Origin: Clostridiales bacterium
GTDB lineage: Bacteria > Bacillota > Clostridia > Oscillospirales > Acutalibacteraceae
Length of the DNA stretch: 64,000 bases
Assembly (NCBI GenBank): GCA_022801595.1
Contig: JAAWSO010000002.1
Span: 124,001-188,000, forward strand
Reading direction: 5' to 3'
A program made the translations under genes and the position numbers. Every line of letters begins with the position of its first letter. Position 1 is the stretch's first letter. The notes below the pieces were generated by a model. The model was not told the DNA's origin. It made no database searches and worked only from the letters and a program-made list of their open reading frames with translations. Below are positions 1 to 64,000 of the stretch, piece by piece.

Positions 1-518
1 CCAGTGGCAATGATATCGCAGCCGTTTTCCCGTAATGTTTTGACCAGATGAATGCCGGTGAGGATGGCTTCTGTGGCCTGCTGCCGGGACATAGCAGGCC
101 CATTGGCCATGTTATGGGTGCCATAGCCGATTTTTTTTTGCAGCAGGCCAGAAATATTCAGGTCTTGCTTCATGCCGATATCCACTGGGAGCACCATAGC
201 GTTGGCCAGGCGCGCCATGGCATTGACGCTGGTTTGTCCCTTGGTCAAGTTTTCGGCGACCTTGGCTGTGATCTCACTGCCCACTTGAGTGACGCCTTCC
301 TCCACCACGCCATTATCCGCACACAGTACGGTGACACAGCGGTTGGAAATCTCTACCTGATGGGAGCCCAAAATTCCAGCCATCTGCACCACGTTTTCTT
401 CCAACAGTCCTAAACTGTGCAGTGGTTTGGCAATGCTGTTCCAGCGTGTTTGCGCCATTTCCATGGAGGGGATGTGCAGCGGCTCAATGCGATGGCAATA
501 AGATTCCAATAAGTCCAT
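1..518 (-). CDS. cobT: CobT, nicotinate-nucleotide--dimethylbenzimidazole phosphoribosyltransferase (3' part cut by window edge)
   Basis: This partial gene is absent from the ORF track because it runs off the window. I translated about 172 N-terminal residues: MDLLESYCHRIEPLHIPSMEMA..., then VLCADNGVVEEGVTQVG and KIGYGTHNMANGPAMSR, which match the CobT family. CobT activates the lower base (dimethylbenzimidazole) to its ribotide for the nucleotide loop of cobalamin. The start at 518 is an ATG 16 bases after the cbiA stop, with AGGA just upstream. It is the last visible gene of the large minus-strand tetrapyrrole cluster, so nucleotide-loop genes probably continue beyond base 1. Confidence 0.9.
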   Translation of the reverse strand, partial: MDLLESYCHRIEPLHIPSMEMAQTRWNSIAKPLHSLGLLEENVVQMAGILGSHQVEISNRCVTVLCADNGVVEEGVTQVGSEITAKVAENLTKGQTSVNAMARLANAMVLPVDIGMKQDLNISGLLQKKIGYGTHNMANGPAMSRQQATEAILTGIHLVKTLRENGCDIIAT

Positions 519-534
519 ATCAATTCCTGCTTTC

Positions 535-1905
535 TTAGTTTCGTGAATGGTGGGCACAGCAAGCGTCATAAAAATGGACGGCAAAGCTGGGGTTTCCGTA
601 CCAGTAAAGGTGGGGAAATCCGGCATATTGGGTGGCGCTGGCGTGGCCGCAAGTCCAGGTGCGGGTTCCGGTGGGCTTTGCAGCGACAAAATCCCCACCG
701 GGATCAGCGCTTTCCCAGTAATGGAATTCGTGAGCTGGGATAGCGGTTTTCGCCGGACCAAAAATTTGATCTTTTTGAGCGGTAAGCCAGAGATAGCCAA
801 ACCGTTGCAGACGGTCGGTAGGATAACAGGCGGCAGGAATGGTTCCTACCATGGGAAATGTATTGCCATGTGTATCCATAAGGGATTGGTGCAGATACAG
901 AAAGCCTCCGCCTTCCGCTACACAGGGCATCCCTTGGGTCCACGCAAGGCGGATGCTCGCTTTCATCGACTCGTTTTTCGACAATGTGGAAGCGTATAGC
1001 TCCGGGTATCCTCCTGGAAGCAAGAAGCCATTGCAGCCGGGAAGGTGAGAATCGGACAAAGGACTGAAAAAACAAAGGGTTGCTCCTAATTTTTCTAACA
1101 GCTCCAGGTTATCGGGATACAAAAAACAGAATGCGGCGTCTCTGGCAACCGCAATTTTTGGGGAAATTCCCGGAATTTTCGGGAGAGGAAGACCAATGGG
1201 AGGGGAAGTATGGGTAGGGGCGGATCGCCCCAGTGCAAGCAGGCCATCCAGATCTAAAGTTTTCTCCGCCTGCTCCGCCAAGCCTTGCAAAACAGCGGAA
1301 ATTTGCTCCAATTCTCCGGCAGGGATCAGCCCCAGGCGCCGGCTAGGCAGGGTGAAATTTGGACAGGGGGGGAAATAGCCATAGACCTGAACGCCCAGTT
1401 CCGACTGGATTTTTTCCCGCATGGCCGGATAAAGCATGGGGGAAATTTGATTTAGAATCACGCCTTGGATTTGATTCGGTTTGGCGTATTCCAGAAAGCC
1501 CTGAATTATCGCTACCATGGAAAGGGAAAGGCCCTTGCAGGAGACAAGCAAAACGGCAGGGGTTTCCGTGGCTTGCGCCACTTGGCAGGTGCTGGCTTCC
1601 AAGGAGGCGCCGCCCAAGCCGTCAAAATATCCCATCACTCCTTCGATGATAGAGAAATCCATCCCGTCTGCATGTTCTTGGAGCAGTGCGTTTAGGGTTT
1701 CTTCCCTCGTAAAAAAAGGGTCCAAATTCCAGGATTTTACGCCGATTGCTTGGGTGTGGAAGAGAGGGTCGAGATAATCCGGGCCGCATTTAAAAGAAGC
1801 AAGCTTCATTCCACGGTTTTTCAACGCCTGTAAAATCGCGCAGGTAATGGTGGTTTTGCCGGTATTGCTGGATACTGCGCCCAGCAAAATGCGGGGGTAG
1901 TTCAT
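535..1905 (-). CDS. cbiA: CbiA, cobyrinate a,c-diamide synthase lacking the usual glutaminase cysteine
   Basis: This enzyme amidates the a and c side chains of the corrin ring using ATP and glutamine. The N-terminal half has the P-loop-like GAVSSNTGKTT and the IIEGVMGYFDG motif. The C-terminal half is a class I glutamine amidotransferase-like domain with LLPGGYPELY and HEFHYWES. I chose the ATG at 1905, not the track's TTG-type start at 1926, because AAGGAGG sits 6 bases before it and the upstream cbiET stop overlaps it as ATGA. Odd point: the nucleophile motif normally reads AECGG, but here it reads AEGGG (codon GGC at 910-912, about residue 332). Glutamine hydrolysis may therefore be lost and free ammonia used instead. 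Family assignment is firm; the effect on activity is inference. Confidence 0.93.
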   Translation of the reverse strand: MNYPRILLGAVSSNTGKTTITCAILQALKNRGMKLASFKCGPDYLDPLFHTQAIGVKSWNLDPFFTREETLNALLQEHADGMDFSIIEGVMGYFDGLGGASLEASTCQVAQATETPAVLLVSCKGLSLSMVAIIQGFLEYAKPNQIQGVILNQISPMLYPAMREKIQSELGVQVYGYFPPCPNFTLPSRRLGLIPAGELEQISAVLQGLAEQAEKTLDLDGLLALGRSAPTHTSPPIGLPLPKIPGISPKIAVARDAAFCFLYPDNLELLEKLGATLCFFSPLSDSHLPGCNGFLLPGGYPELYASTLSKNESMKASIRLAWTQGMPCVAEGGGFLYLHQSLMDTHGNTFPMVGTIPAACYPTDRLQRFGYLWLTAQKDQIFGPAKTAIPAHEFHYWESADPGGDFVAAKPTGTRTWTCGHASATQYAGFPHLYWYGNPSFAVHFYDACCAHHSRN

Positions 1906-3161
1906 GAAGTTGCCTCCTTGTTCCAAGCGGGACCGTCGGCAGAGAGGATATAAATCGGATTCTGTCCCATCATCATGTGATAATTTCCCACTGGTTTCGC
2001 TTTCGCCACCGAAAGCTGTACCACATCAATATTCTGAAAGCCCAGCTTTTGCAGAGCTTGCAGGGAGTCGCTCAAGGTTTCTAAGGTGATGGCGTTGAGT
2101 ACGACCCGGAGTTTGGGATTTTTATGAAGAAGCGCGGTCAGGATTTTGCGCACTCCGTTTCCACTCCCACCAATGAATGCCCGGTCTGGGGCTGGCAGAG
2201 AGGAAAAGGCTGGGGGAGCGTTCCCAGAGATAATTTCTAAATTATGGAGATGGAATTGATCCCGGTTCGCATGCAGCAAGGTGACGGCTTCCTGGCTGCG
2301 TTCAATGGCGTAGACCATGCCGTTTGGAATTTGCAGGGCGATTTCCACCGAAACCGATCCAGTTCCCGCCCCGATGTCATACACGATTTCCCCATCATAC
2401 AGCCGTAATTTTGAGAGGGATACGCTACGCACCTCGCTTTTGGTCATGGGTACGTTGCCGCGCCAAAAAGCTTCATCCTCTAAACCGTGGGTGGCAAGAC
2501 GAGGCTTTTGGGCGGATGGATTTTCAATCAACATGACGCTGAGCGGGTCAAAAGAACAAGAGAGCAAATCAGTGGCCGAAGCGGTCACAATCCGCTCGTC
2601 GGAATAGGAAAGCCGCTCCCCCACGTGTACGGTGACGTCCGACAAGCCGTGCTCACAAAGTTGCTGGCACAGGCTGGAAATGGTCTGTGTGCCGCCGGTG
2701 AGGAAAAAGGTTTTCGGATGGGAAGAGACTGCTCCCAGCCATTGGGTGTCCCGTCCATGCAAGCTCATGAGACGGACGTTTTCCCAAGGGATGTTTAGTT
2801 TGGAACAGAAATAAACCGGGGAGCTGATGCCGCAGATGGACACGACGTCCATGCCTGGAATATCCTGTAGGCTTTCCACCAGATGGCGCGCACCGCTGTA
2901 AAAGCCGATATCCCCGGAAAACAGGACGGCAATCCGCTGGAATTCGGTGTGGCAAAGGATATATTCCCAAATTTCGTCGGGGTGGAAAGATTCCAGGATC
3001 GGCAGACCCAGAGAAGAAAACGGCTCCGTCATCCGTTTCGCGCCAATCAGAAGCTGGCTGTTTTCCAAGGCTGTTTTTGCTTGGATTGTCAGGGTATCTG
3101 GGTTCCCCATGCCGATTCCAATTAGGAATACGGTGCGTTGGGAGGGGGCTTGTGGTTTCAT
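1902..3161 (-). CDS. cbiET: CbiE-CbiT fusion, cobalt-precorrin-7/6B methyltransferase and decarboxylase
   Basis: The protein has two domains. Residues 1-200 form a tetrapyrrole methylase (GIGMGNPDTLT, FSGDIGFYSGA, VSICGISSP), matching CbiE, the C5 methyltransferase. Residues 215-415 form a Rossmann S-adenosylmethionine domain (VYDIGAGTGSVSVEIA, FIGGSGNG), matching CbiT, the C15 methyltransferase and decarboxylase. The fusion corresponds in layout to CobL. The track starts at a TTG (3167), but GAGGAG is only one base from that codon; the ATG at 3161 has normal spacing and is preferred. The gene overlaps cbiA by four bases, so translation is probably coupled. Confidence 0.93.
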   Translation of the reverse strand: MKPQAPSQRTVFLIGIGMGNPDTLTIQAKTALENSQLLIGAKRMTEPFSSLGLPILESFHPDEIWEYILCHTEFQRIAVLFSGDIGFYSGARHLVESLQDIPGMDVVSICGISSPVYFCSKLNIPWENVRLMSLHGRDTQWLGAVSSHPKTFFLTGGTQTISSLCQQLCEHGLSDVTVHVGERLSYSDERIVTASATDLLSCSFDPLSVMLIENPSAQKPRLATHGLEDEAFWRGNVPMTKSEVRSVSLSKLRLYDGEIVYDIGAGTGSVSVEIALQIPNGMVYAIERSQEAVTLLHANRDQFHLHNLEIISGNAPPAFSSLPAPDRAFIGGSGNGVRKILTALLHKNPKLRVVLNAITLETLSDSLQALQKLGFQNIDVVQLSVAKAKPVGNYHMMMGQNPIYILSADGPAWNKEATS

Positions 3162-3182
3162 GGACAATCTCCTCTATGAGTA

Positions 3183-4478
3183 TCATTTCCATTGCTGTTC
3201 CAGAAAATTTTTCACGCAGCAAAGGGTGTAGTCAATTTCGGTGGGAGTGTGGGCGTTGGAGAGGAAAATGGCTTCAAATTGGGACGGAGCCAGATAGATT
3301 TCCTGATCCAGCATGTGATGGAAAAATTGGGCGTACCGCTTGGTATCGGCAGTTTTGGCGGTTTGATAGTCTGTCACAGGCTCTCCCGCAAAAAAGAGGC
3401 AGCTGAGGGAGCCGATTCCATTGACGGTAGCGGGCGCTTGATATTGTTCAATCTGGGCGCGTAGTCCGGCCCGGAGCTGGCCGCCTAATTGGTTAATTTT
3501 CTCATAAATTTTCGGATTATCTCGCAGGATTTTCAACTGAGCGATTCCGGCAGCCATGGCCACCGGATTGCCGCTCAGGGTACCGGCCTGATAGACAGGT
3601 CCGAGGGGAGCGATTTGCTCCATAATATCCCGGCGGCCTCCATATGCGCCAACCGGCATACCTGCCCCTATAATCTTGCCGAAACAGGTGAGATCGGGGG
3701 TCACGCCAAACCATGCCTGGGCGCCGCCGACGCTCAAGCGAAAGCCGGTGATGACTTCATCAAAAATCAGCACAGTTTGGTGTTTGGTGCATAGTTCCCG
3801 AAGCTTCTGCAAAAAGCTGGCTTCCGGCACAACAACTCCCATATTGGCGGCCACCGGCTCCAAAATTACCGCGGCAATTTTTCCTTCATTTTCGGCAAAC
3901 AGGCGCTCTACGGAAGCAAGATCCTGATAGACGGCAGTCAGCGTATCCTCCGCACAGCCCTTGGGTACGCCTGCGCTGTCCGGTACCCCGGCAGTCATCA
4001 CGCCGGAGCCGGCTTTTACCAGCATGGAATCGCAGTGACCATGGTAACAGCCTTCAAATTTGATAATTTTCTCCTTTTGGGTATAACCGCGGGCAAGGCG
4101 GATCGCGCTCATCACCGCTTCGGTGCCGGAGTTGACCATGCGCACCATATCTAAGGAAGGCACTAAGGAACAGAGCAGCTCGGCCATGGTGACCTCCAGT
4201 TCGGTAGCGGCGCCAAAGCTCAGACCATTTTCGACTGCATGAATCACCGCTTCCTTGATTGCGGCATGGTTATGGCCCAGGAGCATGGGGCCCCAGGAGC
4301 CTACATAATCCAAGTATTGGTTGCCGTCGGCATCCACCAGGTAAGCGCCGTTTGCTTTTACGATCATCCGGGGCGTTCCGCCCACCGAGCCAAATGCCCG
4401 AACCGGGCTGTTGACCCCGCCGGGAATACGAGCTTGCGCCCGCTGAAATAAAAGTTCCGAATGAGAAAATGCCATCAT
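3183..4478 (-). CDS. hemL: HemL, glutamate-1-semialdehyde 2,1-aminomutase
   Basis: This pyridoxal-phosphate enzyme converts glutamate-1-semialdehyde to 5-aminolevulinate, the second step of the C5 route. Visible motifs are GGVNSPVRAF near the N terminus, MVNSGTEAVMSAIRLAR, FDEVITGFR and the cofactor lysine in CFGKIIGAGMPVGAYGG. The length of 431 residues is normal. Two adjacent ATG codons form the start, and the first overlaps the hemB stop as ATGA. Together with HemA and HemB in the same cluster it supplies the precursor for corrin synthesis. Confidence 0.96.
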   Translation of the reverse strand: MMAFSHSELLFQRAQARIPGGVNSPVRAFGSVGGTPRMIVKANGAYLVDADGNQYLDYVGSWGPMLLGHNHAAIKEAVIHAVENGLSFGAATELEVTMAELLCSLVPSLDMVRMVNSGTEAVMSAIRLARGYTQKEKIIKFEGCYHGHCDSMLVKAGSGVMTAGVPDSAGVPKGCAEDTLTAVYQDLASVERLFAENEGKIAAVILEPVAANMGVVVPEASFLQKLRELCTKHQTVLIFDEVITGFRLSVGGAQAWFGVTPDLTCFGKIIGAGMPVGAYGGRRDIMEQIAPLGPVYQAGTLSGNPVAMAAGIAQLKILRDNPKIYEKINQLGGQLRAGLRAQIEQYQAPATVNGIGSLSCLFFAGEPVTDYQTAKTADTKRYAQFFHHMLDQEIYLAPSQFEAIFLSNAHTPTEIDYTLCCVKNFLEQQWK

Positions 4479-5476
4479 CCAATTCTCCCTTCCTCAATAA
4501 ACTGTGCCAGTTCCTTGGCGTAGTAGGTAATCAATGCGCTGGCTCCTGCCCGAAATATGCTGACGGCTGTTTCACAGATGGCGTTGACTTCGTCCATCCA
4601 TCCCAGCTTGGCCGCCGCTTTGATCATGGAATATTCGCCGCTGACACTGTAAGCTACGGTTGGGACTGGGAAACGGGAGGATACCTCATACAGCACATCG
4701 AGATAGGAAAGAGCCGGCTTCACCATCAAGAGATCCGCTCCTTGCTCCAAATCTTGCTGTGCTTTTTTGACACCTTCCCGACGGTTGTGGTAGTCCATCT
4801 GATAGGATTTCCGATCCCCAAAGGCCGGCGCGGAATCGGCGGCTTCCCGGAAAGGGCCGTAAAATGCCGAGGCATACTTGACTGCGTAGGATAGGATCGG
4901 GGAAGAAGAAAAGCCGTGCTGATCCAAGGCTTGACGAATGGCGAGAATACGGCCGTCCATCATGTCGGAAGGGGCTACCATATCAGCTCCAGCCTGGACA
5001 TGGGACAGAGCGGTTTTGGCCAATAAAGGCAGAGTTTGGTCGTTGTCTACCGTGTTTCCAGATAGGATTCCACAATGGCCATGTGAAGTGTATTCACACA
5101 AACATACGTCGGTAATATAAAAAAGGTTCGGAAATTCTTGTTTGGCAAGGCGCAGTGCAGTCTGCACAACACCCTGCTCAGACCAGGCTTGACTGCCGCA
5201 AGCATCTTTTTGATTGGGAATTCCAAACAGAAGTACTTGCTGAATGCCCGTCTTGGAGAGCGTTTCCAGTTCATACAGCAATTGATCCGGGGAATAGCGG
5301 TATTGCCCTTCCATAGAGGGGATTTCCTGCCGGATTCCCACGCCCTCCTGAACAAACAGCGGGGCGATCAGCGCCGATTTGGACAGCCGGGTTTCCCGCA
5401 CCATCTGGCGCAAAAGCGAGTTGCCCCGCAGCCGGCGGCTGCGTTGAAGAAAAGGGAATGGATCGGGATGATTCAT
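4475..5476 (-). CDS. hemB: HemB, zinc-type 5-aminolevulinate dehydratase
   Basis: The enzyme condenses two 5-aminolevulinates to porphobilinogen. The active-site lysines are visible in YAVKYASAFYGPFR and LLMVKPALSYLD. The cysteine cluster DVCLCEYTSHGHCG is the metal site of zinc-dependent HemB. I moved the start from the track's 5518 to the ATG at 5476 (MNHPDPFPFLQRSRRLR), giving 333 residues as is normal for the family. GAAAGGAAG precedes it, and it overlaps the cobA/hemD stop as ATGA. Gene order and overlaps indicate co-translation with the flanking hem genes. Confidence 0.95.
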   Translation of the reverse strand: MNHPDPFPFLQRSRRLRGNSLLRQMVRETRLSKSALIAPLFVQEGVGIRQEIPSMEGQYRYSPDQLLYELETLSKTGIQQVLLFGIPNQKDACGSQAWSEQGVVQTALRLAKQEFPNLFYITDVCLCEYTSHGHCGILSGNTVDNDQTLPLLAKTALSHVQAGADMVAPSDMMDGRILAIRQALDQHGFSSSPILSYAVKYASAFYGPFREAADSAPAFGDRKSYQMDYHNRREGVKKAQQDLEQGADLLMVKPALSYLDVLYEVSSRFPVPTVAYSVSGEYSMIKAAAKLGWMDEVNAICETAVSIFRAGASALITYYAKELAQFIEEGRIG

Positions 5477-6987
5477 AGGGCTTCTTCCTTTCTTTGTCTG
5501 TGAAATTCTAGCAAGCAATCCACCAAGGAAGCGATGGTTGCTTGTTTGGCCACCACCGTTTTTATGGCATATTTCCGCGCTTCCTGCGCGGTCTGTTCTC
5601 CAATGCAGATAGCTGTTAGATGTCGGAAGTCCGTCCCAGCCATGGTTTGCACAAAGCCTTTTACCGTCGATGCGCTGGTAAAGGCTACCAGGTCGGTTTT
5701 ACACAACGTCAACGGACGATGGTGAGGGAATTTGATTTGATAAACGGGAACGTCGTCAAAGGCAACTCCAGCATTGGTCAGAGCTTGTGTCAAGCTGGGC
5801 GTGCCTTCCTGAGCGCGGGGAATGCAGACGGTTTCTCCAGGCTGTATGAGAGCCAGCAAAGCTTGGGCCAAAGCTTCCCCATCGTATCGTGTAGGAACAC
5901 AGTCCACCAGGATACCGTGCTGCTCAATCGCCTTCTGGGTAGCAGGGCCAATGGCGGCGAATTTTGCGTGGGCTAGGCGGCGGATATCCACCCGATGCGC
6001 TTGCAAAAGGGAAAAGAAGGCTTCCACCCCGGCCGCGCTGGTAAAGAGCATCCAATGATAGGAAGGTAGGCGGTTCAGCATCCGCTCAATCTGGGGAGTT
6101 GGCTCCAAAGGGATCGTCTGGATGGAAGGCAGTTCCACTACCTCAGCGCCCAGTTCCCGAAGCTGCTGAGAAAGGGCGGAGGCCCGATTACGTGGGCGGG
6201 TGACGATCACCCGGATATCCCCCAGCGGACGGGTAGGAGAGGAAACCCAAGAAAAGGAGGTATGCAGGGCACATACGGAGCCGATGACCAAGACGGCGGG
6301 AGGAGCGATGTTTGCGGCTTTTGCATCAGCCGGAAGCCGCTCCAAGGTGGAATGGACCGCACGCTGGCTAGCAAGAGTTCCGTGCTCCAAAAGGGAAGCG
6401 GGAGTATGGGGGGCCATACCTGCCTGCAGCAATCCTTGGCAGATTTCCGGCAGGGCGTGTACGCCCATAAGGAATACCAAGGTTCCGGGAAGCTTTGCTA
6501 AGGTAGGATAATCCAGGGCAAGAGGACTGTCCTGTTTTTTGTGGCCGGTGATGATGTGCAGGGAAGAACAGAAATCCCGATGTGTGACCGGAATGCCTTG
6601 ATAAGCCGGAACGGCAATGGCGGACGAAACGCCAGGCACTACTTCAAAGGGGATACGGTGCTGAGCCAGCAGCTCCAATTCCTCCCCACCCCGGCCAAAC
6701 AGAAATGGATCGCCGCCTTTGAGTCGAACAACCCGTTTTCCCGCTTTTGCTTTTTCCAGCAAAAGTAGGTTGATCTCCTCTTGTGCCATGTGATGGCGGC
6801 CGACTCGTTTTCCTACCGGAATTTTTTCCGCAGAATCGGGCATCCAGGCCAGAATTCCTTCCCCCACCAAGCTATCGTATAAAATCACTTCCCCTTGTTC
6901 TAAAATCTGTTTGCCCTTCAAAGTCAACAGTCCGCTGTCGCCAGGCCCTGCGCCTACCAGCCAGACTTTTCCATTGGGATATGACAT
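5473..6987 (-). CDS. cobA-hemD: CobA-HemD fusion, uroporphyrinogen III C-methyltransferase and uroporphyrinogen III synthase
   Basis: Residues 1-245 are a uroporphyrinogen III methylase (VGAGPGDSGLLTLKG, RLKGGDPFLFGRGGEE, PVTHRDFCSSLHIITGH), which makes precorrin-2. Residues 250-500 are HemD (VIVTRPRNRASALSQQLRELGAEVVELP, FTSAAGVEAFF, FTSASTVKGFV), which closes hydroxymethylbilane to uroporphyrinogen III. The fusion thus makes uroporphyrinogen III and immediately methylates it toward siroheme and cobalamin. The ATG at 6987 follows AAAAGGAGGG. The 5' end overlaps the hemC 3' end by 34 bases. This fusion is common in Clostridia. Confidence 0.94.
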   Translation of the reverse strand: MSYPNGKVWLVGAGPGDSGLLTLKGKQILEQGEVILYDSLVGEGILAWMPDSAEKIPVGKRVGRHHMAQEEINLLLLEKAKAGKRVVRLKGGDPFLFGRGGEELELLAQHRIPFEVVPGVSSAIAVPAYQGIPVTHRDFCSSLHIITGHKKQDSPLALDYPTLAKLPGTLVFLMGVHALPEICQGLLQAGMAPHTPASLLEHGTLASQRAVHSTLERLPADAKAANIAPPAVLVIGSVCALHTSFSWVSSPTRPLGDIRVIVTRPRNRASALSQQLRELGAEVVELPSIQTIPLEPTPQIERMLNRLPSYHWMLFTSAAGVEAFFSLLQAHRVDIRRLAHAKFAAIGPATQKAIEQHGILVDCVPTRYDGEALAQALLALIQPGETVCIPRAQEGTPSLTQALTNAGVAFDDVPVYQIKFPHHRPLTLCKTDLVAFTSASTVKGFVQTMAGTDFRHLTAICIGEQTAQEARKYAIKTVVAKQATIASLVDCLLEFHRQRKEEAL

Positions 6988-7868
6988 TCTTTTCCCTCCT
7001 TTTGTATGTCACGGGCTAAGGCGTCACCCACATGTTCCGGTTTGGACGCATCCCCATATAGGATGTGGGTCCGGTAAGTATCGCCTTCGTTCCAATATAG
7101 GCCGGTGAGCCGCAGTTCTTGTCCATGTATCTCCCCATAGGCGGCGATGGGGGAGGAACATCCTCCTTGGAGCGCCCGTATAAAGGCCCGTTCCGCCAAG
7201 GAAACCCTGCGGGTTTTGGGGCAGTTGATATCTTGAAGAAAAGAAAGGTCCTCGCCTTTTCGTCCTTGAATGGCTAAAATGCCCTGACCGGCGGCTGGAA
7301 TCATTTCTTGGGTAGAAAAAAAGCGGAAAACTCGATGCCCCAGTCCTAAACGTTCCAAGCCAGCCGCCGCCAACACCAAGGAGGTGAAGTCATCCTGCTC
7401 CAATTTTTCCAAACGGGTCAGCACGTTTCCGCGAATGCTTTTGATCTCCGCTTCTGGAAAAAGAGAGAGAAGCTGTAGCTTCCGGCGAGGGCTGGAGGAG
7501 CCGACGATCGACCAAAAGGAGGCATGGGATGCCGAAACAGGAACCACCAGAGCGTCTCTCGGGTCTCCCCGCGGAAACAAGGCGGCGAGGGGAAGTTCTG
7601 GGGATTCCTCCATCGGCATGTCCTTCATACTATGGATCGCCAGATCAATGGTTCCCTGAAGCAGCGCTTGATCCAGCTCTTTGACAAACAGCCCTTTTCC
7701 CCCGATTTTATCCAAGCTGCGGTCCAGAATTTTGTCGCCTGTGGTTTTCATGGTAATCAGTTCCAGCTTAAGCTCTGGATGATGAGCTTGAATTTGCTCC
7801 ATGACCAATTTCGTCTGGGCTACGGCCAGTTTGCTTTCCCGGCTGCCAATGCGGATGGTACGTTTCAT
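6954..7868 (-). CDS. hemC: HemC, hydroxymethylbilane synthase
   Basis: This enzyme polymerises four porphobilinogens to hydroxymethylbilane. It starts with the typical IRIGSRESKLAVAQT, and the dipyrromethane-bearing cysteine is in RALQGGCSSPIAAYG. The length of 304 residues is normal. The ATG at 7868 has AAAGGAG eight bases before it, and that ribosome site lies inside the coding frame of the upstream cobK-sirC gene. The upstream frame continues 101 bases into hemC before stopping, an unusually long overlap. Confidence 0.95.
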   Translation of the reverse strand: MKRTIRIGSRESKLAVAQTKLVMEQIQAHHPELKLELITMKTTGDKILDRSLDKIGGKGLFVKELDQALLQGTIDLAIHSMKDMPMEESPELPLAALFPRGDPRDALVVPVSASHASFWSIVGSSSPRRKLQLLSLFPEAEIKSIRGNVLTRLEKLEQDDFTSLVLAAAGLERLGLGHRVFRFFSTQEMIPAAGQGILAIQGRKGEDLSFLQDINCPKTRRVSLAERAFIRALQGGCSSPIAAYGEIHGQELRLTGLYWNEGDTYRTHILYGDASKPEHVGDALARDIQKEGKECHIPMEKSGW

Positions 7869-9105
7869 GGCTGCTCTCCTTTGTTGTCCTGAAAATAGTT
7901 GCCTGATGATTTCGAATATTTTCTGCGATGGATTTGGCTAAGGTGTGATCCAAGCCACTTGCCGTCACACCAATTACCGCCGAACCTTGGTGGATCAGCG
8001 CGGGGAAAAAGAAACTGCATTCTTCCTTGCAGTCAGCGACGTTCACTGGCAGGTTCTGCCGGGCACATTCCAAAAAGACCGCATGATTGACGGTACGGCA
8101 GTTGGTAGCGGCCAAAACTAAGTCCGCCTCCGCCAAATCTTCTGGCTGATAGGGACGTTTTTTCCATTGGATGTGAGGATGGCTGGGAATTTCGCTCTCC
8201 GGGGCAATGACAGTGATCCAACACCCAAAATCCAGCAGAGCCTGCACCCGCCGCTTGGCAATCCGGCCGCCTCCTACCACAACTACCCGTTTTTTTTGAA
8301 GGGAGACGAAAAGAGGAAAATATTTTTCGGAAGCGGGAAGGGCAGCGGAGGGCCCTTGGGGAAACAGCTTTCTGAGGATTTCCTCCATGGAGTAGCCGGT
8401 TTCCTGTGGTTCTTTTGGGCGGCCGATTACAATTACTTGAGCGCCGGCCTTCTGGGCGGCCCGGCATTTTTCTTCCAGCCCTCCTGGAGCGCCGGAATCC
8501 TTGGTTACCAGCCATTTCGCCTGAATTTGCTGAAGCAGAGCCAGATTAAGAGCTTCGCTAAACGGGCCCTGCATCCCGATCAGATGTTTGCCGGAAAAGC
8601 CCAGTTTTTGGCATTGCTCCAGCACAGACGCCGTAGGCAAAACCCGGGCAAATAGCCTCTCCTGGTAATCGGTGACTGCGGTAAAGGCCGCAAGCTCTTT
8701 GCTGCCGGTGGTGAGTAGGGCGTTTCCAGTCACAGTATTTAAAAAGGTGGCCGCCGCTTCCGTGCTGGGCACTAAAATACTGTCCATGACCCCTTGGGAT
8801 TCCCGCAGAAGGCGGAGATAAGGCGTTTTTGTGCGCAGGGATGCGCCGTAGATGTTTTCCGTCGCTTCCTTGGCGTAGGGATGGGTGGCGTCAATGATAA
8901 CAGAAAAGGAATGGGCACGGATGAATGTTTCCATAGCGGGCTGATCCAGCCTGCCGGTCTGAATATGGAGAGCGGGATGGCGGGGCAGAAGATCGGCCCC
9001 GTAATCGGTTGCCACACAAACAAAAACGGTACAACCGCCTCTTGCGAGCAGGGTTTCAATTAACTCCCGCCCTTCGGTGGTGCCGGCAAAAATCAACAGT
9101 TGCAA
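7768..9105 (-). CDS. CobK/CbiJ-SirC fusion: precorrin-6A reductase with precorrin-2 dehydrogenase
   Basis: Residues 1-250 match CobK/CbiJ, the NAD(P)H-dependent precorrin-6A reductase (LLIFAGTTEGRELIETL, VIIDATHPYAKEATENI, LITKDSG-like LVTKDSGAPGGLEEK). From about residue 265 a second domain matches the CysG N-terminal/SirC precorrin-2 dehydrogenase (PLFVSLQKKRVVVVGGGRIAKRRVQALL, VNVADCKEECSFFFPA). One protein would thus catalyse two distant steps of the route, precorrin-2 oxidation to sirohydrochlorin and ring reduction at precorrin-6A. Start is a TTG with AAAGGAGG at good spacing. The last 34 codons overlap hemC out of frame, and the tail there (HPHWQPGKQTGRSPDEIGHG) looks like a shadow of hemC. 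I cannot tell whether this is natural or a frameshift. Confidence 0.88.
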   Translation of the reverse strand: MQLLIFAGTTEGRELIETLLARGGCTVFVCVATDYGADLLPRHPALHIQTGRLDQPAMETFIRAHSFSVIIDATHPYAKEATENIYGASLRTKTPYLRLLRESQGVMDSILVPSTEAAATFLNTVTGNALLTTGSKELAAFTAVTDYQERLFARVLPTASVLEQCQKLGFSGKHLIGMQGPFSEALNLALLQQIQAKWLVTKDSGAPGGLEEKCRAAQKAGAQVIVIGRPKEPQETGYSMEEILRKLFPQGPSAALPASEKYFPLFVSLQKKRVVVVGGGRIAKRRVQALLDFGCWITVIAPESEIPSHPHIQWKKRPYQPEDLAEADLVLAATNCRTVNHAVFLECARQNLPVNVADCKEECSFFFPALIHQGSAVIGVTASGLDHTLAKSIAENIRNHQATIFRTTKESSHETYHPHWQPGKQTGRSPDEIGHGANSSSSSRA

Positions 9106-9126
9106 GAGAACCCTCCTTTCGCAAGG

Positions 9127-9855
9127 TTATGGGATGGGATAGCCCCGGGGGGTGACCAAAAAGCCGTTGATATCTTTGGTTTTGGAGTTGCCAATATACA
9201 CGGTGGTGAACATATCCACCGAGGCGTTCCGCAATTCCCCCAGAGAGAGAATTTCTGCGGTTTCTCCTTCCCGTCCAATATTTTTTACCCAGCCGCAAAC
9301 CGTATCCGCCGTTTTGGATTCCAGCAGGATATCGCAGGCCTTTTGTAGATAGTCCTGCCGCTTTTTGCTGGCAGGGTTGTAAAGGCAGATCACAAAATCT
9401 CCCTGTGCGGCGCAGCGCAAACGAGCTTCGATCTGTTTCCAAGGAGTGAGCAGATCACTTAGGGAAATCACCGCAAAGTCATGCATCAAGGGAGCCCCTA
9501 AAACAGCCGCGCCGCTGCATGCGGCTGTAATTCCCCCGATCACCTTGATGGTTGGAGGATTTGGGTAGGATTGGGCAAGTTCAAAAATCAAGCCTGCCAT
9601 TCCATATACCCCGGCATCGCCGCTGCATACCATGGCAACAGTTTTTCCAGTTAAGGCGGTTTCAATCGCTAGGGTACAGCGTTTGACTTCCTGTTTCATC
9701 GGAGTAGTGAGAAATTCTTTTTCGGGAAAATAGGGACGGATCAGGTCGATATAAATGGTGTATCCCGCAATGATGTCGCAGGTTGCTAGGGCTTCCATGG
9801 CCTTTGGGGTGATTTCCTCTTTTCCGCCTGGTCCCAGGCCGATCACATATAACAT
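9127..9855 (-). CDS. cbiH: CbiH, cobalt-precorrin-3 C17-methyltransferase
   Basis: This tetrapyrrole methylase adds the C17 methyl group and drives ring contraction. The fold signature is clear: YVIGLGPGGKEEITPKAMEAL at the N terminus, VCSGDAGVYGMAGLIFE and GGITAACSGAAVLGAPLMHDFAVISLSD. The 242 residues correspond to the short CbiH/CobJ core without C-terminal extension. It lies between hemA and cobK-sirC on the same strand with short gaps, so it belongs to the cluster transcript. Confidence 0.94.
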   Translation of the reverse strand: MLYVIGLGPGGKEEITPKAMEALATCDIIAGYTIYIDLIRPYFPEKEFLTTPMKQEVKRCTLAIETALTGKTVAMVCSGDAGVYGMAGLIFELAQSYPNPPTIKVIGGITAACSGAAVLGAPLMHDFAVISLSDLLTPWKQIEARLRCAAQGDFVICLYNPASKKRQDYLQKACDILLESKTADTVCGWVKNIGREGETAEILSLGELRNASVDMFTTVYIGNSKTKDINGFLVTPRGYPIP

Positions 9856-9871
9856 AGCATTTCCTTTCTGC

Positions 9872-11083
9872 TCATTCTTTTGGTCGGACCGCTTGCTTCA
9901 AAGCGTCCAAACAAGGCTCCCATAGGGGGACAGGCAAGGTTTCTTTCAGGCCGTAAACCAATTTGGCCACGGCTTTCTTGGCCGCGTCGTAGGCGTTTTG
10001 TTCCCATTCCGGATGGCTTTGCCGAAAATGTTTGTCTAGCCGCAGGGTTGCGTCCTTGGCAACGGCTTGGCTGATTTCGTGGATTTGGGGGATAAATTCC
10101 CGGAACTCATACCAGCGGATAAATTCCTCCTGATATCCCCGCAAAATTTGTTCTGCCTGCTGGAGGATGTCTGGCTTCACCGTATGCTGCAAGCCAAGAT
10201 GATCCATATCAAACAGGGAGACGCCGGGAAGGCTGCCGATGCGGGGGTCAATATCCCGAGGGACGGCAAGATCCAGGAATACATGGGGACGCTGCAAAAC
10301 AGGAGCGACCTCCTCCCATTTCAGGGTGCAGTGAGGGCTGGCCGTGGCGCTGACAATAAGGGAGAATTCATCCAGGAGGGAAACCCGCTGGTCGTAATCC
10401 ACTACCGAACAGTGGGCGGGAATGATGGCGTCCTGGTTTTGATGACGCCCTTTGGCGCGCAGGGTAATGCTTACATCCGCTCCCTGCTCTACCAAGGCGC
10501 GCGCGGCTAGTCGGCCCATTTCTCCATTGCCGATGACCAAGCATTTCTGTCCCAAAAGGCTGGGATGAACTTGTTTTAATAACGCTACCGCAGCTTCCGC
10601 GGCGGAATGGCTGTCTGATGTCAGTTTCATTTGGGTTTTCACTGCTTTTGCGCCGGTAACAGCGGTTCGGAACAAAACCTCTAAAACCGCATCCATGGAA
10701 CCGGAGGAGCGGGCTAAGCTGGCGGCTTCTTTGATCTGGCCCAGAATTTGGTCTTCCCCGAAAATTTGGGATTCCATGCCGCAGGCCAGCCGGAACAAGT
10801 AGTCCACTGCGTCTTTGCCATTTCGTTCCGTAAAAAAACGGGCGTAGTCCGGTTGGAAAAGAGGAAGGGCTTTGGCTAGGATTTGAGACAACGGCAGTTG
10901 TTCAGCGCCGCTGATCCAAAATTCAGTTCGATTGCACGTGGAGAGGATCAGGCAGCCATCCAGGCCGCAGGAGTCTACCAGTTCCTTAGCCATGGCAGCT
11001 GCATGGGCTTTGGTCAGGGCAAAAGCCTCCCGTTGGGCAATGGAAGCATGGACATAGTCGATGCCGGCCATCTTAATCTGCAA
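9872..11083 (-). CDS. hemA: HemA, glutamyl-tRNA reductase
   Basis: HemA reduces glutamyl-tRNA to glutamate-1-semialdehyde and commits carbon to tetrapyrroles. The catalytic cysteine is in LILSTCNRTEFW, the substrate motif is CGMESQIFGEDQILGQIKEA, and the NADPH domain has CLVIGNGEMGRLAARAL. The best start is the TTG at 11083, seven bases after AGGAGG; the next ATG four codons later is too far from that site. It overlaps the cbiG stop by 11 bases. Its place inside the B12 cluster suggests that B12 controls precursor supply. Confidence 0.94.
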   Translation of the reverse strand: MQIKMAGIDYVHASIAQREAFALTKAHAAAMAKELVDSCGLDGCLILSTCNRTEFWISGAEQLPLSQILAKALPLFQPDYARFFTERNGKDAVDYLFRLACGMESQIFGEDQILGQIKEAASLARSSGSMDAVLEVLFRTAVTGAKAVKTQMKLTSDSHSAAEAAVALLKQVHPSLLGQKCLVIGNGEMGRLAARALVEQGADVSITLRAKGRHQNQDAIIPAHCSVVDYDQRVSLLDEFSLIVSATASPHCTLKWEEVAPVLQRPHVFLDLAVPRDIDPRIGSLPGVSLFDMDHLGLQHTVKPDILQQAEQILRGYQEEFIRWYEFREFIPQIHEISQAVAKDATLRLDKHFRQSHPEWEQNAYDAAKKAVAKLVYGLKETLPVPLWEPCLDALKQAVRPKE

Positions 11084-12125
11084 AGGAAATCCTCCTTTCT
11101 TCCAATGCCGCCGCTACGGTGACGCCATGTCCGACTTGCTTGCGGATGAGCAAAGCCCCACCTTGGCTCCCCAGAACAGCCGCCCGCTCACAGACGTTGT
11201 CGATTCCCACTGTTTCCTGGACAAAGGAGGAGGTGGAGAAGGTGCCCTTCGCATTTGCCAGCTCTTCAGGAGAGAAAAATTGGATCGGCCAACCATGGGA
11301 TTTCGCAAAGGCCAAAAGGCCGGGTTCTTCTTGTTTGAGGATGATGGAGTTGATATTTTTGATAGAGCGGATATCAATTTCCTGCTCATCCAAAACCGAA
11401 AGTACCATAGCTTCTATGGTTTCCTGAGAAGCGCCCTTCCGGCATCCAATGCCAAGTGAGACAAGATTTGGAATGATCCGCAAAGTTTCCGAAAAGATTG
11501 AACAATTCGATCTGATTGTAATATAGACGCCTAATTTTTCATCTGATTTTCGTGTGAAACCAGTGGGTAAAGATTCTGTTTTTTCTGGAATATCAGAAGC
11601 GAAACCAATGGATTCCCCTTCTAATAACTGAGCGGATACTTTTTTTGCCAAAGTCATATCGGAAAGGCTCCATCCCAGGCGGGCAGCCCAACTATCCACC
11701 GCAAACAGATGGTTGCAGTCCGTTGCGGTGGAGATCACCGGTGTGGAGCCAATTTGCCGGGCTACCAATTGAGTCAGATGATTGGCGTTGCCAATATGGC
11801 CGGACAACAGGGAAATGGCAAACTGGCCATGTTCATCCACCACGACCACAGCGGGATCACGGATTTTCCCCTGAAGATAGGGGGCGACCGCACGTACTGC
11901 AATGCCACAGGCCCCAATAAAAATCATCCCGTCTGATTTTTCTTTGCAAAACCACTGGCGGGTCCATTGAGAAAGACTGTTGCCAAAGGAAGGAAGGCCA
12001 GATTTTTCCGCCTTCTTTTCCGAGGTGAATCCTTGGCAGAGATGCCCGGAAGCTTCCAATTTTTTGCAGAGGGTTTGACAAAGGGATGCGCCTCGGCTAG
12101 TGAAACAAACCAGGGTGATTTTCAT
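11073..12125 (-). CDS. cbiG: CbiG, cobalt-precorrin-5A hydrolase
   Basis: CbiG opens the delta-lactone of cobalt-precorrin-5A and releases acetaldehyde, a step specific to the anaerobic route. Visible features are FIGACGIAVRAVAPYL, VVVDEHGQFAISLLSGHIGNANHLT with the family's SGH motif, and the C-terminal GIGCRKGASQETIEAMV. The length of 350 residues is typical of the two-domain form. The ATG at 12125 follows AAAGGAG. Its presence, together with CbiD and CbiK, marks the early cobalt insertion pathway. Confidence 0.95.
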   Translation of the reverse strand: MKITLVCFTSRGASLCQTLCKKLEASGHLCQGFTSEKKAEKSGLPSFGNSLSQWTRQWFCKEKSDGMIFIGACGIAVRAVAPYLQGKIRDPAVVVVDEHGQFAISLLSGHIGNANHLTQLVARQIGSTPVISTATDCNHLFAVDSWAARLGWSLSDMTLAKKVSAQLLEGESIGFASDIPEKTESLPTGFTRKSDEKLGVYITIRSNCSIFSETLRIIPNLVSLGIGCRKGASQETIEAMVLSVLDEQEIDIRSIKNINSIILKQEEPGLLAFAKSHGWPIQFFSPEELANAKGTFSTSSFVQETVGIDNVCERAAVLGSQGGALLIRKQVGHGVTVAAALEERRISFAD

Positions 12126-12149
12126 AGGGGGCTCCTTTCTGGACGGCTT

Positions 12150-12914
12150 TTATTGGGGAAGGGCTTTCCCCTCCCGAAATTCGTGGGTGAAGGTAGGGTG
12201 ATACAAGAGGGAACGGCTGTAATCGCCGTCCAAAAAACGGCCAACCAGAATTAAAGCAGTTTTGGTGATGTGGTGCTGCTTTGCAGTTTGGGCCAGATTT
12301 TGTACCGTACAGCGCAGGATTTTTTCGTCCTCCCAGGTTGCTTTGTAGACAATGGCGGCTGGGGTATCGGGCAAGTAACCGCCGGCAAGCAAACGCTCGG
12401 TGAGCTGGGGAAGCATTCCGGCGCTAAGGAAAATGACCATGGTAGATTGATGCTGAGCCAGCAGGGAAATTTCTTCCCGCTGCGGCACGGGAGTCCGCCC
12501 AGCCATCCGGGTGATGATGACGGTTTGGGAAACATCAGGCAGGGTATATTCCGCCTGCAAGGCTGCGGCGGCTCCACAAAAGGAACTGACGCCAGGAACT
12601 ACCTCGTAGGCGATGTGACGCTGATTCAGACAATCCATTTGCTCCCGGATTGCGCCATAGAGAGAGGGGTCGCCAGTGTGAAGGCGGACGGTTTGTTTGT
12701 TTTCCTGTTCCGCCTGTACCATAACGGCAATGACTTCTTCTAAGGTCATGGAGGCGCTGTTATAAATCGAGCAAGTTGGCTTGGCTTCCAACAAAAGATC
12801 AGGATTTACCAAAGAACCAGCATAGATGATCACATCGGATTCCCGAATCAATCGCTGTCCCCGCACGGTAATTAAGTCCACTGCTCCTGGGCCTGCTCCC
12901 ACGAAATGAATCAT
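12150..12914 (-). CDS. cbiF: CbiF, cobalt-precorrin-4 C11-methyltransferase
   Basis: This tetrapyrrole methylase acts just before CbiG. Motifs are IHFVGAGPGAVDLITVRGQRLI, IIYAGSLVNPDLL, LHTGDPSLYGAIREQMDCL and VVPGVSSFCGAAAALQAEYTLP, all characteristic of CbiF/CobM. The 254-residue length is normal. The ATG overlaps the cbiL stop as ATGA, with AAGGAGG upstream inside the cbiL end. Confidence 0.95.
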   Translation of the reverse strand: MIHFVGAGPGAVDLITVRGQRLIRESDVIIYAGSLVNPDLLLEAKPTCSIYNSASMTLEEVIAVMVQAEQENKQTVRLHTGDPSLYGAIREQMDCLNQRHIAYEVVPGVSSFCGAAAALQAEYTLPDVSQTVIITRMAGRTPVPQREEISLLAQHQSTMVIFLSAGMLPQLTERLLAGGYLPDTPAAIVYKATWEDEKILRCTVQNLAQTAKQHHITKTALILVGRFLDGDYSRSLLYHPTFTHEFREGKALPQ

Positions 12915-13609
12915 GATGTTTCCTCCTTGACGAGAATGATGGAAAAGTAACTGGCTGCATTTCCGGCGTCGTCTAGATTTTGACAGACCAGTTCCTGTTC
13001 CAGCCCGCAGTTTTGTACCATTTTCGCGTGATGATAGAGCCCTTTTGTTTTCAGCATTTCCTTTACGGATTCTAACTGTTTCCCCATTTTCATTAGCACC
13101 TTCGTGCCTGTTTGAGATAAGGCGGCTTCTGTGTCAGGATAGGAGGCTGGAAGAATGTGAATGGGCTGATCCGCTTCCGCTAAAGCCGTGTTTAGCTTTG
13201 CGGCTACGGCGCAGAACGAAGGAACGCCGGGAATGATTTCGGCAGAGAGATTTTGTTCTAGAATCCGTTGATGGATGTACCAATAGGTGGAATACACCGT
13301 AGGGTCTCCCAAGGTAAGGAAGGCGACATCGTGTCCGCCCAGCAGCTTGGCGGTGATCAGTCCGGCGATTCGATCCCGGTTCCGGTCCAATTCCTCCTGA
13401 TTCTTGGTCATGGGGAAGGGCAGGGATAAAATTTCTTTTTGTTCCAAATCTGCAATGGCCTGGGATGCGATGCTCAAGGCGACCTGCCGGGAATCTCCCG
13501 TTTGCGGGACGGCAAGGATGGGGCATTGACGGATGATGCGCGCTGCTTTCAAAGTGATCAATTCTGGGTCGCCAGGGCCAATGCCCACGCCATATAGGGT
13601 TCCAATCAT
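12911..13609 (-). CDS. cbiL: CbiL, cobalt-precorrin-2 C20-methyltransferase
   Basis: CbiL methylates cobalt-precorrin-2 at C20, the first dedicated methylation after cobalt insertion. It carries LYGVGIGPGDPELITLKAARII, FLTLGDPTVYSTYWYIHQRI and IIPGVPSFCAVAAKLNTALAE, matching CbiL/CobI. The 232-residue length is normal. A strong GAGGAGGAG precedes the ATG at 13609. The gene follows cbiD by about 40 bases and overlaps cbiF. Confidence 0.94.
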   Translation of the reverse strand: MIGTLYGVGIGPGDPELITLKAARIIRQCPILAVPQTGDSRQVALSIASQAIADLEQKEILSLPFPMTKNQEELDRNRDRIAGLITAKLLGGHDVAFLTLGDPTVYSTYWYIHQRILEQNLSAEIIPGVPSFCAVAAKLNTALAEADQPIHILPASYPDTEAALSQTGTKVLMKMGKQLESVKEMLKTKGLYHHAKMVQNCGLEQELVCQNLDDAGNAASYFSIILVKEETS

Positions 13610-13649
13610 GAATCGTTTCTCCTCCTCTATGAAAAATATGGTTACTTTA

Positions 13650-14792
13650 TTAAACGGTATGAAAATAGGTTATCAACGGAACAGCCTCCACCGTTTGTGC
13701 CAGTAATCCGTGCTGATTAGAAAATAGAATAGCGCCTACTGGGATGCTTCCCTGAACCCGATGTTCCAATTGTCGGTGAATCGCTTTGGCTACGGATTCC
13801 ATCACTTGGGTATGGATACCGGCTTCCTTCAAACAATCCAACGCTTCTTCTGTCGTATTGCTTTGAAACACCCGGCCCACTAAAGATGGGGTTGCCTGGG
13901 GAGACAGGCCAGTATGGGCTGCTAAGATTTCCATGCGGCAGTCTCCGTAACGGGAATGGGTGTTCATCATGCCGCCAGCCAGCTTGATCAGCTTTCCAAT
14001 ATGTCCGACCAACAATGCGCCGCGAAACCCGGTTTCGCAGACAAGATCCAAGGTTTGACCAATGAAATTGCTGCATTTTACCGCTTGTTTCAAATCTAAG
14101 CGCAAATGTTGCCGCGCAAAGGTTTCCCCATAATTTCCAGGGGTAAGAAGGACGTACTCTGCACCGGATGCCGCCAGCATGTTGAGCTCTACACGGATGG
14201 AATCCAACAGCGCCTGGTCGCTCATCGGCTCCACAATTCCGCTGGTACCTAATACAGAAATCCCCCCTATAATCCCCAAGCGGGGATTAAAAGTTTTTGT
14301 AGCCAAAGCAACGCCTTCTGGAATGGAAATTTCTACTTGGAAGCCACCCGGATATTCAGAATCGTCCCGCAACTCTTCCAGCTCCTGAATCATCATTTGC
14401 TGGGGCACCCGATTGATGGCGGCTGCTCCCACTGGTTGATCCAGTCCTGGTTTGGTGATGCGTCCGACACCAACCCCGCCGTCAATGAGGATGGTTGGTT
14501 CCGAAATTTTCGTTACCTTGGCATAGACTAAAACTCCGTGGGTGACGTCCGGGTCGTCGCCGCTGTGTTTGCGTACCGCACAGGATACCCAGTCCGGACG
14601 GATGACGATATCCTGCACGGATAGATTTAAGCGAATGCCTTTGGGTGTCATCAGAGCGATGTGAGACACAGGATGCTGACTCAATAACATGACGGCAGCA
14701 GCTTTGGCTGCGGCTGCGGCGCAGGAACCGGTGGTATAGCCGCACCGTAGTTTTTTGTTGTCTTTGATGATAAATTGTTCCAGTTGATCCAT
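13650..14792 (-). CDS. cbiD: CbiD, cobalt-precorrin-5B C1-methyltransferase
   Basis: CbiD methylates C1 of cobalt-precorrin-5B in the anaerobic pathway. The N-terminal LRCGYTTGSCAAAAAKAAA is diagnostic, followed by DDPDVTHG, GGVGVGRITKPGLDQPVG and LVGHIGKLIKLAGGMMNTHSRYGDCRME. It is 380 residues long. It is the first gene after the intergenic cobalamin riboswitch and terminator at 14837-15008, so it begins the B12-gated segment of the cluster. Confidence 0.96.
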   Translation of the reverse strand: MDQLEQFIIKDNKKLRCGYTTGSCAAAAAKAAAVMLLSQHPVSHIALMTPKGIRLNLSVQDIVIRPDWVSCAVRKHSGDDPDVTHGVLVYAKVTKISEPTILIDGGVGVGRITKPGLDQPVGAAAINRVPQQMMIQELEELRDDSEYPGGFQVEISIPEGVALATKTFNPRLGIIGGISVLGTSGIVEPMSDQALLDSIRVELNMLAASGAEYVLLTPGNYGETFARQHLRLDLKQAVKCSNFIGQTLDLVCETGFRGALLVGHIGKLIKLAGGMMNTHSRYGDCRMEILAAHTGLSPQATPSLVGRVFQSNTTEEALDCLKEAGIHTQVMESVAKAIHRQLEHRVQGSIPVGAILFSNQHGLLAQTVEAVPLITYFHTV

Positions 14793-14836
14793 TGGGCTTG
14801 TCCTTCTAAAAAGTTGTATTGAGAAAAAGCGGAATC

Positions 14837-14867
14837 AAGAAAAGCCATCCAGTTGGTCACGGATGGC
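14837..14867 (-). terminator. Intrinsic terminator of the cobalamin riboswitch (expression platform)
   Basis: On the minus strand GCCATCC, a ten-base loop GTGACCAACT and GGATGGC are followed by TTTTCTT. The loop bases GTGACC can pair with GGTCAC about 45 bases upstream (plus 14914-14919), which offers an alternative antiterminated fold. This is a classical on/off arrangement between the B12 aptamer and the cbiD start. Confidence 0.75.
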
Positions 14868-14934
14868 AAAGCAATCCAATTCGAAGAAAGGGATTGGATT
14901 TGTCTATCCATTCAGTGACCGTGAAGATAGAAAA

Positions 14935-15008
14935 GCAGGCCGGCAATCTGGCTATGACAGTAACGGACTTGCGTGGGAATTTCACCCAACTTCCCCGGTG
15001 GTTCCTGC
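14935..15008 (-). promoter_or_regulatory. Compact cobalamin riboswitch between cbiK and cbiD
   Basis: The minus strand reads GGGGAAGTTGGGTGAAATTCCC, then AAGTCCGTTACTGTCAT, then AGCCAGATTGCCGGCCTGC. These match in order the conserved core of cobalamin riboswitches: the GGGAA..GGTGAAAxTCC element, the CCGCxACTGT element and the B12 box ending in CCTGC. GCAGG at the 5' edge can pair with the terminal CCTGC as P1. The domain is only about 75 nt, with almost nothing between the ACTGT and B12-box elements, so it resembles the short variant classes. A terminator follows before cbiD. The class assignment is inference. Confidence 0.8.
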
Positions 15009-15014
15009 GTGGAT

Positions 15015-15803
15015 TCAATTGTCTGGGAAGGGAGCGGCTTCCGCGAGATGGCGTGCGAACAGCTTCCCGGTATCTGGAAATTCTCCCAAGCCCGTTAGGT
15101 GGGCGGTAACGGTATAACCTTGGCGTTCTAAAACGGATTTCCAGGAGGATTCTTCCTCGCTGGCCATGTCGTTTTGGGCATGGTCACCGGCTACGATTAA
15201 AAATGGAAATAAGGCGACGCGGGAAATCTCCTGTTTTTTCAAACGTTTGCAGATAAAGTCTAGATTGGGAAAACCCTCTACCGTACCAATAAAGATGGAT
15301 TCCATATCCAAATAGCGCATGGTATTTTCTAATTGGGAATAAGCGGCATTGGAAAAGTGATCCGAACCGTGTCCCATGAGTACCAGAGCTTCCCCAGGCT
15401 GTGGCAGGGGCATGTTCTGAGCGATGATGCGGCAGCATTCCTCATAGTCGGCAAAGTCGGTCAGCATGGGCTTTCCCAGGCGGAACGAGAGAAACTGTCC
15501 GGCGAAGGGAGCCAGCTGACGACACATTTTTTCATATTCCCAGCCGTTGAGAATATGGAGTGGCTGGCAGACCACATGGGTATAGCCTTGGAGGGCCAGG
15601 GTCTTGATCAACTGTTCTGGAGTGGGAACCGTTAAGTTTTGTTCTTGCTGCAATTTTCGGATCACCATATTGGAGGTAAAAGCTCGGAAACAGTCGTGAT
15701 CTGGTAGCTGGGCGGCTAAGTGACGTTCCATGGTTTCAATGGCAGTGCGTGCAGTCGGGCAGGTGGTACCGAAGCTAACCACCACCAGCGCTTGTTTGTT
15801 CAT
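15015..15803 (-). CDS. cbiK: CbiK, anaerobic sirohydrochlorin cobaltochelatase
   Basis: CbiK inserts cobalt into sirohydrochlorin. It starts VVVSFGTTCPTARTAIETME and carries one catalytic histidine motif in LVLMGHGSDHFSNAAY and another in FLIVAGDHAQNDMASEE. The 262-residue length is typical. No signal peptide is visible, so a cytoplasmic location is expected. It is the first gene of the cluster but lies upstream of the B12 riboswitch, so its transcript should not be stopped by that switch. A separate promoter and structured leader precede it. Confidence 0.94.
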   Translation of the reverse strand: MNKQALVVVSFGTTCPTARTAIETMERHLAAQLPDHDCFRAFTSNMVIRKLQQEQNLTVPTPEQLIKTLALQGYTHVVCQPLHILNGWEYEKMCRQLAPFAGQFLSFRLGKPMLTDFADYEECCRIIAQNMPLPQPGEALVLMGHGSDHFSNAAYSQLENTMRYLDMESIFIGTVEGFPNLDFICKRLKKQEISRVALFPFLIVAGDHAQNDMASEEESSWKSVLERQGYTVTAHLTGLGEFPDTGKLFARHLAEAAPFPDN

Positions 15804-15848
15804 AAAAGAAATTCCTTTCCGCAGGCTCGTTGGCTTTTTGCTTATACT

Positions 15849-15941
15849 TCACTCTGATGAGCGAGGATTTGAAACTTCTACATCGTGCTTGTATGGTTCC
15901 AATTTTCCGCATGATCTTGGTATTTCCAGGTTATGATACCA
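15849..15941. repeat. Dispersed intergenic repeat, copy 1
   Basis: The segment with CATCGTGCTTGTATGG flanked by TCACTCTGATGAGCGAG resembles 49681-49750, which has TCACTTTGACGAGCGAG and the identical 16-base core. Its end, GGTTATGATACCA, recurs at 16055-16067. It is noncoding in both places as far as I can see. Confidence 0.6.
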
Positions 15942-15942
15942 T

Positions 15943-15965
15943 AAAAATCTTGCGCAGCGCGCAAG
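15943..15965 (-). terminator. Terminator-like hairpin in the cbiK leader
   Basis: The minus strand has CTTGCGC-GCT-GCGCAAG followed by ATTTTTAT. The stem is 7 bp, all G/C-rich at the loop end. It lies about 190 bases after the predicted transcript start and 140 bases before cbiK. Confidence 0.6.
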
Positions 15966-16007
15966 AGAGGCATCGCCGTAAAGAGCGCAACTCTTGTTTT
16001 ATGATTA

Positions 16008-16069
16008 CATGTTCTCAGAAACCTCCGGAATTTTTGATTCTGCTGGCGTTTCGAGGTTATGATACCACA
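16008..16069. repeat. Dispersed intergenic repeat, copy upstream of cbiK (partner of 31801-31862)
   Basis: CATGTTCTCAGAAACCTCCGGA...TTTCGAGGTTATGATACCA aligns with CATGTTTTCAGAAATTCTCGGA...TTTCGAGATTATTATAACA in front of metF. The ends are well conserved and the centre differs. On the minus strand CTCGAAAC can pair with GTTTCTGAG, and the metF copy keeps this pairing with changed bases. Confidence 0.55.
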
Positions 16070-16163
16070 CCTGCGGCGGGCAAGTCGCGCACGCTCCCTC
16101 CGGTCGCCAAATTGGACGGGAACCCATACGCCCAAATGCCCGCGCTGCAGGCTCACTGCGCAT

Positions 16164-16192
16164 ATTATACCATGGTAGACGGGAAGGGGCAA
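16164..16192 (-). promoter_or_regulatory. Sigma-A type promoter for the cbiK transcript
   Basis: On the minus strand TTGCCC and TATAAT are separated by exactly 17 bases. The predicted start near 16157 would give a leader of about 350 bases before cbiK. Confidence 0.65.
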
Positions 16193-16220
16193 ATATTTTT
16201 TGACTCTTATGGATGGATTC

Positions 16221-16249
16221 TTGATTTCTAGAAGGAAAAGAGATATAAT
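16221..16249 (+). promoter_or_regulatory. Sigma-A promoter of the aro operon
   Basis: TTGATT and a perfect TATAAT are spaced by 17 bases. The start near 16256 leaves a leader of about 115 bases before aroB, in which I see no attenuator. Confidence 0.75.
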
Positions 16250-16372
16250 TAAAAATCAATATTACCCCTTTACATATTTGCTATAAAGTGTTAAAGTTTA
16301 AAGTGATGAAGTAAGCCTGAGGTTTTTTCAAAGGCCAGGAAATCGCCCCAGGGGATATTTGGAGGAAATGCT

Positions 16373-17389
16373 GTGAAACTGACGGTGAATTTACAAGAAA
16401 AAAGCTATGATATTGTCATTGAGCGGGGGATTTTGCACCGGATCGGTGATTATACCAATCTAAACCGGAAGGTTTTGGTGATCAGTGACGATGGCGTTCC
16501 CCGGCAATATGTGGACGCGGTTCTAGCCCAATGTCCCCAAGGGCATGTTCACATTGTTCAGCAGGGGGAAGGAGCGAAAAGCTTCCCCGTTTACCAGGAG
16601 CTGTGTCAAAAGCTGCTGGAGCTGAATGTTTCCCGTACCGATTGTATTATCGCTTTGGGTGGTGGCGTGGTGGGGGATTTGGCCGGCTTCGTGGCTTCTA
16701 CCTATCTGCGGGGCATTGAGTTTATCGGCGTACCGACCACGACCCTTTCTCAGATTGACAGCAGCATTGGCGGTAAAGTAGCCATTAATCTGGATCATGT
16801 CAAAAATATTATCGGCAGCTTTTACCATCCGTCTGTGGTGCTGATTGATTCCAATACCTTGGATACCTTGCCCCGCCGCCATTTTGTCAATGGTCTGGTG
16901 GAGGCGGTGAAAGCCGGGTTGATTTATGATGAAAGCATCCTGACTTTGTTTGAAACCAGAGATCCCCAGGCCGACATTGACGAAATTGTGTACCGTTCCC
17001 TGCTTGTGAAAAAGGCGGTTGTGGAACAGGATGAAAAAGAACGGAACCTGCGGAAAATCCTGAATTTCGGCCATACTTTGGGTCATGGTATTGAGAGCGT
17101 ATATGGTCTGAAAGAACTGCTTCATGGGGAATGTGTAGCCATCGGCATGATCCCCATGCTGGAGGACGACGGACTGAAAGCGCGGGTATTGAAGATTTAC
17201 GAAAAACTGGGCCTGCCCAGTGATGTAACTTACGACCCAGAACAGGTGTACCAAGTGATGACCAAAGACAAAAAGGCGCAGGGTAATACGATCACTGTGG
17301 TGAAGGTCCAGAAAGCGGGTCACGCCCGGCTGGAGAAAATCCCAATGGAGGATTTGCGCCAATATCTCAAAGAAGGAAATCAACAGTAA
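16373..17389 (+). CDS. aroB: AroB, 3-dehydroquinate synthase
   Basis: AroB converts DAHP to 3-dehydroquinate using NAD and a divalent metal. Motifs are IIALGGGVVGDLAGFVASTYLRGI, GVPTTTLSQIDSSIGGKVAINLDHVKNIIGSFY and the metal-binding FGHTLGHGIESV. At 338 residues it is slightly shorter than many homologues. The start is a GTG, with GGAGG seven bases upstream. It opens a seven-gene operon that reaches tyrA. Confidence 0.96.
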   Translation: MKLTVNLQEKSYDIVIERGILHRIGDYTNLNRKVLVISDDGVPRQYVDAVLAQCPQGHVHIVQQGEGAKSFPVYQELCQKLLELNVSRTDCIIALGGGVVGDLAGFVASTYLRGIEFIGVPTTTLSQIDSSIGGKVAINLDHVKNIIGSFYHPSVVLIDSNTLDTLPRRHFVNGLVEAVKAGLIYDESILTLFETRDPQADIDEIVYRSLLVKKAVVEQDEKERNLRKILNFGHTLGHGIESVYGLKELLHGECVAIGMIPMLEDDGLKARVLKIYEKLGLPSDVTYDPEQVYQVMTKDKKAQGNTITVVKVQKAGHARLEKIPMEDLRQYLKEGNQQ

Positions 17390-17401
17390 GGCGGGACGAC
17401 C

Positions 17402-18505
17402 ATGAAAAGCACCTTTGGAAAAAATATCAACATCAGTTTATTTGGGGAATCTCATGGAGCCGCAATCGGCGTAGTTATCAATGGGCTGGCTCCGGGGATT
17501 GCGTTGGACTTGGATTTGATCCGGGCTCAACTGAATAAACGGAAGCCGAAAGGCAAAATTTCTACCGCCCGGCAGGAAGCCGATGAGTTTGAAATTGTCA
17601 GCGGCTTTTTTCATGGATATACCACCGGAACCCCTCTGTGCCTCATGATCCGCAATCAAAGCCAGCACAGCCGGGATTATGAAAAGACCAAAAACCTCAT
17701 GCGCCCGTCCCATGCGGATTATACGGCCTTTGAAAAATACCAGGGCTATCAGGATTACCGGGGCGGCGGCCATTTTTCCGGCCGGATTACCGCTCCATTG
17801 GTGGCGGCTGGCGCCATTTGCCTGCAAATCTTGGGGAGCAAAGGCATCACCATCGCCACCCATATCGCCCGTTGCCAGGACATTTCCGACGAGCCGTTTG
17901 GAACGAAACCAGAGGAGATGTTCGCTGCGGCGGAAAAGCTCAACCAAAGCTATTTCCCCACCATTTCCGACGAAGCGGAGCGGCAGATGGTGGCGCGGAT
18001 TGAAGAAGCTCACCGTCAGGGGGATTCGGTGGGAGGCATTTTGGAAACAATGGTTCTCAATCTTCCCGCCGGGATTGGGGAACCATTTTTCGGTTCTATC
18101 GAAAGCATACTGTCCCAGTTGCTGTTCAGTGTGCCTGCGGTTAAAGGGGTGGAATTTGGGCTGGGCTTCGGCTTTGCGGATTTATTGGGCAGCCAGGCCA
18201 ACGATCCTTTTCGGATGGAAAACGGTAAGGTAGTCACCGCCACCAATCACAATGGCGGCATCAACGGCGGCATTAGTAATGGGATGCCGATTCAGATTAA
18301 GACCGTGATCAAGCCGACTCCATCCATCTACCAGGAGCAGGAAACCATCGACTATGCAGCCAAAGAAAATACGGTTTTGGCCATCCATGGCCGCCATGAC
18401 CCGGCGATTATCCATCGGGCCAGGGTGGTAGTGGACAGCGTGGTGGCCATTGGCTTGGTAGATTTGTTTGCCGAGCGGTACGGCTATTTGTGGATGGCGG
18501 AGTAA
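17402..18505 (+). CDS. aroC: AroC, chorismate synthase
   Basis: AroC eliminates phosphate from EPSP to make chorismate, using reduced flavin. The start FGKNINISLFGESHGAAIGVVINGLAPG is diagnostic, followed by RPSHADYTAFEKYQGYQDYRGGGHFSGRITAPLVAAGAI and GRHDPAIIHRARVVVDSV. The 367-residue length is normal. It follows aroB by 12 bases, so it is co-transcribed. Confidence 0.96.
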   Translation: MKSTFGKNINISLFGESHGAAIGVVINGLAPGIALDLDLIRAQLNKRKPKGKISTARQEADEFEIVSGFFHGYTTGTPLCLMIRNQSQHSRDYEKTKNLMRPSHADYTAFEKYQGYQDYRGGGHFSGRITAPLVAAGAICLQILGSKGITIATHIARCQDISDEPFGTKPEEMFAAAEKLNQSYFPTISDEAERQMVARIEEAHRQGDSVGGILETMVLNLPAGIGEPFFGSIESILSQLLFSVPAVKGVEFGLGFGFADLLGSQANDPFRMENGKVVTATNHNGGINGGISNGMPIQIKTVIKPTPSIYQEQETIDYAAKENTVLAIHGRHDPAIIHRARVVVDSVVAIGLVDLFAERYGYLWMAE

Positions 18506-18545
18506 ACGCATTCATGTTCGCAGATAAAAGAGAGGTGGGTATTTT

Positions 18546-19832
18546 ATGATCGAATACGGTTTGATTGGGGAGAAACTGCTCCACAGCTTTTCCAAAATCA
18601 TTCATGAAAGGTTAGCGGATTACACATATGAGCTGTGTCCATTGACAAAAGAAGAATTAACGCCTTTTTTGACGGAAAAAAAGTTTAAAGCCATCAACGT
18701 GACCATCCCCTACAAACGAGATGTGATTCCCTTTTGCGACGAGTTGGACGATTCCGCAAAACAGCTTGGCGTGGTCAATACCATTGTTAACCGGGACGGC
18801 CGGCTGATCGGATATAACACGGATTTCGCCGGTTTTCTTCACAGCGTGGAATCCCACGGCATTGACATGAAGGATAAGAAAGTCATGATCCTGGGGAACG
18901 GCGGCACCTGCCAAACGGTGACAGCCGTAGCCAACCACCTGGGCGCCCGGGAAATCCTGGTGGTTAGCCGGAGCGGCGTTGGGGAGGGAAATGTGATTTC
19001 CTATCGGGACGCCAATTACCACCTGGATACGGATGTGATCATCAACACCACGCCGAAGGGGATGTATCCCAATAATGAGGAACAAGGGCTGAATTTACGG
19101 GCATTTACCAGTTGCCAGGCTGTGTTTGATGTGATTTACAATCCCATGAAAACCCGGTTGCTCCAACAGGCGGAGGAAATGGGCATCCTGGCAGTCAATG
19201 GCATGGAAATGCTGGTGGCTCAAGCGAAATTTGCTGTCGAGCATTTTCTTTCCATTTCCATTCCCAACCAGCGGATTCAGGAAGTTTGCAAGGAACTGCG
19301 TCTGGAGCTGGGCAATATTTCTCTGATTGGAATGCCTAGCTGCGGAAAGACTCTGACCGGCCAGGCTCTGAGCAAATACATCGACAAAACATTTGTGGAT
19401 ACCGACGCTTTGATCGTGGAGCGGGCGGGAATGAGCATTCGGGAGATTTTTGAGCGGCATGGGGAACCTTTTTTCCGCCAGTTGGAACAGGAGGTGATCG
19501 CTGAGCTGGCCAAGAAAAACCAGTTGATCATCGCCACTGGCGGTGGAGCAATCAAGAATCACGAGAATATGTTGAACCTGAAGCAAAACGGCATTGTGAT
19601 TTTTATTGATCGGGAGCTGAAAAAACTGGTTTCCACCCATGACCGGCCTTTATCTTCCAGTAAGGACGCGGTGGCGGAGCTGTATCATCAGCGATATCCA
19701 TGGTATCTTTCCTACGGGGATCTGCGGATTGAAAACAATTACGATGAGGATTTGACCCAGGAAGAACTGGATACGCTTATGAATGAAATTTTGGAGGGAT
19801 ACCATGAAATTATTGGTAATCAATGGTCCTAA
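18546..19832 (+). CDS. aroE-aroK: AroE-AroK fusion, shikimate dehydrogenase with shikimate kinase
   Basis: Residues 1-250 are shikimate dehydrogenase: YGLIGEKLLHSFSKIIHE, the catalytic lysine in NVTIPYKRDV, the aspartate in YNTDFAGFLHS and the NADPH loop ILGNGGTCQT. Residues 258-425 are shikimate kinase: P-loop IGMPSCGKTLTG, FVDTDALIVERAGMSIREIFERHGEPFFRQLE, ATGGGAI and the lid arginine in HDRPLSS. One chain therefore performs two consecutive steps. The P-loop reads MPSCGKT where many kinases have MGAGKS, still a valid GxxxxGKT. The next gene starts inside its 3' end. Confidence 0.94.
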   Translation: MIEYGLIGEKLLHSFSKIIHERLADYTYELCPLTKEELTPFLTEKKFKAINVTIPYKRDVIPFCDELDDSAKQLGVVNTIVNRDGRLIGYNTDFAGFLHSVESHGIDMKDKKVMILGNGGTCQTVTAVANHLGAREILVVSRSGVGEGNVISYRDANYHLDTDVIINTTPKGMYPNNEEQGLNLRAFTSCQAVFDVIYNPMKTRLLQQAEEMGILAVNGMEMLVAQAKFAVEHFLSISIPNQRIQEVCKELRLELGNISLIGMPSCGKTLTGQALSKYIDKTFVDTDALIVERAGMSIREIFERHGEPFFRQLEQEVIAELAKKNQLIIATGGGAIKNHENMLNLKQNGIVIFIDRELKKLVSTHDRPLSSSKDAVAELYHQRYPWYLSYGDLRIENNYDEDLTQEELDTLMNEILEGYHEIIGNQWS

Positions 19833-20238
19833 CCTCAATATGCTGGGAATCCGGGAACCGGAGATTTATGGCAGCGCCACTTACCAGGCTCTGGAGAATT
19901 TGGTTCGGGAGGCTGCTGCGGAAGCGGGCTTTGAGGTGGAGATTATCCAGAGCAACCATGAAGGGGCGTTGGTAGACGCGATTCAGCAGGCTTATGGCAA
20001 GGCGGACGGCATTATCATCAACCCGGCTGCCTACACCCACACCAGCGTGGCGATTTTAGACGCGCTCAAGACCGTCGCCCTCCCGGCTGTGGAGGTTCAC
20101 ATTTCCAATGTCAAGGAGCGGGAGGATTTTCGCCAGGTTTCCTATGCTGGAATGGCCTGTTTCCATACCGTTATGGGAGAAGGCCTAGAGGGATACCGGA
20201 CCGCGATTCGTGTGATGAAAGACAAATTATCCTCTTAA
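19804..20238 (+). CDS. aroQ: AroQ, type II 3-dehydroquinate dehydratase
   Basis: AroQ dehydrates 3-dehydroquinate to 3-dehydroshikimate. It has the type II signatures LLVINGPNLNMLGIREPEIYG with the catalytic tyrosine, EIIQSNHEGALVDAIQ, INPAAYTHTSVAI and VEVHISNV. I start it at the ATG at 19804, which has GGAGGG upstream, and not at the track's 19783. It then has the normal 144 residues and overlaps aroE-aroK by 29 bases. The substrate order across the operon is complete with its neighbours. Confidence 0.96.
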   Translation: MKLLVINGPNLNMLGIREPEIYGSATYQALENLVREAAAEAGFEVEIIQSNHEGALVDAIQQAYGKADGIIINPAAYTHTSVAILDALKTVALPAVEVHISNVKEREDFRQVSYAGMACFHTVMGEGLEGYRTAIRVMKDKLSS

Positions 20239-20301
20239 ACAGAGGTTTATTTTATACATGATAGCAGAAAAGAATACCTTAAGAAAGGAATGATAACAGT
20301 T

Positions 20302-21318
20302 ATGATTATTACCATGAAGAAAAATGCGCCCGATTCGGAAATGCACGCCATTATTGAAAACCTTGAGGGGATGGGGCTGAAAGTTACCCTAATTCAAGGT
20401 GCGGATTATAATGTGTTCGGAGTAGTTGGCGATACCACCCGGGTAGACGAAAAGCTGATTGCGGCAAACCCGCATGTAGACCATGTTGCCCGTGTTGCGG
20501 CTCCCTTTAAAAAGGCCAACCGTCTGTTCCATCCCCAGGATACCATTGTGGATGTGGCCGGCGTAAAGGTTGGCGGACAGGAAAATGTGGTTGTGATCGG
20601 CGGTCCCTGCTCCGTAGAAGGGGAAGAGCCTCTTCTGGAAATTGCCAAGGGTGTGAAGGAAGCAGGCGGCGCGATGCTCCGCGGCGGGGCTTACAAGCCG
20701 AGAACTTCTCCATATGCTTTCCAGGGAATGGGCAGCGAGGGTATCCTCTGCATGGTGAAGGCGCGGGAAAAATATGGTTTGCCCATTGTCAGCGAGCTAA
20801 TGAGCGAAAGCAAACTGCCGGAGTTTGAGGAATATGTGGACTTGATTCAAGTCGGCGCGCGGAATATGCAGAATTTTGATTTGCTCAAAGCTTTGGGAAA
20901 ATCCACCAAGCCGGTTCTGCTCAAGCGGGGTCTGTCCAATACCATTGAGGAGTGGATTATGGCGGCTGAATACATCATGGCGGGCGGAAACGAGAACGTG
21001 ATTATGTGTGAGCGGGGTATCCGCACCTTTGAAAAATACACCCGGAACACACTGGATCTCAGCGTGATCCCGATCCTGAAGGAAAAGACCCACCTGCCGA
21101 TTATCATTGATCCATCCCATGCGACCGGTGATTCCAAGCTGGTAGAATCCATGTCTCTGGCAGCCATTGCAGCTGGTGCAGACGGCTTGATTATTGAGGT
21201 ACACAACAATCCCAAATGCGCATGGTCCGACGGCGCTCAGTCCTTGACGCCACCTGCTTTTGCTCAAGTGATTGAGAAGGGCCGCAAGATCGCTCAAGTA
21301 ATCGGTCGGGATATCTAA
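20302..21318 (+). CDS. aroF: AroF, DAHP synthase with N-terminal regulatory-type domain
   Basis: The enzyme condenses phosphoenolpyruvate and erythrose-4-phosphate, the entry step of the shikimate path. Residues 1-70 form a ferredoxin-like domain. The barrel follows with VVIGGPCSVEGEEPLLEIA, GAMLRGGAYKPRTSPYAFQG, KPVLLKRGLSNTIEEWIMAAEYI and IIDPSHATGDSKLVESM. This layout matches the type I-beta family, as in Thermotoga. The ATG at 20302 has AAAGGA twelve bases upstream; the ATG at 20290 almost touches that site and is less likely. A terminator follows the gene. Confidence 0.93.
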   Translation: MIITMKKNAPDSEMHAIIENLEGMGLKVTLIQGADYNVFGVVGDTTRVDEKLIAANPHVDHVARVAAPFKKANRLFHPQDTIVDVAGVKVGGQENVVVIGGPCSVEGEEPLLEIAKGVKEAGGAMLRGGAYKPRTSPYAFQGMGSEGILCMVKAREKYGLPIVSELMSESKLPEFEEYVDLIQVGARNMQNFDLLKALGKSTKPVLLKRGLSNTIEEWIMAAEYIMAGGNENVIMCERGIRTFEKYTRNTLDLSVIPILKEKTHLPIIIDPSHATGDSKLVESMSLAAIAAGADGLIIEVHNNPKCAWSDGAQSLTPPAFAQVIEKGRKIAQVIGRDI

Positions 21319-21432
21319 GGAAGAAAACTTCCTTTTCTTTGGACATTTCGTTTGTATTGGCTTGTACTGGATATGCCGGTAACTTCGGAATGGAAAGAAT
21401 CGGTTTGAAGTAGGAAAAGTTAAGCCGAAACA

Positions 21433-21520
21433 AATTTTCCAGGAAGCCGATTGGAGGCTTTCCTAATCAGAAACCATCCATGGAATATCGGATGGAAAAG
21501 CGGGCTTGCCCGCTTTTTTT
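21433..21520 (+). terminator. Terminator with preceding stem-loops between aroF and aroA
   Basis: AAGCGGGC-TT-GCCCGCTT runs into a seven-T tract at 21498-21520. Two further stems precede it, AGGAAGCC/GGCTTTCCT and CCATCC/GGATGG. This could either end the aroF transcript or attenuate aroA-tyrA. I found no separate promoter for aroA in the remaining 36 bases. Confidence 0.75.
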
Positions 21521-21556
21521 GTCAAAAATTTTATATAAAGAAAGGGGATGTGTACC

Positions 21557-22837
21557 ATGAAAGTTCGCATCCATCCAGCATTTTGGGAGGAGGAAGCCCG
21601 GTCGATTCGCATTCCTCCTTCCAAAAGTATGGCCCATCGGGCGATCCTCTGCGCATCTCTGGCAAAGGGGAAAAGCGTGGTGCGAAACATCGCCTATTCC
21701 GACGACATTTTGGCGACCATCGCTGGCATGCGCCAGTTGGGAGCATCGATTGAAACCTTGGAAGATTCGGTGATCGTGGAAGGCATTGCCGATCATTACC
21801 AGGCAGAAAGTATGACAGTGGATTGCAACGAATCCGGCTCCACGCTCCGTTTTTTTATCCCAGTGTTTACCCTTTCCGGTAAGCCTATGACCTTTGTGGG
21901 ACGGAACCGGCTGCTCAAACGGCCACAGGGTGTGTATGAATCCCTGTATCGGGAGCGGGGGCTGCGCTTCACTCAAACGTCCGATGCAATTACGGTAGAG
22001 GGTGGCTTAACGGCGGGAAGGTATGAGATTGACGGCAACATCAGTTCTCAGTTTATTTCCGGCCTGCTGTTTGCTCTGCCGCTTTTGGATGGGGATTCCA
22101 CCATTGTGATCCGCCCGCCCTTTGAGTCCCGTTCCTATATTGAGCTGACCTTGGAGGCGCTGGCTCAATTTGGCGTGCATGCTTCCTTTGCGGATGACCA
22201 TACCCTGTTGGTGCCGGGCAACCAGGAATACCATCCCTGCGATTACACCGTGGAAGGGGATTTTTCCCAGATGGCGTTTTTCGCCGTTTTGGGAGCGGTT
22301 CACGGCGACCTGACCTGTACCGGTATGCGTCTGGATTCTCAGCAGGGGGACAAGGCGATTCTGGATATTTTAAAGCAAGCCCAGGCCAGGATTATCCCAT
22401 TACCGGATGGCTATACGATTATCAAAAGTCCGCTTCGCGGAACGGAAATTGATCTGAGCAACTGCCCGGATTTAGGGCCGATTCTGACGGTGCTGGCTAT
22501 GTACGCCCAAGGGGAAACTCGGATTATGAATGCCGGGCGACTGCGTTATAAAGAGTCTGACCGGATCGCAGCCATGGAGGAGGAACTCCGAAAATTTGGC
22601 GTGGAGATCCGCACCACAGAAGATGAGATCGTGATTTTTGGAAAGGAATCCTACCGCTGTACCGAAGAAATTTTCGGACACAAGGATCATCGGATTGTGA
22701 TGAGCATGGCAGTGGCGGCGGTATGCAGTGGCCAGCCAGCGACCATCCAGGGGGCCGAGTGTATTCAGAAATCCTATCCCAACTTTTTTGAGGACTTACA
22801 ATCCCTGGGGATTCCTGTGGAGGTGTTGGAGTCATGA
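21557..22837 (+). CDS. aroA: AroA, 3-phosphoshikimate 1-carboxyvinyltransferase (EPSP synthase)
   Basis: AroA joins shikimate-3-phosphate and phosphoenolpyruvate. Motifs are IRIPPSKSMAHRAILCASLAKG, VDCNESGSTLRFFIPVF (the LFLGNAGTA-region equivalent), RPQGVYESLYRERGL, SSQFISGLLFALPLL and RLRYKESDRIAAMEEELRKFG. The ATG at 21557 lies nine bases after AAAGGGG and is preferred over the ATG at 21548 that touches it. The residues in the phosphoenolpyruvate region differ from the common class I GNAGTAMRP. It overlaps tyrA by four bases. Confidence 0.94.
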   Translation: MKVRIHPAFWEEEARSIRIPPSKSMAHRAILCASLAKGKSVVRNIAYSDDILATIAGMRQLGASIETLEDSVIVEGIADHYQAESMTVDCNESGSTLRFFIPVFTLSGKPMTFVGRNRLLKRPQGVYESLYRERGLRFTQTSDAITVEGGLTAGRYEIDGNISSQFISGLLFALPLLDGDSTIVIRPPFESRSYIELTLEALAQFGVHASFADDHTLLVPGNQEYHPCDYTVEGDFSQMAFFAVLGAVHGDLTCTGMRLDSQQGDKAILDILKQAQARIIPLPDGYTIIKSPLRGTEIDLSNCPDLGPILTVLAMYAQGETRIMNAGRLRYKESDRIAAMEEELRKFGVEIRTTEDEIVIFGKESYRCTEEIFGHKDHRIVMSMAVAAVCSGQPATIQGAECIQKSYPNFFEDLQSLGIPVEVLES

Positions 22838-23685
22838 TTGACCAAAGCAAACGATTTTTAATTGTAGGGCTGGGTCTTTTGGGCGGCAGTTATGCCAAAG
22901 CGCTGAAGCAGAAGGGCTATTCCGTGTATGCCATCACCCGTAGTCAAAACACCATTGATTATGCCCTGGCAAGGGGATGGATTGACGGCGGCTCCACAGA
23001 GGAAGACCCTGCCCTGATTGGACAAGCCGATTTTGTGGTATTCGGCTTATATCCGCACACCATGATCGAGTGGATTGCCCGGAATCAAACGGCATTTCAG
23101 CCGGGAGCGATTTTGACGGATGTATCCGGTGTGAAATGCAATGTAGTGGACGTGATTCAGGAGGGCCTGCGGCAAGATGTGGAATTCATCGGTTCCCATC
23201 CTATGGCGGGCAAGGAGGTCAGCGGCGTACAGCACAGCGATGAAACCATGTTCCGAAGCGCCAATTTTATCATTACGCCTACGGAGAAAAATACGGAGCG
23301 AGGGATTGGATTTGCCCGGGAGCTGGCGGAACTGTTGGAATTCCAACACATCACCAGCCTGAGCATTGAGGAACACGATGAGATGATCGGTTTTGTGTCC
23401 CAACTGACCCATGCGGTGGCAGTGAGCCTGATGAATACCAACGACAACGCCCACCTGAAGGATTATACTGGCGATTCTTTCCGGGATCTGACCCGGATCG
23501 CCAAGATTAACGAATCTCTTTGGAGCGAGCTTTTCTTTTTAAATAAGAAAAACTTAGTCCGGGAGATCGACGAGTTTATCGCTTCCCTCAATGACCTCAA
23601 GCAGAAGATTGCCGATGAAGATGACGAAGGAATTCGGAAGCTTTTTATCCAGTCCACCAAGCGAAGAAAATATTTTGATGAGTAA
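22834..23685 (+). CDS. tyrA: TyrA, prephenate dehydrogenase
   Basis: TyrA oxidatively decarboxylates prephenate to 4-hydroxyphenylpyruvate for tyrosine. The NAD loop is LIVGLGLLGGSYAKALKQKGY, the substrate region has FIGSHPMAGKEVSGVQHSDETMFRSANFI, and FVSQLTHAVAVSLMNTND carries the helical-domain motif. At 283 residues there is no C-terminal ACT domain, so tyrosine feedback through ACT is not expected. It is the last gene of the aro operon; pheA for the phenylalanine branch is at 50306-51478. Confidence 0.94.
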   Translation: MIDQSKRFLIVGLGLLGGSYAKALKQKGYSVYAITRSQNTIDYALARGWIDGGSTEEDPALIGQADFVVFGLYPHTMIEWIARNQTAFQPGAILTDVSGVKCNVVDVIQEGLRQDVEFIGSHPMAGKEVSGVQHSDETMFRSANFIITPTEKNTERGIGFARELAELLEFQHITSLSIEEHDEMIGFVSQLTHAVAVSLMNTNDNAHLKDYTGDSFRDLTRIAKINESLWSELFFLNKKNLVREIDEFIASLNDLKQKIADEDDEGIRKLFIQSTKRRKYFDE

Positions 23686-23690
23686 CCCTT

Positions 23691-23721
23691 TCCCTCAGGA
23701 TTTTCCTGGGGGGATTTTTTT
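23691..23721 (+). terminator. Terminator of the aro operon
   Basis: TCCCTCAGGA-TTT-TCCTGGGGGGA followed by seven T residues lies just after the tyrA stop. It separates the aro operon from the VTC-DUF4956-CotH unit. Confidence 0.8.
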
Positions 23722-23761
23722 ATGATTGAACACAAAAAACTGGGCAGAGATTCAGAGAATG

Positions 23762-23811
23762 TTCAACCAATCTTCACATAAGCACAGTAAACTTTTAACA
23801 GTACTTTAACA
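23762..23811 (+). promoter_or_regulatory. Putative PhoP box: 11-bp-spaced TTAACA-type repeats
   Basis: Five hexamers follow each other with exactly five bases between them: TTCAAC, TTCACA, ACAGTA, TTAACA, TTAACA. In Bacillus subtilis PhoP binds TT(A/C/T)A(C/A/T)A direct repeats with this 11-bp period upstream of phosphate-starvation genes. Four of the five units fit well and the third does not. The array ends 28 bases before the VTC-domain gene. PhoP control is inferred from pattern and from the gene's probable phosphate role. Confidence 0.6.
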
Positions 23812-23839
23812 CATAACCGAATGAAAGGAGACTTGGATC

Positions 23840-24559
23840 ATGTTTGGTTGGAAAGCAAAAACCGGAAGGGAAAAACAAGGGCTCTTGTTCCGCAACGAGC
23901 TTAAGCACACGATCAACCGCTCCGATTATTTGGTGCTGAAACAGAGGCTGAACGCAGTTGCAAAGCCGGATATTCACGCAGAAGACAACGGGGCGTATCA
24001 TATTCGCAGTTTATATTTTGACAGTCCCGATGACAAAGCGTTGCGGGAAAAGCTGGATGGAATCAGTCAGCGGGAAAAATTTCGCATCCGCTACTATAAT
24101 TGGGATTCTTCTTATATCCGATTGGAAAAAAAGAGCAAACGGAATGGGGTGGGGAATAAGCAGTACGCACCGATGACCAAAGAACAATGCGAACAACTGA
24201 TTGCCGGAGAGACCGACTGGATGCTGGATACTGGGATTCCCCTTCTGGTGGAGCTGTATGGAAAGATGAAATTCCAACAACTCCGCCCCAGGACTATCGT
24301 GGATTATACCCGAGAGGCTTATTTGTTCCCAGCTGGCAATGTACGAGTTACTATTGATTCCAACATCAGAACCGGGCTGCAGTCTCTGGATTTTTTCAAT
24401 CCAGATCTTCCGACCGTTCCCACGGGGCATCCAGACAAAATGATCCTGGAGGTCAAATTTGATGATTTTCTGCCGGAGATTATGCAGGATGTGGTTCAGA
24501 CTAAGGAGAGGCGCAGCGCGGCATTTTCGAAATATGCGGTCTGTCGTATGTATGCTTGA
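23840..24559 (+). CDS. VTC-domain protein, polyphosphate polymerase-like
   Basis: The 239 residues make up a single VTC-type triphosphate tunnel domain like the catalytic core of yeast Vtc4, which makes polyphosphate from ATP. Basic and acidic tunnel motifs appear in order: FRNELKHTI, IRSLYFDSPDD, REKFRIRYYNWD, IRLEKKSKRNG, KQYAPMT, RVTIDSNIR, MILEVKFDDFLPE and SKYAVCRM. There is no signal peptide or membrane segment. AAAGGAG precedes the ATG. It heads a three-gene unit with a DUF4956 membrane protein and a CotH-like protein, a combination seen in many Firmicutes. Catalysis in this organism is inference from family. Confidence 0.85.
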   Translation: MFGWKAKTGREKQGLLFRNELKHTINRSDYLVLKQRLNAVAKPDIHAEDNGAYHIRSLYFDSPDDKALREKLDGISQREKFRIRYYNWDSSYIRLEKKSKRNGVGNKQYAPMTKEQCEQLIAGETDWMLDTGIPLLVELYGKMKFQQLRPRTIVDYTREAYLFPAGNVRVTIDSNIRTGLQSLDFFNPDLPTVPTGHPDKMILEVKFDDFLPEIMQDVVQTKERRSAAFSKYAVCRMYA

Positions 24560-24586
24560 TGGTTGTTTGGAAAGGAATGGAACAGT

Positions 24587-25258
24587 ATGACATTTTCGGA
24601 TATTTTTAAGTCGAGTTTTTTAGAGAAGGTTACCACTTTCTCCGTTCTGGATACTGCGATTGCGCTTGCTTTGTCGTTTGTGGTTGGCCTGTTTATTTAT
24701 TTTGTTTATAAAAAAACCTTCAACGGCGTTATGTACGCCTCCAGCTTTGGAATTTCCCTGATCGGCTTGTCTTTAATTACCACGCTGGTAATTCTGGCCG
24801 TCAGTTCCAACGTAATCCTGTCCCTTGGTATGGTGGGCGCCCTGTCCATTGTCCGGTTCCGTACTGCTATCAAAGAACCGTTGGACATTGTGTATTTGTT
24901 TTGGGCCATTGCTTCGGGTATTGTGTTCGGCGCGGGTCTCATTCCATTGGGCGTAATCGGCTCTCTGCTGATCGGAATTGTTTTGTTGGTATTCGGTAAC
25001 TACCGGACCAGTGAGAACCCGTATCTTTTAGTGGTCAACTGTGACACCGAAGAAACCGAGCGTCAAGTGAAGGAAACGGTTCAGAACCAAGTGAAAAAAC
25101 AAATGGTTAAATCAAAAACGGTTTCCTCAAAGGGGATTGAAATGACCATTGAAGTTCGGCTCAAAGAAATGTCTACCGACTTTATCAACCGGATCGCTTC
25201 CATGCCCGGAGTGGGAAATGCCGTTTTGGTCAGCTATCATGGAGATTATATGGGATAA
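24587..25258 (+). CDS. DUF4956 family integral membrane protein
   Basis: About 223 residues, with the ATG at 24587 chosen over the track's TTG-type start because AAAGGA lies ten bases before it. The first 140 residues hold roughly four hydrophobic segments (TAIALALSFVVGLFIYFVY, ISLIGLSLITTLVILAVSS, VIFGAGLIPLGVIGSLLIGIVLLVFG). SLGMVGALSIVRFRTAIKEPLDIVYLFWAIA is the conserved family core. A soluble C-terminal tail of about 75 residues follows. The function is unknown. Its fixed place between VTC and CotH genes suggests it is the membrane partner of the VTC protein, perhaps a channel or anchor. Confidence 0.85.
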   Translation: MTFSDIFKSSFLEKVTTFSVLDTAIALALSFVVGLFIYFVYKKTFNGVMYASSFGISLIGLSLITTLVILAVSSNVILSLGMVGALSIVRFRTAIKEPLDIVYLFWAIASGIVFGAGLIPLGVIGSLLIGIVLLVFGNYRTSENPYLLVVNCDTEETERQVKETVQNQVKKQMVKSKTVSSKGIEMTIEVRLKEMSTDFINRIASMPGVGNAVLVSYHGDYMG

Positions 25259-25269
25259 GGGGGAGCCCC

Positions 25270-27579
25270 ATGATTACCAACCAATATCTGAATCGGATTA
25301 CTGCTGTGCTGATGGCTGTAGCAGTCGTGATAACAGGAACCGTTTGGATCTGGACCCAATCCGATGGCTTTGTTTCCACCGGCACCCATTTTGATTATGA
25401 AGGCAGTTTGTTTGGTGAAAATACCGTGGCTACAATCGACATCCAGGTAGAGAAAACAGATTGGGAGGACTTGCTGGCTAACGCCACTGATAAGGAGTAT
25501 ATTTCGGCGGACATCACCATCAATGGAAAAACGGTTTCCAATGTTGGAATCCGTGCCAAGGGAAATACAAGCTTGAGTCAGGTGGCCATTGACGACACCA
25601 CCGACCGCTATAGCTTTAAGGTGGAATTTGACCATTACATCACGGATCAAACCTACGACGGTTTGGATAAGCTGGCACTGAACAATATCATTAGTGATGC
25701 TACTTATATGAAGGAATATTTATCCTATCAAATGCTGGAGAGCATTGGGGTCGCGACCCCGCTCTATGGGTTCGCCAATATTACTGTAAACGGCGAGCCG
25801 TGGGGCCTCTATTTCAGTGTGGAAGTGTTGGAAGAATCCTTTGCCCAGCGGAACTATGGCAGCGATTACGGAAAACTATATAAGCCGGAAAGCGACATGG
25901 CCGGCGGGGGCAGAGGGCCACAGGAAGCGGAGGGATCAGGGGAGAAGCGTCAACAAGCGGAGTTAGCTTCTTTGACCGTTTCCGAAGGAGCGGGTTCCCA
26001 GGAAACCGATGTTGCAAAGCTGGAACCGGAACATTCCGCATGGGAGAACCCTGCCGATGTGCAAGCCGACGAACCGCGGCCCACATCCAGTAGTGTTGAG
26101 GGGACACAGGAAGGGACGGCTAGTCCGCCTGACGCAAATGGGTCCCCAGGAATGCAGGGAGGAGGACCCGGTCAGGGTGGAGGTTTTGGCGGTGGTTTCT
26201 CCTTATCGGGAGGCAGTGATTTGGCTTTTATCGACAGGAACCCAAGCAGCTACCCAGACATTTTTGATAACGCGGTATTTGACGTGACAGAAGCGGACAA
26301 ACAGAAGGTTGTAGACGCTCTGGAGCATCTGGACGCTGGCGAGGATTTGGAACATTACTTTGATGTCGATGAAATTCTCCGTTATTTTGCCGCCAATACC
26401 GCCATGGTCAACCTGGACAGCTATGTGGGGATGATGCAGCACAATTATTATTTATACGAGAAGGATGGAAAAATTTCCATTTTGCCTTGGGACTACAATC
26501 TATCTTTTGGCGCATTCCAATCAGGAAGTGCATCAGATGCGGTCAATTTTCCCATTGACACTCCCGTGGCTTCCAATATCGAAATGGAAGATCGGCCGCT
26601 ATTGAATCAGTTGCTGGCAGTGGACGAATACAAAGAAAAGTATCACCAGTATTTGCAGGAAATCGTGGCCAACTATTTTGACAGTGGGCTGTTTGAATTG
26701 ACCATTACCAAATTAAACGCCTTGCTATCCTCTTATGTCAGGGAGGATGCCACTGCATTTTATACCTACGAGGAATATCAGGCTGCCATCGAGGAGCTGA
26801 AAGAATATGGTGCATTGCGTGCCGAGAGCATTAGGGGGCAGTTGGACGGATCTATCCCTTCTACCTGGGCAGGACAGCAGGAAGATTCTTCTGCTTTGGT
26901 GGACGCTTCTAGTGTCGATCTCAATGTTATGGGAACCCAGGGGGGAGGGAATATGGGCGGCTGGCCTGGAGGGCAGCGGAATGAGAATGTTCCTGCCTGG
27001 TCAGGCCAGGAAAACAATCGCAATCCATCTTCCGAATCCAGCGGACCGGGTGAAGCAGGGAAAACTTCCGAAGAAGCTCCCACTGGGACACCCCAAACCT
27101 CCGCTGAGGGAACAGACGCTCGAACTGGCGTGCCATCGGAACCCCAAGCGGGGAACGCGAGTGGCACACCAAACTCCTTGGGAGATTCTTCCCACGATAC
27201 GTCTTCCAGTTCGATAGAACCCAGTGTCGGAGGTGCTCCTTCCGTTCCGCGAGGGGGCAATCGTCCAAGTCGACAAGATATGGGGTTTCATCTGGATGAA
27301 GAGACTCTCCAGCAGGTTATGACGATCCTCCAGTCGGGAGGAACCGGGCAGGAGTTGACCCAGGAACAAAACGATCAGCTTTTAGCCCTGGGAATCACGG
27401 AGGAACAAATCCAGACCATACAGGATTCCTTTGGAAACCGGCACATGCCTGGCATGGATTCCTCCAGTGGCCAAACGGCGATTTCTGCGCAAGCGTGGTG
27501 GATTCTTGGGGGATGCGTTGCCGCAATGGCAGCCGGATTACTGTTTGTGATCTTCTTCCGCCGCAGACGCTATCATTAA
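25270..27579 (+). CDS. CotH-kinase family membrane protein with long low-complexity regions
   Basis: The N terminus has one hydrophobic segment (about residues 9-28) and the C terminus another (about 740-762) followed by RRRRYH, so most of the chain should be outside the cell. The CotH domain is split. VGIRAKGNTSLSQ, YSFKVEFD, LALNNIISDATYMKEYLSYQML and PWGLYFSVEVLEE come first. After a Gly/Ser/Pro/Glu-rich insert (about 215-320) comes ILPWDYNLSFGAF, with the probable metal-binding aspartate. A second low-complexity stretch lies at about 560-670. CotH of Bacillus is a spore-coat protein kinase. Substrate and role here are unknown. The inserts have a different base and residue composition from the rest. 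Confidence 0.82.
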   Translation: MITNQYLNRITAVLMAVAVVITGTVWIWTQSDGFVSTGTHFDYEGSLFGENTVATIDIQVEKTDWEDLLANATDKEYISADITINGKTVSNVGIRAKGNTSLSQVAIDDTTDRYSFKVEFDHYITDQTYDGLDKLALNNIISDATYMKEYLSYQMLESIGVATPLYGFANITVNGEPWGLYFSVEVLEESFAQRNYGSDYGKLYKPESDMAGGGRGPQEAEGSGEKRQQAELASLTVSEGAGSQETDVAKLEPEHSAWENPADVQADEPRPTSSSVEGTQEGTASPPDANGSPGMQGGGPGQGGGFGGGFSLSGGSDLAFIDRNPSSYPDIFDNAVFDVTEADKQKVVDALEHLDAGEDLEHYFDVDEILRYFAANTAMVNLDSYVGMMQHNYYLYEKDGKISILPWDYNLSFGAFQSGSASDAVNFPIDTPVASNIEMEDRPLLNQLLAVDEYKEKYHQYLQEIVANYFDSGLFELTITKLNALLSSYVREDATAFYTYEEYQAAIEELKEYGALRAESIRGQLDGSIPSTWAGQQEDSSALVDASSVDLNVMGTQGGGNMGGWPGGQRNENVPAWSGQENNRNPSSESSGPGEAGKTSEEAPTGTPQTSAEGTDARTGVPSEPQAGNASGTPNSLGDSSHDTSSSSIEPSVGGAPSVPRGGNRPSRQDMGFHLDEETLQQVMTILQSGGTGQELTQEQNDQLLALGITEEQIQTIQDSFGNRHMPGMDSSSGQTAISAQAWWILGGCVAAMAAGLLFVIFFRRRRYH

Positions 27580-27750
27580 ATTCGCTTACGAGATTTTTTC
27601 TTTTTCTTTTCATAACTAGGGAATGGGATTCCAACGGCTCAGCCGATGGAGTCCTGTTTCCTTTTTAGGAAAGCAAACATCTGAACAGAAGATTGCGCAT
27701 GGGTGAGGGCCCTAGGAGAAATGGAAGGAAAATATTCCGATAAGGGTTTC

Positions 27751-27789
27751 AAAAAAAAACAACACAGGTTCCAAAAGCCTGTGTTGTTT
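27751..27789. terminator. Bidirectional terminator between the CotH gene and metH
   Basis: AAACAACACAGG and CCTGTGTTGTTT form a perfect 12-bp stem with a nine-base loop. On the minus strand it is followed by a run of nine T, ending the metH transcript. On the plus strand the T run is short. About 170 bases upstream of it, after the CotH stop, contain only imperfect hairpins. Confidence 0.85.
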
Positions 27790-27800
27790 AGGCGGGGAGA

Positions 27801-30179
27801 CTATCCCAGTAATTCTTGGGCGTAATAAACCGAACCCATGGCGTCTTTAGAGTAGAAATCAGCGGAAATCATATCTGCGTATTCCTGGGTCAAAACGGCG
27901 CCGCCTACCATAATTTTACACCCCGGCGCCTGTTGATGAAGCCGCTTGATTGTCTCTTCCATGTTGACCACTGTGGTAGTCATTAGGGCGCTCAGTCCCA
28001 CCAGCTTAACCTTTTGTTCCAAAACGGTGTCTACAATCAATTGAGGGTCTACGTCCTTCCCTAGGTCAATCACATCGTAGCTGTAATTTTCCAGTAATAC
28101 CTTCACGATGTTTTTCCCAATGTCGTGAATGTCGCCTTTGACTGTGGCCAAAATGATTTTATCCTTTTTCACTTGGGTTTCGCCAGTGGAATTCAGGTAG
28201 GACTTGATGGCGTCAAAGGCGGCCTTGGCTGCTTCGGCACTCATCAGAAGCTGAGGGAGAAACAGAGTTCCGGTCTCGAATTCTTTCCCTACTTTGTCCA
28301 AAGCTGGGATCAGCTCTTGATTGATGATATCCAGCGGTGGGATGGTTTGCACCATGGCTTTGGCTGCGTCAAAGGCGCTTTCCTTCAATCCCTTGATAAT
28401 CGCTTGGGTAAGCCCGATCTCCCCAGAAGAAACGGGTGCAGGGGAAGAGGACTGTCCGGCGTATTGGGCGATGTAGTCCATGCATTGTACATCGGCTCCA
28501 CTCAGGGCACAGTAGGAGTAATAAGCTGCCATCATCGGCTTGGAATTGGGGTTGATGATGGCGGCGCTCAAGCCGTTTTGCATGGCCATGGTGAAGAAAG
28601 CGGTGTTGACATTTTCCCGCTGGGGCAGGCCAAAGGAAATGTTAGACACGCCAAGGGAGGTGTATAGCCCCAGTTCGTCCCGTATCAGCTCCAAAGCCTT
28701 CAGGGTAACGGCCGCAGCTTCCTGCTCGGCGCTGACGGTCATGGCCAGCACGTCCACAATGATATCCTTTTTTTCAATGCCGTAGGTGGCGGCGGTATCC
28801 ATAATTTTTTTGGCAATGGCCAGCCGGCCTTCTGCTGTGGAGGGAATCCCATCTTCGTCAATAGTCAAAGCAATGACGGTACCGCCGTATTTTTTCATCA
28901 GCGGAAAAATGCTGTGCATGGATTCCTGCTTGCCGTTTACCGAGTTGATCAGCGGCTTGCCGTTATAAATGCGCAAAGCCCTTTCCATGGCTTCTACGTT
29001 GGTGGTATCAATTTGTAACGGAAGATCGATGATACTTTGGATTTCCCGGATGGCGTCTTCCATCAAAGCCACCTCGTCAATTTCCGGCAGACCCACGTTG
29101 ACGTCTAGAATATGGGCGCCGTTTTGCTGCTGCGCAACCCCTTCTTTGAGAATGTAATTCATATCGTGTTCCCGCAGCGCTTGTTTGAACCGGGATTTTC
29201 CAGTGGGGTTGATCCGTTCTCCAATAATCACTGGCTTAGGGCCGAAGGTTACGGCTTGGGAGTAGGAGGAAACTACTGTGCGGTTTTTGGGGATAATGGG
29301 AGCGGGAAGCAGGCCCTTACAGGCTCGGATCATTTCTGCCAAATGATCTGGCGTGGTGCCGCAACATCCGCCGATGATCCAGGCGCCCTCCATGACGATA
29401 TCCACCATGGAAGCAGCAAATTCTTTCGGGTCCACGTCATATACCGTTTGGCCGTTGACACTTTTGGGCAGGCCGGCGTTAGGGTTAACCACAATGGGAA
29501 TGGAACAGCATTCCGTGAGTTGAGGCATCAGCTTTTTCATCTGCTCCGGTCCAAGGCCGCAGTTAAAGCCCATTCCATCCACACCCAAACTTTCCAAGAG
29601 AGCGACGGCGGCAGGGATATCTCCGCCAGTGAGCAATTTGCCATGTTCGTCAAAGATCATGGTGACGAAAACCGGCAAATCTGTGTTTTCTTTTGCCGCT
29701 AGGATAGCTGCTTTTCCCTCATACGTATCGCTCATGGTTTCGATTAAGATCACATCAGCGCCGGCCTGCGCGCCGGTGACGGCCATTTCCCGGAATAGTT
29801 CATACGCTTGGTCAAAATCCAAATCTCCCAGCGGGCGCATCAGTTTTCCAGTGGGGCCAATGTCCATAGCGACCAAGCCGCGGCCGCTTTCCTCAACGGC
29901 ACGGCGGGCTAGGGCCACACCGTGCTGGATCACATCTTGGGCGGAATATTGGTGATCTTGAAATTTGGTGGCGTTAGCACCGAAGGTATTGGTCTTGATG
30001 ATATCGCAGCCGGCGGCTAAATAATCCTTGTGGATTTTCAGGATCAGCTCTGGATGGGTGATGTTCCAAAGCTCTGGAAGTTCTCCGGCACCCAGACCAT
30101 TTTGTTGTAGAAGAGAGCCCATTCCACCGTCAAAAAAAATCAGGCGCTTTCCCAATTCCTGTTTGATATTCAAAGTCAT
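27801..30179 (-). CDS. metH: MetH, cobalamin-dependent methionine synthase lacking the reactivation domain
   Basis: MetH transfers the methyl group of 5-methyltetrahydrofolate to homocysteine through cobalamin. Residues 1-290 are the homocysteine domain (FFDGGMGSLLQQNG, zinc cysteines in GFNCG and IGGCCGTTPDHL). Residues 310-560 are the pterin-binding barrel (IIGERINPTGKSRF, DVNVGLPEIDE). Residues 590-790 are the cobalamin cap and binding domains, with the cobalt-ligand motif DIHDIGKNIVKVLL. At 792 residues the C-terminal AdoMet-binding reactivation domain is missing, but the next upstream gene supplies it as a separate protein. The start overlaps that gene as ATGA. Confidence 0.96.
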   Translation of the reverse strand: MTLNIKQELGKRLIFFDGGMGSLLQQNGLGAGELPELWNITHPELILKIHKDYLAAGCDIIKTNTFGANATKFQDHQYSAQDVIQHGVALARRAVEESGRGLVAMDIGPTGKLMRPLGDLDFDQAYELFREMAVTGAQAGADVILIETMSDTYEGKAAILAAKENTDLPVFVTMIFDEHGKLLTGGDIPAAVALLESLGVDGMGFNCGLGPEQMKKLMPQLTECCSIPIVVNPNAGLPKSVNGQTVYDVDPKEFAASMVDIVMEGAWIIGGCCGTTPDHLAEMIRACKGLLPAPIIPKNRTVVSSYSQAVTFGPKPVIIGERINPTGKSRFKQALREHDMNYILKEGVAQQQNGAHILDVNVGLPEIDEVALMEDAIREIQSIIDLPLQIDTTNVEAMERALRIYNGKPLINSVNGKQESMHSIFPLMKKYGGTVIALTIDEDGIPSTAEGRLAIAKKIMDTAATYGIEKKDIIVDVLAMTVSAEQEAAAVTLKALELIRDELGLYTSLGVSNISFGLPQRENVNTAFFTMAMQNGLSAAIINPNSKPMMAAYYSYCALSGADVQCMDYIAQYAGQSSSPAPVSSGEIGLTQAIIKGLKESAFDAAKAMVQTIPPLDIINQELIPALDKVGKEFETGTLFLPQLLMSAEAAKAAFDAIKSYLNSTGETQVKKDKIILATVKGDIHDIGKNIVKVLLENYSYDVIDLGKDVDPQLIVDTVLEQKVKLVGLSALMTTTVVNMEETIKRLHQQAPGCKIMVGGAVLTQEYADMISADFYSKDAMGSVYYAQELLG

Positions 30180-30823
30180 TCTTCCTTTCTAAATGGACAA
30201 TTTTTGGCCTCGCAGGTCATGCAGCGGGCAATATGACAGCTTTTCTTTTCGTTGGTGAAGCCGATGATGGCGGTCACGGATTTGGATGGTACCAACATAA
30301 AGCTGTCTGTAGTGGTCAGCCCGATTCGTTTCTGCGCATCCAATAATCCCAGCAGGGTCTTTTGATGGGTGATGGGAAAATCCCCGTAGCCGGGACTGTA
30401 TCGAGGCCGTAGGTATAAGCCTTGCTCCGCGGCTTCCGCCTGAATCTCTTCTTGCCGCTGGTCGCAGTATTCTTCAATGGCCGTGGCGGCGCAGGCCTGT
30501 AAAATCACCGCTTTGCTCATATCCAGTATATTATACCGCTGAATCAGGAAATCTACCTTGGCTCCCAAAGTCGCAGCGAAAACGCTGGCCTGTTTGCAGC
30601 CTTGGATATGTAGGGAAAGCTGCTTGCTTTGAATTTCCATACCGCCGATCTTGAGCTGATTGTCTCCAGTTACCGTCACATTATAGGTGCGGAATACTGC
30701 TTTTGGGGCCATAGCCTCCTCCAGCTCCTGCATGCAGACCTGGATTTGTTGTTGGATGATCTCATCCGCTGGCTTGCCTCGATATCCTAAATAACGGAGG
30801 ATTTCTTTTTGATTGAGTTCCAT
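30176..30823 (-). CDS. Stand-alone MetH reactivation-domain protein with a four-cysteine tail
   Basis: This 215-residue protein resembles the C-terminal reactivation domain of MetH, which binds AdoMet and remethylates oxidised cobalamin. The key motif RPRYSPGYGDFPITHQ and TDSFMLVPSKSVTAIIGF are present. The C terminus has CHIARCMTCEAKNC (C-x4-C-x2-C-x4-C), absent from the E. coli domain, which could hold a metal or iron-sulfur cluster and supply electrons. It is translationally coupled to metH (ATGA overlap) and lies downstream of metF. Redox function of the tail is inference. Confidence 0.88.
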   Translation of the reverse strand: MELNQKEILRYLGYRGKPADEIIQQQIQVCMQELEEAMAPKAVFRTYNVTVTGDNQLKIGGMEIQSKQLSLHIQGCKQASVFAATLGAKVDFLIQRYNILDMSKAVILQACAATAIEEYCDQRQEEIQAEAAEQGLYLRPRYSPGYGDFPITHQKTLLGLLDAQKRIGLTTTDSFMLVPSKSVTAIIGFTNEKKSCHIARCMTCEAKNCPFRKEE

Positions 30824-30844
30824 GGCGCGCTCCTTCCTGGCGAT

Positions 30845-31717
30845 CTACGATATGCGGATAATATCGGAAAGATTGCCCATGATTTTTTCTGCAATTTCCG
30901 GTTTGTTCATGGTATATAAATGGATGGCGTTGACGCCATTGGCGATTAAGTCAATGATTTGCTCGGTAGCATAGGCGATGCCGGCCTGTTTCATGGCGTC
31001 CGGGTGATCGGCGAACCGTTCCACAATCGCTTTGAACCGGGCAGGTAGCTCCGTGCCGGACAGCTCACAGATCCGTTTGATTTGATTGCTGTTGGTGACC
31101 GGCATAATTCCCGCTACAATGGGAACTTGGATCCCCTTGGCAAGGGCGCGGTACAGAAATTTATATAGAATGTTATTATCAAAAAACATCTGTGTCGTTA
31201 AAAAATCGCAGCCGCTTTCTACCTTTTGTTTGAGGTGGTCGATGTCCGCTTCCTTGCTGGGACATTCCACATGACTCTCTGGATAACAGGCGGCGCCAAT
31301 GCAGAAATCGCCTTGGGCGTTGATTTCCTCAATCAACTGATAGGCATATTGGAAATCCCGGGGGGCGTTTGGGTTGCAATCCTGGGGCATGTCCCCCCGC
31401 AAGGCTAGGATATTCTCAATGTTGTGCTCTTTTAAGGACTGCAAAGTGTCGTTGATTTGGGTCCGTGAGGAGGTGATGCAGGTGAGATGGGCCAAAGCTG
31501 GAATTTGGTGCTGCTCCTGAATTTCTTCCGCGATTTCCAGGGTGCGTTTTGAGGTGCTGCCGCCTGCGCCGTAGGTAACGCTGATAAAATTGGGAGAGGT
31601 GGCGGCAATGCCTTGGATCACCCCGTGAATTTGATCGAGGCTTACGCCCGGTTTGGGCGGGAAAATTTCGCAGGAAATCGTGACGTTTCCTTGACGAAGC
31701 AAGTCAATAATTTTCAT
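30845..31717 (-). CDS. metF: MetF, 5,10-methylenetetrahydrofolate reductase
   Basis: MetF produces 5-methyltetrahydrofolate, the methyl donor of MetH. Visible motifs are SCEIFPPKPG near the N terminus, FISVTYGAGGSTSKRTLEIAEEI, NILALRGDMPQDCNP, QMFFDNNILYKFL and VPIVAGIMPVTN. I start it at the ATG at 31717 (MKIIDLLRQGNVTI), ten bases after GGGAGG, which gives 290 residues as is usual. The track's 31798 start adds an implausible tail. It heads the metF-reactivation protein-metH transcript. Confidence 0.95.
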   Translation of the reverse strand: MKIIDLLRQGNVTISCEIFPPKPGVSLDQIHGVIQGIAATSPNFISVTYGAGGSTSKRTLEIAEEIQEQHQIPALAHLTCITSSRTQINDTLQSLKEHNIENILALRGDMPQDCNPNAPRDFQYAYQLIEEINAQGDFCIGAACYPESHVECPSKEADIDHLKQKVESGCDFLTTQMFFDNNILYKFLYRALAKGIQVPIVAGIMPVTNSNQIKRICELSGTELPARFKAIVERFADHPDAMKQAGIAYATEQIIDLIANGVNAIHLYTMNKPEIAEKIMGNLSDIIRIS

Positions 31718-31800
31718 AATATAAAGTCCTCCCTTGGGGGGATAGAATGAATGGATTGTGTTTGAAAGGAACGCAAACATAAATTTAAGTTTTTTCATTC

Positions 31801-31862
31801 CATGTTTTCAGAAATTCTCGGATCTTGGATTTGGATAATATTTCGAGATTATTATAACAAAA
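31801..31862. repeat. Dispersed intergenic repeat in front of metF, containing a minus-strand -10 box
   Basis: The segment aligns with 16008-16069 upstream of cbiK. On the minus strand it includes TATAAT (plus 31851-31856), a fair metF promoter with a weak TTTTCT 17 bases upstream. CTCGAAAT can then pair with ATTTCTGA, matching the CTCGAAAC/GTTTCTGAG stem of the cbiK copy. No S-box or other known aptamer is evident. Confidence 0.5.
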
Positions 31863-31928
31863 AAAGAGGCGGAAGAAAACCCAATTTTACAAATCTAGGT
31901 TTTTTCTGCACTCTTTCTGAAACAATGA

Positions 31929-33218
31929 TTACGCCAAAGCCTGAGAGAGATCGGCAATCAGGTCGTCAATATGTTCGGTTCCAATCGACAGCCGAACGGT
32001 ATTTGGTTTGATGCCGCTGTTCAGCAGTTCGGCTTCGGTCATCTGGGAATGGGTGGTGCTGGCTGGATGGATGACCAGAGATTTTACATCAGCGACATTG
32101 GCCAGCAGGGAGAAAATCTCCAGTTTGTCAATGAACGCCTGGGCCTCCTTGGCGCCGCCTTCCACCTCAATGGTGAAAATAGATGCGCCTCCATTGGGGA
32201 AATATTTTTGATATAGGCCATGGTAAGGGTTGCCTGGCAGGGATGGATGATTGATCTTCACTACCTTTGGATGTCTGCTGAGGAATTCTACGATTTTAAT
32301 GGTATTTTCCACATGGCGCTCTACCCGCAGAGACAAAGTCTCCAGGCCTTGCAGGAAAATAAAGGCGTGGATGGGGGAAAGGGTCGCGCCCATGTCGCGA
32401 AGCAGGATGGCGCGGATTTTGGTGACAAAAGCAGCCGGGCCAACCGCTTTGGTGAAGCTCAGGCCGTGATAGCTTGGGTTTGGTTCGGTGAGGGATGGGA
32501 ATTTGCCGGAAGCCTCCCAGTCAAACTTGCCGCTGTCAACGATGACGCCGCCGATGGTGGTTCCGTGGCCGCCGATGAATTTGGTAGCGGAGTGAACCAC
32601 AATGTCAGCTCCATACTCGAAAGGACGGACCAAGAAGGGGGTAGCGAACGTACTGTCCACCACCAGCGGAATTTTGTTGGCGTGGGCGATTTCCGCCACC
32701 TTCTCAATGTCGATTAGGTTGGCATTGGGATTGCCGATTGTCTCAATGAAAATGGCCTTGGTGTTGTCCTGAATGGCCGATTGGAAGCTTCCTTCTTCAT
32801 CTGGGTCCACAAAGGTGGTAGTGATGCCATATTGGGGGAGGGTGTGCTCCAGAAGGTTGTAAGTGCCGCCATAGATGGTCTTGGCGGCAACGATATGATC
32901 GCCGGCCTGAGCCAAATTTTGGATGGTGTAGGTAATGGCGGCGGCGCCAGAAGAAACCGCTAGGGCTGCCACGCCGCCTTCCAGGGCAGCGATCCGTTTT
33001 TCAAATACATCTTGGGTCGAGTTCGTCAGACGGCCGTAGATGTTGCCGGCGTCGGTTAAATTAAACCGTGCCGCGGCATGCTCCGAGTTTTTGAACACGT
33101 AGGAGGCCGTTTGATAAATCGGCACCGCACGGGCGTCGCTGGCTGGGTCGGGAGATTCCTGACCAACGTGGAGCTGTTTGGTTTCAAATTTCCATTCTCT
33201 TTTTTCGCTCATATTCAT
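31929..33218 (-). CDS. metY: MetY, O-acetylhomoserine sulfhydrylase
   Basis: This pyridoxal-phosphate enzyme makes homocysteine from O-acetylhomoserine and sulfide. Motifs are [53 protein letters not shown], and the cofactor lysine in [18 protein letters not shown]. At 429 residues it has the length of the long sulfhydrylase form, not the shorter cystathionine enzymes. I prefer the ATG at 33218 to the GTG two codons earlier. It lies upstream of metF in the same direction, so homocysteine is made for the neighbouring MetH. Confidence 0.93.
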
Positions 33219-33278
33219 TACCACACTTTCTTTCTTGAAAAATTTCAGTTTTTGAAGGGGTGATTTCTAAAAAAATAA

Positions 33279-33303
33279 TAGTAATCATATCGATTTAGTA
33301 ATC
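33279..33303 (-). promoter_or_regulatory. Direct repeat GATTACTA at the metY transcript start, possible operator
   Basis: On the minus strand GATTACTA occurs twice with a 17-base period (plus 33279-33286 and 33296-33303), with ATCGAT between. The repeats lie immediately downstream of the metY -10 box, a position suited to repression. The neighbouring Rrf2 regulator is the obvious candidate, but I have no sequence proof of binding. Confidence 0.45.
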
Positions 33304-33313
33304 TTTAAAACGT

Positions 33314-33342
33314 ATTTTACCTGTTGCAGCAAAAAATGTCAA
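33314..33342 (-). promoter_or_regulatory. Sigma-A promoter of metY
   Basis: The minus strand has TTGACA, 17 bases, then TAAAAT. The predicted start near 33306 gives a leader of about 90 bases. Confidence 0.75.
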
Positions 33343-33385
33343 TAGCTTCTGAAGAAATTTTAAAAAAGTTTTTCCAAGAATTAAG

Positions 33386-33427
33386 AAACCGCGGAAGCTG
33401 TCTAATTTCGATGAACCTCCGTGGTTT
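33386..33427. terminator. Weak terminator-like hairpin after the Rrf2 regulator gene
   Basis: AAACCGCGGA and TCCGTGGTTT form a 10-bp stem with one G-U pair. T runs on either side are short, so termination efficiency is uncertain. Confidence 0.4.
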
Positions 33428-33434
33428 TGTGGAA

Positions 33435-33890
33435 TTATGCAGTTTCATGTTTGGAGTTGACTTTGGCGGGTGGGTTAAGCTCCAAATCCCGTTTTACCAG
33501 GTCTGCCAAGGTCACTCGGTTGACCACTTCTTCCACCGCTTCTTTCAATTCCTGCCATAGTTCCACGGTGGCACATCGAGGAGCGCGGTGACAATCATTT
33601 TCCAGGAAGTCCAAGCACGGGACAGGGGAAAGGGTTCCTTCCATCAGGCGCAGAACCATGCCAACGGTGTAATATTCTGGAGGGTGGGAAAGCTGATATC
33701 CCCCATTTGCGCCCCGTGCGCTTTTGACATAACCGGCTTTACAAAGCTGGTTGATAATTTGTTCCAAGTACTTGTCGGATATTTCTTGGCGCACGGAAAT
33801 ACTTTTGATACTGATGTATTCCTCTTTTCCGTTGACTGCCAGATCCAACAGAAGCCGGAGGGCATATCGCCCTTTTGTGGAAACTCGCAT
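33435..33890 (-). CDS. Rrf2-family transcription regulator (IscR/CymR type) with three cysteines
   Basis: The 151-residue protein begins MRVSTKGRYALRLLLDLA, the winged helix hallmark of the Rrf2 family, followed by EISDKYLEQIINQLCKAGYVKSARGANGGYQL. After the DNA-binding domain it has PCLDFLENDCHRAPRC (C-x7-C-x5-C), close to the iron-sulfur ligand pattern of IscR. Bacillus CymR, which controls cysteine and methionine genes, is a cysteine-poor relative. The position next to metY suggests control of sulfur metabolism; an iron-sulfur cluster is inferred. A TATAAT box for it lies at plus 33987-33992. Confidence 0.88.
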   Translation of the reverse strand: MRVSTKGRYALRLLLDLAVNGKEEYISIKSISVRQEISDKYLEQIINQLCKAGYVKSARGANGGYQLSHPPEYYTVGMVLRLMEGTLSPVPCLDFLENDCHRAPRCATVELWQELKEAVEEVVNRVTLADLVKRDLELNPPAKVNSKHETA

Positions 33891-34132
33891 GATGACCTCC
33901 TAAAATATCTGATTTTGCGTTGTTGAGACTGATATTATGAATAAAAAATTTTTGTATGATTTCAGTAGGAGAAAAATACTTTACTCATTATACTACGTTT
34001 TTTGTTGTTTTTCAGTAACAGATCGCATATTTTATGTAGAAAAAATCATATTTGTTTTGTAGAGGTTATCCAGTTTCGCTAAAGAGATCAAAGTTGCCAA
34101 GAAACTGCTGGAATTTTTATCTATCATTTCTC
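33891..34132. other. AT-rich intergenic region between the Rrf2 gene and the hydrogenase unit
   Basis: It holds the minus-strand TATAAT box for the Rrf2 gene (plus 33987-33992). An inverted repeat AATATC/GATATT (plus 33904-33936 region) close to that gene's start is a possible autoregulatory site. I see no coding capacity or other signal. Confidence 0.4.
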
Positions 34133-34161
34133 TTGTATCCTAACACAACATATAGTAAAAT
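34133..34161 (+). promoter_or_regulatory. Sigma-A type promoter of the hydrogenase maturation unit
   Basis: TTGTAT and TAAAAT are separated by 17 bases. The start near 34168 leaves a 280-base leader before the first gene. Confidence 0.6.
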
Positions 34162-34167
34162 AAAAAT

Positions 34168-34390
34168 AATTATCCACCTCTTATGGAAAAAGGGCCGGAA
34201 AATGGCTTCCTGCACCAACCAGACTGGATAAGGATTCCAAAGCAAATCGTGCTGACTTCGCGAGGGTGCGGCGTTATCCCAACCGGCAAGGCGATTAGAA
34301 TATTACATAGATCACGCATCCTTACCCCAAAGGAAATTTTGTTGTATTCTATTCCCTCTGCCCCGCGGTTTTGGACAGAGGATTTTTTGT
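34168..34390 (+). promoter_or_regulatory. Structured 5' leader with terminator, candidate riboswitch of unknown class
   Basis: The leader is much more GC-rich than its flanks. Possible stems are GCCGG/CCGGC (34194-34198 with 34283-34287), GGATAA/TTATCC (34226-34231 with 34274-34279) and AATCG/CGATT. The last two overlap in extent and could alternate. It ends in CCTCTG...CAGAGG followed by ATTTTTTG (34355-34388), a terminator just before the ribosome site. I could not match it to a riboswitch class I know. Track ORFs here (34183-34455 plus, 34170-34409 minus) look incidental. Confidence 0.45.
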
Positions 34391-34447
34391 TTTTGGAAAA
34401 CCTTTTCAAGCAACTTCAAAATTTTTATGGAAAAAGGAGTTTTTGTT

Positions 34448-34711
34448 ATGAGTAATACAACCGATCACCGTATCGCCCTCATCGGGATTATCGCGGAAAG
34501 TCGAGATCAAACGGATGCCATCAACACCTTGTTATCGGAATATGGAGACTACATTGTGGGCAGAATGGGTATCCCTTATCGGGATCGGAAGCTGAATATT
34601 ATCAGCATTGTGATGGACGCCCCCAACGATCAAATCAGCGCTTTGTCCGGTAAGCTTGGTATGCTGGACGGGATTAGCGTCAAGACCGTGTATTCAAAAG
34701 TCGAGGGATAA
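34448..34711 (+). CDS. TM1266-like regulator of the iron-only hydrogenase system
   Basis: The 87-residue protein (MSNTTDHRIALIGIIAESRDQTDAINTLLSEYGDYIVGRMG) has the ACT-like fold of the small TM1266 family, found beside hydE, hydG and hydF. I start it at the ATG at 34448, about eight bases after AAGGAG. Family members are assumed to be regulators from context; a ligand is not known. It leads directly into hydG. Confidence 0.82.
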   Translation: MSNTTDHRIALIGIIAESRDQTDAINTLLSEYGDYIVGRMGIPYRDRKLNIISIVMDAPNDQISALSGKLGMLDGISVKTVYSKVEG

Positions 34712-34751
34712 GCTAGTCTGATTTTTACAACAAAATAAGGAAGAGGGATGT

Positions 34752-36176
34752 GTGTCTATGTATAATGTCAAGTCAAAAGTAGCTGCCGAATTTATTGATG
34801 ACAATGAAATTTTAGAAACCTTGGAATATGCCAAACAAAATAAAAGCAACCGGGAATTGATTTCTGGGCTGTTGGAACGGGCCAAGGACTGCAAAGGGCT
34901 AACGCACCGGGAAGCTGCTGTTCTTCTGGAATGCGACCAGGAAGACTTGAATCGTCAGATGGAGGCCCTGGCTAAAGAGATCAAGCAAAAATTTTACGGA
35001 AACCGGATTGTTATGTTCGCCCCTTTGTATCTCTCGAACTATTGCATCAATGGCTGTACTTATTGCCCGTACCATTTTAAAAATAAAAACATTTGCCGCA
35101 AGAAGCTGACTCAGGAGGAAATCCGCCAGGAGGTGATTGCCCTCCAGGATATGGGCCATAAGCGTCTGGCCTTGGAAGCGGGAGAAGATCCAGTTCATAA
35201 CCCGATTGAATACATTTTGGAGAGCATTGAAACCATTTATAGTATCAAACATAAAAATGGAGCGATCCGCCGGGTAAACGTAAATATTGCCGCCACCACC
35301 GTGGAGAATTATCGGAAACTGCACGACGCTGGGATCGGCACCTATATCTTGTTCCAGGAAACCTATCATAAGGAAACCTATGAAAAACTGCATCCTACCG
35401 GCCCAAAACACAATTATGCCTACCATACGGAGGCTATGGACCGGGCTATGGAAGCGGGCATCGACGATGTGGGGATCGGCGTACTGTTCGGCCTCAATCT
35501 TTACCGCTACGATTTCGTCGGCCTGCTCATGCACGCGGAGCATTTGGAAGCCGCAATGGGAGTGGGCCCTCACACCATCAGCGTACCTCGGATCCGTCCT
35601 GCGGATGACATCAATCCTGAGGACTTTCCCGATGCGATCAGTGATGATTTGTTTGCGAAAATTGTTGCTGTCCTGCGCATTGCTGTGCCATATACCGGCA
35701 TGATTATTTCTACTCGGGAATCCCAAAAGTCCCGGGAGCGGGTGTTGGATTTAGGCGTTTCCCAGATCAGCGGTGGTTCCCGAACCAGCGTCGGCGGCTA
35801 TGTGGACGAGGAGCCGGAGGAGGAGAATTCCGCCCAGTTTGATTTGAGCGATACCAGGACTTTGGACGAGATTGTCAATTGGCTGCTGACTTTGGGGTAT
35901 ATCCCTAGCTTCTGTACCGCCTGTTATCGGGAAGGGCGTACCGGCGACCGGTTTATGCAATTGGTGAAATCCGGGCAGATTGCCAACTGCTGCCAACCCA
36001 ATGCCTTGATGACCCTCAAGGAATATTTAGAGGACTATGCCTCCGAGGATACCCGAAGCAAGGGGGAGGCGGTGATCGCGGAGGAGATGGAGCGTGTGCC
36101 GAATCCGAAAGTTAAGGAAATCGCCACCAGGTATTTGCAGGAAATGAAGGAAGGGAAACGGGATTTCCGTTTCTAA
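34752..36176 (+). CDS. hydG: HydG, radical SAM tyrosine lyase for H-cluster assembly
   Basis: HydG cleaves tyrosine to make the CO and cyanide ligands of the [FeFe]-hydrogenase active site. The radical SAM cluster motif is CINGCTYCPYH (C-x3-C-x2-C). The C-terminal cluster motif is FCTACYREGRTGDRFMQLVKSGQIANCCQPNAL. ALEAGEDPVHNPIEYILE and ISVPRIRPADD are also typical. The length of 474 residues is normal. Two starts are possible, GTG at 34752 and ATG at 34758. HydE is not in the window. Confidence 0.95.
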   Translation: MSMYNVKSKVAAEFIDDNEILETLEYAKQNKSNRELISGLLERAKDCKGLTHREAAVLLECDQEDLNRQMEALAKEIKQKFYGNRIVMFAPLYLSNYCINGCTYCPYHFKNKNICRKKLTQEEIRQEVIALQDMGHKRLALEAGEDPVHNPIEYILESIETIYSIKHKNGAIRRVNVNIAATTVENYRKLHDAGIGTYILFQETYHKETYEKLHPTGPKHNYAYHTEAMDRAMEAGIDDVGIGVLFGLNLYRYDFVGLLMHAEHLEAAMGVGPHTISVPRIRPADDINPEDFPDAISDDLFAKIVAVLRIAVPYTGMIISTRESQKSRERVLDLGVSQISGGSRTSVGGYVDEEPEEENSAQFDLSDTRTLDEIVNWLLTLGYIPSFCTACYREGRTGDRFMQLVKSGQIANCCQPNALMTLKEYLEDYASEDTRSKGEAVIAEEMERVPNPKVKEIATRYLQEMKEGKRDFRF

Positions 36177-36207
36177 CAGGAGTCTGGCAAGGAAGGGAGG
36201 AACCAAG

Positions 36208-37407
36208 ATGGAATTGCAACAGACCCCTGGCGCCAATCGGCTGCATATTGGAATTTTTGGCCGGCGAAACAGCGGGAAATCCTCGCTGATCAATGCCATC
36301 ACCCAACAGGAGATCGCATTGGTCAGCCAGGTGGCTGGCACCACAACGGATCCAGTTTATAAGGCTATGGAAATTCCAGGCATTGGTCCTTGTATGCTGA
36401 TTGATACCGCGGGATTTGACGACGAGGGGGATTTGGGCGCCATGCGGGTGGAGAAAACCCGGGCGGCTCTGGCTAAAACAGATGTGGCGATTCTGGTGTT
36501 TTCTCAGCTCGACCTGAGCCGGGAAGCGGAGTGGGTTGCCGCCCTGCGCCAAAAGAAAACCCCGATTTTGGCTGTGATCAGTCAACGGGACGTGCGGACG
36601 GAAGCAGAGATTGTAGCTTTGCAGCAGGCGGTGCGGGAACACTTTTCCCTGGAGCCTCTGTTGGTAAGCGCCAAAGAAGGCGCTGGGATTTCCCAAATCA
36701 AAGATGAAATTCTAAGGGCGATGCCGGAAGATTTTGAAATGGCCAGTATCACCGGCCATTTGGTGTCGCCGCACGATGTGGTTTTGCTGGTAATGCCCCA
36801 AGATATCCAAGCCCCCAAAGGCCGTCTGATCTTGCCGCAAGTCCAGACCATCCGGGATTTGCTGGATCATCAATGCGTGGTGATGAGCGCCACAGCGGAT
36901 CAGTTGGAAACGGCTTTGGCTGCCCTGGAAAAGCCGCCCAGCTTGATTATTACCGATTCCCAGGTATTTCCTTTTGTGTTTGAGCGCAAACCAGAGGAAA
37001 GCCGGCTGACGTCCTTTTCCATTCTGCTGGCTGCTTATAAAGGGGACTTATCCGCTTTTGTGACAGGGGCCAAGGCGATTGACACCCTAACCGAACAGTC
37101 CCGGGTATTGATTGCGGAAGCCTGTACCCATGCGCCGCTGAGTGAAGATATTGGGCGGGTAAAAATTCCTGCCATGCTGCGCAAACGGTTTGGTTCAGGC
37201 TTACAGGTGGATTTGGTTAGTGGAGCGGATTTTCCGCAAGATGTTTCCTCCTACGACCTGATTATCCATTGCGGAGCCTGTATGTTCAACCGTAAACATG
37301 TGCTGTCCCGCGTGGAGCAAGCCAAACAGCAAGGGACGCCAATTTGCAATTACGGCGTTGTCATTGCTAAGTTGACTGGGATTTTAGATCATGTTTTCTT
37401 AGGTTAG
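36208..37407 (+). CDS. hydF: HydF, GTPase scaffold for [FeFe]-hydrogenase maturation
   Basis: HydF carries the two-iron precursor of the H-cluster to the hydrogenase. The N-terminal GTPase domain has GRRNSGKSSLINAI, VAGTTTDPVYKAMEI and LIDTAGFDDEGDLG. The C-terminal domain has the iron-sulfur ligand set in EACTHAPLSED and IIHCGACMFNRKHVLSR. The 399-residue length is normal. It follows hydG by 31 bases. The hydrogenase structural gene is not in this window. Confidence 0.95.
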   Translation: MELQQTPGANRLHIGIFGRRNSGKSSLINAITQQEIALVSQVAGTTTDPVYKAMEIPGIGPCMLIDTAGFDDEGDLGAMRVEKTRAALAKTDVAILVFSQLDLSREAEWVAALRQKKTPILAVISQRDVRTEAEIVALQQAVREHFSLEPLLVSAKEGAGISQIKDEILRAMPEDFEMASITGHLVSPHDVVLLVMPQDIQAPKGRLILPQVQTIRDLLDHQCVVMSATADQLETALAALEKPPSLIITDSQVFPFVFERKPEESRLTSFSILLAAYKGDLSAFVTGAKAIDTLTEQSRVLIAEACTHAPLSEDIGRVKIPAMLRKRFGSGLQVDLVSGADFPQDVSSYDLIIHCGACMFNRKHVLSRVEQAKQQGTPICNYGVVIAKLTGILDHVFLG

Positions 37408-37460
37408 GAAACGGGTCATTCTTTTCACCTGTGAGAAAGAGAACTAGTCAAAGAAACTGA

Positions 37461-37494
37461 AAAGCGCACAGAGAAACTTCTCTCTGTGCGCTTT
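37461..37494. terminator. Bidirectional terminator after hydF
   Basis: AAAGCGCACAGAGA and TCTCTGTGCGCTTT form a perfect 14-bp stem with a six-base loop. T residues follow on the plus strand, and T residues follow on the minus strand after the PadR gene stop at its edge. Confidence 0.85.
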
Positions 37495-37824
37495 TTAATT
37501 CTCTAAGGTACGGAAAAACGCAAGAAGGCCGTCATGAATGGAGAGGTACTGTTGTTTCAGTTCCTGAAAGTTGGCGAAGCCTTTTGGTTCGATGTGGTAA
37601 TACACGCCGGTTTTCCGCTTACCGATCAGTTCCTCGTGGTCAGACACCAAACCCTGTTTTTTCATACGATATAGGATGGGATACATGGAGCAAGGGGAGA
37701 ATTTTAGCGTTCCATTGGTGGACTTGGAAATTTCCTGACAAAGCTGAGAAGCATACATGTCCTGCTTGGTTAACAGTCCTAGCAACAGCATGGTGGAAGT
37801 CACCCGCTTCATTTCATTCAGCAT
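37495..37824 (-). CDS. PadR-family transcription regulator
   Basis: The 109-residue protein has the PadR winged helix: LLLGLLTKQDMYASQLCQEISKSTNGTLKFSPCSMYPILYRMKKQGLVSDHEE and GVYYHIEPKGFANFQELKQQY. It lacks the long C-terminal helix of larger family members. I use the ATG at 37824, ten bases after AAGGAG; the track's GTG is only one base from it. It overlaps the upstream XRE gene by 11 bases and is probably co-expressed with it. No target gene is evident. Confidence 0.85.
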   Translation of the reverse strand: MLNEMKRVTSTMLLLGLLTKQDMYASQLCQEISKSTNGTLKFSPCSMYPILYRMKKQGLVSDHEELIGKRKTGVYYHIEPKGFANFQELKQQYLSIHDGLLAFFRTLEN

Positions 37825-38194
37825 CTTGAGCACGCTCCTTTTTATTCTGTTGGGCTAAAAATTCGGCAAATTCTAAAAGTTCGCTCTGTTTGGTCTGAGG
37901 CAAGGTGCGGTAATAGCAAATGATTTGCTGTTCCTTTTTTTGGAGATCTGTGCTGCAATTTTTTTTTTCGGTATTTTCGTTTGCATCAAACTGAAAAAAT
38001 TCCTCCAATGTCACGTGGAATATTTTCACTAAAATCAGTAGAGTCGGAATATCCGGTGAGGTAAATCCGGTTTCATAGTAGGAATAGGTGGAGCGATTTA
38101 TGCCGAGAACATTTGCGATTTGCTGCTGGGTGAAACCACGTTCCTTACGCAGTTGGCGGAGTCGATGACAGATTTTAGGATTTAGATTTTCCAA
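37814..38194 (-). CDS. XRE-family helix-turn-helix protein
   Basis: Residues 8-65 form a Cro/CI-type helix-turn-helix (RLRQLRKERGFTQQQIANVLGINRSTYSYYETGFTSPDIPTLLILVKIF). The C-terminal 55 residues are charged and helical (LQKKEQQIICYYRTLPQTKQSELLEFAEFLAQQ). The start is a TTG with AGGA close by. It is paired with the PadR gene. The region is AT-richer than the metabolic operons on both sides, which suggests acquired DNA. Confidence 0.82.
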   Translation of the reverse strand: MENLNPKICHRLRQLRKERGFTQQQIANVLGINRSTYSYYETGFTSPDIPTLLILVKIFHVTLEEFFQFDANENTEKKNCSTDLQKKEQQIICYYRTLPQTKQSELLEFAEFLAQQNKKERAQDAE

Positions 38195-38379
38195 ATTTTA
38201 TCCTACCTTTTCATTCATTTATCATATTTTGAGAGCTTTTTTTGGTCAATTTGATATTTTAAAAATACATTTTTTAAATAAAGTATAATTTAACAAGGTA
38301 AAAAAGTCAAAATAAATTCCTTGATAATGCATAATTTAGAAAAAACGATGCTAAAATTATACAAGGAGTGATTTTGATT

Positions 38380-38688
38380 ATGTTTGAAGATTTATTCTAT
38401 AAAAGACTCACACAGCTTCGGATGGAAAAAGGTGTATCCGCAAGAGATATGAGTTTATCCATTGGACAAAGTCCAAGTTATATTAATGGATTAGAAAATC
38501 GACATAGTCTTCCAGCAATGGATAGTTTCTTTAATATTTGTGATTATTTCCACATTACTCCAAAAGAATTTTTTAATGATGGAGTAGAAGCTCCCACAAA
38601 ACTGCAAGAAGCGTTAAAAGCATTGGAACCCTTGAGCGCAGAGCAGCTTTCTCATATTATTGCTATTGCAAAAGATATGAAGAGGTAA
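38380..38688 (+). CDS. Small XRE-family helix-turn-helix protein
   Basis: The 102 residues from the ATG at 38380 (AAGGAG eleven bases upstream) contain FYKRLTQLRMEKGVSARDMSLSIGQSPSYINGLENRHSLPAMDSFFNICDYFHITPKEFF. This is a full helix-turn-helix domain, followed by a short helical tail. Codon use is strongly AT-biased compared with hydF or ilvB. A perfect 19-bp hairpin starts at its stop codon. The target is unknown. Confidence 0.8.
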   Translation: MFEDLFYKRLTQLRMEKGVSARDMSLSIGQSPSYINGLENRHSLPAMDSFFNICDYFHITPKEFFNDGVEAPTKLQEALKALEPLSAEQLSHIIAIAKDMKR

Positions 38689-38736
38689 TACACCTCGGTA
38701 AAGTTACTAAAAATATGGTAACTTTACCGAGGTGTA
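38689..38736 (+). terminator. Perfect 19-bp hairpin after the XRE gene
   Basis: TACACCTCGGTAAAGTTAC and GTAACTTTACCGAGGTGTA are perfect reverse complements around a ten-base loop. No T tract follows (ATTGTCG), so it may be an RNA-stabilising end, an inverted repeat of a lost element or a weak terminator. Confidence 0.6.
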
Positions 38737-38992
38737 TTGTCGATTAGTTACATTTTATATAGTGTTTCAGGAAAAAATTAACCAATTATATGAAAGTTCC
38801 CGTAGAAAATGGATATTAATATTTCAATTCGCTTAAGGATTTGTTTCCAGTGTAGGGTGGAAGATATTGATAGAAAATCAGAAGCTATGATTCGATGATT
38901 AAGATTTTGGGTTTGTTTCCTACCATATAATTTATCATAATTTTATCAAAAAGTCTATATATCGTCTTATTAATTGGCTGAAAAAATTTACA
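38737..38992. other. AT-rich noncoding stretch between two XRE genes
   Basis: About 250 very AT-rich bases without a convincing open frame on either strand. The track ORF at 38885-39112 minus runs through the next gene and looks like a shadow. It probably carries promoter elements for the gene at 38993. Confidence 0.4.
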
Positions 38993-39274
38993 ATGAAAAG
39001 AAACGATAATAATGGAACTGAGATGAAACATGTGGATGTCTGTCAAGCAATCGCGGAACGATTTTTGCAATTGTGTAAAGAAAAAAATACAAATCCCAAT
39101 AAGCTGGCGCAATGGTCTGGGGTTCCACCCTCTACATTGAAAAGTATTTTATACGGAACAAGTAAAAATCCTGGCGCTGTTACCATAAAAAAACTTTGCG
39201 ATGGTTTGGGAATTTCGATGGCGGAGTTTTTTGATTGCGAGCTTTTTTATCAATTGGAACAAGAAATTCGATAA
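38993..39274 (+). CDS. Small XRE-type helix-turn-helix protein
   Basis: The frame gives 93 residues with a helix-turn-helix in residues 15-80 (VCQAIAERFLQLCKEKNTNPNKLAQWSGVPPSTLKSILYGTSKNPGAVTIKKLCDGLGISMAEFFD). Two starts are possible, ATG at 38993 with a poor ribosome site or ATG at 39023 with GGA nearby. It is the third XRE-like gene within 1.5 kb. Function is unknown. Confidence 0.72.
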   Translation: MKRNDNNGTEMKHVDVCQAIAERFLQLCKEKNTNPNKLAQWSGVPPSTLKSILYGTSKNPGAVTIKKLCDGLGISMAEFFDCELFYQLEQEIR

Positions 39275-39339
39275 GGATTTAAGAGAGTTAATTTCCCTAA
39301 AAAATATTAGATATTTCGTGAAAATTTTCGACAAGCAGC

Positions 39340-39501
39340 ATGGGAGTATTAGTAGATATGGGCGCGCTGTCTTTTTACTTTGCCTGCTTTTACTATATTA
39401 AGAATGACCAATTTGCTTCAAACCGGATTTCTCTCTGGACGAAACTTTTATGTTTCCTTGTTGGAAGCATTGGGAGTGGGACGAAGCTTTTGAATGCCTA
39501 A
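39340..39501 (+). CDS. Possible 53-residue hydrophobic small protein
   Basis: This frame is too short for the ORF track. It reads MGVLVDMGALSFYFACFYYIKND...LWTKLLCFLVGSIGSGTKLLNA, with two hydrophobic stretches separated by a polar loop, as in a small membrane protein. No good ribosome site precedes it and I know no family for it. It could be a real membrane microprotein or chance. Confidence 0.25.
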   Translation: MGVLVDMGALSFYFACFYYIKNDQFASNRISLWTKLLCFLVGSIGSGTKLLNA

Positions 39502-39585
39502 GCATAAGAAAATTTTTCTGTTCCGCGAAACGAGGTACGAGCACATGGGGGAACGCAATGGTGGTTCACCGCCTAAAAATTTCTC

Positions 39586-39614
39586 TTGACAAACACGGGA
39601 GAAAGGAATATTCT
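39586..39614 (+). promoter_or_regulatory. Sigma-A promoter of the ilv operon
   Basis: Perfect TTGACA, 17 bases, then TATTCT. Transcription would start near 39621 and run into the T-box leader. Confidence 0.7.
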
Positions 39615-39624
39615 ATATAATAAC

Positions 39625-39917
39625 ATAAGAAACACACAAAATGCGTCGATAGGGAACACACACAGGGATTCCTGATTGCAGAGAGCCGTCGGTAGGTGCG
39701 AGGCGGTGCAGCCCCGGTGTTACATCCCCCTGGAGCAGGCAGCAGAACCGCCCTTTTTCTAAATGGTTAGTAAGCGTCGCCCGGTTTCCCTCCGTTATCG
39801 GGGAATGCATTGCTAGATGCAGCGAAGTGGCCGCTTTTGAGCGGCAAGTAGAGTGGTACCGCGGAGATTCCGGTCTTCGTCTCTGGAAATTGGAGACGAA
39901 GACCGTTTTATTTTTTC
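39625..39917 (+). promoter_or_regulatory. T-box leader of the ilv operon with terminator
   Basis: The T-box signature AGAGTGGTACCGCG at 39850-39863 binds the free acceptor end of an uncharged tRNA. A 13-bp terminator stem CGGTCTTCGTCTC/GAGACGAAGACCG with a T-rich tail follows at 39871-39917. Upstream lies the stem I region with AGAGAG. ATC in TTACATCCCC is my candidate specifier codon, which would fit isoleucine and the downstream genes, but this needs structural alignment. When tRNA-Ile is uncharged the operon should be expressed. Confidence 0.88.
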
Positions 39918-39957
39918 GCAAGCCAGAAAAATCAAATTTTATAAAGGAGAATCCATT

Positions 39958-41679
39958 ATGCTGTTAACAGGTGCTCAAATCATTATGGAATGCTTGTTGG
40001 AACAACAGGTCGATACGGTCTTTGGCTATCCCGGCGGAGCCGTGCTGAATATTTATGACGCTCTTTACGAGTATAGCGATCAGATCAACCACATTTGTAC
40101 TGCCCACGAACAGGGCGCCGCCCATGCTGCTGACGGTTACGCTCGTTCCAGTGGGAAAACCGGCGTGTGTATCGCTACCTCTGGTCCTGGAGCGACCAAT
40201 TTAGTCACCGGGATTGCTACCGCTTACATGGACTCTGTTCCAATGGTGGCCATTACTGGCAACGTAAATTTGAATCTTTTGGGCCTAGATAGTTTCCAGG
40301 AGGTAGACATCACCGGCATCACGATGCCGATTACCAAGCATAACTTTCTGGTCAAGAAGGTGGAGTATTTAGCCGATACCCTGCGCCATGCTTTCCGCAT
40401 TGCAAACGAAGGGCGGAAAGGCCCGGTTCTGGTGGATATCCCCAAGGACATCACCGCCCAGAAATGTGAGTTTACGCCGGTAAAGGATGTAGTGCATCAG
40501 AAATTTGACGAGGCCGCAGAGCATGCTATGCATCTTCCTGTAGCAAAACCCGCGGAGGCTCCCAAAGAATGCCGTCTGAAAAAAGCCTTAGAGCTGCTGC
40601 AAAATAGCAAACGCCCGTTCCTTTATACCGGTGGTGGCTTGTTGGCCGCGGAAGCTTCTTCGGAATTGGCGGAACTGGCGGAAAAATTGGACGCTCCAGT
40701 TTCCTCCTCCCTCATGTGTCAGGGCGGTTTTGACCAGTCCAGCCCTCGTTATCTGGGTATGCTTGGCATGCATGGAACCATGAGCTCTGCCCAAGCCTTG
40801 AAGAACTGCGATTTGTTTGTCGCAGTCGGCACCCGTTTTTCCGACCGTGTGATCTGCAATTCCGGTTTATTCGCCAAACATTGCCCGATCATTCAGGTTG
40901 ATATCGACCCGGCGGAATTTGATAAGAATATTGGAGTCAATGTAAAACTGTGCGGCGACGCAAAAGAAATTTTGACCATCCTCAATGCCCGCCTACCACA
41001 ACAGTCCCATCCAGAATGGATGGCGGAAATTTCCAGTTGGAAAAAGGAGTATCCTCTGCGCCAGGTAACCAAAAATGAAAATGGCGTCACCCCACAGATG
41101 GTTCTGGAAGCCCTCCACGACCTGACCGGCAGGGAGTCGATTCTTACCACGGAAGTTGGCCAGCATCAGATGTGGGCGGCTCAATTCTATGAATTCCAGC
41201 GGCCCCGCCAGTTTATCACCTCCGGCGGCTTGGGCACCATGGGTTTTGGCCTAGGCGCCGCTCTGGGCGCTCAAATGGCGAATCCAGATCGCAAAGTGAT
41301 CAATATCGCTGGCGACGGCAGTTTTCACATGAACTGTAATGAGTTGTCTACCGCCGTGAAATATAACATTCCAATTGTAGAATTGATTTTGGACAATACG
41401 GTGCTGGGTATGGTGCGCCAATGGCAAAAGCTGTTTTATGACCACCGTTTTTCTCAGACTACCCTGGATAAGGCGACCAATTATGAAAAGCTGGCGGAGG
41501 CGTTTGGTTTGAAGGCCTACACCATTGCGAAGAAGGAAGAGATTGCGCCGGTTCTGAAAGAAGCTTTGTCTCAGAAAGGGCCGGTTTTGGTTCACTGTTA
41601 CATTGATAAGGATATCAACGTATTGCCAATGGTGCCTGCAGGAGCTTCGGCGGAGGAACCAATTTTGGAAATGGAATAA
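39958..41679 (+). CDS. ilvB: IlvB, acetolactate synthase large subunit
   Basis: IlvB is the thiamine-diphosphate catalytic subunit that makes acetolactate and acetohydroxybutyrate for valine, leucine and isoleucine. Motifs are VFGYPGGAVLNIYDAL, CTAHEQGAAHAADGYARSSGK with the catalytic glutamate, and the cofactor motif INIAGDGSFHMNCNELSTAVKYNIPI. From the ATG at 39958, after AAAGGAG, it has 573 residues, the usual length. The track's earlier start reads through the T-box terminator and is wrong. Confidence 0.96.
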   Translation: MLLTGAQIIMECLLEQQVDTVFGYPGGAVLNIYDALYEYSDQINHICTAHEQGAAHAADGYARSSGKTGVCIATSGPGATNLVTGIATAYMDSVPMVAITGNVNLNLLGLDSFQEVDITGITMPITKHNFLVKKVEYLADTLRHAFRIANEGRKGPVLVDIPKDITAQKCEFTPVKDVVHQKFDEAAEHAMHLPVAKPAEAPKECRLKKALELLQNSKRPFLYTGGGLLAAEASSELAELAEKLDAPVSSSLMCQGGFDQSSPRYLGMLGMHGTMSSAQALKNCDLFVAVGTRFSDRVICNSGLFAKHCPIIQVDIDPAEFDKNIGVNVKLCGDAKEILTILNARLPQQSHPEWMAEISSWKKEYPLRQVTKNENGVTPQMVLEALHDLTGRESILTTEVGQHQMWAAQFYEFQRPRQFITSGGLGTMGFGLGAALGAQMANPDRKVINIAGDGSFHMNCNELSTAVKYNIPIVELILDNTVLGMVRQWQKLFYDHRFSQTTLDKATNYEKLAEAFGLKAYTIAKKEEIAPVLKEALSQKGPVLVHCYIDKDINVLPMVPAGASAEEPILEME

Positions 41680-41692
41680 GGAGGAACACACC

Positions 41693-42187
41693 ATGAGTTA
41701 CCACGATAATACGGAACGCGACTATGTATTGTCTGTTTTGGCGCAGAATAATTCCGGGGTTTTGCTGCGGATTGCCGGCCTGTTCAGCCGCCGCTGCTAC
41801 AACATCAAAAGCATTGTGGCCGCCCAGACCGAAGACGCCGCTCATTCTCAAATGATCATTGTGGTTCAGGGGGATGACCGGATTGTTCGCCAGGTGGATA
41901 AGCAGCTGAGTAAACTGGTGGAGGTGGAGCAGGTTACTGTGCTCAATGACGACAGCGCCGTGGTACGGGAGCACCTGTTGATGAAGGTGGAGCGTACCGC
42001 CGCCACCACAGATCATTTGATGGCGATTGCCAACGTGTTCCATGCTAATGTGCTGAACGTAACCGAGAACAACATGATTGTGGAGTTGACTGGCAGCGCT
42101 CAGACTTTGAATTCCTTTGTGGAGTGCTATAAGCCATACAAGATCCAAAAGATTCTGCGCACTGGTTCCATGGCCATGGAGAAATAA
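41693..42187 (+). CDS. ilvN: IlvN, acetolactate synthase regulatory subunit
   Basis: The 164-residue subunit carries an N-terminal ACT domain (YVLSVLAQNNSGVLLRIAGLFSRRCYNIKSIVAAQTED) that binds valine for feedback control, and the C-terminal domain that activates IlvB. AAGGAGG stands nine bases before the ATG at 41693. The track start at 41603 lies inside ilvB and is not used. It follows ilvB by 13 bases. Confidence 0.95.
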   Translation: MSYHDNTERDYVLSVLAQNNSGVLLRIAGLFSRRCYNIKSIVAAQTEDAAHSQMIIVVQGDDRIVRQVDKQLSKLVEVEQVTVLNDDSAVVREHLLMKVERTAATTDHLMAIANVFHANVLNVTENNMIVELTGSAQTLNSFVECYKPYKIQKILRTGSMAMEK

Positions 42188-42214
42188 ACAACAAGCGATA
42201 GGGAGATTGACAAG

Positions 42215-43444
42215 ATGCTGACATTAGATAAAGTTTATCACGCGGCGTTTGTGCTGCGGGACGTTATCCGTAAAACCGACCTGATCCATGCGCCGAACAT
42301 CAACCCGGAAAGCGAGATTTATCTGAAAACCGAAAATTTACAGGTAACTGGTTCTTTTAAGGTGCGGGGAGCGTATTACAAAATATCCCAGCTTTCGGAA
42401 GAAGAAAAAGCAAAGGGGGTTATCGCTTGTTCCGCAGGGAACCACGCCCAGGGCGTAGCTTTGGCCGCCACAAAAAACGGCATCCAATCTCTGATTTGTA
42501 TCCCGGATGGCGCCCCGATTTCCAAGGTGGAGGCCACGAAAAAATATGGCGCCGACGTTCTCCTGGTGAATGGGGTTTATGACGACGCGTACAACAAAGC
42601 CCGGGAAATCCAGGAGCAGGAGGGCAGCACCTTTATCCATCCCTTTGACGATGAGGATGTGATTGCCGGGCAGGGGAGCATCGGACTGGAGCTGCTGGAT
42701 CAATTGCCGGATTTGGACGCAGTCATTGTACCCATTGGCGGCGGCGGCTTGATCGGCGGAGTTGCTTTCGCCATCAAATCTTTGAATCCCAACTGCAAGG
42801 TGTATGGGGTGCAGGCAAGCGGCGCACCGTCTATGTACAATTCCATCGCCCGCCACGAGCGGGAAACATTGTCCAATGTATCCACTATTGCAGACGGCAT
42901 TGCCGTCAAGCAGCCGGGTCAGTTGACCTATGAGCTGTGTGAAAAATACGTGGATGAAATTGTCACGGTGACCGACGACGAGGTTTCCACTGCGATCCTG
43001 GCTTTGATTGAGCAGCAGAAGCTGATTGCCGAAGGAGCCGGCGCGGTAGCGGTAGCGGCCGCCTTGTTTAATAAGGTGGATGTGAAGGGCAAGAAAGTCG
43101 TTTGTTTGGTGTCTGGAGGCAACATCGACGTAACCATTTTGTCCCGTGTCATTACCCGCGGCTTGCTTAAGGCTGGGCGTTCCGCAGATATCACAGTAGA
43201 ATTGATGGATAAGCCAGGACAGCTCCGGGATGTTTCCGCAATTATTGCAGAGTTGGGAGGCAATGTGGTTTCGGTGCATCATGACCGTTCGGGAGAAAAC
43301 ACCCATATCGACGCCTGCTATCTGCACTTGGTGATGGAGACCAAGGATCACGCCCATATCGCACAAATCCGCAAGGCGCTGACCGATCATGGATATAAAA
43401 TCATTAGCCAATCCTGCACATATTTACCGGAACAGACAGAATAA
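42215..43444 (+). CDS. ilvA: IlvA, threonine ammonia-lyase with C-terminal ACT domain
   Basis: The pyridoxal-phosphate enzyme deaminates threonine to 2-oxobutyrate, the isoleucine precursor. The cofactor lysine is in TGSFKVRGAYYKI, and SAGNHAQGVALAA, VPIGGGGLIGGVA and CLVSGGNIDV are also present. Residues 325-405 form one ACT domain (ITVELMDKPGQLRDVSAIIAELGGNVVSVHHDR). This is the 400-residue form, not the long form with two regulatory domains. Location in the T-box operon supports a biosynthetic role. Confidence 0.93.
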   Translation: MLTLDKVYHAAFVLRDVIRKTDLIHAPNINPESEIYLKTENLQVTGSFKVRGAYYKISQLSEEEKAKGVIACSAGNHAQGVALAATKNGIQSLICIPDGAPISKVEATKKYGADVLLVNGVYDDAYNKAREIQEQEGSTFIHPFDDEDVIAGQGSIGLELLDQLPDLDAVIVPIGGGGLIGGVAFAIKSLNPNCKVYGVQASGAPSMYNSIARHERETLSNVSTIADGIAVKQPGQLTYELCEKYVDEIVTVTDDEVSTAILALIEQQKLIAEGAGAVAVAAALFNKVDVKGKKVVCLVSGGNIDVTILSRVITRGLLKAGRSADITVELMDKPGQLRDVSAIIAELGGNVVSVHHDRSGENTHIDACYLHLVMETKDHAHIAQIRKALTDHGYKIISQSCTYLPEQTE

Positions 43445-43475
43445 GTTTGGAGATTAGAAAAAGGGGAAATGCATC

Positions 43476-43850
43476 ATGATGAAAAAAGTTTCAACAGAGA
43501 AAGCTCCGGCAGCCATTGGCCCATACTCCCAGGCGATCCTTGCTGGAAATCTGCTGTATTCCAGCGGCCAGATTCCGATTGATCCGGCTACCGGAAATTT
43601 GGTGGACGGGGATGTGACCGCACAAGCCGAGCAGGTGATGAAGAATTTGCAAGCTGTGTTGGAGGCAGGCGGAACCTCCTTTGAGCGGGTGGTCAAAGCG
43701 ACCTGTTTCTTGGCTGATATGGAGGATTTCGCGGCTTTTAACGAGGTCTATGAGAAGTATTTTGTCAGTAAGCCGGCCCGTTCCTGCGTGGCTGTGAAAC
43801 GGCTGCCCAAAAACGCGCTGGTAGAAGTAGAAGTTACCGCTTTGCTCTAA
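43476..43850 (+). CDS. ridA: RidA, reactive imine/enamine deaminase
   Basis: RidA hydrolyses the unstable 2-aminoacrylate and 2-aminocrotonate released by threonine and serine dehydratases. The protein has [28 protein letters not shown] and the catalytic arginine in [25 protein letters not shown]. It is 124 residues long, as usual. It sits directly after ilvA, whose product it detoxifies. Start is one of two adjacent ATG codons. Confidence 0.94.
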
Positions 43851-43854
43851 AGGA

Positions 43855-43910
43855 AAAAATTCACGGTATGTTGTGACCAAAAATTGGAACAATAATGCCG
43901 TGAATTTTTT
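43855..43910 (+). terminator. Terminator of the ilv operon
   Basis: AAAAATTCACGG and CCGTGAATTTTTT form a 12-bp stem around a 31-base loop and end in a T run. It lies a few bases after ridA. Confidence 0.75.
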
Positions 43911-43928
43911 GTTTGGGTTACAATTTAT

Positions 43929-43960
43929 TTGCAAATCCGAATGCGCAGGTGTGGTACAAT
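43929..43960 (+). promoter_or_regulatory. Probable extended -10 promoter of the M3 peptidase gene
   Basis: TGGTACAAT gives a TG-extended -10 box, with a distant TTGCAA 20 bases upstream. A repeat CGGTAC...CGGTAC lies in the following 130-base leader, whose role is unknown. Confidence 0.45.
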
Positions 43961-44093
43961 AAACACACAGAGGCAGCAATGCGTGCGACGGTACTTTTTA
44001 AAAAGGAACGGTACTGCGCAATGTGCCTACCACAGCTGTAAACTACAAAACAAAAGCAAAAATTTTTTCCAAAAATAAGGAGGCAGATTTCGG

Positions 44094-45779
44094 ATGAAAT
44101 TTTCTCAAATGGAATATCAACGGCCCGACATGGAACGGTTGGTGCAGGGGTATCAAGTTATCACCGAGGAGTTTCCAAAGTGTTCATCATCCGAGGAACA
44201 AATGCAGTGTATTCTGCGTCATGAAAAGATGTTTGCAGAATACCAGACCATGAGTACCCTAGCTTTTATTCGCCACAGCATTGACACTACCGACGAGTTT
44301 TACGATAAAGAGCATGGCTTTTTCAACGAAAATTCCCCGGAGCTTCAGGAATATATTCAAGCCTTTAAAAAGGCAGTGGTACAGTCTCGATTCCGCCGTG
44401 AGCTGGAGGAGAAATTAGGAAAGCTGTTTTTCCGCAACATTGAGATTTCGCTCAAGACCTTTTCCCCGGAGATTATCGACTTGCTCAAGGAAGAAAACCA
44501 GTTGACCACAGAATATGAAAAGCTGCTGGCTTCCGCAAAAATTCCATTTGATGGCGAGGAGCTGAATTTATCCAGTATCATCAAATATCAGCAGTCAGAA
44601 GATCGGGAAATCCGCAAGCAAGCTTGGAAAAAGACCGCGGAATTCTTTTCTGCCAATCAGCAAAAACTGGATGAACTGTATGATAAGCTGGTGAAAAACC
44701 GGGATCAGCAAGCCAAGAAATTGGGCTATGACAATTTTATTCAGCTTGGTTACGACCGTTTGGGACGCAATTGTTATCAAGCGGATGAGGTGAAAATTTT
44801 CCGGGAGCAGATTGTTAAGGATTTGGTGCCAGTCACACAGAAAATCCGGGAAAACCAAAAGAAACGGGTTGGGCTGCCTCACATTGGATTTGTGGATGTC
44901 AACGCTTATTTCCCAGACGGCAATCCCAAACCTCAGGGTGGCGCTCAAGAACTGGTGCAGGCGGCGCAAAAAATGTACGATGAAATGAGCCCGGTGACCG
45001 GGGAGTTTTTCCGGTTTATGCGGGAAAATGAGCTGTTTGATCTGGAAAGCAAACATGGCAAGCAGGGAGGCGGCTATTGCACAGAACTGACCAGCTATCG
45101 TTCTCCTTTTATTTTTTCTAACTTCAATGGAACCTCCGGGGATGTGGATGTTTTGACCCATGAGGCCGGCCATGCGTTGGAAACGTATTTGCTGCGCGAC
45201 GTGGAAATCCGGGAAAATGCGGAGTATACCATGGAAACTGCCGAGGTACATTCGATGTCTATGGAACTGTTTGCCCGGCCTTGGTGCGAATTGTTTTTCG
45301 GCAAGGATACAGAAAAATTCCTGGTGTATCAGTTGGAATCGGCCTTAAATTTTATTCCTTATGGCTGTATGGTGGATGAATTCCAGCACCTTGTTTATGA
45401 AAAGCCAGATTTATCCCCGGAGGAGCGGAAAGAAGTTTGGCTGAAGCTGGAGAACAAGTATCGGCCTTGGATGGATTTTGAAGGGTTGGAATTTTTCCAG
45501 GATGGAGGCGGCTATCAGCGTCAGCACCATATCTATTCTTTTCCGTTCTATTATATTGATTACTGTTTGGCCCAAACGGTGGCCTTGGAATTCTGGTCCG
45601 CTTCCAATCAAGATTGGCAAGAAGCCTTTGACCGATATTTGGAATTCCTCAAACAGAGCGGCGACCATACTTTTGTCCAGGTGGTGGAGCAGGCTGGTTT
45701 GAAACTGCCGTTCCGGCCAAACTGCTTGGAGGCTTTGAGCCAAGAAATTCTAAAGTGGGTGGAAAAAGCGGCCCTCTAG
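44094..45779 (+). CDS. M3-family oligoendopeptidase
   Basis: The zinc motif HEAGHALE in VDVLTHEAGHALETYLL and the downstream glutamate in METAEVHSMSMELFARPW place it in the M3 family (thimet oligopeptidase/PepF type). The 561 residues match the clostridial members. GGYCTELTSYRSPFIFSNFNGT and the C-terminal YIDYCLAQTVALEFW are also typical. No signal peptide is visible, so it should degrade short peptides in the cytoplasm. It is transcribed alone. Confidence 0.92.
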   Translation: MKFSQMEYQRPDMERLVQGYQVITEEFPKCSSSEEQMQCILRHEKMFAEYQTMSTLAFIRHSIDTTDEFYDKEHGFFNENSPELQEYIQAFKKAVVQSRFRRELEEKLGKLFFRNIEISLKTFSPEIIDLLKEENQLTTEYEKLLASAKIPFDGEELNLSSIIKYQQSEDREIRKQAWKKTAEFFSANQQKLDELYDKLVKNRDQQAKKLGYDNFIQLGYDRLGRNCYQADEVKIFREQIVKDLVPVTQKIRENQKKRVGLPHIGFVDVNAYFPDGNPKPQGGAQELVQAAQKMYDEMSPVTGEFFRFMRENELFDLESKHGKQGGGYCTELTSYRSPFIFSNFNGTSGDVDVLTHEAGHALETYLLRDVEIRENAEYTMETAEVHSMSMELFARPWCELFFGKDTEKFLVYQLESALNFIPYGCMVDEFQHLVYEKPDLSPEERKEVWLKLENKYRPWMDFEGLEFFQDGGGYQRQHHIYSFPFYYIDYCLAQTVALEFWSASNQDWQEAFDRYLEFLKQSGDHTFVQVVEQAGLKLPFRPNCLEALSQEILKWVEKAAL

Positions 45780-46090
45780 CCGGGCTGCGAGCTGTCTTTT
45801 TCGTTCGAGGTCAACGAGTTGACGTTTGGTTCGTGGGTACGTTGGTCTCTCGCTTGGCTGACAGAGAAATTGCTTCCTGCTGCGGGCGCGCCAATTTTTT
45901 TTCTCACTCTAACACAAACGGATTTCTTCTGCCTTTTCCTCTCAAAGGCAGCGAGGCGTTGAGGGGGCAATCCCAGCTTTTCGACGTAACAATAGACTTT
46001 ATCCTCCTATCCAACGACCAGGAGGGGAGGATTGAATATGAAACCGTGAGCAACCCGATCAAGGAGGGCATTTCTCATGGATCGGAAAAA
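45780..46090. other. Intergenic stretch after the peptidase gene with small hairpins and tiny frames
   Basis: No gene of normal size is supported; the 45755-46390 track ORF has no family features. Palindromes GTCAAC-GA-GTTGAC and GCCTTT...AAAGGC occur. Two strong ribosome sites precede minute frames: GGAGGGGAGG before ATG-AAA-CCG-TGA (46039-46050), and AAGGAGGG before MDRKKPARR (46078-46107). The second frame runs into the terminator stem. This may be a decayed element or a leader-type arrangement. Confidence 0.35.
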
Positions 46091-46131
46091 ACCAGCACGC
46101 AGATAAAAGCCTTCTGTGTGCTGGTCTTTTT
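46091..46131 (+). terminator. Intrinsic terminator downstream of the peptidase region
   Basis: ACCAGCAC-GCAGA and TCTGT-GTGCTGGT pair around a short loop and are followed by CTTTTTG. It stands between the peptidase gene and the convergent flippase gene. Confidence 0.7.
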
Positions 46132-46189
46132 GTATGTGGATCCAAATTTCCGGTATCGGCCGGATGAACAGCGGACGAATATGAGGAAA

Positions 46190-47773
46190 TTAAGGCTTAC
46201 TATGGGAAGGGCAGGGGCGGTTTTTCTCCCTCTTTTTTGTCAGAAAAATGCTGCGCACCCACTCCTGGTCATATTTTCGAAAGCTTCCCGAAATCCGCAG
46301 CAGCGCATAGTAAAAAATACCGGAAGCCAGGATTTCCACTACGCAGCGCAGCCAATCTGCGATACCGTCAACAGGCAATATTTTCGCTAAAAAAGTAACC
46401 GTCAGAGTGGAAATTCCCCCGCATAAAGCAGGCTTGAGAATCCAATCCATAAACTTGATCTGGACTTCCGCTACTTTGATGAGGCGGTGGATGCTCAAGG
46501 TAGCGTTAAAGATCGTGCTGAAAAACAGGACGCAAAGATATCCTTTGCTGCCGGTGTATGGGATGAGGAAAAAGATCAGCACCACCCGGATGGCGGAGTC
46601 GGAAAAGTTGTATTTTAAGGAATGGAGCTGTTGATCCAACCCTTTCAAAATGCCGTCCACCACGCTGTCCAAATAGAATAATGGGACCAAAGGGGCAAGC
46701 AAGCGCAGCAGAGCGCCGGCTTGTTCTTTTTGGTAAAAGGCCATGCCCAGCTCATGGGAAAAGGCTAGGAAAACAGAGGTTACGAAAATGGAAAACAGCA
46801 AAGTTAATTGAAAGGAACGGCTGGTTGCCCGGTTGATAAAACGTTTGTGCCCGCAGGCATTGGCTTCCGACATTTCCGGGATCAGCAGGGAGGAAAAGGC
46901 GATCAAAAAGGAGGAAGGAAAATATAAAATCGGCATCACCATACCGTGGATCATGCCGTATTCACTCAGAGAATTTTGGGAGGAAGCGCCGTATTTTCGA
47001 AAGCCTATAGGGATTAAAATGTTTTCCAGTGCGCTCAGCCCACTGCGAAGGGTGGAACTGAAGGTAATCGGCAAAGCAATGTGGCAGATCTTGTGGAGAA
47101 TCCCGGTGCTTTTTTGGGGCCGTTGGCCGTTTTGGATCCGTTTTACATGGAACCAATACATTATATAGATAAAAAGGAAAGAGGCTACCTCTCCCACTGT
47201 AGAACCGATCATAATGGCACGGCATCCATGCTCCAGACCGGACGGCGCGAAAAAGCTGAAAATTACCACGGTCACGCCGATGGTCACCACTTGCTCCAAA
47301 ACCTCTCCCACAGCGGATTTTACCACACCGCGCACCGCGAGAAAATATCCTTTTAAACAGGAACAGAGCGCCATAAACGGGAGCCCAAAGGCTAAGATCT
47401 TAAGGGAGGAAATTATCCGTCCGTCACCGAGGATGGAATGGCCAATCCAGTCTGCGGAGAAATACATAGCGGTCATGGCGGCCAGGCTAAGGCAGGCGCT
47501 GAACAGTAGGCATTTCCGCACGCCGCTGCGGACTGTTTGGGGCTGATGATCGGCAATGGCTTCGGAAACCAGTCGGGTGACCGCCAAACTGATTCCTGAT
47601 GTGGACAGGGTAATGGCCAGGACAAACACGGAAAAAACCAACTGATACAGGCCCATTCCCTCCGCGCCGATTTTGGAGGTGAGATATACCCGGTAGCTGA
47701 TGTTCATGGTGCGGAGTAAGAGGGAGGAGGCTGTGAGCAGGACAGCGTTCAAAAAGAAAACACGTTTTTTCAT
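46190..47773 (-). CDS. SpoVB/MurJ-like polysaccharide flippase
   Basis: The 527-residue protein has about 14 hydrophobic segments and belongs to the MOP flippase group. The start KKRVFFLNAVLLTASSLLLRTMNISYRVYLTSKIGAEGMGLYQLVFSVF and the motif TLRSGLSALENILIPIGFRKYG are like the clostridial stage V sporulation protein B group. Members move lipid-linked precursors across the membrane, SpoVB for spore cortex. Several paralogues usually exist, so the exact role here is uncertain. The gene stands alone between two plus-strand genes. Confidence 0.85.
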   Translation of the reverse strand: MKKRVFFLNAVLLTASSLLLRTMNISYRVYLTSKIGAEGMGLYQLVFSVFVLAITLSTSGISLAVTRLVSEAIADHQPQTVRSGVRKCLLFSACLSLAAMTAMYFSADWIGHSILGDGRIISSLKILAFGLPFMALCSCLKGYFLAVRGVVKSAVGEVLEQVVTIGVTVVIFSFFAPSGLEHGCRAIMIGSTVGEVASFLFIYIMYWFHVKRIQNGQRPQKSTGILHKICHIALPITFSSTLRSGLSALENILIPIGFRKYGASSQNSLSEYGMIHGMVMPILYFPSSFLIAFSSLLIPEMSEANACGHKRFINRATSRSFQLTLLFSIFVTSVFLAFSHELGMAFYQKEQAGALLRLLAPLVPLFYLDSVVDGILKGLDQQLHSLKYNFSDSAIRVVLIFFLIPYTGSKGYLCVLFFSTIFNATLSIHRLIKVAEVQIKFMDWILKPALCGGISTLTVTFLAKILPVDGIADWLRCVVEILASGIFYYALLRISGSFRKYDQEWVRSIFLTKKREKNRPCPSHSKP

Positions 47774-47893
47774 AACATCGGTGACCTCATCTGTGATTTT
47801 TCAAAAGAAATTTTTGATTTCCTTCTATCATGGTATGTCTGCGATTGGGCAGAAATGAGACGATTTCAAAAAACGCTCAAGCTCATTTTTTAT

Positions 47894-47922
47894 TTGCAGA
47901 AAGGGACGTTGTATGGTATGAT
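47894..47922 (+). promoter_or_regulatory. Sigma-A promoter of prmA
   Basis: TTGCAG, 17 bases, then TATGAT with a TG extension just before it. The prmA start is about 60 bases downstream of the expected transcript start. Confidence 0.65.
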
Positions 47923-47990
47923 AACAACAAAAAAGTGATTTTATTTCCATAAAAATAGAGCTTGCAAGGATAAATGAGGAGGAATCTGGC

Positions 47991-48956
47991 ATGGATTGGA
48001 CAGAAGTGGCGATTACGGTAGACGCCAAGGATGTGGACAAGGCTGGGGACATCGCCCAGATGGTAGTGCCGTATGGGATTTATATTGAAGATTATTCCAA
48101 CTTGGAGCAGGAAGCATGGGAAATTGCCCACATTGATTTGATTGACGAGGAACTGCTCAAAAAAGACCGGACCAAGGGGATTATCCATGTCTATATCAGT
48201 CCCGAGGAAAGCCCAGCAGAAGCCATTGCATTCCTCAGCGAACGGTATACGGCGGAACAAATTCCCCACACCATTACCACTGCCGACTGTGTGATGGAGG
48301 ACTGGATCAATAATTGGAAAAAATATTTTAAGCCAATTGAGGTGGGACACAGTATTCTCATCCGCCCAACCTGGGAGGAGGATTACGACGCAAAAGGCCG
48401 ACGGGTACTGCATTTGGAGCCCGGCTTGGCGTTTGGCACTGGAACCCATGAGACTACCCGTCTCTGTATTGAGCTGATTGAGGATTACCTTCGCCCCCAA
48501 ATGGACATTTTGGATGTGGGCTGTGGCAGCGGGATTTTGTCTGTGGCGGCTCTTTTAATGGGGGGACAAAGCGCCGTTGGGGTGGATATTGACGAGCTGG
48601 CTGTGAAAACCGCTGTGGAAAATGCCAAGATCAACCAGGTGGACAGCCGTTTCACGGCCATTGCGGGCAATCTGACGGAAAAAGTACAGGGCAAATTCCA
48701 CATGATTGTGGCTAATATTGTGGCGGACATCATCATCGAACTGACCCAGGATATTGAGCAGTTTATGTATGACGATACGGTGTACATCATGAGCGGGATC
48801 ATCGACACCCGGGAACAGGACGTGCTTCAGGCTTTAGAGAAAGACTTTGAGATCATCGACCGCCGTTGGGAAAAGGGCTGGGTCGCTTTGGCTGCCCAGA
48901 AAAAACGCCGGCAGGTTGGAGACATTGATTGGTCCAGCTTTAAAATTTTTGGATAA
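47991..48956 (+). CDS. prmA: PrmA, ribosomal protein L11 methyltransferase
   Basis: PrmA methylates lysines and the N terminus of L11. The N-terminal substrate domain (MDWTEVAITVDAKDVDKAGDIAQMVVPYGIYIEDY) is followed by the methyltransferase core: EPGLAFGTGTHETTRLCIELIED, ILDVGCGSGILSVAALLMG and IVANIVADIIIEL. At 321 residues it is of normal length. A strong AGGAGG site precedes the ATG. The dcd gene follows after 14 bases. Confidence 0.95.
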   Translation: MDWTEVAITVDAKDVDKAGDIAQMVVPYGIYIEDYSNLEQEAWEIAHIDLIDEELLKKDRTKGIIHVYISPEESPAEAIAFLSERYTAEQIPHTITTADCVMEDWINNWKKYFKPIEVGHSILIRPTWEEDYDAKGRRVLHLEPGLAFGTGTHETTRLCIELIEDYLRPQMDILDVGCGSGILSVAALLMGGQSAVGVDIDELAVKTAVENAKINQVDSRFTAIAGNLTEKVQGKFHMIVANIVADIIIELTQDIEQFMYDDTVYIMSGIIDTREQDVLQALEKDFEIIDRRWEKGWVALAAQKKRRQVGDIDWSSFKIFG

Positions 48957-48970
48957 GGGGGAGAGCCAGC

Positions 48971-49498
48971 GTGATATTATCAGGACGAGAAATTGCACAG
49001 CAGGTGGAGCAAGGGAACATTACGATTCAGCCGTTTGACCGGAAGAAAGTGAATCCCAATAGCTATAATCTATCCCTGCACAATGAGTTGTTGGTATATG
49101 AAAATGAGGTGTTGGACATGAAAAAGCCCAACCCCACTCAATTGCTGACCATTCCAAAAGAGGGCCTTTTGTTGGAACCAGGCAAGCTGTATCTAGGCCG
49201 CACCAAGGAGTTTACCACCACCAGCAAGTTTGTGCCTATGCTGGAAGGCCGTTCTTCCACTGGGCGGCTTGGGCTTTGCATCCATGTGACCGCTGGTTTT
49301 GGAGACATTGGTTTCGCCGGATACTGGACTTTGGAAATCCATTGCATTCATCCTTTAATCATTTATCCTGATATTGACGTATGCCAGATTTATTACCATA
49401 CCATCCAGGGGGATTTTGACCTGTACGACAGCGGCAAATATCAGAATAATACCGGAATCCAGCCCAGCCTCATGTACAAAGATTTCGAATCAGATTAA
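48971..49498 (+). CDS. dcd: Dcd, dCTP deaminase
   Basis: Dcd converts dCTP to dUTP for thymidylate synthesis. LSGREIAQQVEQGNITIQPFD, NPNSYNLSLHNEL, the active-site arginine and serines in EGRSSTGRLGLCIH, and the catalytic glutamate in FAGYWTLEIHC fit the family. The 175-residue length is normal. The start is GTG with GGGGGAGAG upstream. It is probably co-transcribed with prmA. Confidence 0.92.
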   Translation: MILSGREIAQQVEQGNITIQPFDRKKVNPNSYNLSLHNELLVYENEVLDMKKPNPTQLLTIPKEGLLLEPGKLYLGRTKEFTTTSKFVPMLEGRSSTGRLGLCIHVTAGFGDIGFAGYWTLEIHCIHPLIIYPDIDVCQIYYHTIQGDFDLYDSGKYQNNTGIQPSLMYKDFESD

Positions 49499-49850
49499 GG
49501 TCGGCTCGGCTAATGAGCTGGCCATTCGCTTGCGTGTACCCTCATACCTCGTTTGGCAGAATTTTTTTATGCTGCGGCGCTCCAGTTCGGTTATATGTTC
49601 CCGATGCTCTCAGAGAGCAAACGCAATAGTATCGTCGGCCTTGATAAAGGCGGCAGGGTAGAGGAATGGAGTCCTCTCGTTCACTTTGACGAGCGAGAAC
49701 TAAAATATTCGCATCGTGCTTGTATGGAATCAAAATTCCCGATAGGTCTCGGAAGCAAGCGTAAAAGTTACTTCTCGGAAATTGATTTCGGCCTCGAAAG
49801 AGCAAAGTGATGAGGCAACCGAATTAAATGGATGAAATAGACGAAAAAAT
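49499..49850. repeat. Noncoding stretch after dcd holding a copy of the dispersed repeat
   Basis: Bases 49681-49750 align with 15849-15918 upstream of cbiK, sharing CATCGTGCTTGTATGG exactly and much of the flanks. The rest (short hairpins such as CTCTCAGAGAG around 49610) is not recognised. Track ORFs on both strands here look incidental. The region lies between the dcd stop and a terminator, so it is probably in the dcd 3' UTR. Confidence 0.5.
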
Positions 49851-49880
49851 GCGCGGAGGAAATTTCTCCGCGCTTTTCTT
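49851..49880. terminator. Bidirectional terminator between dcd and the NTF2-like gene
   Basis: GCGCGGAG-GAAATTT-CTCCGCGC is followed by TTTTCTTTTT on the plus strand and by ATTTTTTC on the minus strand. It serves both converging transcripts. Confidence 0.85.
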
Positions 49881-49911
49881 TTTGGAATGCTGTGTGCAAA
49901 CTTGTTTTAGG

Positions 49912-50304
49912 TTAAAGAAGCAGAAGCTCCGTGCCATAAGAATTATCGATGGCGCAGAGCCAATCACCGTCTTTGTTTTTGCGAAATACATAGGTAGCCT
50001 TTCGTTCCGCTGGGTATGGGGAATCGGTCATCAGCGGGGTTTCCACCATCGTGTGGGCCAGCACCAAAGCGGTGTCTCCCGCTTCCAAAATCACCATTTC
50101 TTTTTGACTGGGCCGCATTTCTCCGCGGTAATACTCCAAAATCCGATGAAATGCCGGTTCTATCTGTTCTTTGCCCCGGGCGACTACGCCAGGCTTAACT
50201 ACCAGAATTGCGTCATCGGCGTAAAAGTCCATCAGTTTTTTCAAGTCCTGCAGGGCAATGGCCTCGTCTGCCTGCTTGATCAATGTTTTGATTGGATGTC
50301 CCAT
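49912..50304 (-). CDS. SnoaL/DUF4440-like small protein of the NTF2 fold
   Basis: The 130 residues (IKQADEAIALQDLKKLMDFYADDAILVVKPGVVARGKEQIEPAFHRILEYY ... DSPYPAERKATYVFRKNKDGDWLCAIDNSYG) have the pattern of NTF2-fold proteins of the SnoaL/DUF4440 group. These bind or isomerise small molecules in varied settings, and the ligand cannot be told. The ATG lies one base after the pheA stop with AAAGGAG inside pheA, so it is translated together with pheA. Confidence 0.75.
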   Translation of the reverse strand: MGHPIKTLIKQADEAIALQDLKKLMDFYADDAILVVKPGVVARGKEQIEPAFHRILEYYRGEMRPSQKEMVILEAGDTALVLAHTMVETPLMTDSPYPAERKATYVFRKNKDGDWLCAIDNSYGTELLLL

Positions 50305-50305
50305 T

Positions 50306-51478
50306 TTATACGCTCCTTTCGGTTAATTCCACATAGTTTCCAAGGAAAGAAAAGTTTGGCATCTCACTGGAAAGTTCACAAATTAAATCCAGGGTTTTGG
50401 GATTGGATACGTTTCCGGTGAAGTCTAAGTAAAAATCATATTCAAACCGGTCTCCTTCGCTGACGCTGTCACTGGAAATGGGGCGGGATTCGATTTTCGT
50501 CAAGTTCAGCCCGTTCATGGCGAACCGGACCAATACGCTGTACAGGGAGCCGGTGGTGTGGGGGAGGGAGAAACACAGGCTGATCTTATTAGCGTCCTCT
50601 GGGAGAAGCAAATCCCGGTGGATGGCGATGAATCGGGTGCGGTTCCGGTCGTTGTTCTGTACGTTTTCGGCTAGGATTTTCAGGCCGTATTCCTCAGCGG
50701 CGATCCGGGAGCAGATGACCCCATAAGAGGGGTTCTGTTTTTCCCCAGCCATTTTGGCGGCAGTGGCGGTATTGGAATATTCTATGCTCTCCCAGTGATG
50801 CTTGGCGATCAGTTCTGAGCATTGGGCGAGAGCCTGGGGATGGGAATAGATGGTGCGAATGGTTTCTAAGCTGCCGTTTTGGGGAACCGCCAGGCAGTGG
50901 TTGATTTTCAAAGTAGTGGCTCCAACGATGCGGAAGCGGTACTTTAAAATCAGGTCATATACCTCTGTCACAGAGCCAGCGGAGGAATTTTCAACAGGGA
51001 CCAGTCCGAAAGCGGCATCGCCCCGTTCTACAGACTGGAACACCTCCTGAAAGCATTCGTAAAAGGCGATGTTCCGGCTGGGGAACAGCAGGCGGGCGGC
51101 TTCATGGGAATGGGAACCGTCTACGCCCGGACAGGCAATGGTCTGGCCCAGGGAGCTTTCGTCTAGGGTGGGGCGGCGTTCCAGAGCTTGTTCTACCTCC
51201 TTGCGGGTTTCACTGCCGCTGAGCATCATTTTGTGCTGGCGGGCACGGCTGAGGGCCATCATGGTGGTATAGAGCATTTTCGCTTCACAGTCGTATTCCT
51301 CGGCGCGGGATGCGACTTTATTCAAAATCTGCTCTTCCCGTTCGGCGTTAAAAATCGGGAGATTGGTTTCCATTTTGGTTTTGGCTACCACTTCGGCGCA
51401 CTTCATCCGCTCCACAAACAACGGGAGAAGCTGGGCGTCAATTTCATCAATTTTTTGTCGGATTTTGTTGAGAGACAT
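50306..51478 (-). CDS. pheA: PheA, chorismate mutase with prephenate dehydratase (P-protein)
   Basis: Residues 1-90 form an AroQ-type chorismate mutase (LNKIRQKIDEIDAQLLPLFVERMKCAEVVA). Residues 110-290 form the prephenate dehydratase (FGLVPVENSSAGSVTEVYDLI, YSHPQALAQCSELI, DRNRTRFIAI). Residues 300-388 form an ACT domain with LTKIESRP, which binds phenylalanine for feedback inhibition. At 390 residues the order matches the E. coli P-protein. It supplies the phenylalanine branch that the aro-tyrA operon lacks. Confidence 0.95.
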   Translation of the reverse strand: MSLNKIRQKIDEIDAQLLPLFVERMKCAEVVAKTKMETNLPIFNAEREEQILNKVASRAEEYDCEAKMLYTTMMALSRARQHKMMLSGSETRKEVEQALERRPTLDESSLGQTIACPGVDGSHSHEAARLLFPSRNIAFYECFQEVFQSVERGDAAFGLVPVENSSAGSVTEVYDLILKYRFRIVGATTLKINHCLAVPQNGSLETIRTIYSHPQALAQCSELIAKHHWESIEYSNTATAAKMAGEKQNPSYGVICSRIAAEEYGLKILAENVQNNDRNRTRFIAIHRDLLLPEDANKISLCFSLPHTTGSLYSVLVRFAMNGLNLTKIESRPISSDSVSEGDRFEYDFYLDFTGNVSNPKTLDLICELSSEMPNFSFLGNYVELTERSV

Positions 51479-51562
51479 GATGCTTCCTACCTTTTCTGTG
51501 ATTATTTTGGAAATTCTTTTTGCAGATTTTTGAAAAGAATTTAAAAAAACTTAAAAATAATA

Positions 51563-51591
51563 TTGACAAATACCTCGTTTGCTAATAAGAT
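51563..51591 (+). promoter_or_regulatory. Sigma-A promoter of the acyl carrier protein gene
   Basis: TTGACA, 17 bases, TAAGAT. It lies in the divergent gap with pheA and leaves a leader of about 130 bases. Confidence 0.7.
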
Positions 51592-51730
51592 ATGGCTAGG
51601 GAAATCAAGGCATGGAACATTCCATCTGATTTCAACTGTGGAAAATTGTAACACATTTGGCGTTCGTTTGTCCACATTTGGCGATTAGCTTGGTTATTTT
51701 TATTTCACAAAATTTTAGGAGGATTTCGCA

Positions 51731-51958
51731 ATGGTATTCGAAAAGGTAAAGGCTATTCTGAGCGAGCAGTTTGACGTTGAGGAGGATTCCATCACCATGG
51801 AAACCATCGTGGCGGAAGATTTGGGCGCCGATTCGTTGGACGTGGTTGATTTGCTCATGTCCATCGAGGATGAGTTTGAGATTGAAATTCCAGATGGGGA
51901 AATCGAGAACATCAAAACTGTTGGTGACTTGGTGAAGTACATCGAGGCAAATTCCTAA
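51731..51958 (+). CDS. acpP: AcpP, acyl carrier protein
   Basis: The 75-residue acidic protein has the phosphopantetheine serine in [25 protein letters not shown]. It carries acyl chains in fatty acid synthesis. Unlike in many Firmicutes it is not next to plsX or fabD here; proS follows with its own promoter. TTAGGAGG precedes the ATG. Confidence 0.93.
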
Positions 51959-52064
51959 TTTTGAAAAACAAAAGGTTCTCTTATGGAATCTGCGTAGTTC
52001 GTTGTGCGGAAGCTTCTGCATGACGAATTTTTTTTCTCGGTTTCGCTGAATTTGCGGTTTTTAG

Positions 52065-52093
52065 TTGAAATGTTGTCCATCCCGCTTTATAAT
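52065..52093 (+). promoter_or_regulatory. Sigma-A promoter of proS
   Basis: TTGAAA, 17 bases, then a perfect TATAAT. The leader to proS is about 80 bases; no T-box is present. Confidence 0.72.
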
Positions 52094-52177
52094 AAGAATG
52101 GAACAAAAAACATCGAAACTGAAATCCGTTCAGATTCCAAATATAGATCCATTATTTTGAGAAGGAGAATCGGCAAG

Positions 52178-53623
52178 ATGTCAGATCAATTTGGACAGAA
52201 GAAAATGGTGGAGGCGATCACTCCTATGGAGGAGGATTTCGCCAAGTGGTACACCGATATCGTGAAGAAGGCGGAGTTAATGGACTATACCAGCGTACGG
52301 GGCTGCATGGTCATCCAGCCTTATGGCTTTGCGATTTGGGAAAATATCCAGAGCGTTTTGGACGCCCGTTTTAAGGAGTTGGGCCATGAGAATGTTTCCA
52401 TGCCGCTGTTTATTCCCGAAAGCCTGCTGCAAAAAGAGAAGGATCATGTGGAAGGCTTCGCCCCTGAAGTGGCCTGGGTGACTCACGGCGGCGAGGAAAA
52501 GCTCCAGGAACGCCTTTGCGTCCGTCCCACTTCTGAAACCTTGTTCTGCGACTACTATTCCCGGGTGATCCATTCCTACCGGGATCTGCCCAAACTATAC
52601 AATCAATGGTGTTCGGTGGTTCGCTGGGAAAAAACCACCCGTCCTTTTCTGCGTTCGGTGGAATTCCACTGGCAGGAAGGTCACACCATGCACGAAACCG
52701 CTCAGGAGGCCATGGAGGAAACCGAGCAAATGCTCAAGGTATATGCCGAATTCTGCGAGAACCAGTTGGCCATCCCAGTGGTGAAAGGCCGCAAGACCGA
52801 CAAGGAGAAGTTTGCCGGTGCGGAGGCCACCTACACCATTGAGGCCATGATGCACGACGGCAAGGCTTTACAGTCCGGCACCAGCCACTATTTTGGCGAT
52901 GGTTTCGCGAAAGCCTTTGACATCACCTTCCAGGGCCGGGACAACAATTCCTATTACCCCCATCAAACCTCTTGGGGCATGTCTACCCGCATCATCGGCG
53001 GCATCATCATGACCCACGGCGATAACAACGGTTTGGTTCTGCCTCCAGCCATCGCGCCGATTCAGGTGATCATTCTGCCTATCGCCCAGCATAAAGCGGG
53101 CGTGTTGGAAAAGGCCCGGGAGCTGCAAGAGCGTTTGAAGAAATCATTCCGGGTACGGCTTGACGATTCCGACCAAAGCCCCGGCTGGAAATTTGCCCAG
53201 TATGAGATGAAGGGTGTGCCTTTGCGGCTGGAAATCGGCCCCAAGGATATGGAGAAGGGTCAATGCGTGCTGGTGCGCCGTCATGACCGGGAAAAAGTTT
53301 TCGTTTCCCTGGATCGTTTGGAAGAAGCCATCGCGGAACAACTGGAAGCGGTTCGCCAGGGCATTTACGACAAGGCTCTGGCCCGTCGCCAGGAAATGAC
53401 ATACACCGCCGCCAATATGGATGAGCTGAAGGATATCGCGGAGAACAAGCCGGGTTTGATAAAAGCTATGTGGTGCGGCGATCTTGCCTGTGAAGAGAAG
53501 ATCAAGGAGGAGGCTGGGCTTTCCTCCCGCTGCATTCCTTTCGAGCAGGAAACCATTGGGGAAAGCTGCGTTTGTTGTGGCAAGCCAGCGAAATCCATGG
53601 TGTTCTGGGGCAAGTCTTATTAA
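52178..53623 (+). CDS. proS: ProS, prolyl-tRNA synthetase of the archaeal/eukaryotic-like type
   Basis: ProS charges tRNA-Pro. The core carries [45 protein letters not shown] and [21 protein letters not shown]. The C-terminal zinc domain with [13 protein letters not shown]...[19 protein letters not shown] ends in tyrosine, as in type 3 enzymes. There is no editing insertion. The ATG at 52178 follows AAGGAG and gives 481 residues; the track's upstream start adds an AT-rich tail that includes the promoter. Confidence 0.95.
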
Positions 53624-53779
53624 TTTGTTTTCGGAAAGCTGGTTCCGGCAATCGCCTCAATCCTAGGGAATCAGCTTACAACGGAAAAACCATTTTTTGC
53701 AAAGAGTTAGGATAGTGTTTTTACAGATCGAACATACTAAGGAAAAATTCTTTCTGTATCAATGAGGTGAATCATAACC

Positions 53780-54652
53780 ATGAAAAAAGTAACAATCCTG
53801 GTTTGCGGCTTGGCTATTGCGGTGGTATTGGGGTTGGCGGCCTGTGAGTCAGTCGTTAACCCACCTATTGACCCAGCCGTATCCAGCCAGGTTTCTTCGT
53901 TGGAATCTCAGACGTCGTCGACGGCATCTTCGGTAATTTCGGAGCCGGGAGAAGCGACTTCCTCCACCGTCAGTGAGATCACGAGCACTCCGAACGATGT
54001 TCCAGATGGCTACCCATATAGCATCAAACGGACTCCGTATACTTGGGAAAAGGGCGCGAAAAAATATGAGGTGAATTATCTCAGGATCACAGGAGACAAG
54101 GACAACAGTTATTCTAAGGTTAATATGTTGCTCAAGGAGCGGGCCATGCGGACTGCCAACTCCTTTGGCTATCAGCCCCAATACAACCCCGAAACCAAGG
54201 AAGAAGTTCCGGTGACTGTGACCACCAGCAGCACGTTGATGTATCGGAACCAGCAGTTTATCAGCGTGGTGATTGAGAGCAAATATACGGTGGGGGATGG
54301 GGAGCCGGTTTCCGTGTTTGATACGGTGAACTGCTACTTGGATGAAAGCAGCGCCCTGACTCCAGAGGAAACGGAAGTCACGATGCAAAATTCCTTGGAA
54401 GTCAAAGAAGAAATGGCGGACGTTTTGCTTGAGGCGATATGGGATCAAGGGACTCCAGAGTTACAGGAATATTTGACTAAGGAGCGGATTTTTGCGTCTT
54501 TGGGCCAAAACCCTATGTTCTTTACGGAAAAATATATGGCCATCAGCCTTCAGGTGCCTCATGAACTGGGCGATCATGTAGAGTTGAAGCTGAACTACCC
54601 GGAATTGGCTCCGTTCATGAAAATGAATACCATTTGGCGCACCTTTATTTAG
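53780..54652 (+). CDS. Putative lipoprotein with DUF3298/RsiV-like domain
   Basis: The N terminus is a lipoprotein signal, KKVTILVCGLAIAVVLGLAACES, with cleavage before Cys22. A Ser/Thr-rich linker (residues 25-75) follows. The remaining 210 residues (KKYEVNYLRITGDKDNSYSKVNMLLKERAMRTAN ... ISVVIESKYT ... ITLEDLL-like YMAISLQVPHELGDHVELKLNY) resemble the DUF4163/DUF3298 extracellular module of RsiV and PdaC relatives. It would be anchored outside the cell membrane. No partner sigma factor is nearby. Confidence 0.72.
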   Translation: MKKVTILVCGLAIAVVLGLAACESVVNPPIDPAVSSQVSSLESQTSSTASSVISEPGEATSSTVSEITSTPNDVPDGYPYSIKRTPYTWEKGAKKYEVNYLRITGDKDNSYSKVNMLLKERAMRTANSFGYQPQYNPETKEEVPVTVTTSSTLMYRNQQFISVVIESKYTVGDGEPVSVFDTVNCYLDESSALTPEETEVTMQNSLEVKEEMADVLLEAIWDQGTPELQEYLTKERIFASLGQNPMFFTEKYMAISLQVPHELGDHVELKLNYPELAPFMKMNTIWRTFI

Positions 54653-54705
54653 GACGACCAGACGATCAAGGGATTCCCTATACGGGAAATTGGAGAATAA
54701 GCATA

Positions 54706-54754
54706 AAACCCCCACTGGCAAAGGATGTGTTCCTTGCCAGTGGGGGTTTTGCGT
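54706..54754. terminator. Bidirectional terminator between the lipoprotein and XRE genes
   Basis: AAAACCCCCACTGGCAAGGA-type stem: AAAACCCCCACTGGCAA pairs with TTGCCAGTGGGGGTTTT. The stem is about 17 bp and carries A/T tracts at both ends. Confidence 0.85.
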
Positions 54755-54760
54755 GGAGGG

Positions 54761-54976
54761 TCAGCGGTTGATTTCAGGGTTGTCGGTGCGTCCCAATAAG
54801 TAGTCAATCGACACATTGAAGTAGTCGGCAAGAGCGGTGAGCGTTTGATTGTCAGCCTCACGTACCCCATTTTTATATTGACTAATACTATTTTGGCTCA
54901 TATTTAATTCCATAGCTAGATTGATCTGAGATAAATGCCGCTTTTTGCGCAACTTTTTTAGCCTAAAAATGTCCAT
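54761..54976 (-). CDS. XRE-family repressor
   Basis: The 71 residues from the ATG at 54976 (MDIFRLKKLRKKRHLSQINLAMELNMSQNSISQYKNGVREADNQTLTALADYFNVSIDYLLGRTDN) form a complete Cro/CI-type helix-turn-helix domain with the usual FNVSIDYLLGRT end. The track's start nine codons upstream has no better ribosome site. A perfect palindrome lies just upstream, so it probably represses itself and a divergent promoter. Confidence 0.85.
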   Translation of the reverse strand: MDIFRLKKLRKKRHLSQINLAMELNMSQNSISQYKNGVREADNQTLTALADYFNVSIDYLLGRTDNPEINR

Positions 54977-54982
54977 CACCTC

Positions 54983-55012
54983 TTGACAGGATAATACCAA
55001 GATTGTTATAAT
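54983..55012 (+). promoter_or_regulatory. Plus-strand promoter divergent from the XRE gene
   Basis: TTGACA, 18 bases, then TATAAT. It points away from the XRE gene toward a decayed frame at 55048-55257. Confidence 0.65.
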
Positions 55013-55038
55013 ATTTTATCTCAAATTCGAGATAAAAT
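55013..55038. promoter_or_regulatory. Palindromic operator ATTTTATCTC-AAATTC-GAGATAAAAT
   Basis: Two perfect 10-base arms around a six-base centre lie immediately after the plus-strand -10 box, with another GAGATAAT half-site at 55057-55064. The spacing and position suit a dimeric XRE repressor encoded next door. Confidence 0.6.
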
Positions 55039-55047
55039 AGGCTATAA

Positions 55048-55257
55048 TTAATTTTAGAGATAATCACAGGGAAAAAGTCCAAATTAATAAAAGAAGATAT
55101 CGTCGAGAAAATACAGATAATTGATAGGGAACAAGATCGTGTATTTTCTCATCAGCTTGTCTTTTGGATAAAAGGAGCAATCAAACGGTACGAGGAGGAG
55201 AACGGGAGCGTTGAGGTGTTCAGGCCAAAATGCAAATATTCAGTTAAGAAAATGTGA
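55048..55257 (+). pseudogene. Open frame without a start codon, probably a decayed gene
   Basis: A 69-codon open frame reads ...GKKSKLIKEDIVEKIQIIDREQDRVFSHQLVFWIKGAIKRYEEENGSVEVFRPKCKYSVKKM. Its composition looks protein-like (amphipathic, charged helices) but it contains no ATG, GTG or TTG before its last codon. It may be the C-terminal remainder of a gene once controlled by the XRE repressor, or chance. I do not recognise a family. Confidence 0.3.
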
Positions 55258-55380
55258 GATGTGTGGCCTTCTTTTTTTAAACATATGAGACATTGCGATT
55301 CCTCTCTGAGATTAGTGGGAGTTATTTCCAGCACGAGTCCATACCGAGAGAGCGGAAAATAAATCATTGGTAAAAAAGAC
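55258..55380. other. Intergenic gap before the S10 promoter
   Basis: A T-rich stretch (CTTCTTTTTTT) right after the decayed frame lacks a proper stem. I see nothing else in these 120 bases. Confidence 0.3.
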
Positions 55381-55409
55381 TTGCATTTTGTTATGGGGTG
55401 TGATATAAT
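55381..55409 (+). promoter_or_regulatory. Main promoter of the S10-spc ribosomal protein operon
   Basis: TTGCAT, 17 bases, then a perfect TATAAT. The start near 55416 leaves a leader of about 310 bases before rpsJ. Confidence 0.78.
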
Positions 55410-55415
55410 AACCAA

Positions 55416-55646
55416 GCAAGACTGCAATAGATATGCGTTGAAGCGGGAGGTTGCGGCCATTTTGGCTGGTTTTTCCGTGGAGTATGTCCGATTTTAAACC
55501 GGGCGAAAGAATATTTGAGTGTATGGCGAAAACATGCGCAATTGCGTGTGTTGACGTATTTTGAGCAAAAATGCGTTGCTGCTGCCATGCCTTAGACGTC
55601 TTTTCGAGACCTGCCCGGATCTGCTTTTTAGCAAGTCCGGTTTTTT
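55416..55646 (+). promoter_or_regulatory. S10 operon leader ending in an attenuator-like terminator
   Basis: The leader has no coding frame. CCGGA...CTGCT and AGCAAG..TCCGG form a hairpin at 55615-55640, directly followed by TTTTTT. A terminator in the 5' leader, 80 bases before rpsJ, implies attenuation. Ribosomal protein L4 controls S10 operons through leaders in other bacteria; whether L4 acts here is inference. Confidence 0.6.
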
Positions 55647-55727
55647 CATGCCGAGGGAAGAAACACCCGGCACAGTGTAGCGATCAAAAAGGCGCCGCCC
55701 GCCAACTACAATAAGGAGGCGATTACA

Positions 55728-56039
55728 ATGGCAGTCAAAGAAAAAATCCGGATAAGAATCAAAGGGTACGATCATCAGCTGGTGGATCAATCCGCCGAGA
55801 AGATTGTTCAGACTGCACAGCGCACAGGCGCTCGTGTATCCGGCCCTGTACCGTTGCCAACCGAGAAGCAGGTTATCACCATCCTGCGCGCGGTTCACAA
55901 GTACAAGGACAGCCGTGAACAATTCGAGATGAGAACACACAAAAGACTTATCGACATTCTGAGACCATCCAACAAGACCGTTGAGGCGTTGATGAGCTTG
56001 GAGCTCCCCGCTGGCGTTGACATCGAGATTAAACTCTAA
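55728..56039 (+). CDS. rpsJ: Ribosomal protein S10
   Basis: The 103-residue protein ([42 protein letters not shown] ... [12 protein letters not shown]) is a clear S10. It belongs to the 30S head and also acts in transcription antitermination as NusE. It opens the S10-spc operon, and AAGGAGG precedes the ATG. Confidence 0.98.
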
Positions 56040-56114
56040 TCTCCGCCAACCAACAAGCGGATGGGGTCATGTTGGCTCCGGCCAACCAATAACCTACACA
56101 GGAGGTAAACTATA

Positions 56115-56747
56115 ATGCAAAAAGGTATTATCGGCAAGAAGATTGGCATGACACAAATCTTCGATGAAAAAGGTAAAGTCATCCCGGTAACCGTTGTAGA
56201 AGCAGGTCCTTGCGTGGTATCACAAAAGAAGACTGTGGAAAACGACGGCTATGCAGCGATCCAAATCGGCTATGGCGATATGAAGGCACATAAAGTCAAC
56301 AAGCCAATGAAGGGTCACTTCGCAAAGGGTGACGTTGCTCCCAAGAGAACGCTCCGCGAGTTCCGCGTGGAAAACATTGACGCTTACAACGTGGGCGATC
56401 TCATTAAGGCAGACACCTTCGCGGCTGGCGACAAGATTGATGTAACCGGTACCAGCAAGGGTAAGGGTTACGCTGGCGTGGTAAAGCGCTGGAACTTCGG
56501 CCGTCTCAAAGAGAGCCACGGTTCCGGTCCGGTTGCCCGTCACGGTGGCTCCATCGGTATGTGTTCCGATCCATCCAAAGTCTTTAAGGGCAGAAAGATG
56601 GCTGGCCACATGGGCGCGGAGCGCGTTACCGTACAAAATCTGACGGTTGTTAAAGTGGACGCAGAGAATAACCTGATCGCAATCAAGGGCGCTATTCCAG
56701 GCCCCAACGGCGGCACCGTTATCATCCACGACAGCGTGAAGGCGTAA
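56115..56747 (+). CDS. rplC: Ribosomal protein L3
   Basis: The protein begins [33 protein letters not shown] and has the signature [14 protein letters not shown] and [23 protein letters not shown]. It binds 23S rRNA near the peptidyl transferase centre. The 210-residue length is normal. A 75-base gap from rpsJ contains no evident signal. Confidence 0.98.
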
Positions 56748-56764
56748 GGGAAGGAGGAATTGAC

Positions 56765-57388
56765 ATGCCTACAGTAGCAGTACTTGATATGGCTGGTAAG
56801 GAAGTTTCCAAGGTTGAGCTTTCTGAGGCTGTATTTGGAATTGAGCCAAATGTTCCAGTTATGCATGACATGGTAAAGAATTACCTGGCGAACCAGCGTC
56901 AAGGCACACAATCGGCACTGACCCGCGCCGAGGTTTCTGGCGGTGGCAGAAAGCCGTGGAGACAAAAGGGTACCGGTCACGCAAGACAGGGTTCCACCCG
57001 TGCTCCGCAATGGACACACGGCGGTATTGTATTCGCTCCAAAGCCGAGAGACTACCGCTATTCTTTGAATAAAAAAGTAAAGAGACTGGCAATGAAGTCC
57101 GCGCTCTCCAGCAAGGTGGCTGACAGCGAGATGATCGTTCTCGACGGCATCCAACTGGACGAGTACAAGACCAAGACCATTGCCGCTATGCTCAAAGCGA
57201 TTGGATCTGAGAAAAAAGCCCTGATCGTTCTTCCTGAGCGCAACGAGAAGGTAATCGCTTCCGCAGCGAATATCCCAGGCGTGAAGACAGCTATGGTTAA
57301 CACCTTGAATGTATATGACATTCTCAATGCAGATAAATTTATCGTGCTGAAGGATGCCGTAGCTCAGATTGAGGAGGTGTACGCATAA
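56765..57388 (+). CDS. rplD: Ribosomal protein L4
   Basis: The 207-residue protein has [30 protein letters not shown], the loop that lines the exit tunnel. In other bacteria L4 also represses its own operon through the leader, which matters here because the leader has a terminator. Its stop overlaps the rplW start. Confidence 0.98.
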
Positions 57389-57678
57389 TGACAGCACAAG
57401 ACATCATCATCCGTCCGATTATTACGGAGAGAAGCATGGCCGGTATCGGCATGAAGAAGTACACCTTTGAGGTTGCCAAAGACGCGAACAAAGTAGAAAT
57501 TGCAAAGGCAGTGGAAGAGCTTTTCGACGTTAAGGTTTCCAAAGTGAACACCATGAACGTGAGAGGCCACCTGCGCCGCCAAGGCAGAACCGAAGGCTAC
57601 ACTCCGTCTTGGAAGAAAGCCATCGTTTCCCTGACCGAGGGCAGCAAGGCAATCGAATTCTTTGAAGGCATGATGTAA
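57388..57678 (+). CDS. rplW: Ribosomal protein L23
   Basis: The 96-residue protein reads [56 protein letters not shown], a typical L23. It sits at the tunnel exit and docks trigger factor and SRP. Its ATG shares a base with the rplD stop. Confidence 0.98.
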
Positions 57679-57761
57679 TCTCTGCCCCAATCATAAGCAC
57701 AGAGGCAACGTATGGGGAGCGCCATCTCCCCGCAAAGCCATCATGAGGAGTGTGAAACCGA

Positions 57762-58595
57762 ATGGCAATTATTAACTTTAAACCTACCACGGCTTCCAGA
57801 CGGAACATGTCGGTAACTGACTATTCCGTTCTCTCTAAGGTTGAGCCGGAGAAGAGCCTGTTGGCTCCTTTGAATAAAAAGGCTGGCCGCAACAGCTACG
57901 GTAGAATTACCGTTCGCCACAGAGGCGGCGGCAACCGCAGAAAGTATCGTATCATTGACTTTAAGCGTCAAAAGCACGATATGCCTGCAACGGTACTCAC
58001 CCTGGAGTACGATCCAAACCGTTCCGCTTTCATTGCGCTGGTGCAATATGAGGACGGCGAGAAAAGATACATCCTCGCTCCAAACGGCCTAAAGGTCGGC
58101 GATGTGGTTGTATCCGGTCCAAATGCGGATATTAAGCCAGGCAACGCACTGCCGCTGGCAAACATCCCAACTGGTACCTTCATTCACAATGTTGAGCTTT
58201 ACCCAGGCAAGGGAGGCCAATTGGCACGTTCCGCCGGCAACATGGCTCAGCTTATGGCGAAGGAAAACGGCATGGCTCTGCTCCGGCTTCCATCGGGCGA
58301 GTTGCGCAACGTGTCTGCAACCTGCATGGCTACCGTTGGTCAAGTGAGCAACACCGACCATGAAAACGTAAAAATCGGTAAGGCTGGCCGCAAGCGTCAC
58401 CTTGGCTGGCGTCCAACCGTACGCGGTTCCGTTATGAACCCATGCGATCACCCACACGGTGGTGGTGAGGGTAAAGCACCAATCGGCCGTCCTGGTCCTG
58501 TTACCCCTTGGGGCAAGCCTGCTCTGGGTTACAAGACCCGTGCTACCAAGCACCGTTCCGATAAGTTTATCGTAAAACGTAGAAACGGCAAATAA
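57762..58595 (+). CDS. rplB: Ribosomal protein L2
   Basis: The 277-residue protein has [75 protein letters not shown] with the conserved histidine, all typical of L2. It is needed for subunit association and peptidyl transfer. The 83-base gap from rplW holds an AGGAG site only. Confidence 0.98.
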
Positions 58596-58621
58596 GGCAT
58601 ACAGAAAGGAGCTTAAGTAAC

Positions 58622-58897
58622 ATGGGCAGAAGCGTAAAAAAAGGTCCTTATGTACAGCCTGTGCTGTTGAAAAGGATTGAACAAATGAATGCAGCCGGCG
58701 AAAAGAATATCGTGAAAACCTGGAGCAGAGCTTCCACGATTTTTCCGGATTTCGTTGGCCATACCATTGCGGTTCATGACGGCCGCAAGCATGTTCCGGT
58801 GTATGTAACCGAAGATATGGTTGGACACAGACTCGGTGAGTTTGCGCCAACAAGAACTTATAAAGGTCACGCTGGTTCTAAGACTGGCGGCAAATAA
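58622..58897 (+). CDS. rpsS: Ribosomal protein S19
   Basis: [82 protein letters not shown] is an unmistakable S19, 91 residues. It binds 16S rRNA in the 30S head. A good AAAGGAG precedes it. Confidence 0.98.
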
Positions 58898-58918
58898 CGG
58901 CCGAAAGGAGTGTACAGA

Positions 58919-59254
58919 ATGGAAGCAAGGGCTTATCTGAAATACGCCCGCATTTCTCCACGTAAAGTTGAAATCGTGCTGGACTTGATCCGCAAGCAGC
59001 CGGTTGACAAGGCTATGGCTATCCTGAAGAATACCCCAAAGGCCGCATGTGAAGATTTGCAAAAACTGCTGAAGTCCGCAATGGCTAACGCAGAAAACAA
59101 TCATAATATGGATGTTTCCAGACTTTACGTAGCAGAGTGCTTCGTATGTCCGGGCCCGATCCTCAAGCGCATTCGTCCAAGAGCGCAGGGTCGCGCGTTT
59201 CGAGTATTAAAGAGAACTTCGCACGTCACCCTCGTGCTCAAGGAACAAGAATAA
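58919..59254 (+). CDS. rplV: Ribosomal protein L22
   Basis: The 111 residues begin [36 protein letters not shown], and the conserved hairpin end is [28 protein letters not shown] use the ATG at 58919, which lies eleven bases after AAAGGAG; the track's GTG at 58910 is too close to that site. L22 lines the exit tunnel. Confidence 0.97.
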
Positions 59255-59275
59255 GTGCAGAACAGGAGGTAAACT

Positions 59276-59941
59276 ATGGGCCAGAAAGTAAACCCACATG
59301 GTCTTCGTGTGGGCGTAATTAAAGACTGGGATTCCCGCTGGTTCGCGAAGAAGAATGTTTTCGGAGACACCTTGGTTGAGGATTATAACCTCCGCAAGAC
59401 TCTGAAAAAGCAGCTCGCAGCGGCTGGTGTTCCAAAAATTGAAATTGAGCGTGACGCATCCAAAGTCCGCATTCATATCCACTGCGCAAAGCCAGGCATG
59501 GTGATCGGCAAGGGCGGCGCAGAGATCGAGAAGCTCCGTGTACAATGCGAGAAGTTCCTCGGAAAAACCGTTTTGATCAATATCGTTGAGGTAAAATCCC
59601 CGGATTTGAACGCTCAACTGGTGGCAGAAAACATTGCCGAACAATTGGAGAGAAGAATTTCTTTTCGCCGTGCCATGAAGCAATGCATCGGCCGCGCCAT
59701 GAAGCTGGGCGCCAAGGGCATCAAAACCCAGGTTTCCGGTCGTTTGGGCGGCGCGGAAATCGCCCGTACCGAGCAGTATCATGACGGTACCATTCCGCTA
59801 CAAACTCTGAGAGCAGACATCGACTACGGCTTTGCAGAAGCAGCAACCACCTACGGCCGTCTCGGCGTCAAAGTCTGGATTTACAGAGGCGAGGTTTTGC
59901 AAGACAACAACCGTCCTCGTAAGGAAGGAGGAAGCAAGTAA
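59276..59941 (+). CDS. rpsC: Ribosomal protein S3
   Basis: The 221-residue protein has [23 protein letters not shown], the KH domain motif [18 protein letters not shown] and the C-terminal [40 protein letters not shown]. It lines the mRNA entry channel. Its stop overlaps the rplP start by one base. Confidence 0.98.
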
Positions 59942-60366
59942 TGCTGTTGCCAAAGCGCGTAAAATACCGCAGAGTTCACCGTGGTCGTTTGACCGGTAAG
60001 AGCTACCGCGGAAACAAAGTAACCAACGGCGATTTCGGCATTCAAGCCCTGGAGCCAGCATGGATTACTTCCAACCAAATCGAATCCGCTCGTATTGCAA
60101 TGACACGTTACTGCAAGAGATTCGGTAAGGTTTGGATCAAGATTTTCCCAGATAAACCAATCACAGAGAAGCCAGCAGAAACTCGAATGGGTTCCGGTAA
60201 AGGTTCTCCAGAGTATTGGGTAGCAGTTGTTAAGCCAGGCAGAGTGATGTTTGAAATCGGCGGCGTTCCAGAGGAAACCGCAAGAGAAGCGCTCCGCCTT
60301 GCAGCGCACAAGCTTCCGGTAAAATGTAAGTTTGTGAAAAAGGAAGAAACGGGGGGTGAGCAGTAA
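59941..60366 (+). CDS. rplP: Ribosomal protein L16
   Basis: [56 protein letters not shown] is typical L16. [24 protein letters not shown] is the conserved centre. The 141-residue protein helps position tRNA at the A site. It overlaps both neighbours by one base. Confidence 0.98.
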
Positions 60367-60572
60367 TGAAGGCCTCAGAGATCAGAAATTTATCCACAGA
60401 AGAATTGGAAGCGAAGCTGAAGGACCTCAAGGCCGAGCTTTTTAACCTGCGTTTCCAGCTTGCCATTAACCAGCTCGAAAACCCGATGCGTGTTTCCGCT
60501 GTTAAAAAGGATATCGCTCGCGTAAAGACCGTTTTGCGCGAAAACGAGATCAAAAACAGCCAAAATGCGTAA
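60366..60572 (+). CDS. rpmC: Ribosomal protein L29
   Basis: The 68-residue two-helix protein ([59 protein letters not shown]) matches L29. It stands at the tunnel exit next to L23. Confidence 0.97.
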
Positions 60573-60590
60573 GGAAGGGAGGATTCAGCT

Positions 60591-60848
60591 GTGAGCGATA
60601 GAAACATGAGAAAAACCGACGTCGGTAAGGTTGTAAGCAACAAAATGGATAAAACCGTGGTTGTTGCAATCGAAGACAGCGTAAAGCACCCGCTTTACAA
60701 AAAGATCATCAAGCGCACAATCAGACTCAAGGCACACGATGAAAACAACGAGTGCAACATCGGCGATAAGGTGCGTATCATGGAGACTCGTCCTCTTTCC
60801 AAGGATAAGAGATGGAGACTCGTAGAAATTATTGAGAAGGCCAAATAA
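60591..60848 (+). CDS. rpsQ: Ribosomal protein S17
   Basis: [80 protein letters not shown] is a typical S17 of 85 residues. The start codon is GTG, with AAGGGAGG about nine bases upstream. Confidence 0.97.
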
Positions 60849-60884
60849 TTTGGCCCAGCAGAGTAGATAAAGGAGGAACGCACT

Positions 60885-61253
60885 GTGATACAACAACAGA
60901 CCTACCTTAAGGTTGCCGACAACACCGGCGCAAAAGAGCTTATGTGCATTCGCGTTCTAGGTGGTACCGGCAGAAGGTATGCCAATATTGGTGACGTTGT
61001 GGTTGCTTCCGTTAAAAAAGCAGCACCCGGCGGCGTTGTTAAAAAGGGCGACGTTGTAAAAGCGGTTATTGTTCGCACTGCTTTTGGCGTTCGCCGCGAT
61101 GACGGCACATATATCCGTTTCGATGAGAATGCAGCCGTTATCATCAAAGAAGATAAAAACCCAAGGGGCACTCGTATCTTTGGACCTGTTGCCAGAGAGC
61201 TGAGAGACAAGGACTACTTGAAGATCCTCAGTCTTGCCCCGGAAGTATTGTGA
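60885..61253 (+). CDS. rplN: Ribosomal protein L14
   Basis: [50 protein letters not shown] is diagnostic for L14; the length of 122 residues is standard. It starts with GTG after AAAGGAGG. It forms an intersubunit bridge. Confidence 0.98.
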
Positions 61254-61269
61254 TGGGAGGTGCTCACTA

Positions 61270-61587
61270 ATGAATCAAAAAGTTCATGTAAAAACTGGTG
61301 ACACCGTCATCATTTTGAGTGGTAAAGATCGCGGCAAAGAAGGCAAAGTCCTGGCTGTGAGCCCGAAGGAAGGCAAGCTGATCGTGGAAGGCTGCAACCT
61401 GGTGACCAAGCACGTTCGTCCTCGCAGAATGGGCGAGCAAGGCGGCATCGTAAAGGCGGAAGGCGCCATGTACGCCTGCAAGGTTCAGCTGGTTTGCCCT
61501 CATTGCAGCAAAGCAACCAGAATTGCACATGATGTGGACGGCGACAAGAAAGTCCGCGTCTGCAAGAAGTGCGGCAAATCGCTGTAA
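61270..61587 (+). CDS. rplX: Ribosomal protein L24 with a zinc-ribbon-like C terminus
   Basis: The 105 residues from the ATG at 61270 carry the KOW motif ([45 protein letters not shown]). The C terminus has CPHC...CKKC, a zinc-ribbon-like pair seen in many bacterial L24. GGGAGG precedes the ATG. The track start at 61234 lies inside rplN. L24 nucleates 50S assembly. Confidence 0.96.
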
Positions 61588-61598
61588 GGAGGATGGAA

Positions 61599-62138
61599 AT
61601 GGCTAGACTGAAGGATTATTATAAAAAAGACGTCGCTCCAGCAATGATGAAAAAATTCTCTTACGACAGCGTGATGCAGATCCCGAAGCTGGATAAGGTT
61701 GTCATCAACGTGGGCGCCGGCGAAGCAAAGGACAACTCCAAAGTGATCGACGCGATCATGACCGACATTGCAGCCATCACCGGCCAAAAGCCAATGACCT
61801 GCAAGGCAAAGAAGTCCGTTGCTAACTTTAAGCTCCGCGAGGGCATGAACATTGGCGTTAAAGTAACCCTGCGCGGCGAAAGAATGTATGAGTTTGTGGA
61901 TCGTCTCTTCAACATCGCGCTCCCAAGAGTGCGCGATTTTCGAGGCATCAATCCAAACTCCTTTGATGGCCGCGGCAATTACAACATGGGCATCAAAGAG
62001 CAATTGATCTTCCCAGAGATCGATTACGATAAGATTGACAAGGTTCGCGGAATGGACATTTGTTTCGTAACAACCGCAAAAACCGACGAGGAGTCCCGGG
62101 AGCTGCTGTCTCTGATGGGCGCCCCGTTTGCGAAATAA
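61599..62138 (+). CDS. rplE: Ribosomal protein L5
   Basis: From the ATG at 61599 the protein has 179 residues: [43 protein letters not shown] ... [54 protein letters not shown] is seven bases upstream, touching an unused ATG. L5 binds 5S rRNA. Confidence 0.97.
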
Positions 62139-62150
62139 GGAGGGAATATT

Positions 62151-62336
62151 GTGGCCAAGACTTCAATGAAAGTAAAACAGCAGAGAGGGTCCAAGTACTC
62201 CACTCGCCAATATAACAGATGCAAAATCTGTGGCAGGCCGCATGCCTACCTGCGCAAGTTCGGTATTTGCCGTATCTGCTTCAGGGAGCTTGCTTATAAG
62301 GGCGAGATCCCAGGCGTAAAAAAGGCCAGCTGGTAA
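62151..62336 (+). CDS. rpsN: Ribosomal protein S14, zinc type
   Basis: The 61-residue protein has both zinc cysteine pairs, [20 protein letters not shown], as in the zinc (type Z) S14 used under zinc-replete conditions. The start is GTG, with AAGGAGGG upstream. A zinc-free paralogue, if any, is not in the window. Confidence 0.97.
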
Positions 62337-62360
62337 AGCTTAGCAAAGGAGGTAAACGGT

Positions 62361-62759
62361 ATGCAGATTACAGATCCAATCGCCGATTTGCTCACACGTA
62401 TCCGCAACGCGAGTTCTGCAAAGCATGATTCCGTGGAAATTCCTGCTTCCAACATGAAGAAGGCAATTGTCCAAATTCTGGTGGATGAGGGTTACGTGAA
62501 GAATTTCACCATAGTGGAAGATGGCAAACAAGGCATCATTAAAGTAAATCTTAAATATGGCGAGGGCAAGGTTTCCGCCATTAAGGGCCTGCGCAGAGTT
62601 TCTAAACCAGGCCTGAGAATTTATTCCAATGCGGAAGAACTGCCAAAGGTTATCAAAGGCCTTGGCGTTGCTGTCATTTCGACTTCCAAAGGCGTGATGA
62701 CCGATCGTCAGGCTCGGAAAGAGAATGTAGGCGGCGAGGTTCTCGCATTTATTTGGTAA
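62361..62759 (+). CDS. rpsH: Ribosomal protein S8
   Basis: [49 protein letters not shown] and the end [26 protein letters not shown] identify S8, 132 residues. In E. coli S8 represses the spc operon; no equivalent site was checked here. Confidence 0.98.
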
Positions 62760-62778
62760 GGAAAGGGGTGCTACTACT

Positions 62779-63327
62779 ATGTCGCGAATTGGAAGAAAAC
62801 CCATAAATATTCCCGCTGGCGTGGATGTAAAGCTCAACGCCAACGTTATGACGGTCAAGGGTCCGAAGGGCACGCTGACACAGGAGCTCCATCCTGCTAT
62901 GGCCATTGCCATCGAAGGCAATGAGATCCTCGTTACCCGTCCCAACGACGCAAAGGAAAACCGCTCCCTGCACGGCTTGACTCGGACGCTCATCCACAAT
63001 ATGGTGGTTGGCGTGACCGAGGGCTTCAAGAAGGAGCTGGACGTGAACGGCGTTGGTTATCGTGTGCAAAAGACTGGCAAAGATTTGGTGATGAACCTTG
63101 GCTTCTCCCATCAGGTAATCATGCCAGAAATTGAGGGCATTACCATTGAGTGCCCAAATCCAAACAAAATCATCGTTTCCGGTCCAGACAAGCAAAAGGT
63201 TGGTCAGTTTGCTGCTGAGATCCGCGAGAAACGTCTCCCAGAGCCATACAAGGGCAAGGGTATTAAGTATGTTGACGAAGTGATCCGCCGCAAGGAAGGC
63301 AAAGCCGGTAAGGGTTCTAAGAAGTAA
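62779..63327 (+). CDS. rplF: Ribosomal protein L6
   Basis: The 182-residue protein ([39 protein letters not shown] ... [44 protein letters not shown]) is a complete two-domain L6, located near the sarcin-ricin loop. Confidence 0.98.
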
Positions 63328-63345
63328 TTAAAGGAGTGAATCATC

Positions 63346-63705
63346 ATGGTGAATAAGGCTGATAGAAACACAGCCCGTCTGAAGCGCCACCTGAGAGTGC
63401 GCAGCAAAATCTCCGGCACAAGCGAGTGCCCACGCCTGAACGTATTCCGCTCCAGCAAGAACATCTATGCCCAGATTATCGACGATGTTAAGGGTGTTAC
63501 TCTGGTAGCAGCTTCTACTCTGGACAAAGAGTTCACTGGAAATGGCGGAAACAAAGAGGCGGCACGCAAAGTCGGCGCAATGATCGCCAAGCGTGCAGCA
63601 GAGAAAGGCATCACCGAGGTTGTGTTTGACCGCGGTGGCTATATTTTCCACGGCCGTGTCAAAGAGCTGGCCGAAGGCGCCCGCGAGGGTGGCCTCAACT
63701 TCTAA
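63346..63705 (+). CDS. rplR: Ribosomal protein L18
   Basis: The 119-residue protein has [37 protein letters not shown] and the end [26 protein letters not shown]. It binds 5S rRNA together with L5. Confidence 0.98.
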
Positions 63706-63723
63706 TTATAAGGAGGGATACTT

Positions 63724-64000
63724 TTGGCTAGAATTGACGCATCAACAATTGATCTGAAAGAACACGTGGTTGCGATTAACCGCGTATCCAAGACCGTAAA
63801 GGGCGGCCGTATCTTTAAGTTCGCCGCTTTGGTAGTGGTGGGCGACGGCAACGGCACCGTAGGCTTTGGTATTGGCAAAGCAGGCGAGGTTCCGGATTCC
63901 ATCCGTAAGGGCATCGAGGACGCAAAGAAAAACCTGATGAAGGTTTCCCTGCGCGGATCCACCATTCCTCACGAGGTTCTGGGCGCGTTCGGCGCAGGCC
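63724..64000 (+). CDS. rpsE: Ribosomal protein S5 (3' part cut by window edge)
   Basis: The gene starts at a TTG (63724), nine bases after AGGAGGG, and runs off the window. The 92 visible residues, [70 protein letters not shown], match S5. It was missed by the ORF track because no stop or ATG is in range. Confidence 0.96.

Follow-up and report, generated by a model that had tools for sequence, protein, structure and literature searches.

The closest described counterparts of the locus analysed here are two-component systems that control htrA. The streptococcal CiaRH system governs htrA as well as small RNAs by way of a direct repeat of 11 bp that keeps a fixed distance from the -10 element, the CiaR site being TTTAAG-N5-TTTAAG with 10 bp to the -10 (PMC3091779). 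The Bacillus CssRS secretion-stress system (reviewed in PMC12826053) is likewise linked to htrA and controls it. Tandem sites of the OmpR family with an 11-bp period are also given by the Pho boxes of the B. subtilis PhoPR system. As to the proteins, the families CotH, VTC and DUF4956 stand side by side in the accessory genes cotH-PPP-DUF4956(-DUF4832) of Gram-positive Pel clusters (Whitfield 2020, PMC7112168), and the polymerase domain of Vtc4 of the yeast VTC complex shares its fold and basic tunnel residues with the VTC protein considered here.

The VTC-DUF4956-CotH operon is located in a window (the whole stretch of clostridial DNA that was analysed) of 64,000 nucleotides. Neither a role nor a mode of control of this operon was given in the literature searched, in which we found no paper on its regulation and no VTC-DUF4956-CotH target of CiaRH. 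The regulator class proposed here, represented by the response regulator RR_L035, differs from CiaR in its recognition helix (RTLDTHIKLLRKSL) and its site (TCAC-N7-TCACA), and from CssRS in that the predicted target set includes VTC-DUF4956-CotH. In contrast to B. subtilis Pho boxes, the conserved repeats upstream of VTC read TTCA(A/C) and TCACA, not TTAACA. Unlike in the Pel clusters, no pel genes adjoin the operon, and PMC7112168 does not describe this regulator. Unlike yeast Vtc4, the VTC protein carries neither an SPX nor a fused membrane domain, the membrane part being the separate DUF4956 protein.

Proteins encoded by the operon

The original prediction of a VTC-DUF4956-CotH unit was confirmed for all three genes by Pfam models (Table 1). 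The operon lies between a prephenate dehydrogenase gene and a methionine-synthase-like gene. VTC is probably its first gene, since the preceding prephenate dehydrogenase gene is closed by what looks, on inspection, like a terminator, a hairpin with a run of T (approximately 23687-23721).

Table 1. Coordinates of the operon and its upstream features in the window.
Feature	Position	Strand	Remarks
Repeat 1 (TTCAAC) of the predicted response-regulator operator	23762..23767	+	TTCAAA in G001 and TTCAAT in G043, at equal distance to the -10
Repeat 2 (TTCACA) of the predicted operator	23773..23778	+	11 bp after repeat 1
Predicted -10 (TAAACT)	23788..23793	+	9 bp after repeat 2
TTAACA-N5-TTAACA pair	23795..23811	+	Best PhoP-box match; approximately -5 to +12 of the predicted start
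Shine-Dalgarno sequence AAAGGAG of the VTC gene	23824..23830	+	Read from the sequence
VTC-domain gene, 239 aa, predicted cytosolic polyphosphate polymerase	23840..24559	+	PF09359, E=3e-44
DUF4956 gene, 223 aa from ATG 24587	24587..25258	+	PF16316, E=5.5e-12
CotH kinase-like protein gene, 769 aa	25270..27579	+	PF08757, E=6e-63

The predicted model of the VTC protein (pLDDT 89) finds its best PDB fold match in Vtc4 (3g3r, Foldseek E=8e-14), and a profile match to Vtc4 (3g3q) was obtained with E=5.5e-5, the alignment of which stops before E204. The residues K22, R82, R84, K98, R158, R169, E204, K206, S230, and K231 are invariant in 30 homologues; they are probably the counterparts of the Vtc4 tunnel and metal residues. 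The triphosphate-tunnel fold is present together with basic tunnel residues and the metal-binding Glu, and the assignment of the domain to the polyphosphate-polymerase type is borne out by both fold and residues.

In case of DUF4956, the start at 24587 is more likely than that at 24563, because homologues begin with MTFSDIFK. About five membrane helices are predicted, followed by a C-terminal ACT-like domain as in MgtC (2lqj; AF2 pLDDT 78.9). For the membrane part no fold match was obtained, nearly all matches covering residues 140-223 only, and it may still adopt a known fold. The CotH protein matches spore coat protein H (5jd9, E=6.8e-10), and its HNYxLY and PWDY motifs fall on those of the solved structure. 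Due to membrane segments at its N- and C-terminus (by inspection) the catalytic domain is probably extracellular.

VTC as sole source of polyphosphate was rejected, since the genome also encodes PPK1 (C29:30093), upstream of which no site of the RR_L035 or the Pho class was observed. Due to the presence of PPK1, the job of VTC may be membrane- or surface-related rather than the supply of bulk polyphosphate. Synthesis of polyphosphate or phosphorylation of the surface by the operon is plausible.

A promoter class shared with a two-component system and htrA

The promoter class TCAC-N7-TCACA-N9-TANAAT occurs before the RR_L035/histidine kinase genes, before RR_L035 orthologues, and before htrA in all relatives of the genus that were covered. 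RR_L035 is encoded in the genome of the window (G000:C42:14187-14861) and is followed by a histidine kinase of 490 aa; no NCBIfam model among those listed reached its cut-off for this regulator. Its promoter reads TCACCCAATCTTCACA-N9-TAAAAT and that of htrA in the same genome TCACATCATGGTCACA-N9-CATAAT. Class promoters precede the RR_L035 orthologues of G001, G002, G003, G004, G005, G016, G036, and G059 and the htrA genes of G001-G005, G036, G043, and L201. No class site was found before htrA in G007, G012, G022, and G033, all four of which lack an RR_L035 orthologue (E <= 1e-60). G014 has a weak htrA site and no RR orthologue was found there; in G043 no site was found before the RR gene.

The VTC promoter of the window belongs to the same class. 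A position weight matrix was built exclusively from RR and htrA promoters found in other genomes, leaving out all VTC promoters and the window's own genome. It scored the site at 23763 with 20.8 bits, the first rank in 64 kb, followed by 11.2 bits for the next site; the highest value in 30 Markov random windows was 17.2 bits. For VTC promoters, none of which had been used for training, 20.9 bits (own genome), 20.3 bits (G001), 22.8 bits (Ruminiclostridium papyrosolvens, L159), and 14.9 bits (G043) were obtained. The window VTC promoter and the RR_L035 promoter have the 12-mer CCAATCTTCACA in common. The distance of 9 bp between repeat 2 and the -10, which is imperfect in the window, recurs in the VTC promoters of G001, G043, and L159 as well as in the RR and htrA promoters. 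No class site lies near VTC of G003, G036, G059, and G013, though the RR is present in all four; in G003 and G013 VTC is situated inside longer same-strand gene runs. The VTC upstream region of L201 matches in the repeats only and has no good -10.

The upstream region had been described as an array of five hexamers, TTCAAC, TTCACA, ACAGTA, TTAACA, and TTAACA, starting at 23762, 23773, 23784, 23795, and 23806. Letters, positions, and the exact 11-base period were confirmed, the last base being 23811, 28 bases ahead of the start codon (ATG, 23840). As an array of five copies it did not hold: copies 1 and 2 are far above chance, ACAGTA fits no class, and copies 4 and 5 lack conservation. The aligned VTC upstream regions read TTCAACCAATCTTCACA-N9-TAAACT in the window, TTCAAAAAACGGTCACA-N9-TACAAT in the sister genome G001 (VTC 70% identical), and TTCAATCAATCCTCAAA-N9-TATCAT in G043. 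Hexamers 1 and 2 alone are kept across this alignment, and the site before VTC is kept in the sister genome and in R. papyrosolvens. Only these two hexamers appear to behave as a functional site.

With one mismatch allowed, the pattern TCA-N8-TCACA-N9-TANNNT gave 31 matches, compared to 17 for a control pattern, and for this reason single unconserved matches were not counted as targets. Further candidates are a DUF218 membrane protein gene (C8:43294, PF02698) with the same site upstream and a noncoding stretch with a terminator (C65:150091), which is 73% conserved in G001 including the site and is a candidate small RNA comparable to the CiaR small RNAs. Because sites precede its own two-component genes, htrA, DUF218, and this candidate small RNA, the RR_L035 system resembles the CiaRH and CssRS envelope- and secretion-stress systems.

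Pho boxes of the genome and the TTAACA pair

PhoPR is present, the genome carrying pstS-pstS-pstC-pstA-pstB-phoU-phoP-phoR (L050, C10 locus; names from similarity and gene order). The pstS2 promoter consists of the 11-bp repeats TTAACGCTAAT TTAACA, 9 bp, and TACACT, whereas the 11-bp repeats of the pstS1 promoter are CTAACC, CTAACA, ATAAAA, ATAACT, and TTAACA. Relatives repeat this arrangement, e.g., G002 with TTAACATAGATTTAACA-N9-TAAAAT. PhoP and its boxes thus exist in this genome, in a layout of repeats, 9 bp, and -10, which fits the B. subtilis type. The boxes, TTAAC(G/A)-N5-TTAACA-N9 to the -10, differ from the conserved VTC site. What had been predicted as a Pho-box array stands as a tandem direct-repeat site of an OmpR/PhoB-family response regulator with period 11 before the VTC unit, but the half that is conserved does not qualify as a Pho box.

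The TTAACA pair itself is located 3' of the conserved -10 and is absent from the aligned VTC upstream region of the sister genome. TTWACA pairs occur in only 3 of 79 VTC upstream regions. TTNACA-N5-TTNACA is found 4 times in the 2.2-Mb genome, compared to 6 times for the same pattern reversed, and such pairs are therefore at chance level genome-wide. Most probably the pair is incidental.

Given its overlap with the predicted start and its helical register with the conserved repeats, one may consider a dual control in which RR_L035 activates and PhoP, bound to the pair over the start, represses or modulates in this species only; with the pair missing from the sister genome and its kind at control frequency genome-wide, we regard this as very unlikely. 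Activation of the operon under phosphate limitation by phosphorylated PhoP bound to the TTAACA repeats is in keeping with the perfect match of TTAACA-N5-TTAACA, the second best Pho repeat of the window (14.5), and with the TTAACA-type pst promoters beside phoPR. It is highly improbable, since no -10 follows at the 9-bp distance of the pst promoters (rank 44 in the window when Pho boxes are scored with a -10; 2.8 compared to 26.6 for pstS2). Position, conservation, and genome-wide counts of the pair all being against it, PhoP was rejected as regulator of the operon, and the phosphate-responsive control put forward in the original prediction found no support; the TTAACA pair lacks the conservation upstream of orthologues on which that prediction had been made to depend.

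Gene linkage and VTC loci of other genomes

Regulators and kinases of the RR_L035 clade (node support 0.996) adjoin VTC in three cases: R. papyrosolvens C7 (L159) with RR-HK, one gene, and then VTC-DUF4956-CotH; L201 with HtrA-RR-HK-VTC-DUF4956-CotH; and G013 with VTC-DUF4956-CotH-RR-HK. The gene order differs among the three, and the linkage supports the assignment of the regulator.

Of 79 regions upstream of VTC, taken from 80 named loci, 42-43 contain hexamers identical in at least 5 of 6 positions with period 11 and 9 bp to a -10. Neighbouring periods gave 0-10, control genes 17 of 459, and shuffles a mean of 2.8. Due to the shared ancestry of the VTC loci, the 43 matches cannot be counted as independent of each other. 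Most of the hexamers resemble TTCAGC or TTAAGG. About one in three of the 80 loci has a dedicated two-component system adjoining VTC, and in most pairs the regulator helix EVYVGFLRKKL goes along with TTCAGC and EVYISFLRKKL with TTAAGG, the latter helix being close to that of CiaR (VVEVYVSKVRKKL). The clade of the window thus appears to use a different regulator on the same site geometry.

It is hardly credible that the window site is used by a different OmpR-family member encoded in this genome, e.g., a descendant of a dedicated CiaR-like VTC regulator of other clostridia: members of this family have similar sites, nine OmpR-type regulators with full-length matches are encoded, and dedicated systems with matching repeats do exist, but the dedicated regulators are at best approximately 33-39% identical to any regulator of this genome, the site resembles RR_L035 promoters rather than TTCAGC or TTAAGG, and the clades are separated in the tree.

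Proposed control by envelope stress

The VTC-DUF4956-CotH operon is likely to be under an RR_L035-dependent promoter (23762-23793) as part of an HtrA-linked stress regulon, a reading for which promoter class, distribution, and gene linkage can be taken from the sequences. Considering the site class, the gene linkage, and the grammar of the VTC promoters on the one hand, and the misplaced and unconserved TTAACA pair on the other, control by envelope stress appears likelier than control by phosphate. The region would act as an activator-dependent promoter with RR_L035 and its neighbouring histidine kinase as likely activator. Upon activation of the kinase, two regulator molecules would sit on the 11-bp direct repeats, both on the same face of the DNA, replace the -35, and recruit polymerase to TAAACT. 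The products would be a cytosolic VTC polymerase, presumably synthesizing polyphosphate, its partner in the membrane, and a CotH protein outside the cell that is presumably active as kinase. From the htrA linkage we infer envelope or secretion stress as the signal of the sensor.

It is tempting to speculate that VTC and DUF4956 together constitute a relay carrying phosphate across the membrane, in which DUF4956 would pass cytosolic polyphosphate to the outside, where CotH, having no ATP at its disposal, would phosphorylate surface proteins with polyphosphate or a product of it; switched on by envelope-stress two-component systems, the unit would phosphorylate a damaged surface. We consider this unlikely.

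The VTC-DUF4956-CotH unit occurs widely among clostridia of the gut and rumen. The tie to two-component systems, HtrA-controlling as well as CiaR-like ones, would provide an inducing condition that can be tested, namely stress of the envelope or of secretion and not phosphate starvation, and the simple promoter grammar may be used to find co-regulated genes.

Candidate small RNA and further regulatory loci

On contig C65 of the window's own genome, an ORF-free stretch of ~140 nt with a terminator at its end lies 3' of a -10 element and a site of the type preceding RR_L035, the proposed OmpR-type activator of the VTC-DUF4956-CotH operon. Site and stretch are kept in the sister genome G001 (C119), and no Rfam match was found for the stretch. 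Judged from sequence, it represents a candidate small RNA of the RR_L035 regulon.

Features in the window and in both genomes
Feature	Location	Strand	Remark
Candidate small RNA	G000:C65:150091-150270 (L105/L237)		RR_L035-type site and -10
Sister copy	G001:C119:7912-8036 (L238)		RR_L035-type site and -10
Direct repeat TTATCATAATTTTATCA, period 11	window 38932-38963	+	then TATATA-like stretch
Two tandem pstS genes	L050 (G000:C10) 4646-6789	reverse
S10-Clostridia ribosomal leader	window 55430-55506	+	Rfam
AdoCbl-II riboswitch	window 14933-15010	-	Rfam
RR_L033 (OmpR-type regulator)/kinase pair, then second HtrA	G000:C18:22992-27351

The highest Pho-like matrix score in the 64-kb scan fell on the period-11 repeat, which is followed downstream by an HTH-looking ORF. 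At the pst-phoU-phoPR locus L050, each pstS gene has a separate 11-bp-repeat promoter, with strictness differing between both. The second HtrA follows the RR_L033/kinase pair, which makes this pair a second two-component system linked to HtrA in the genome.
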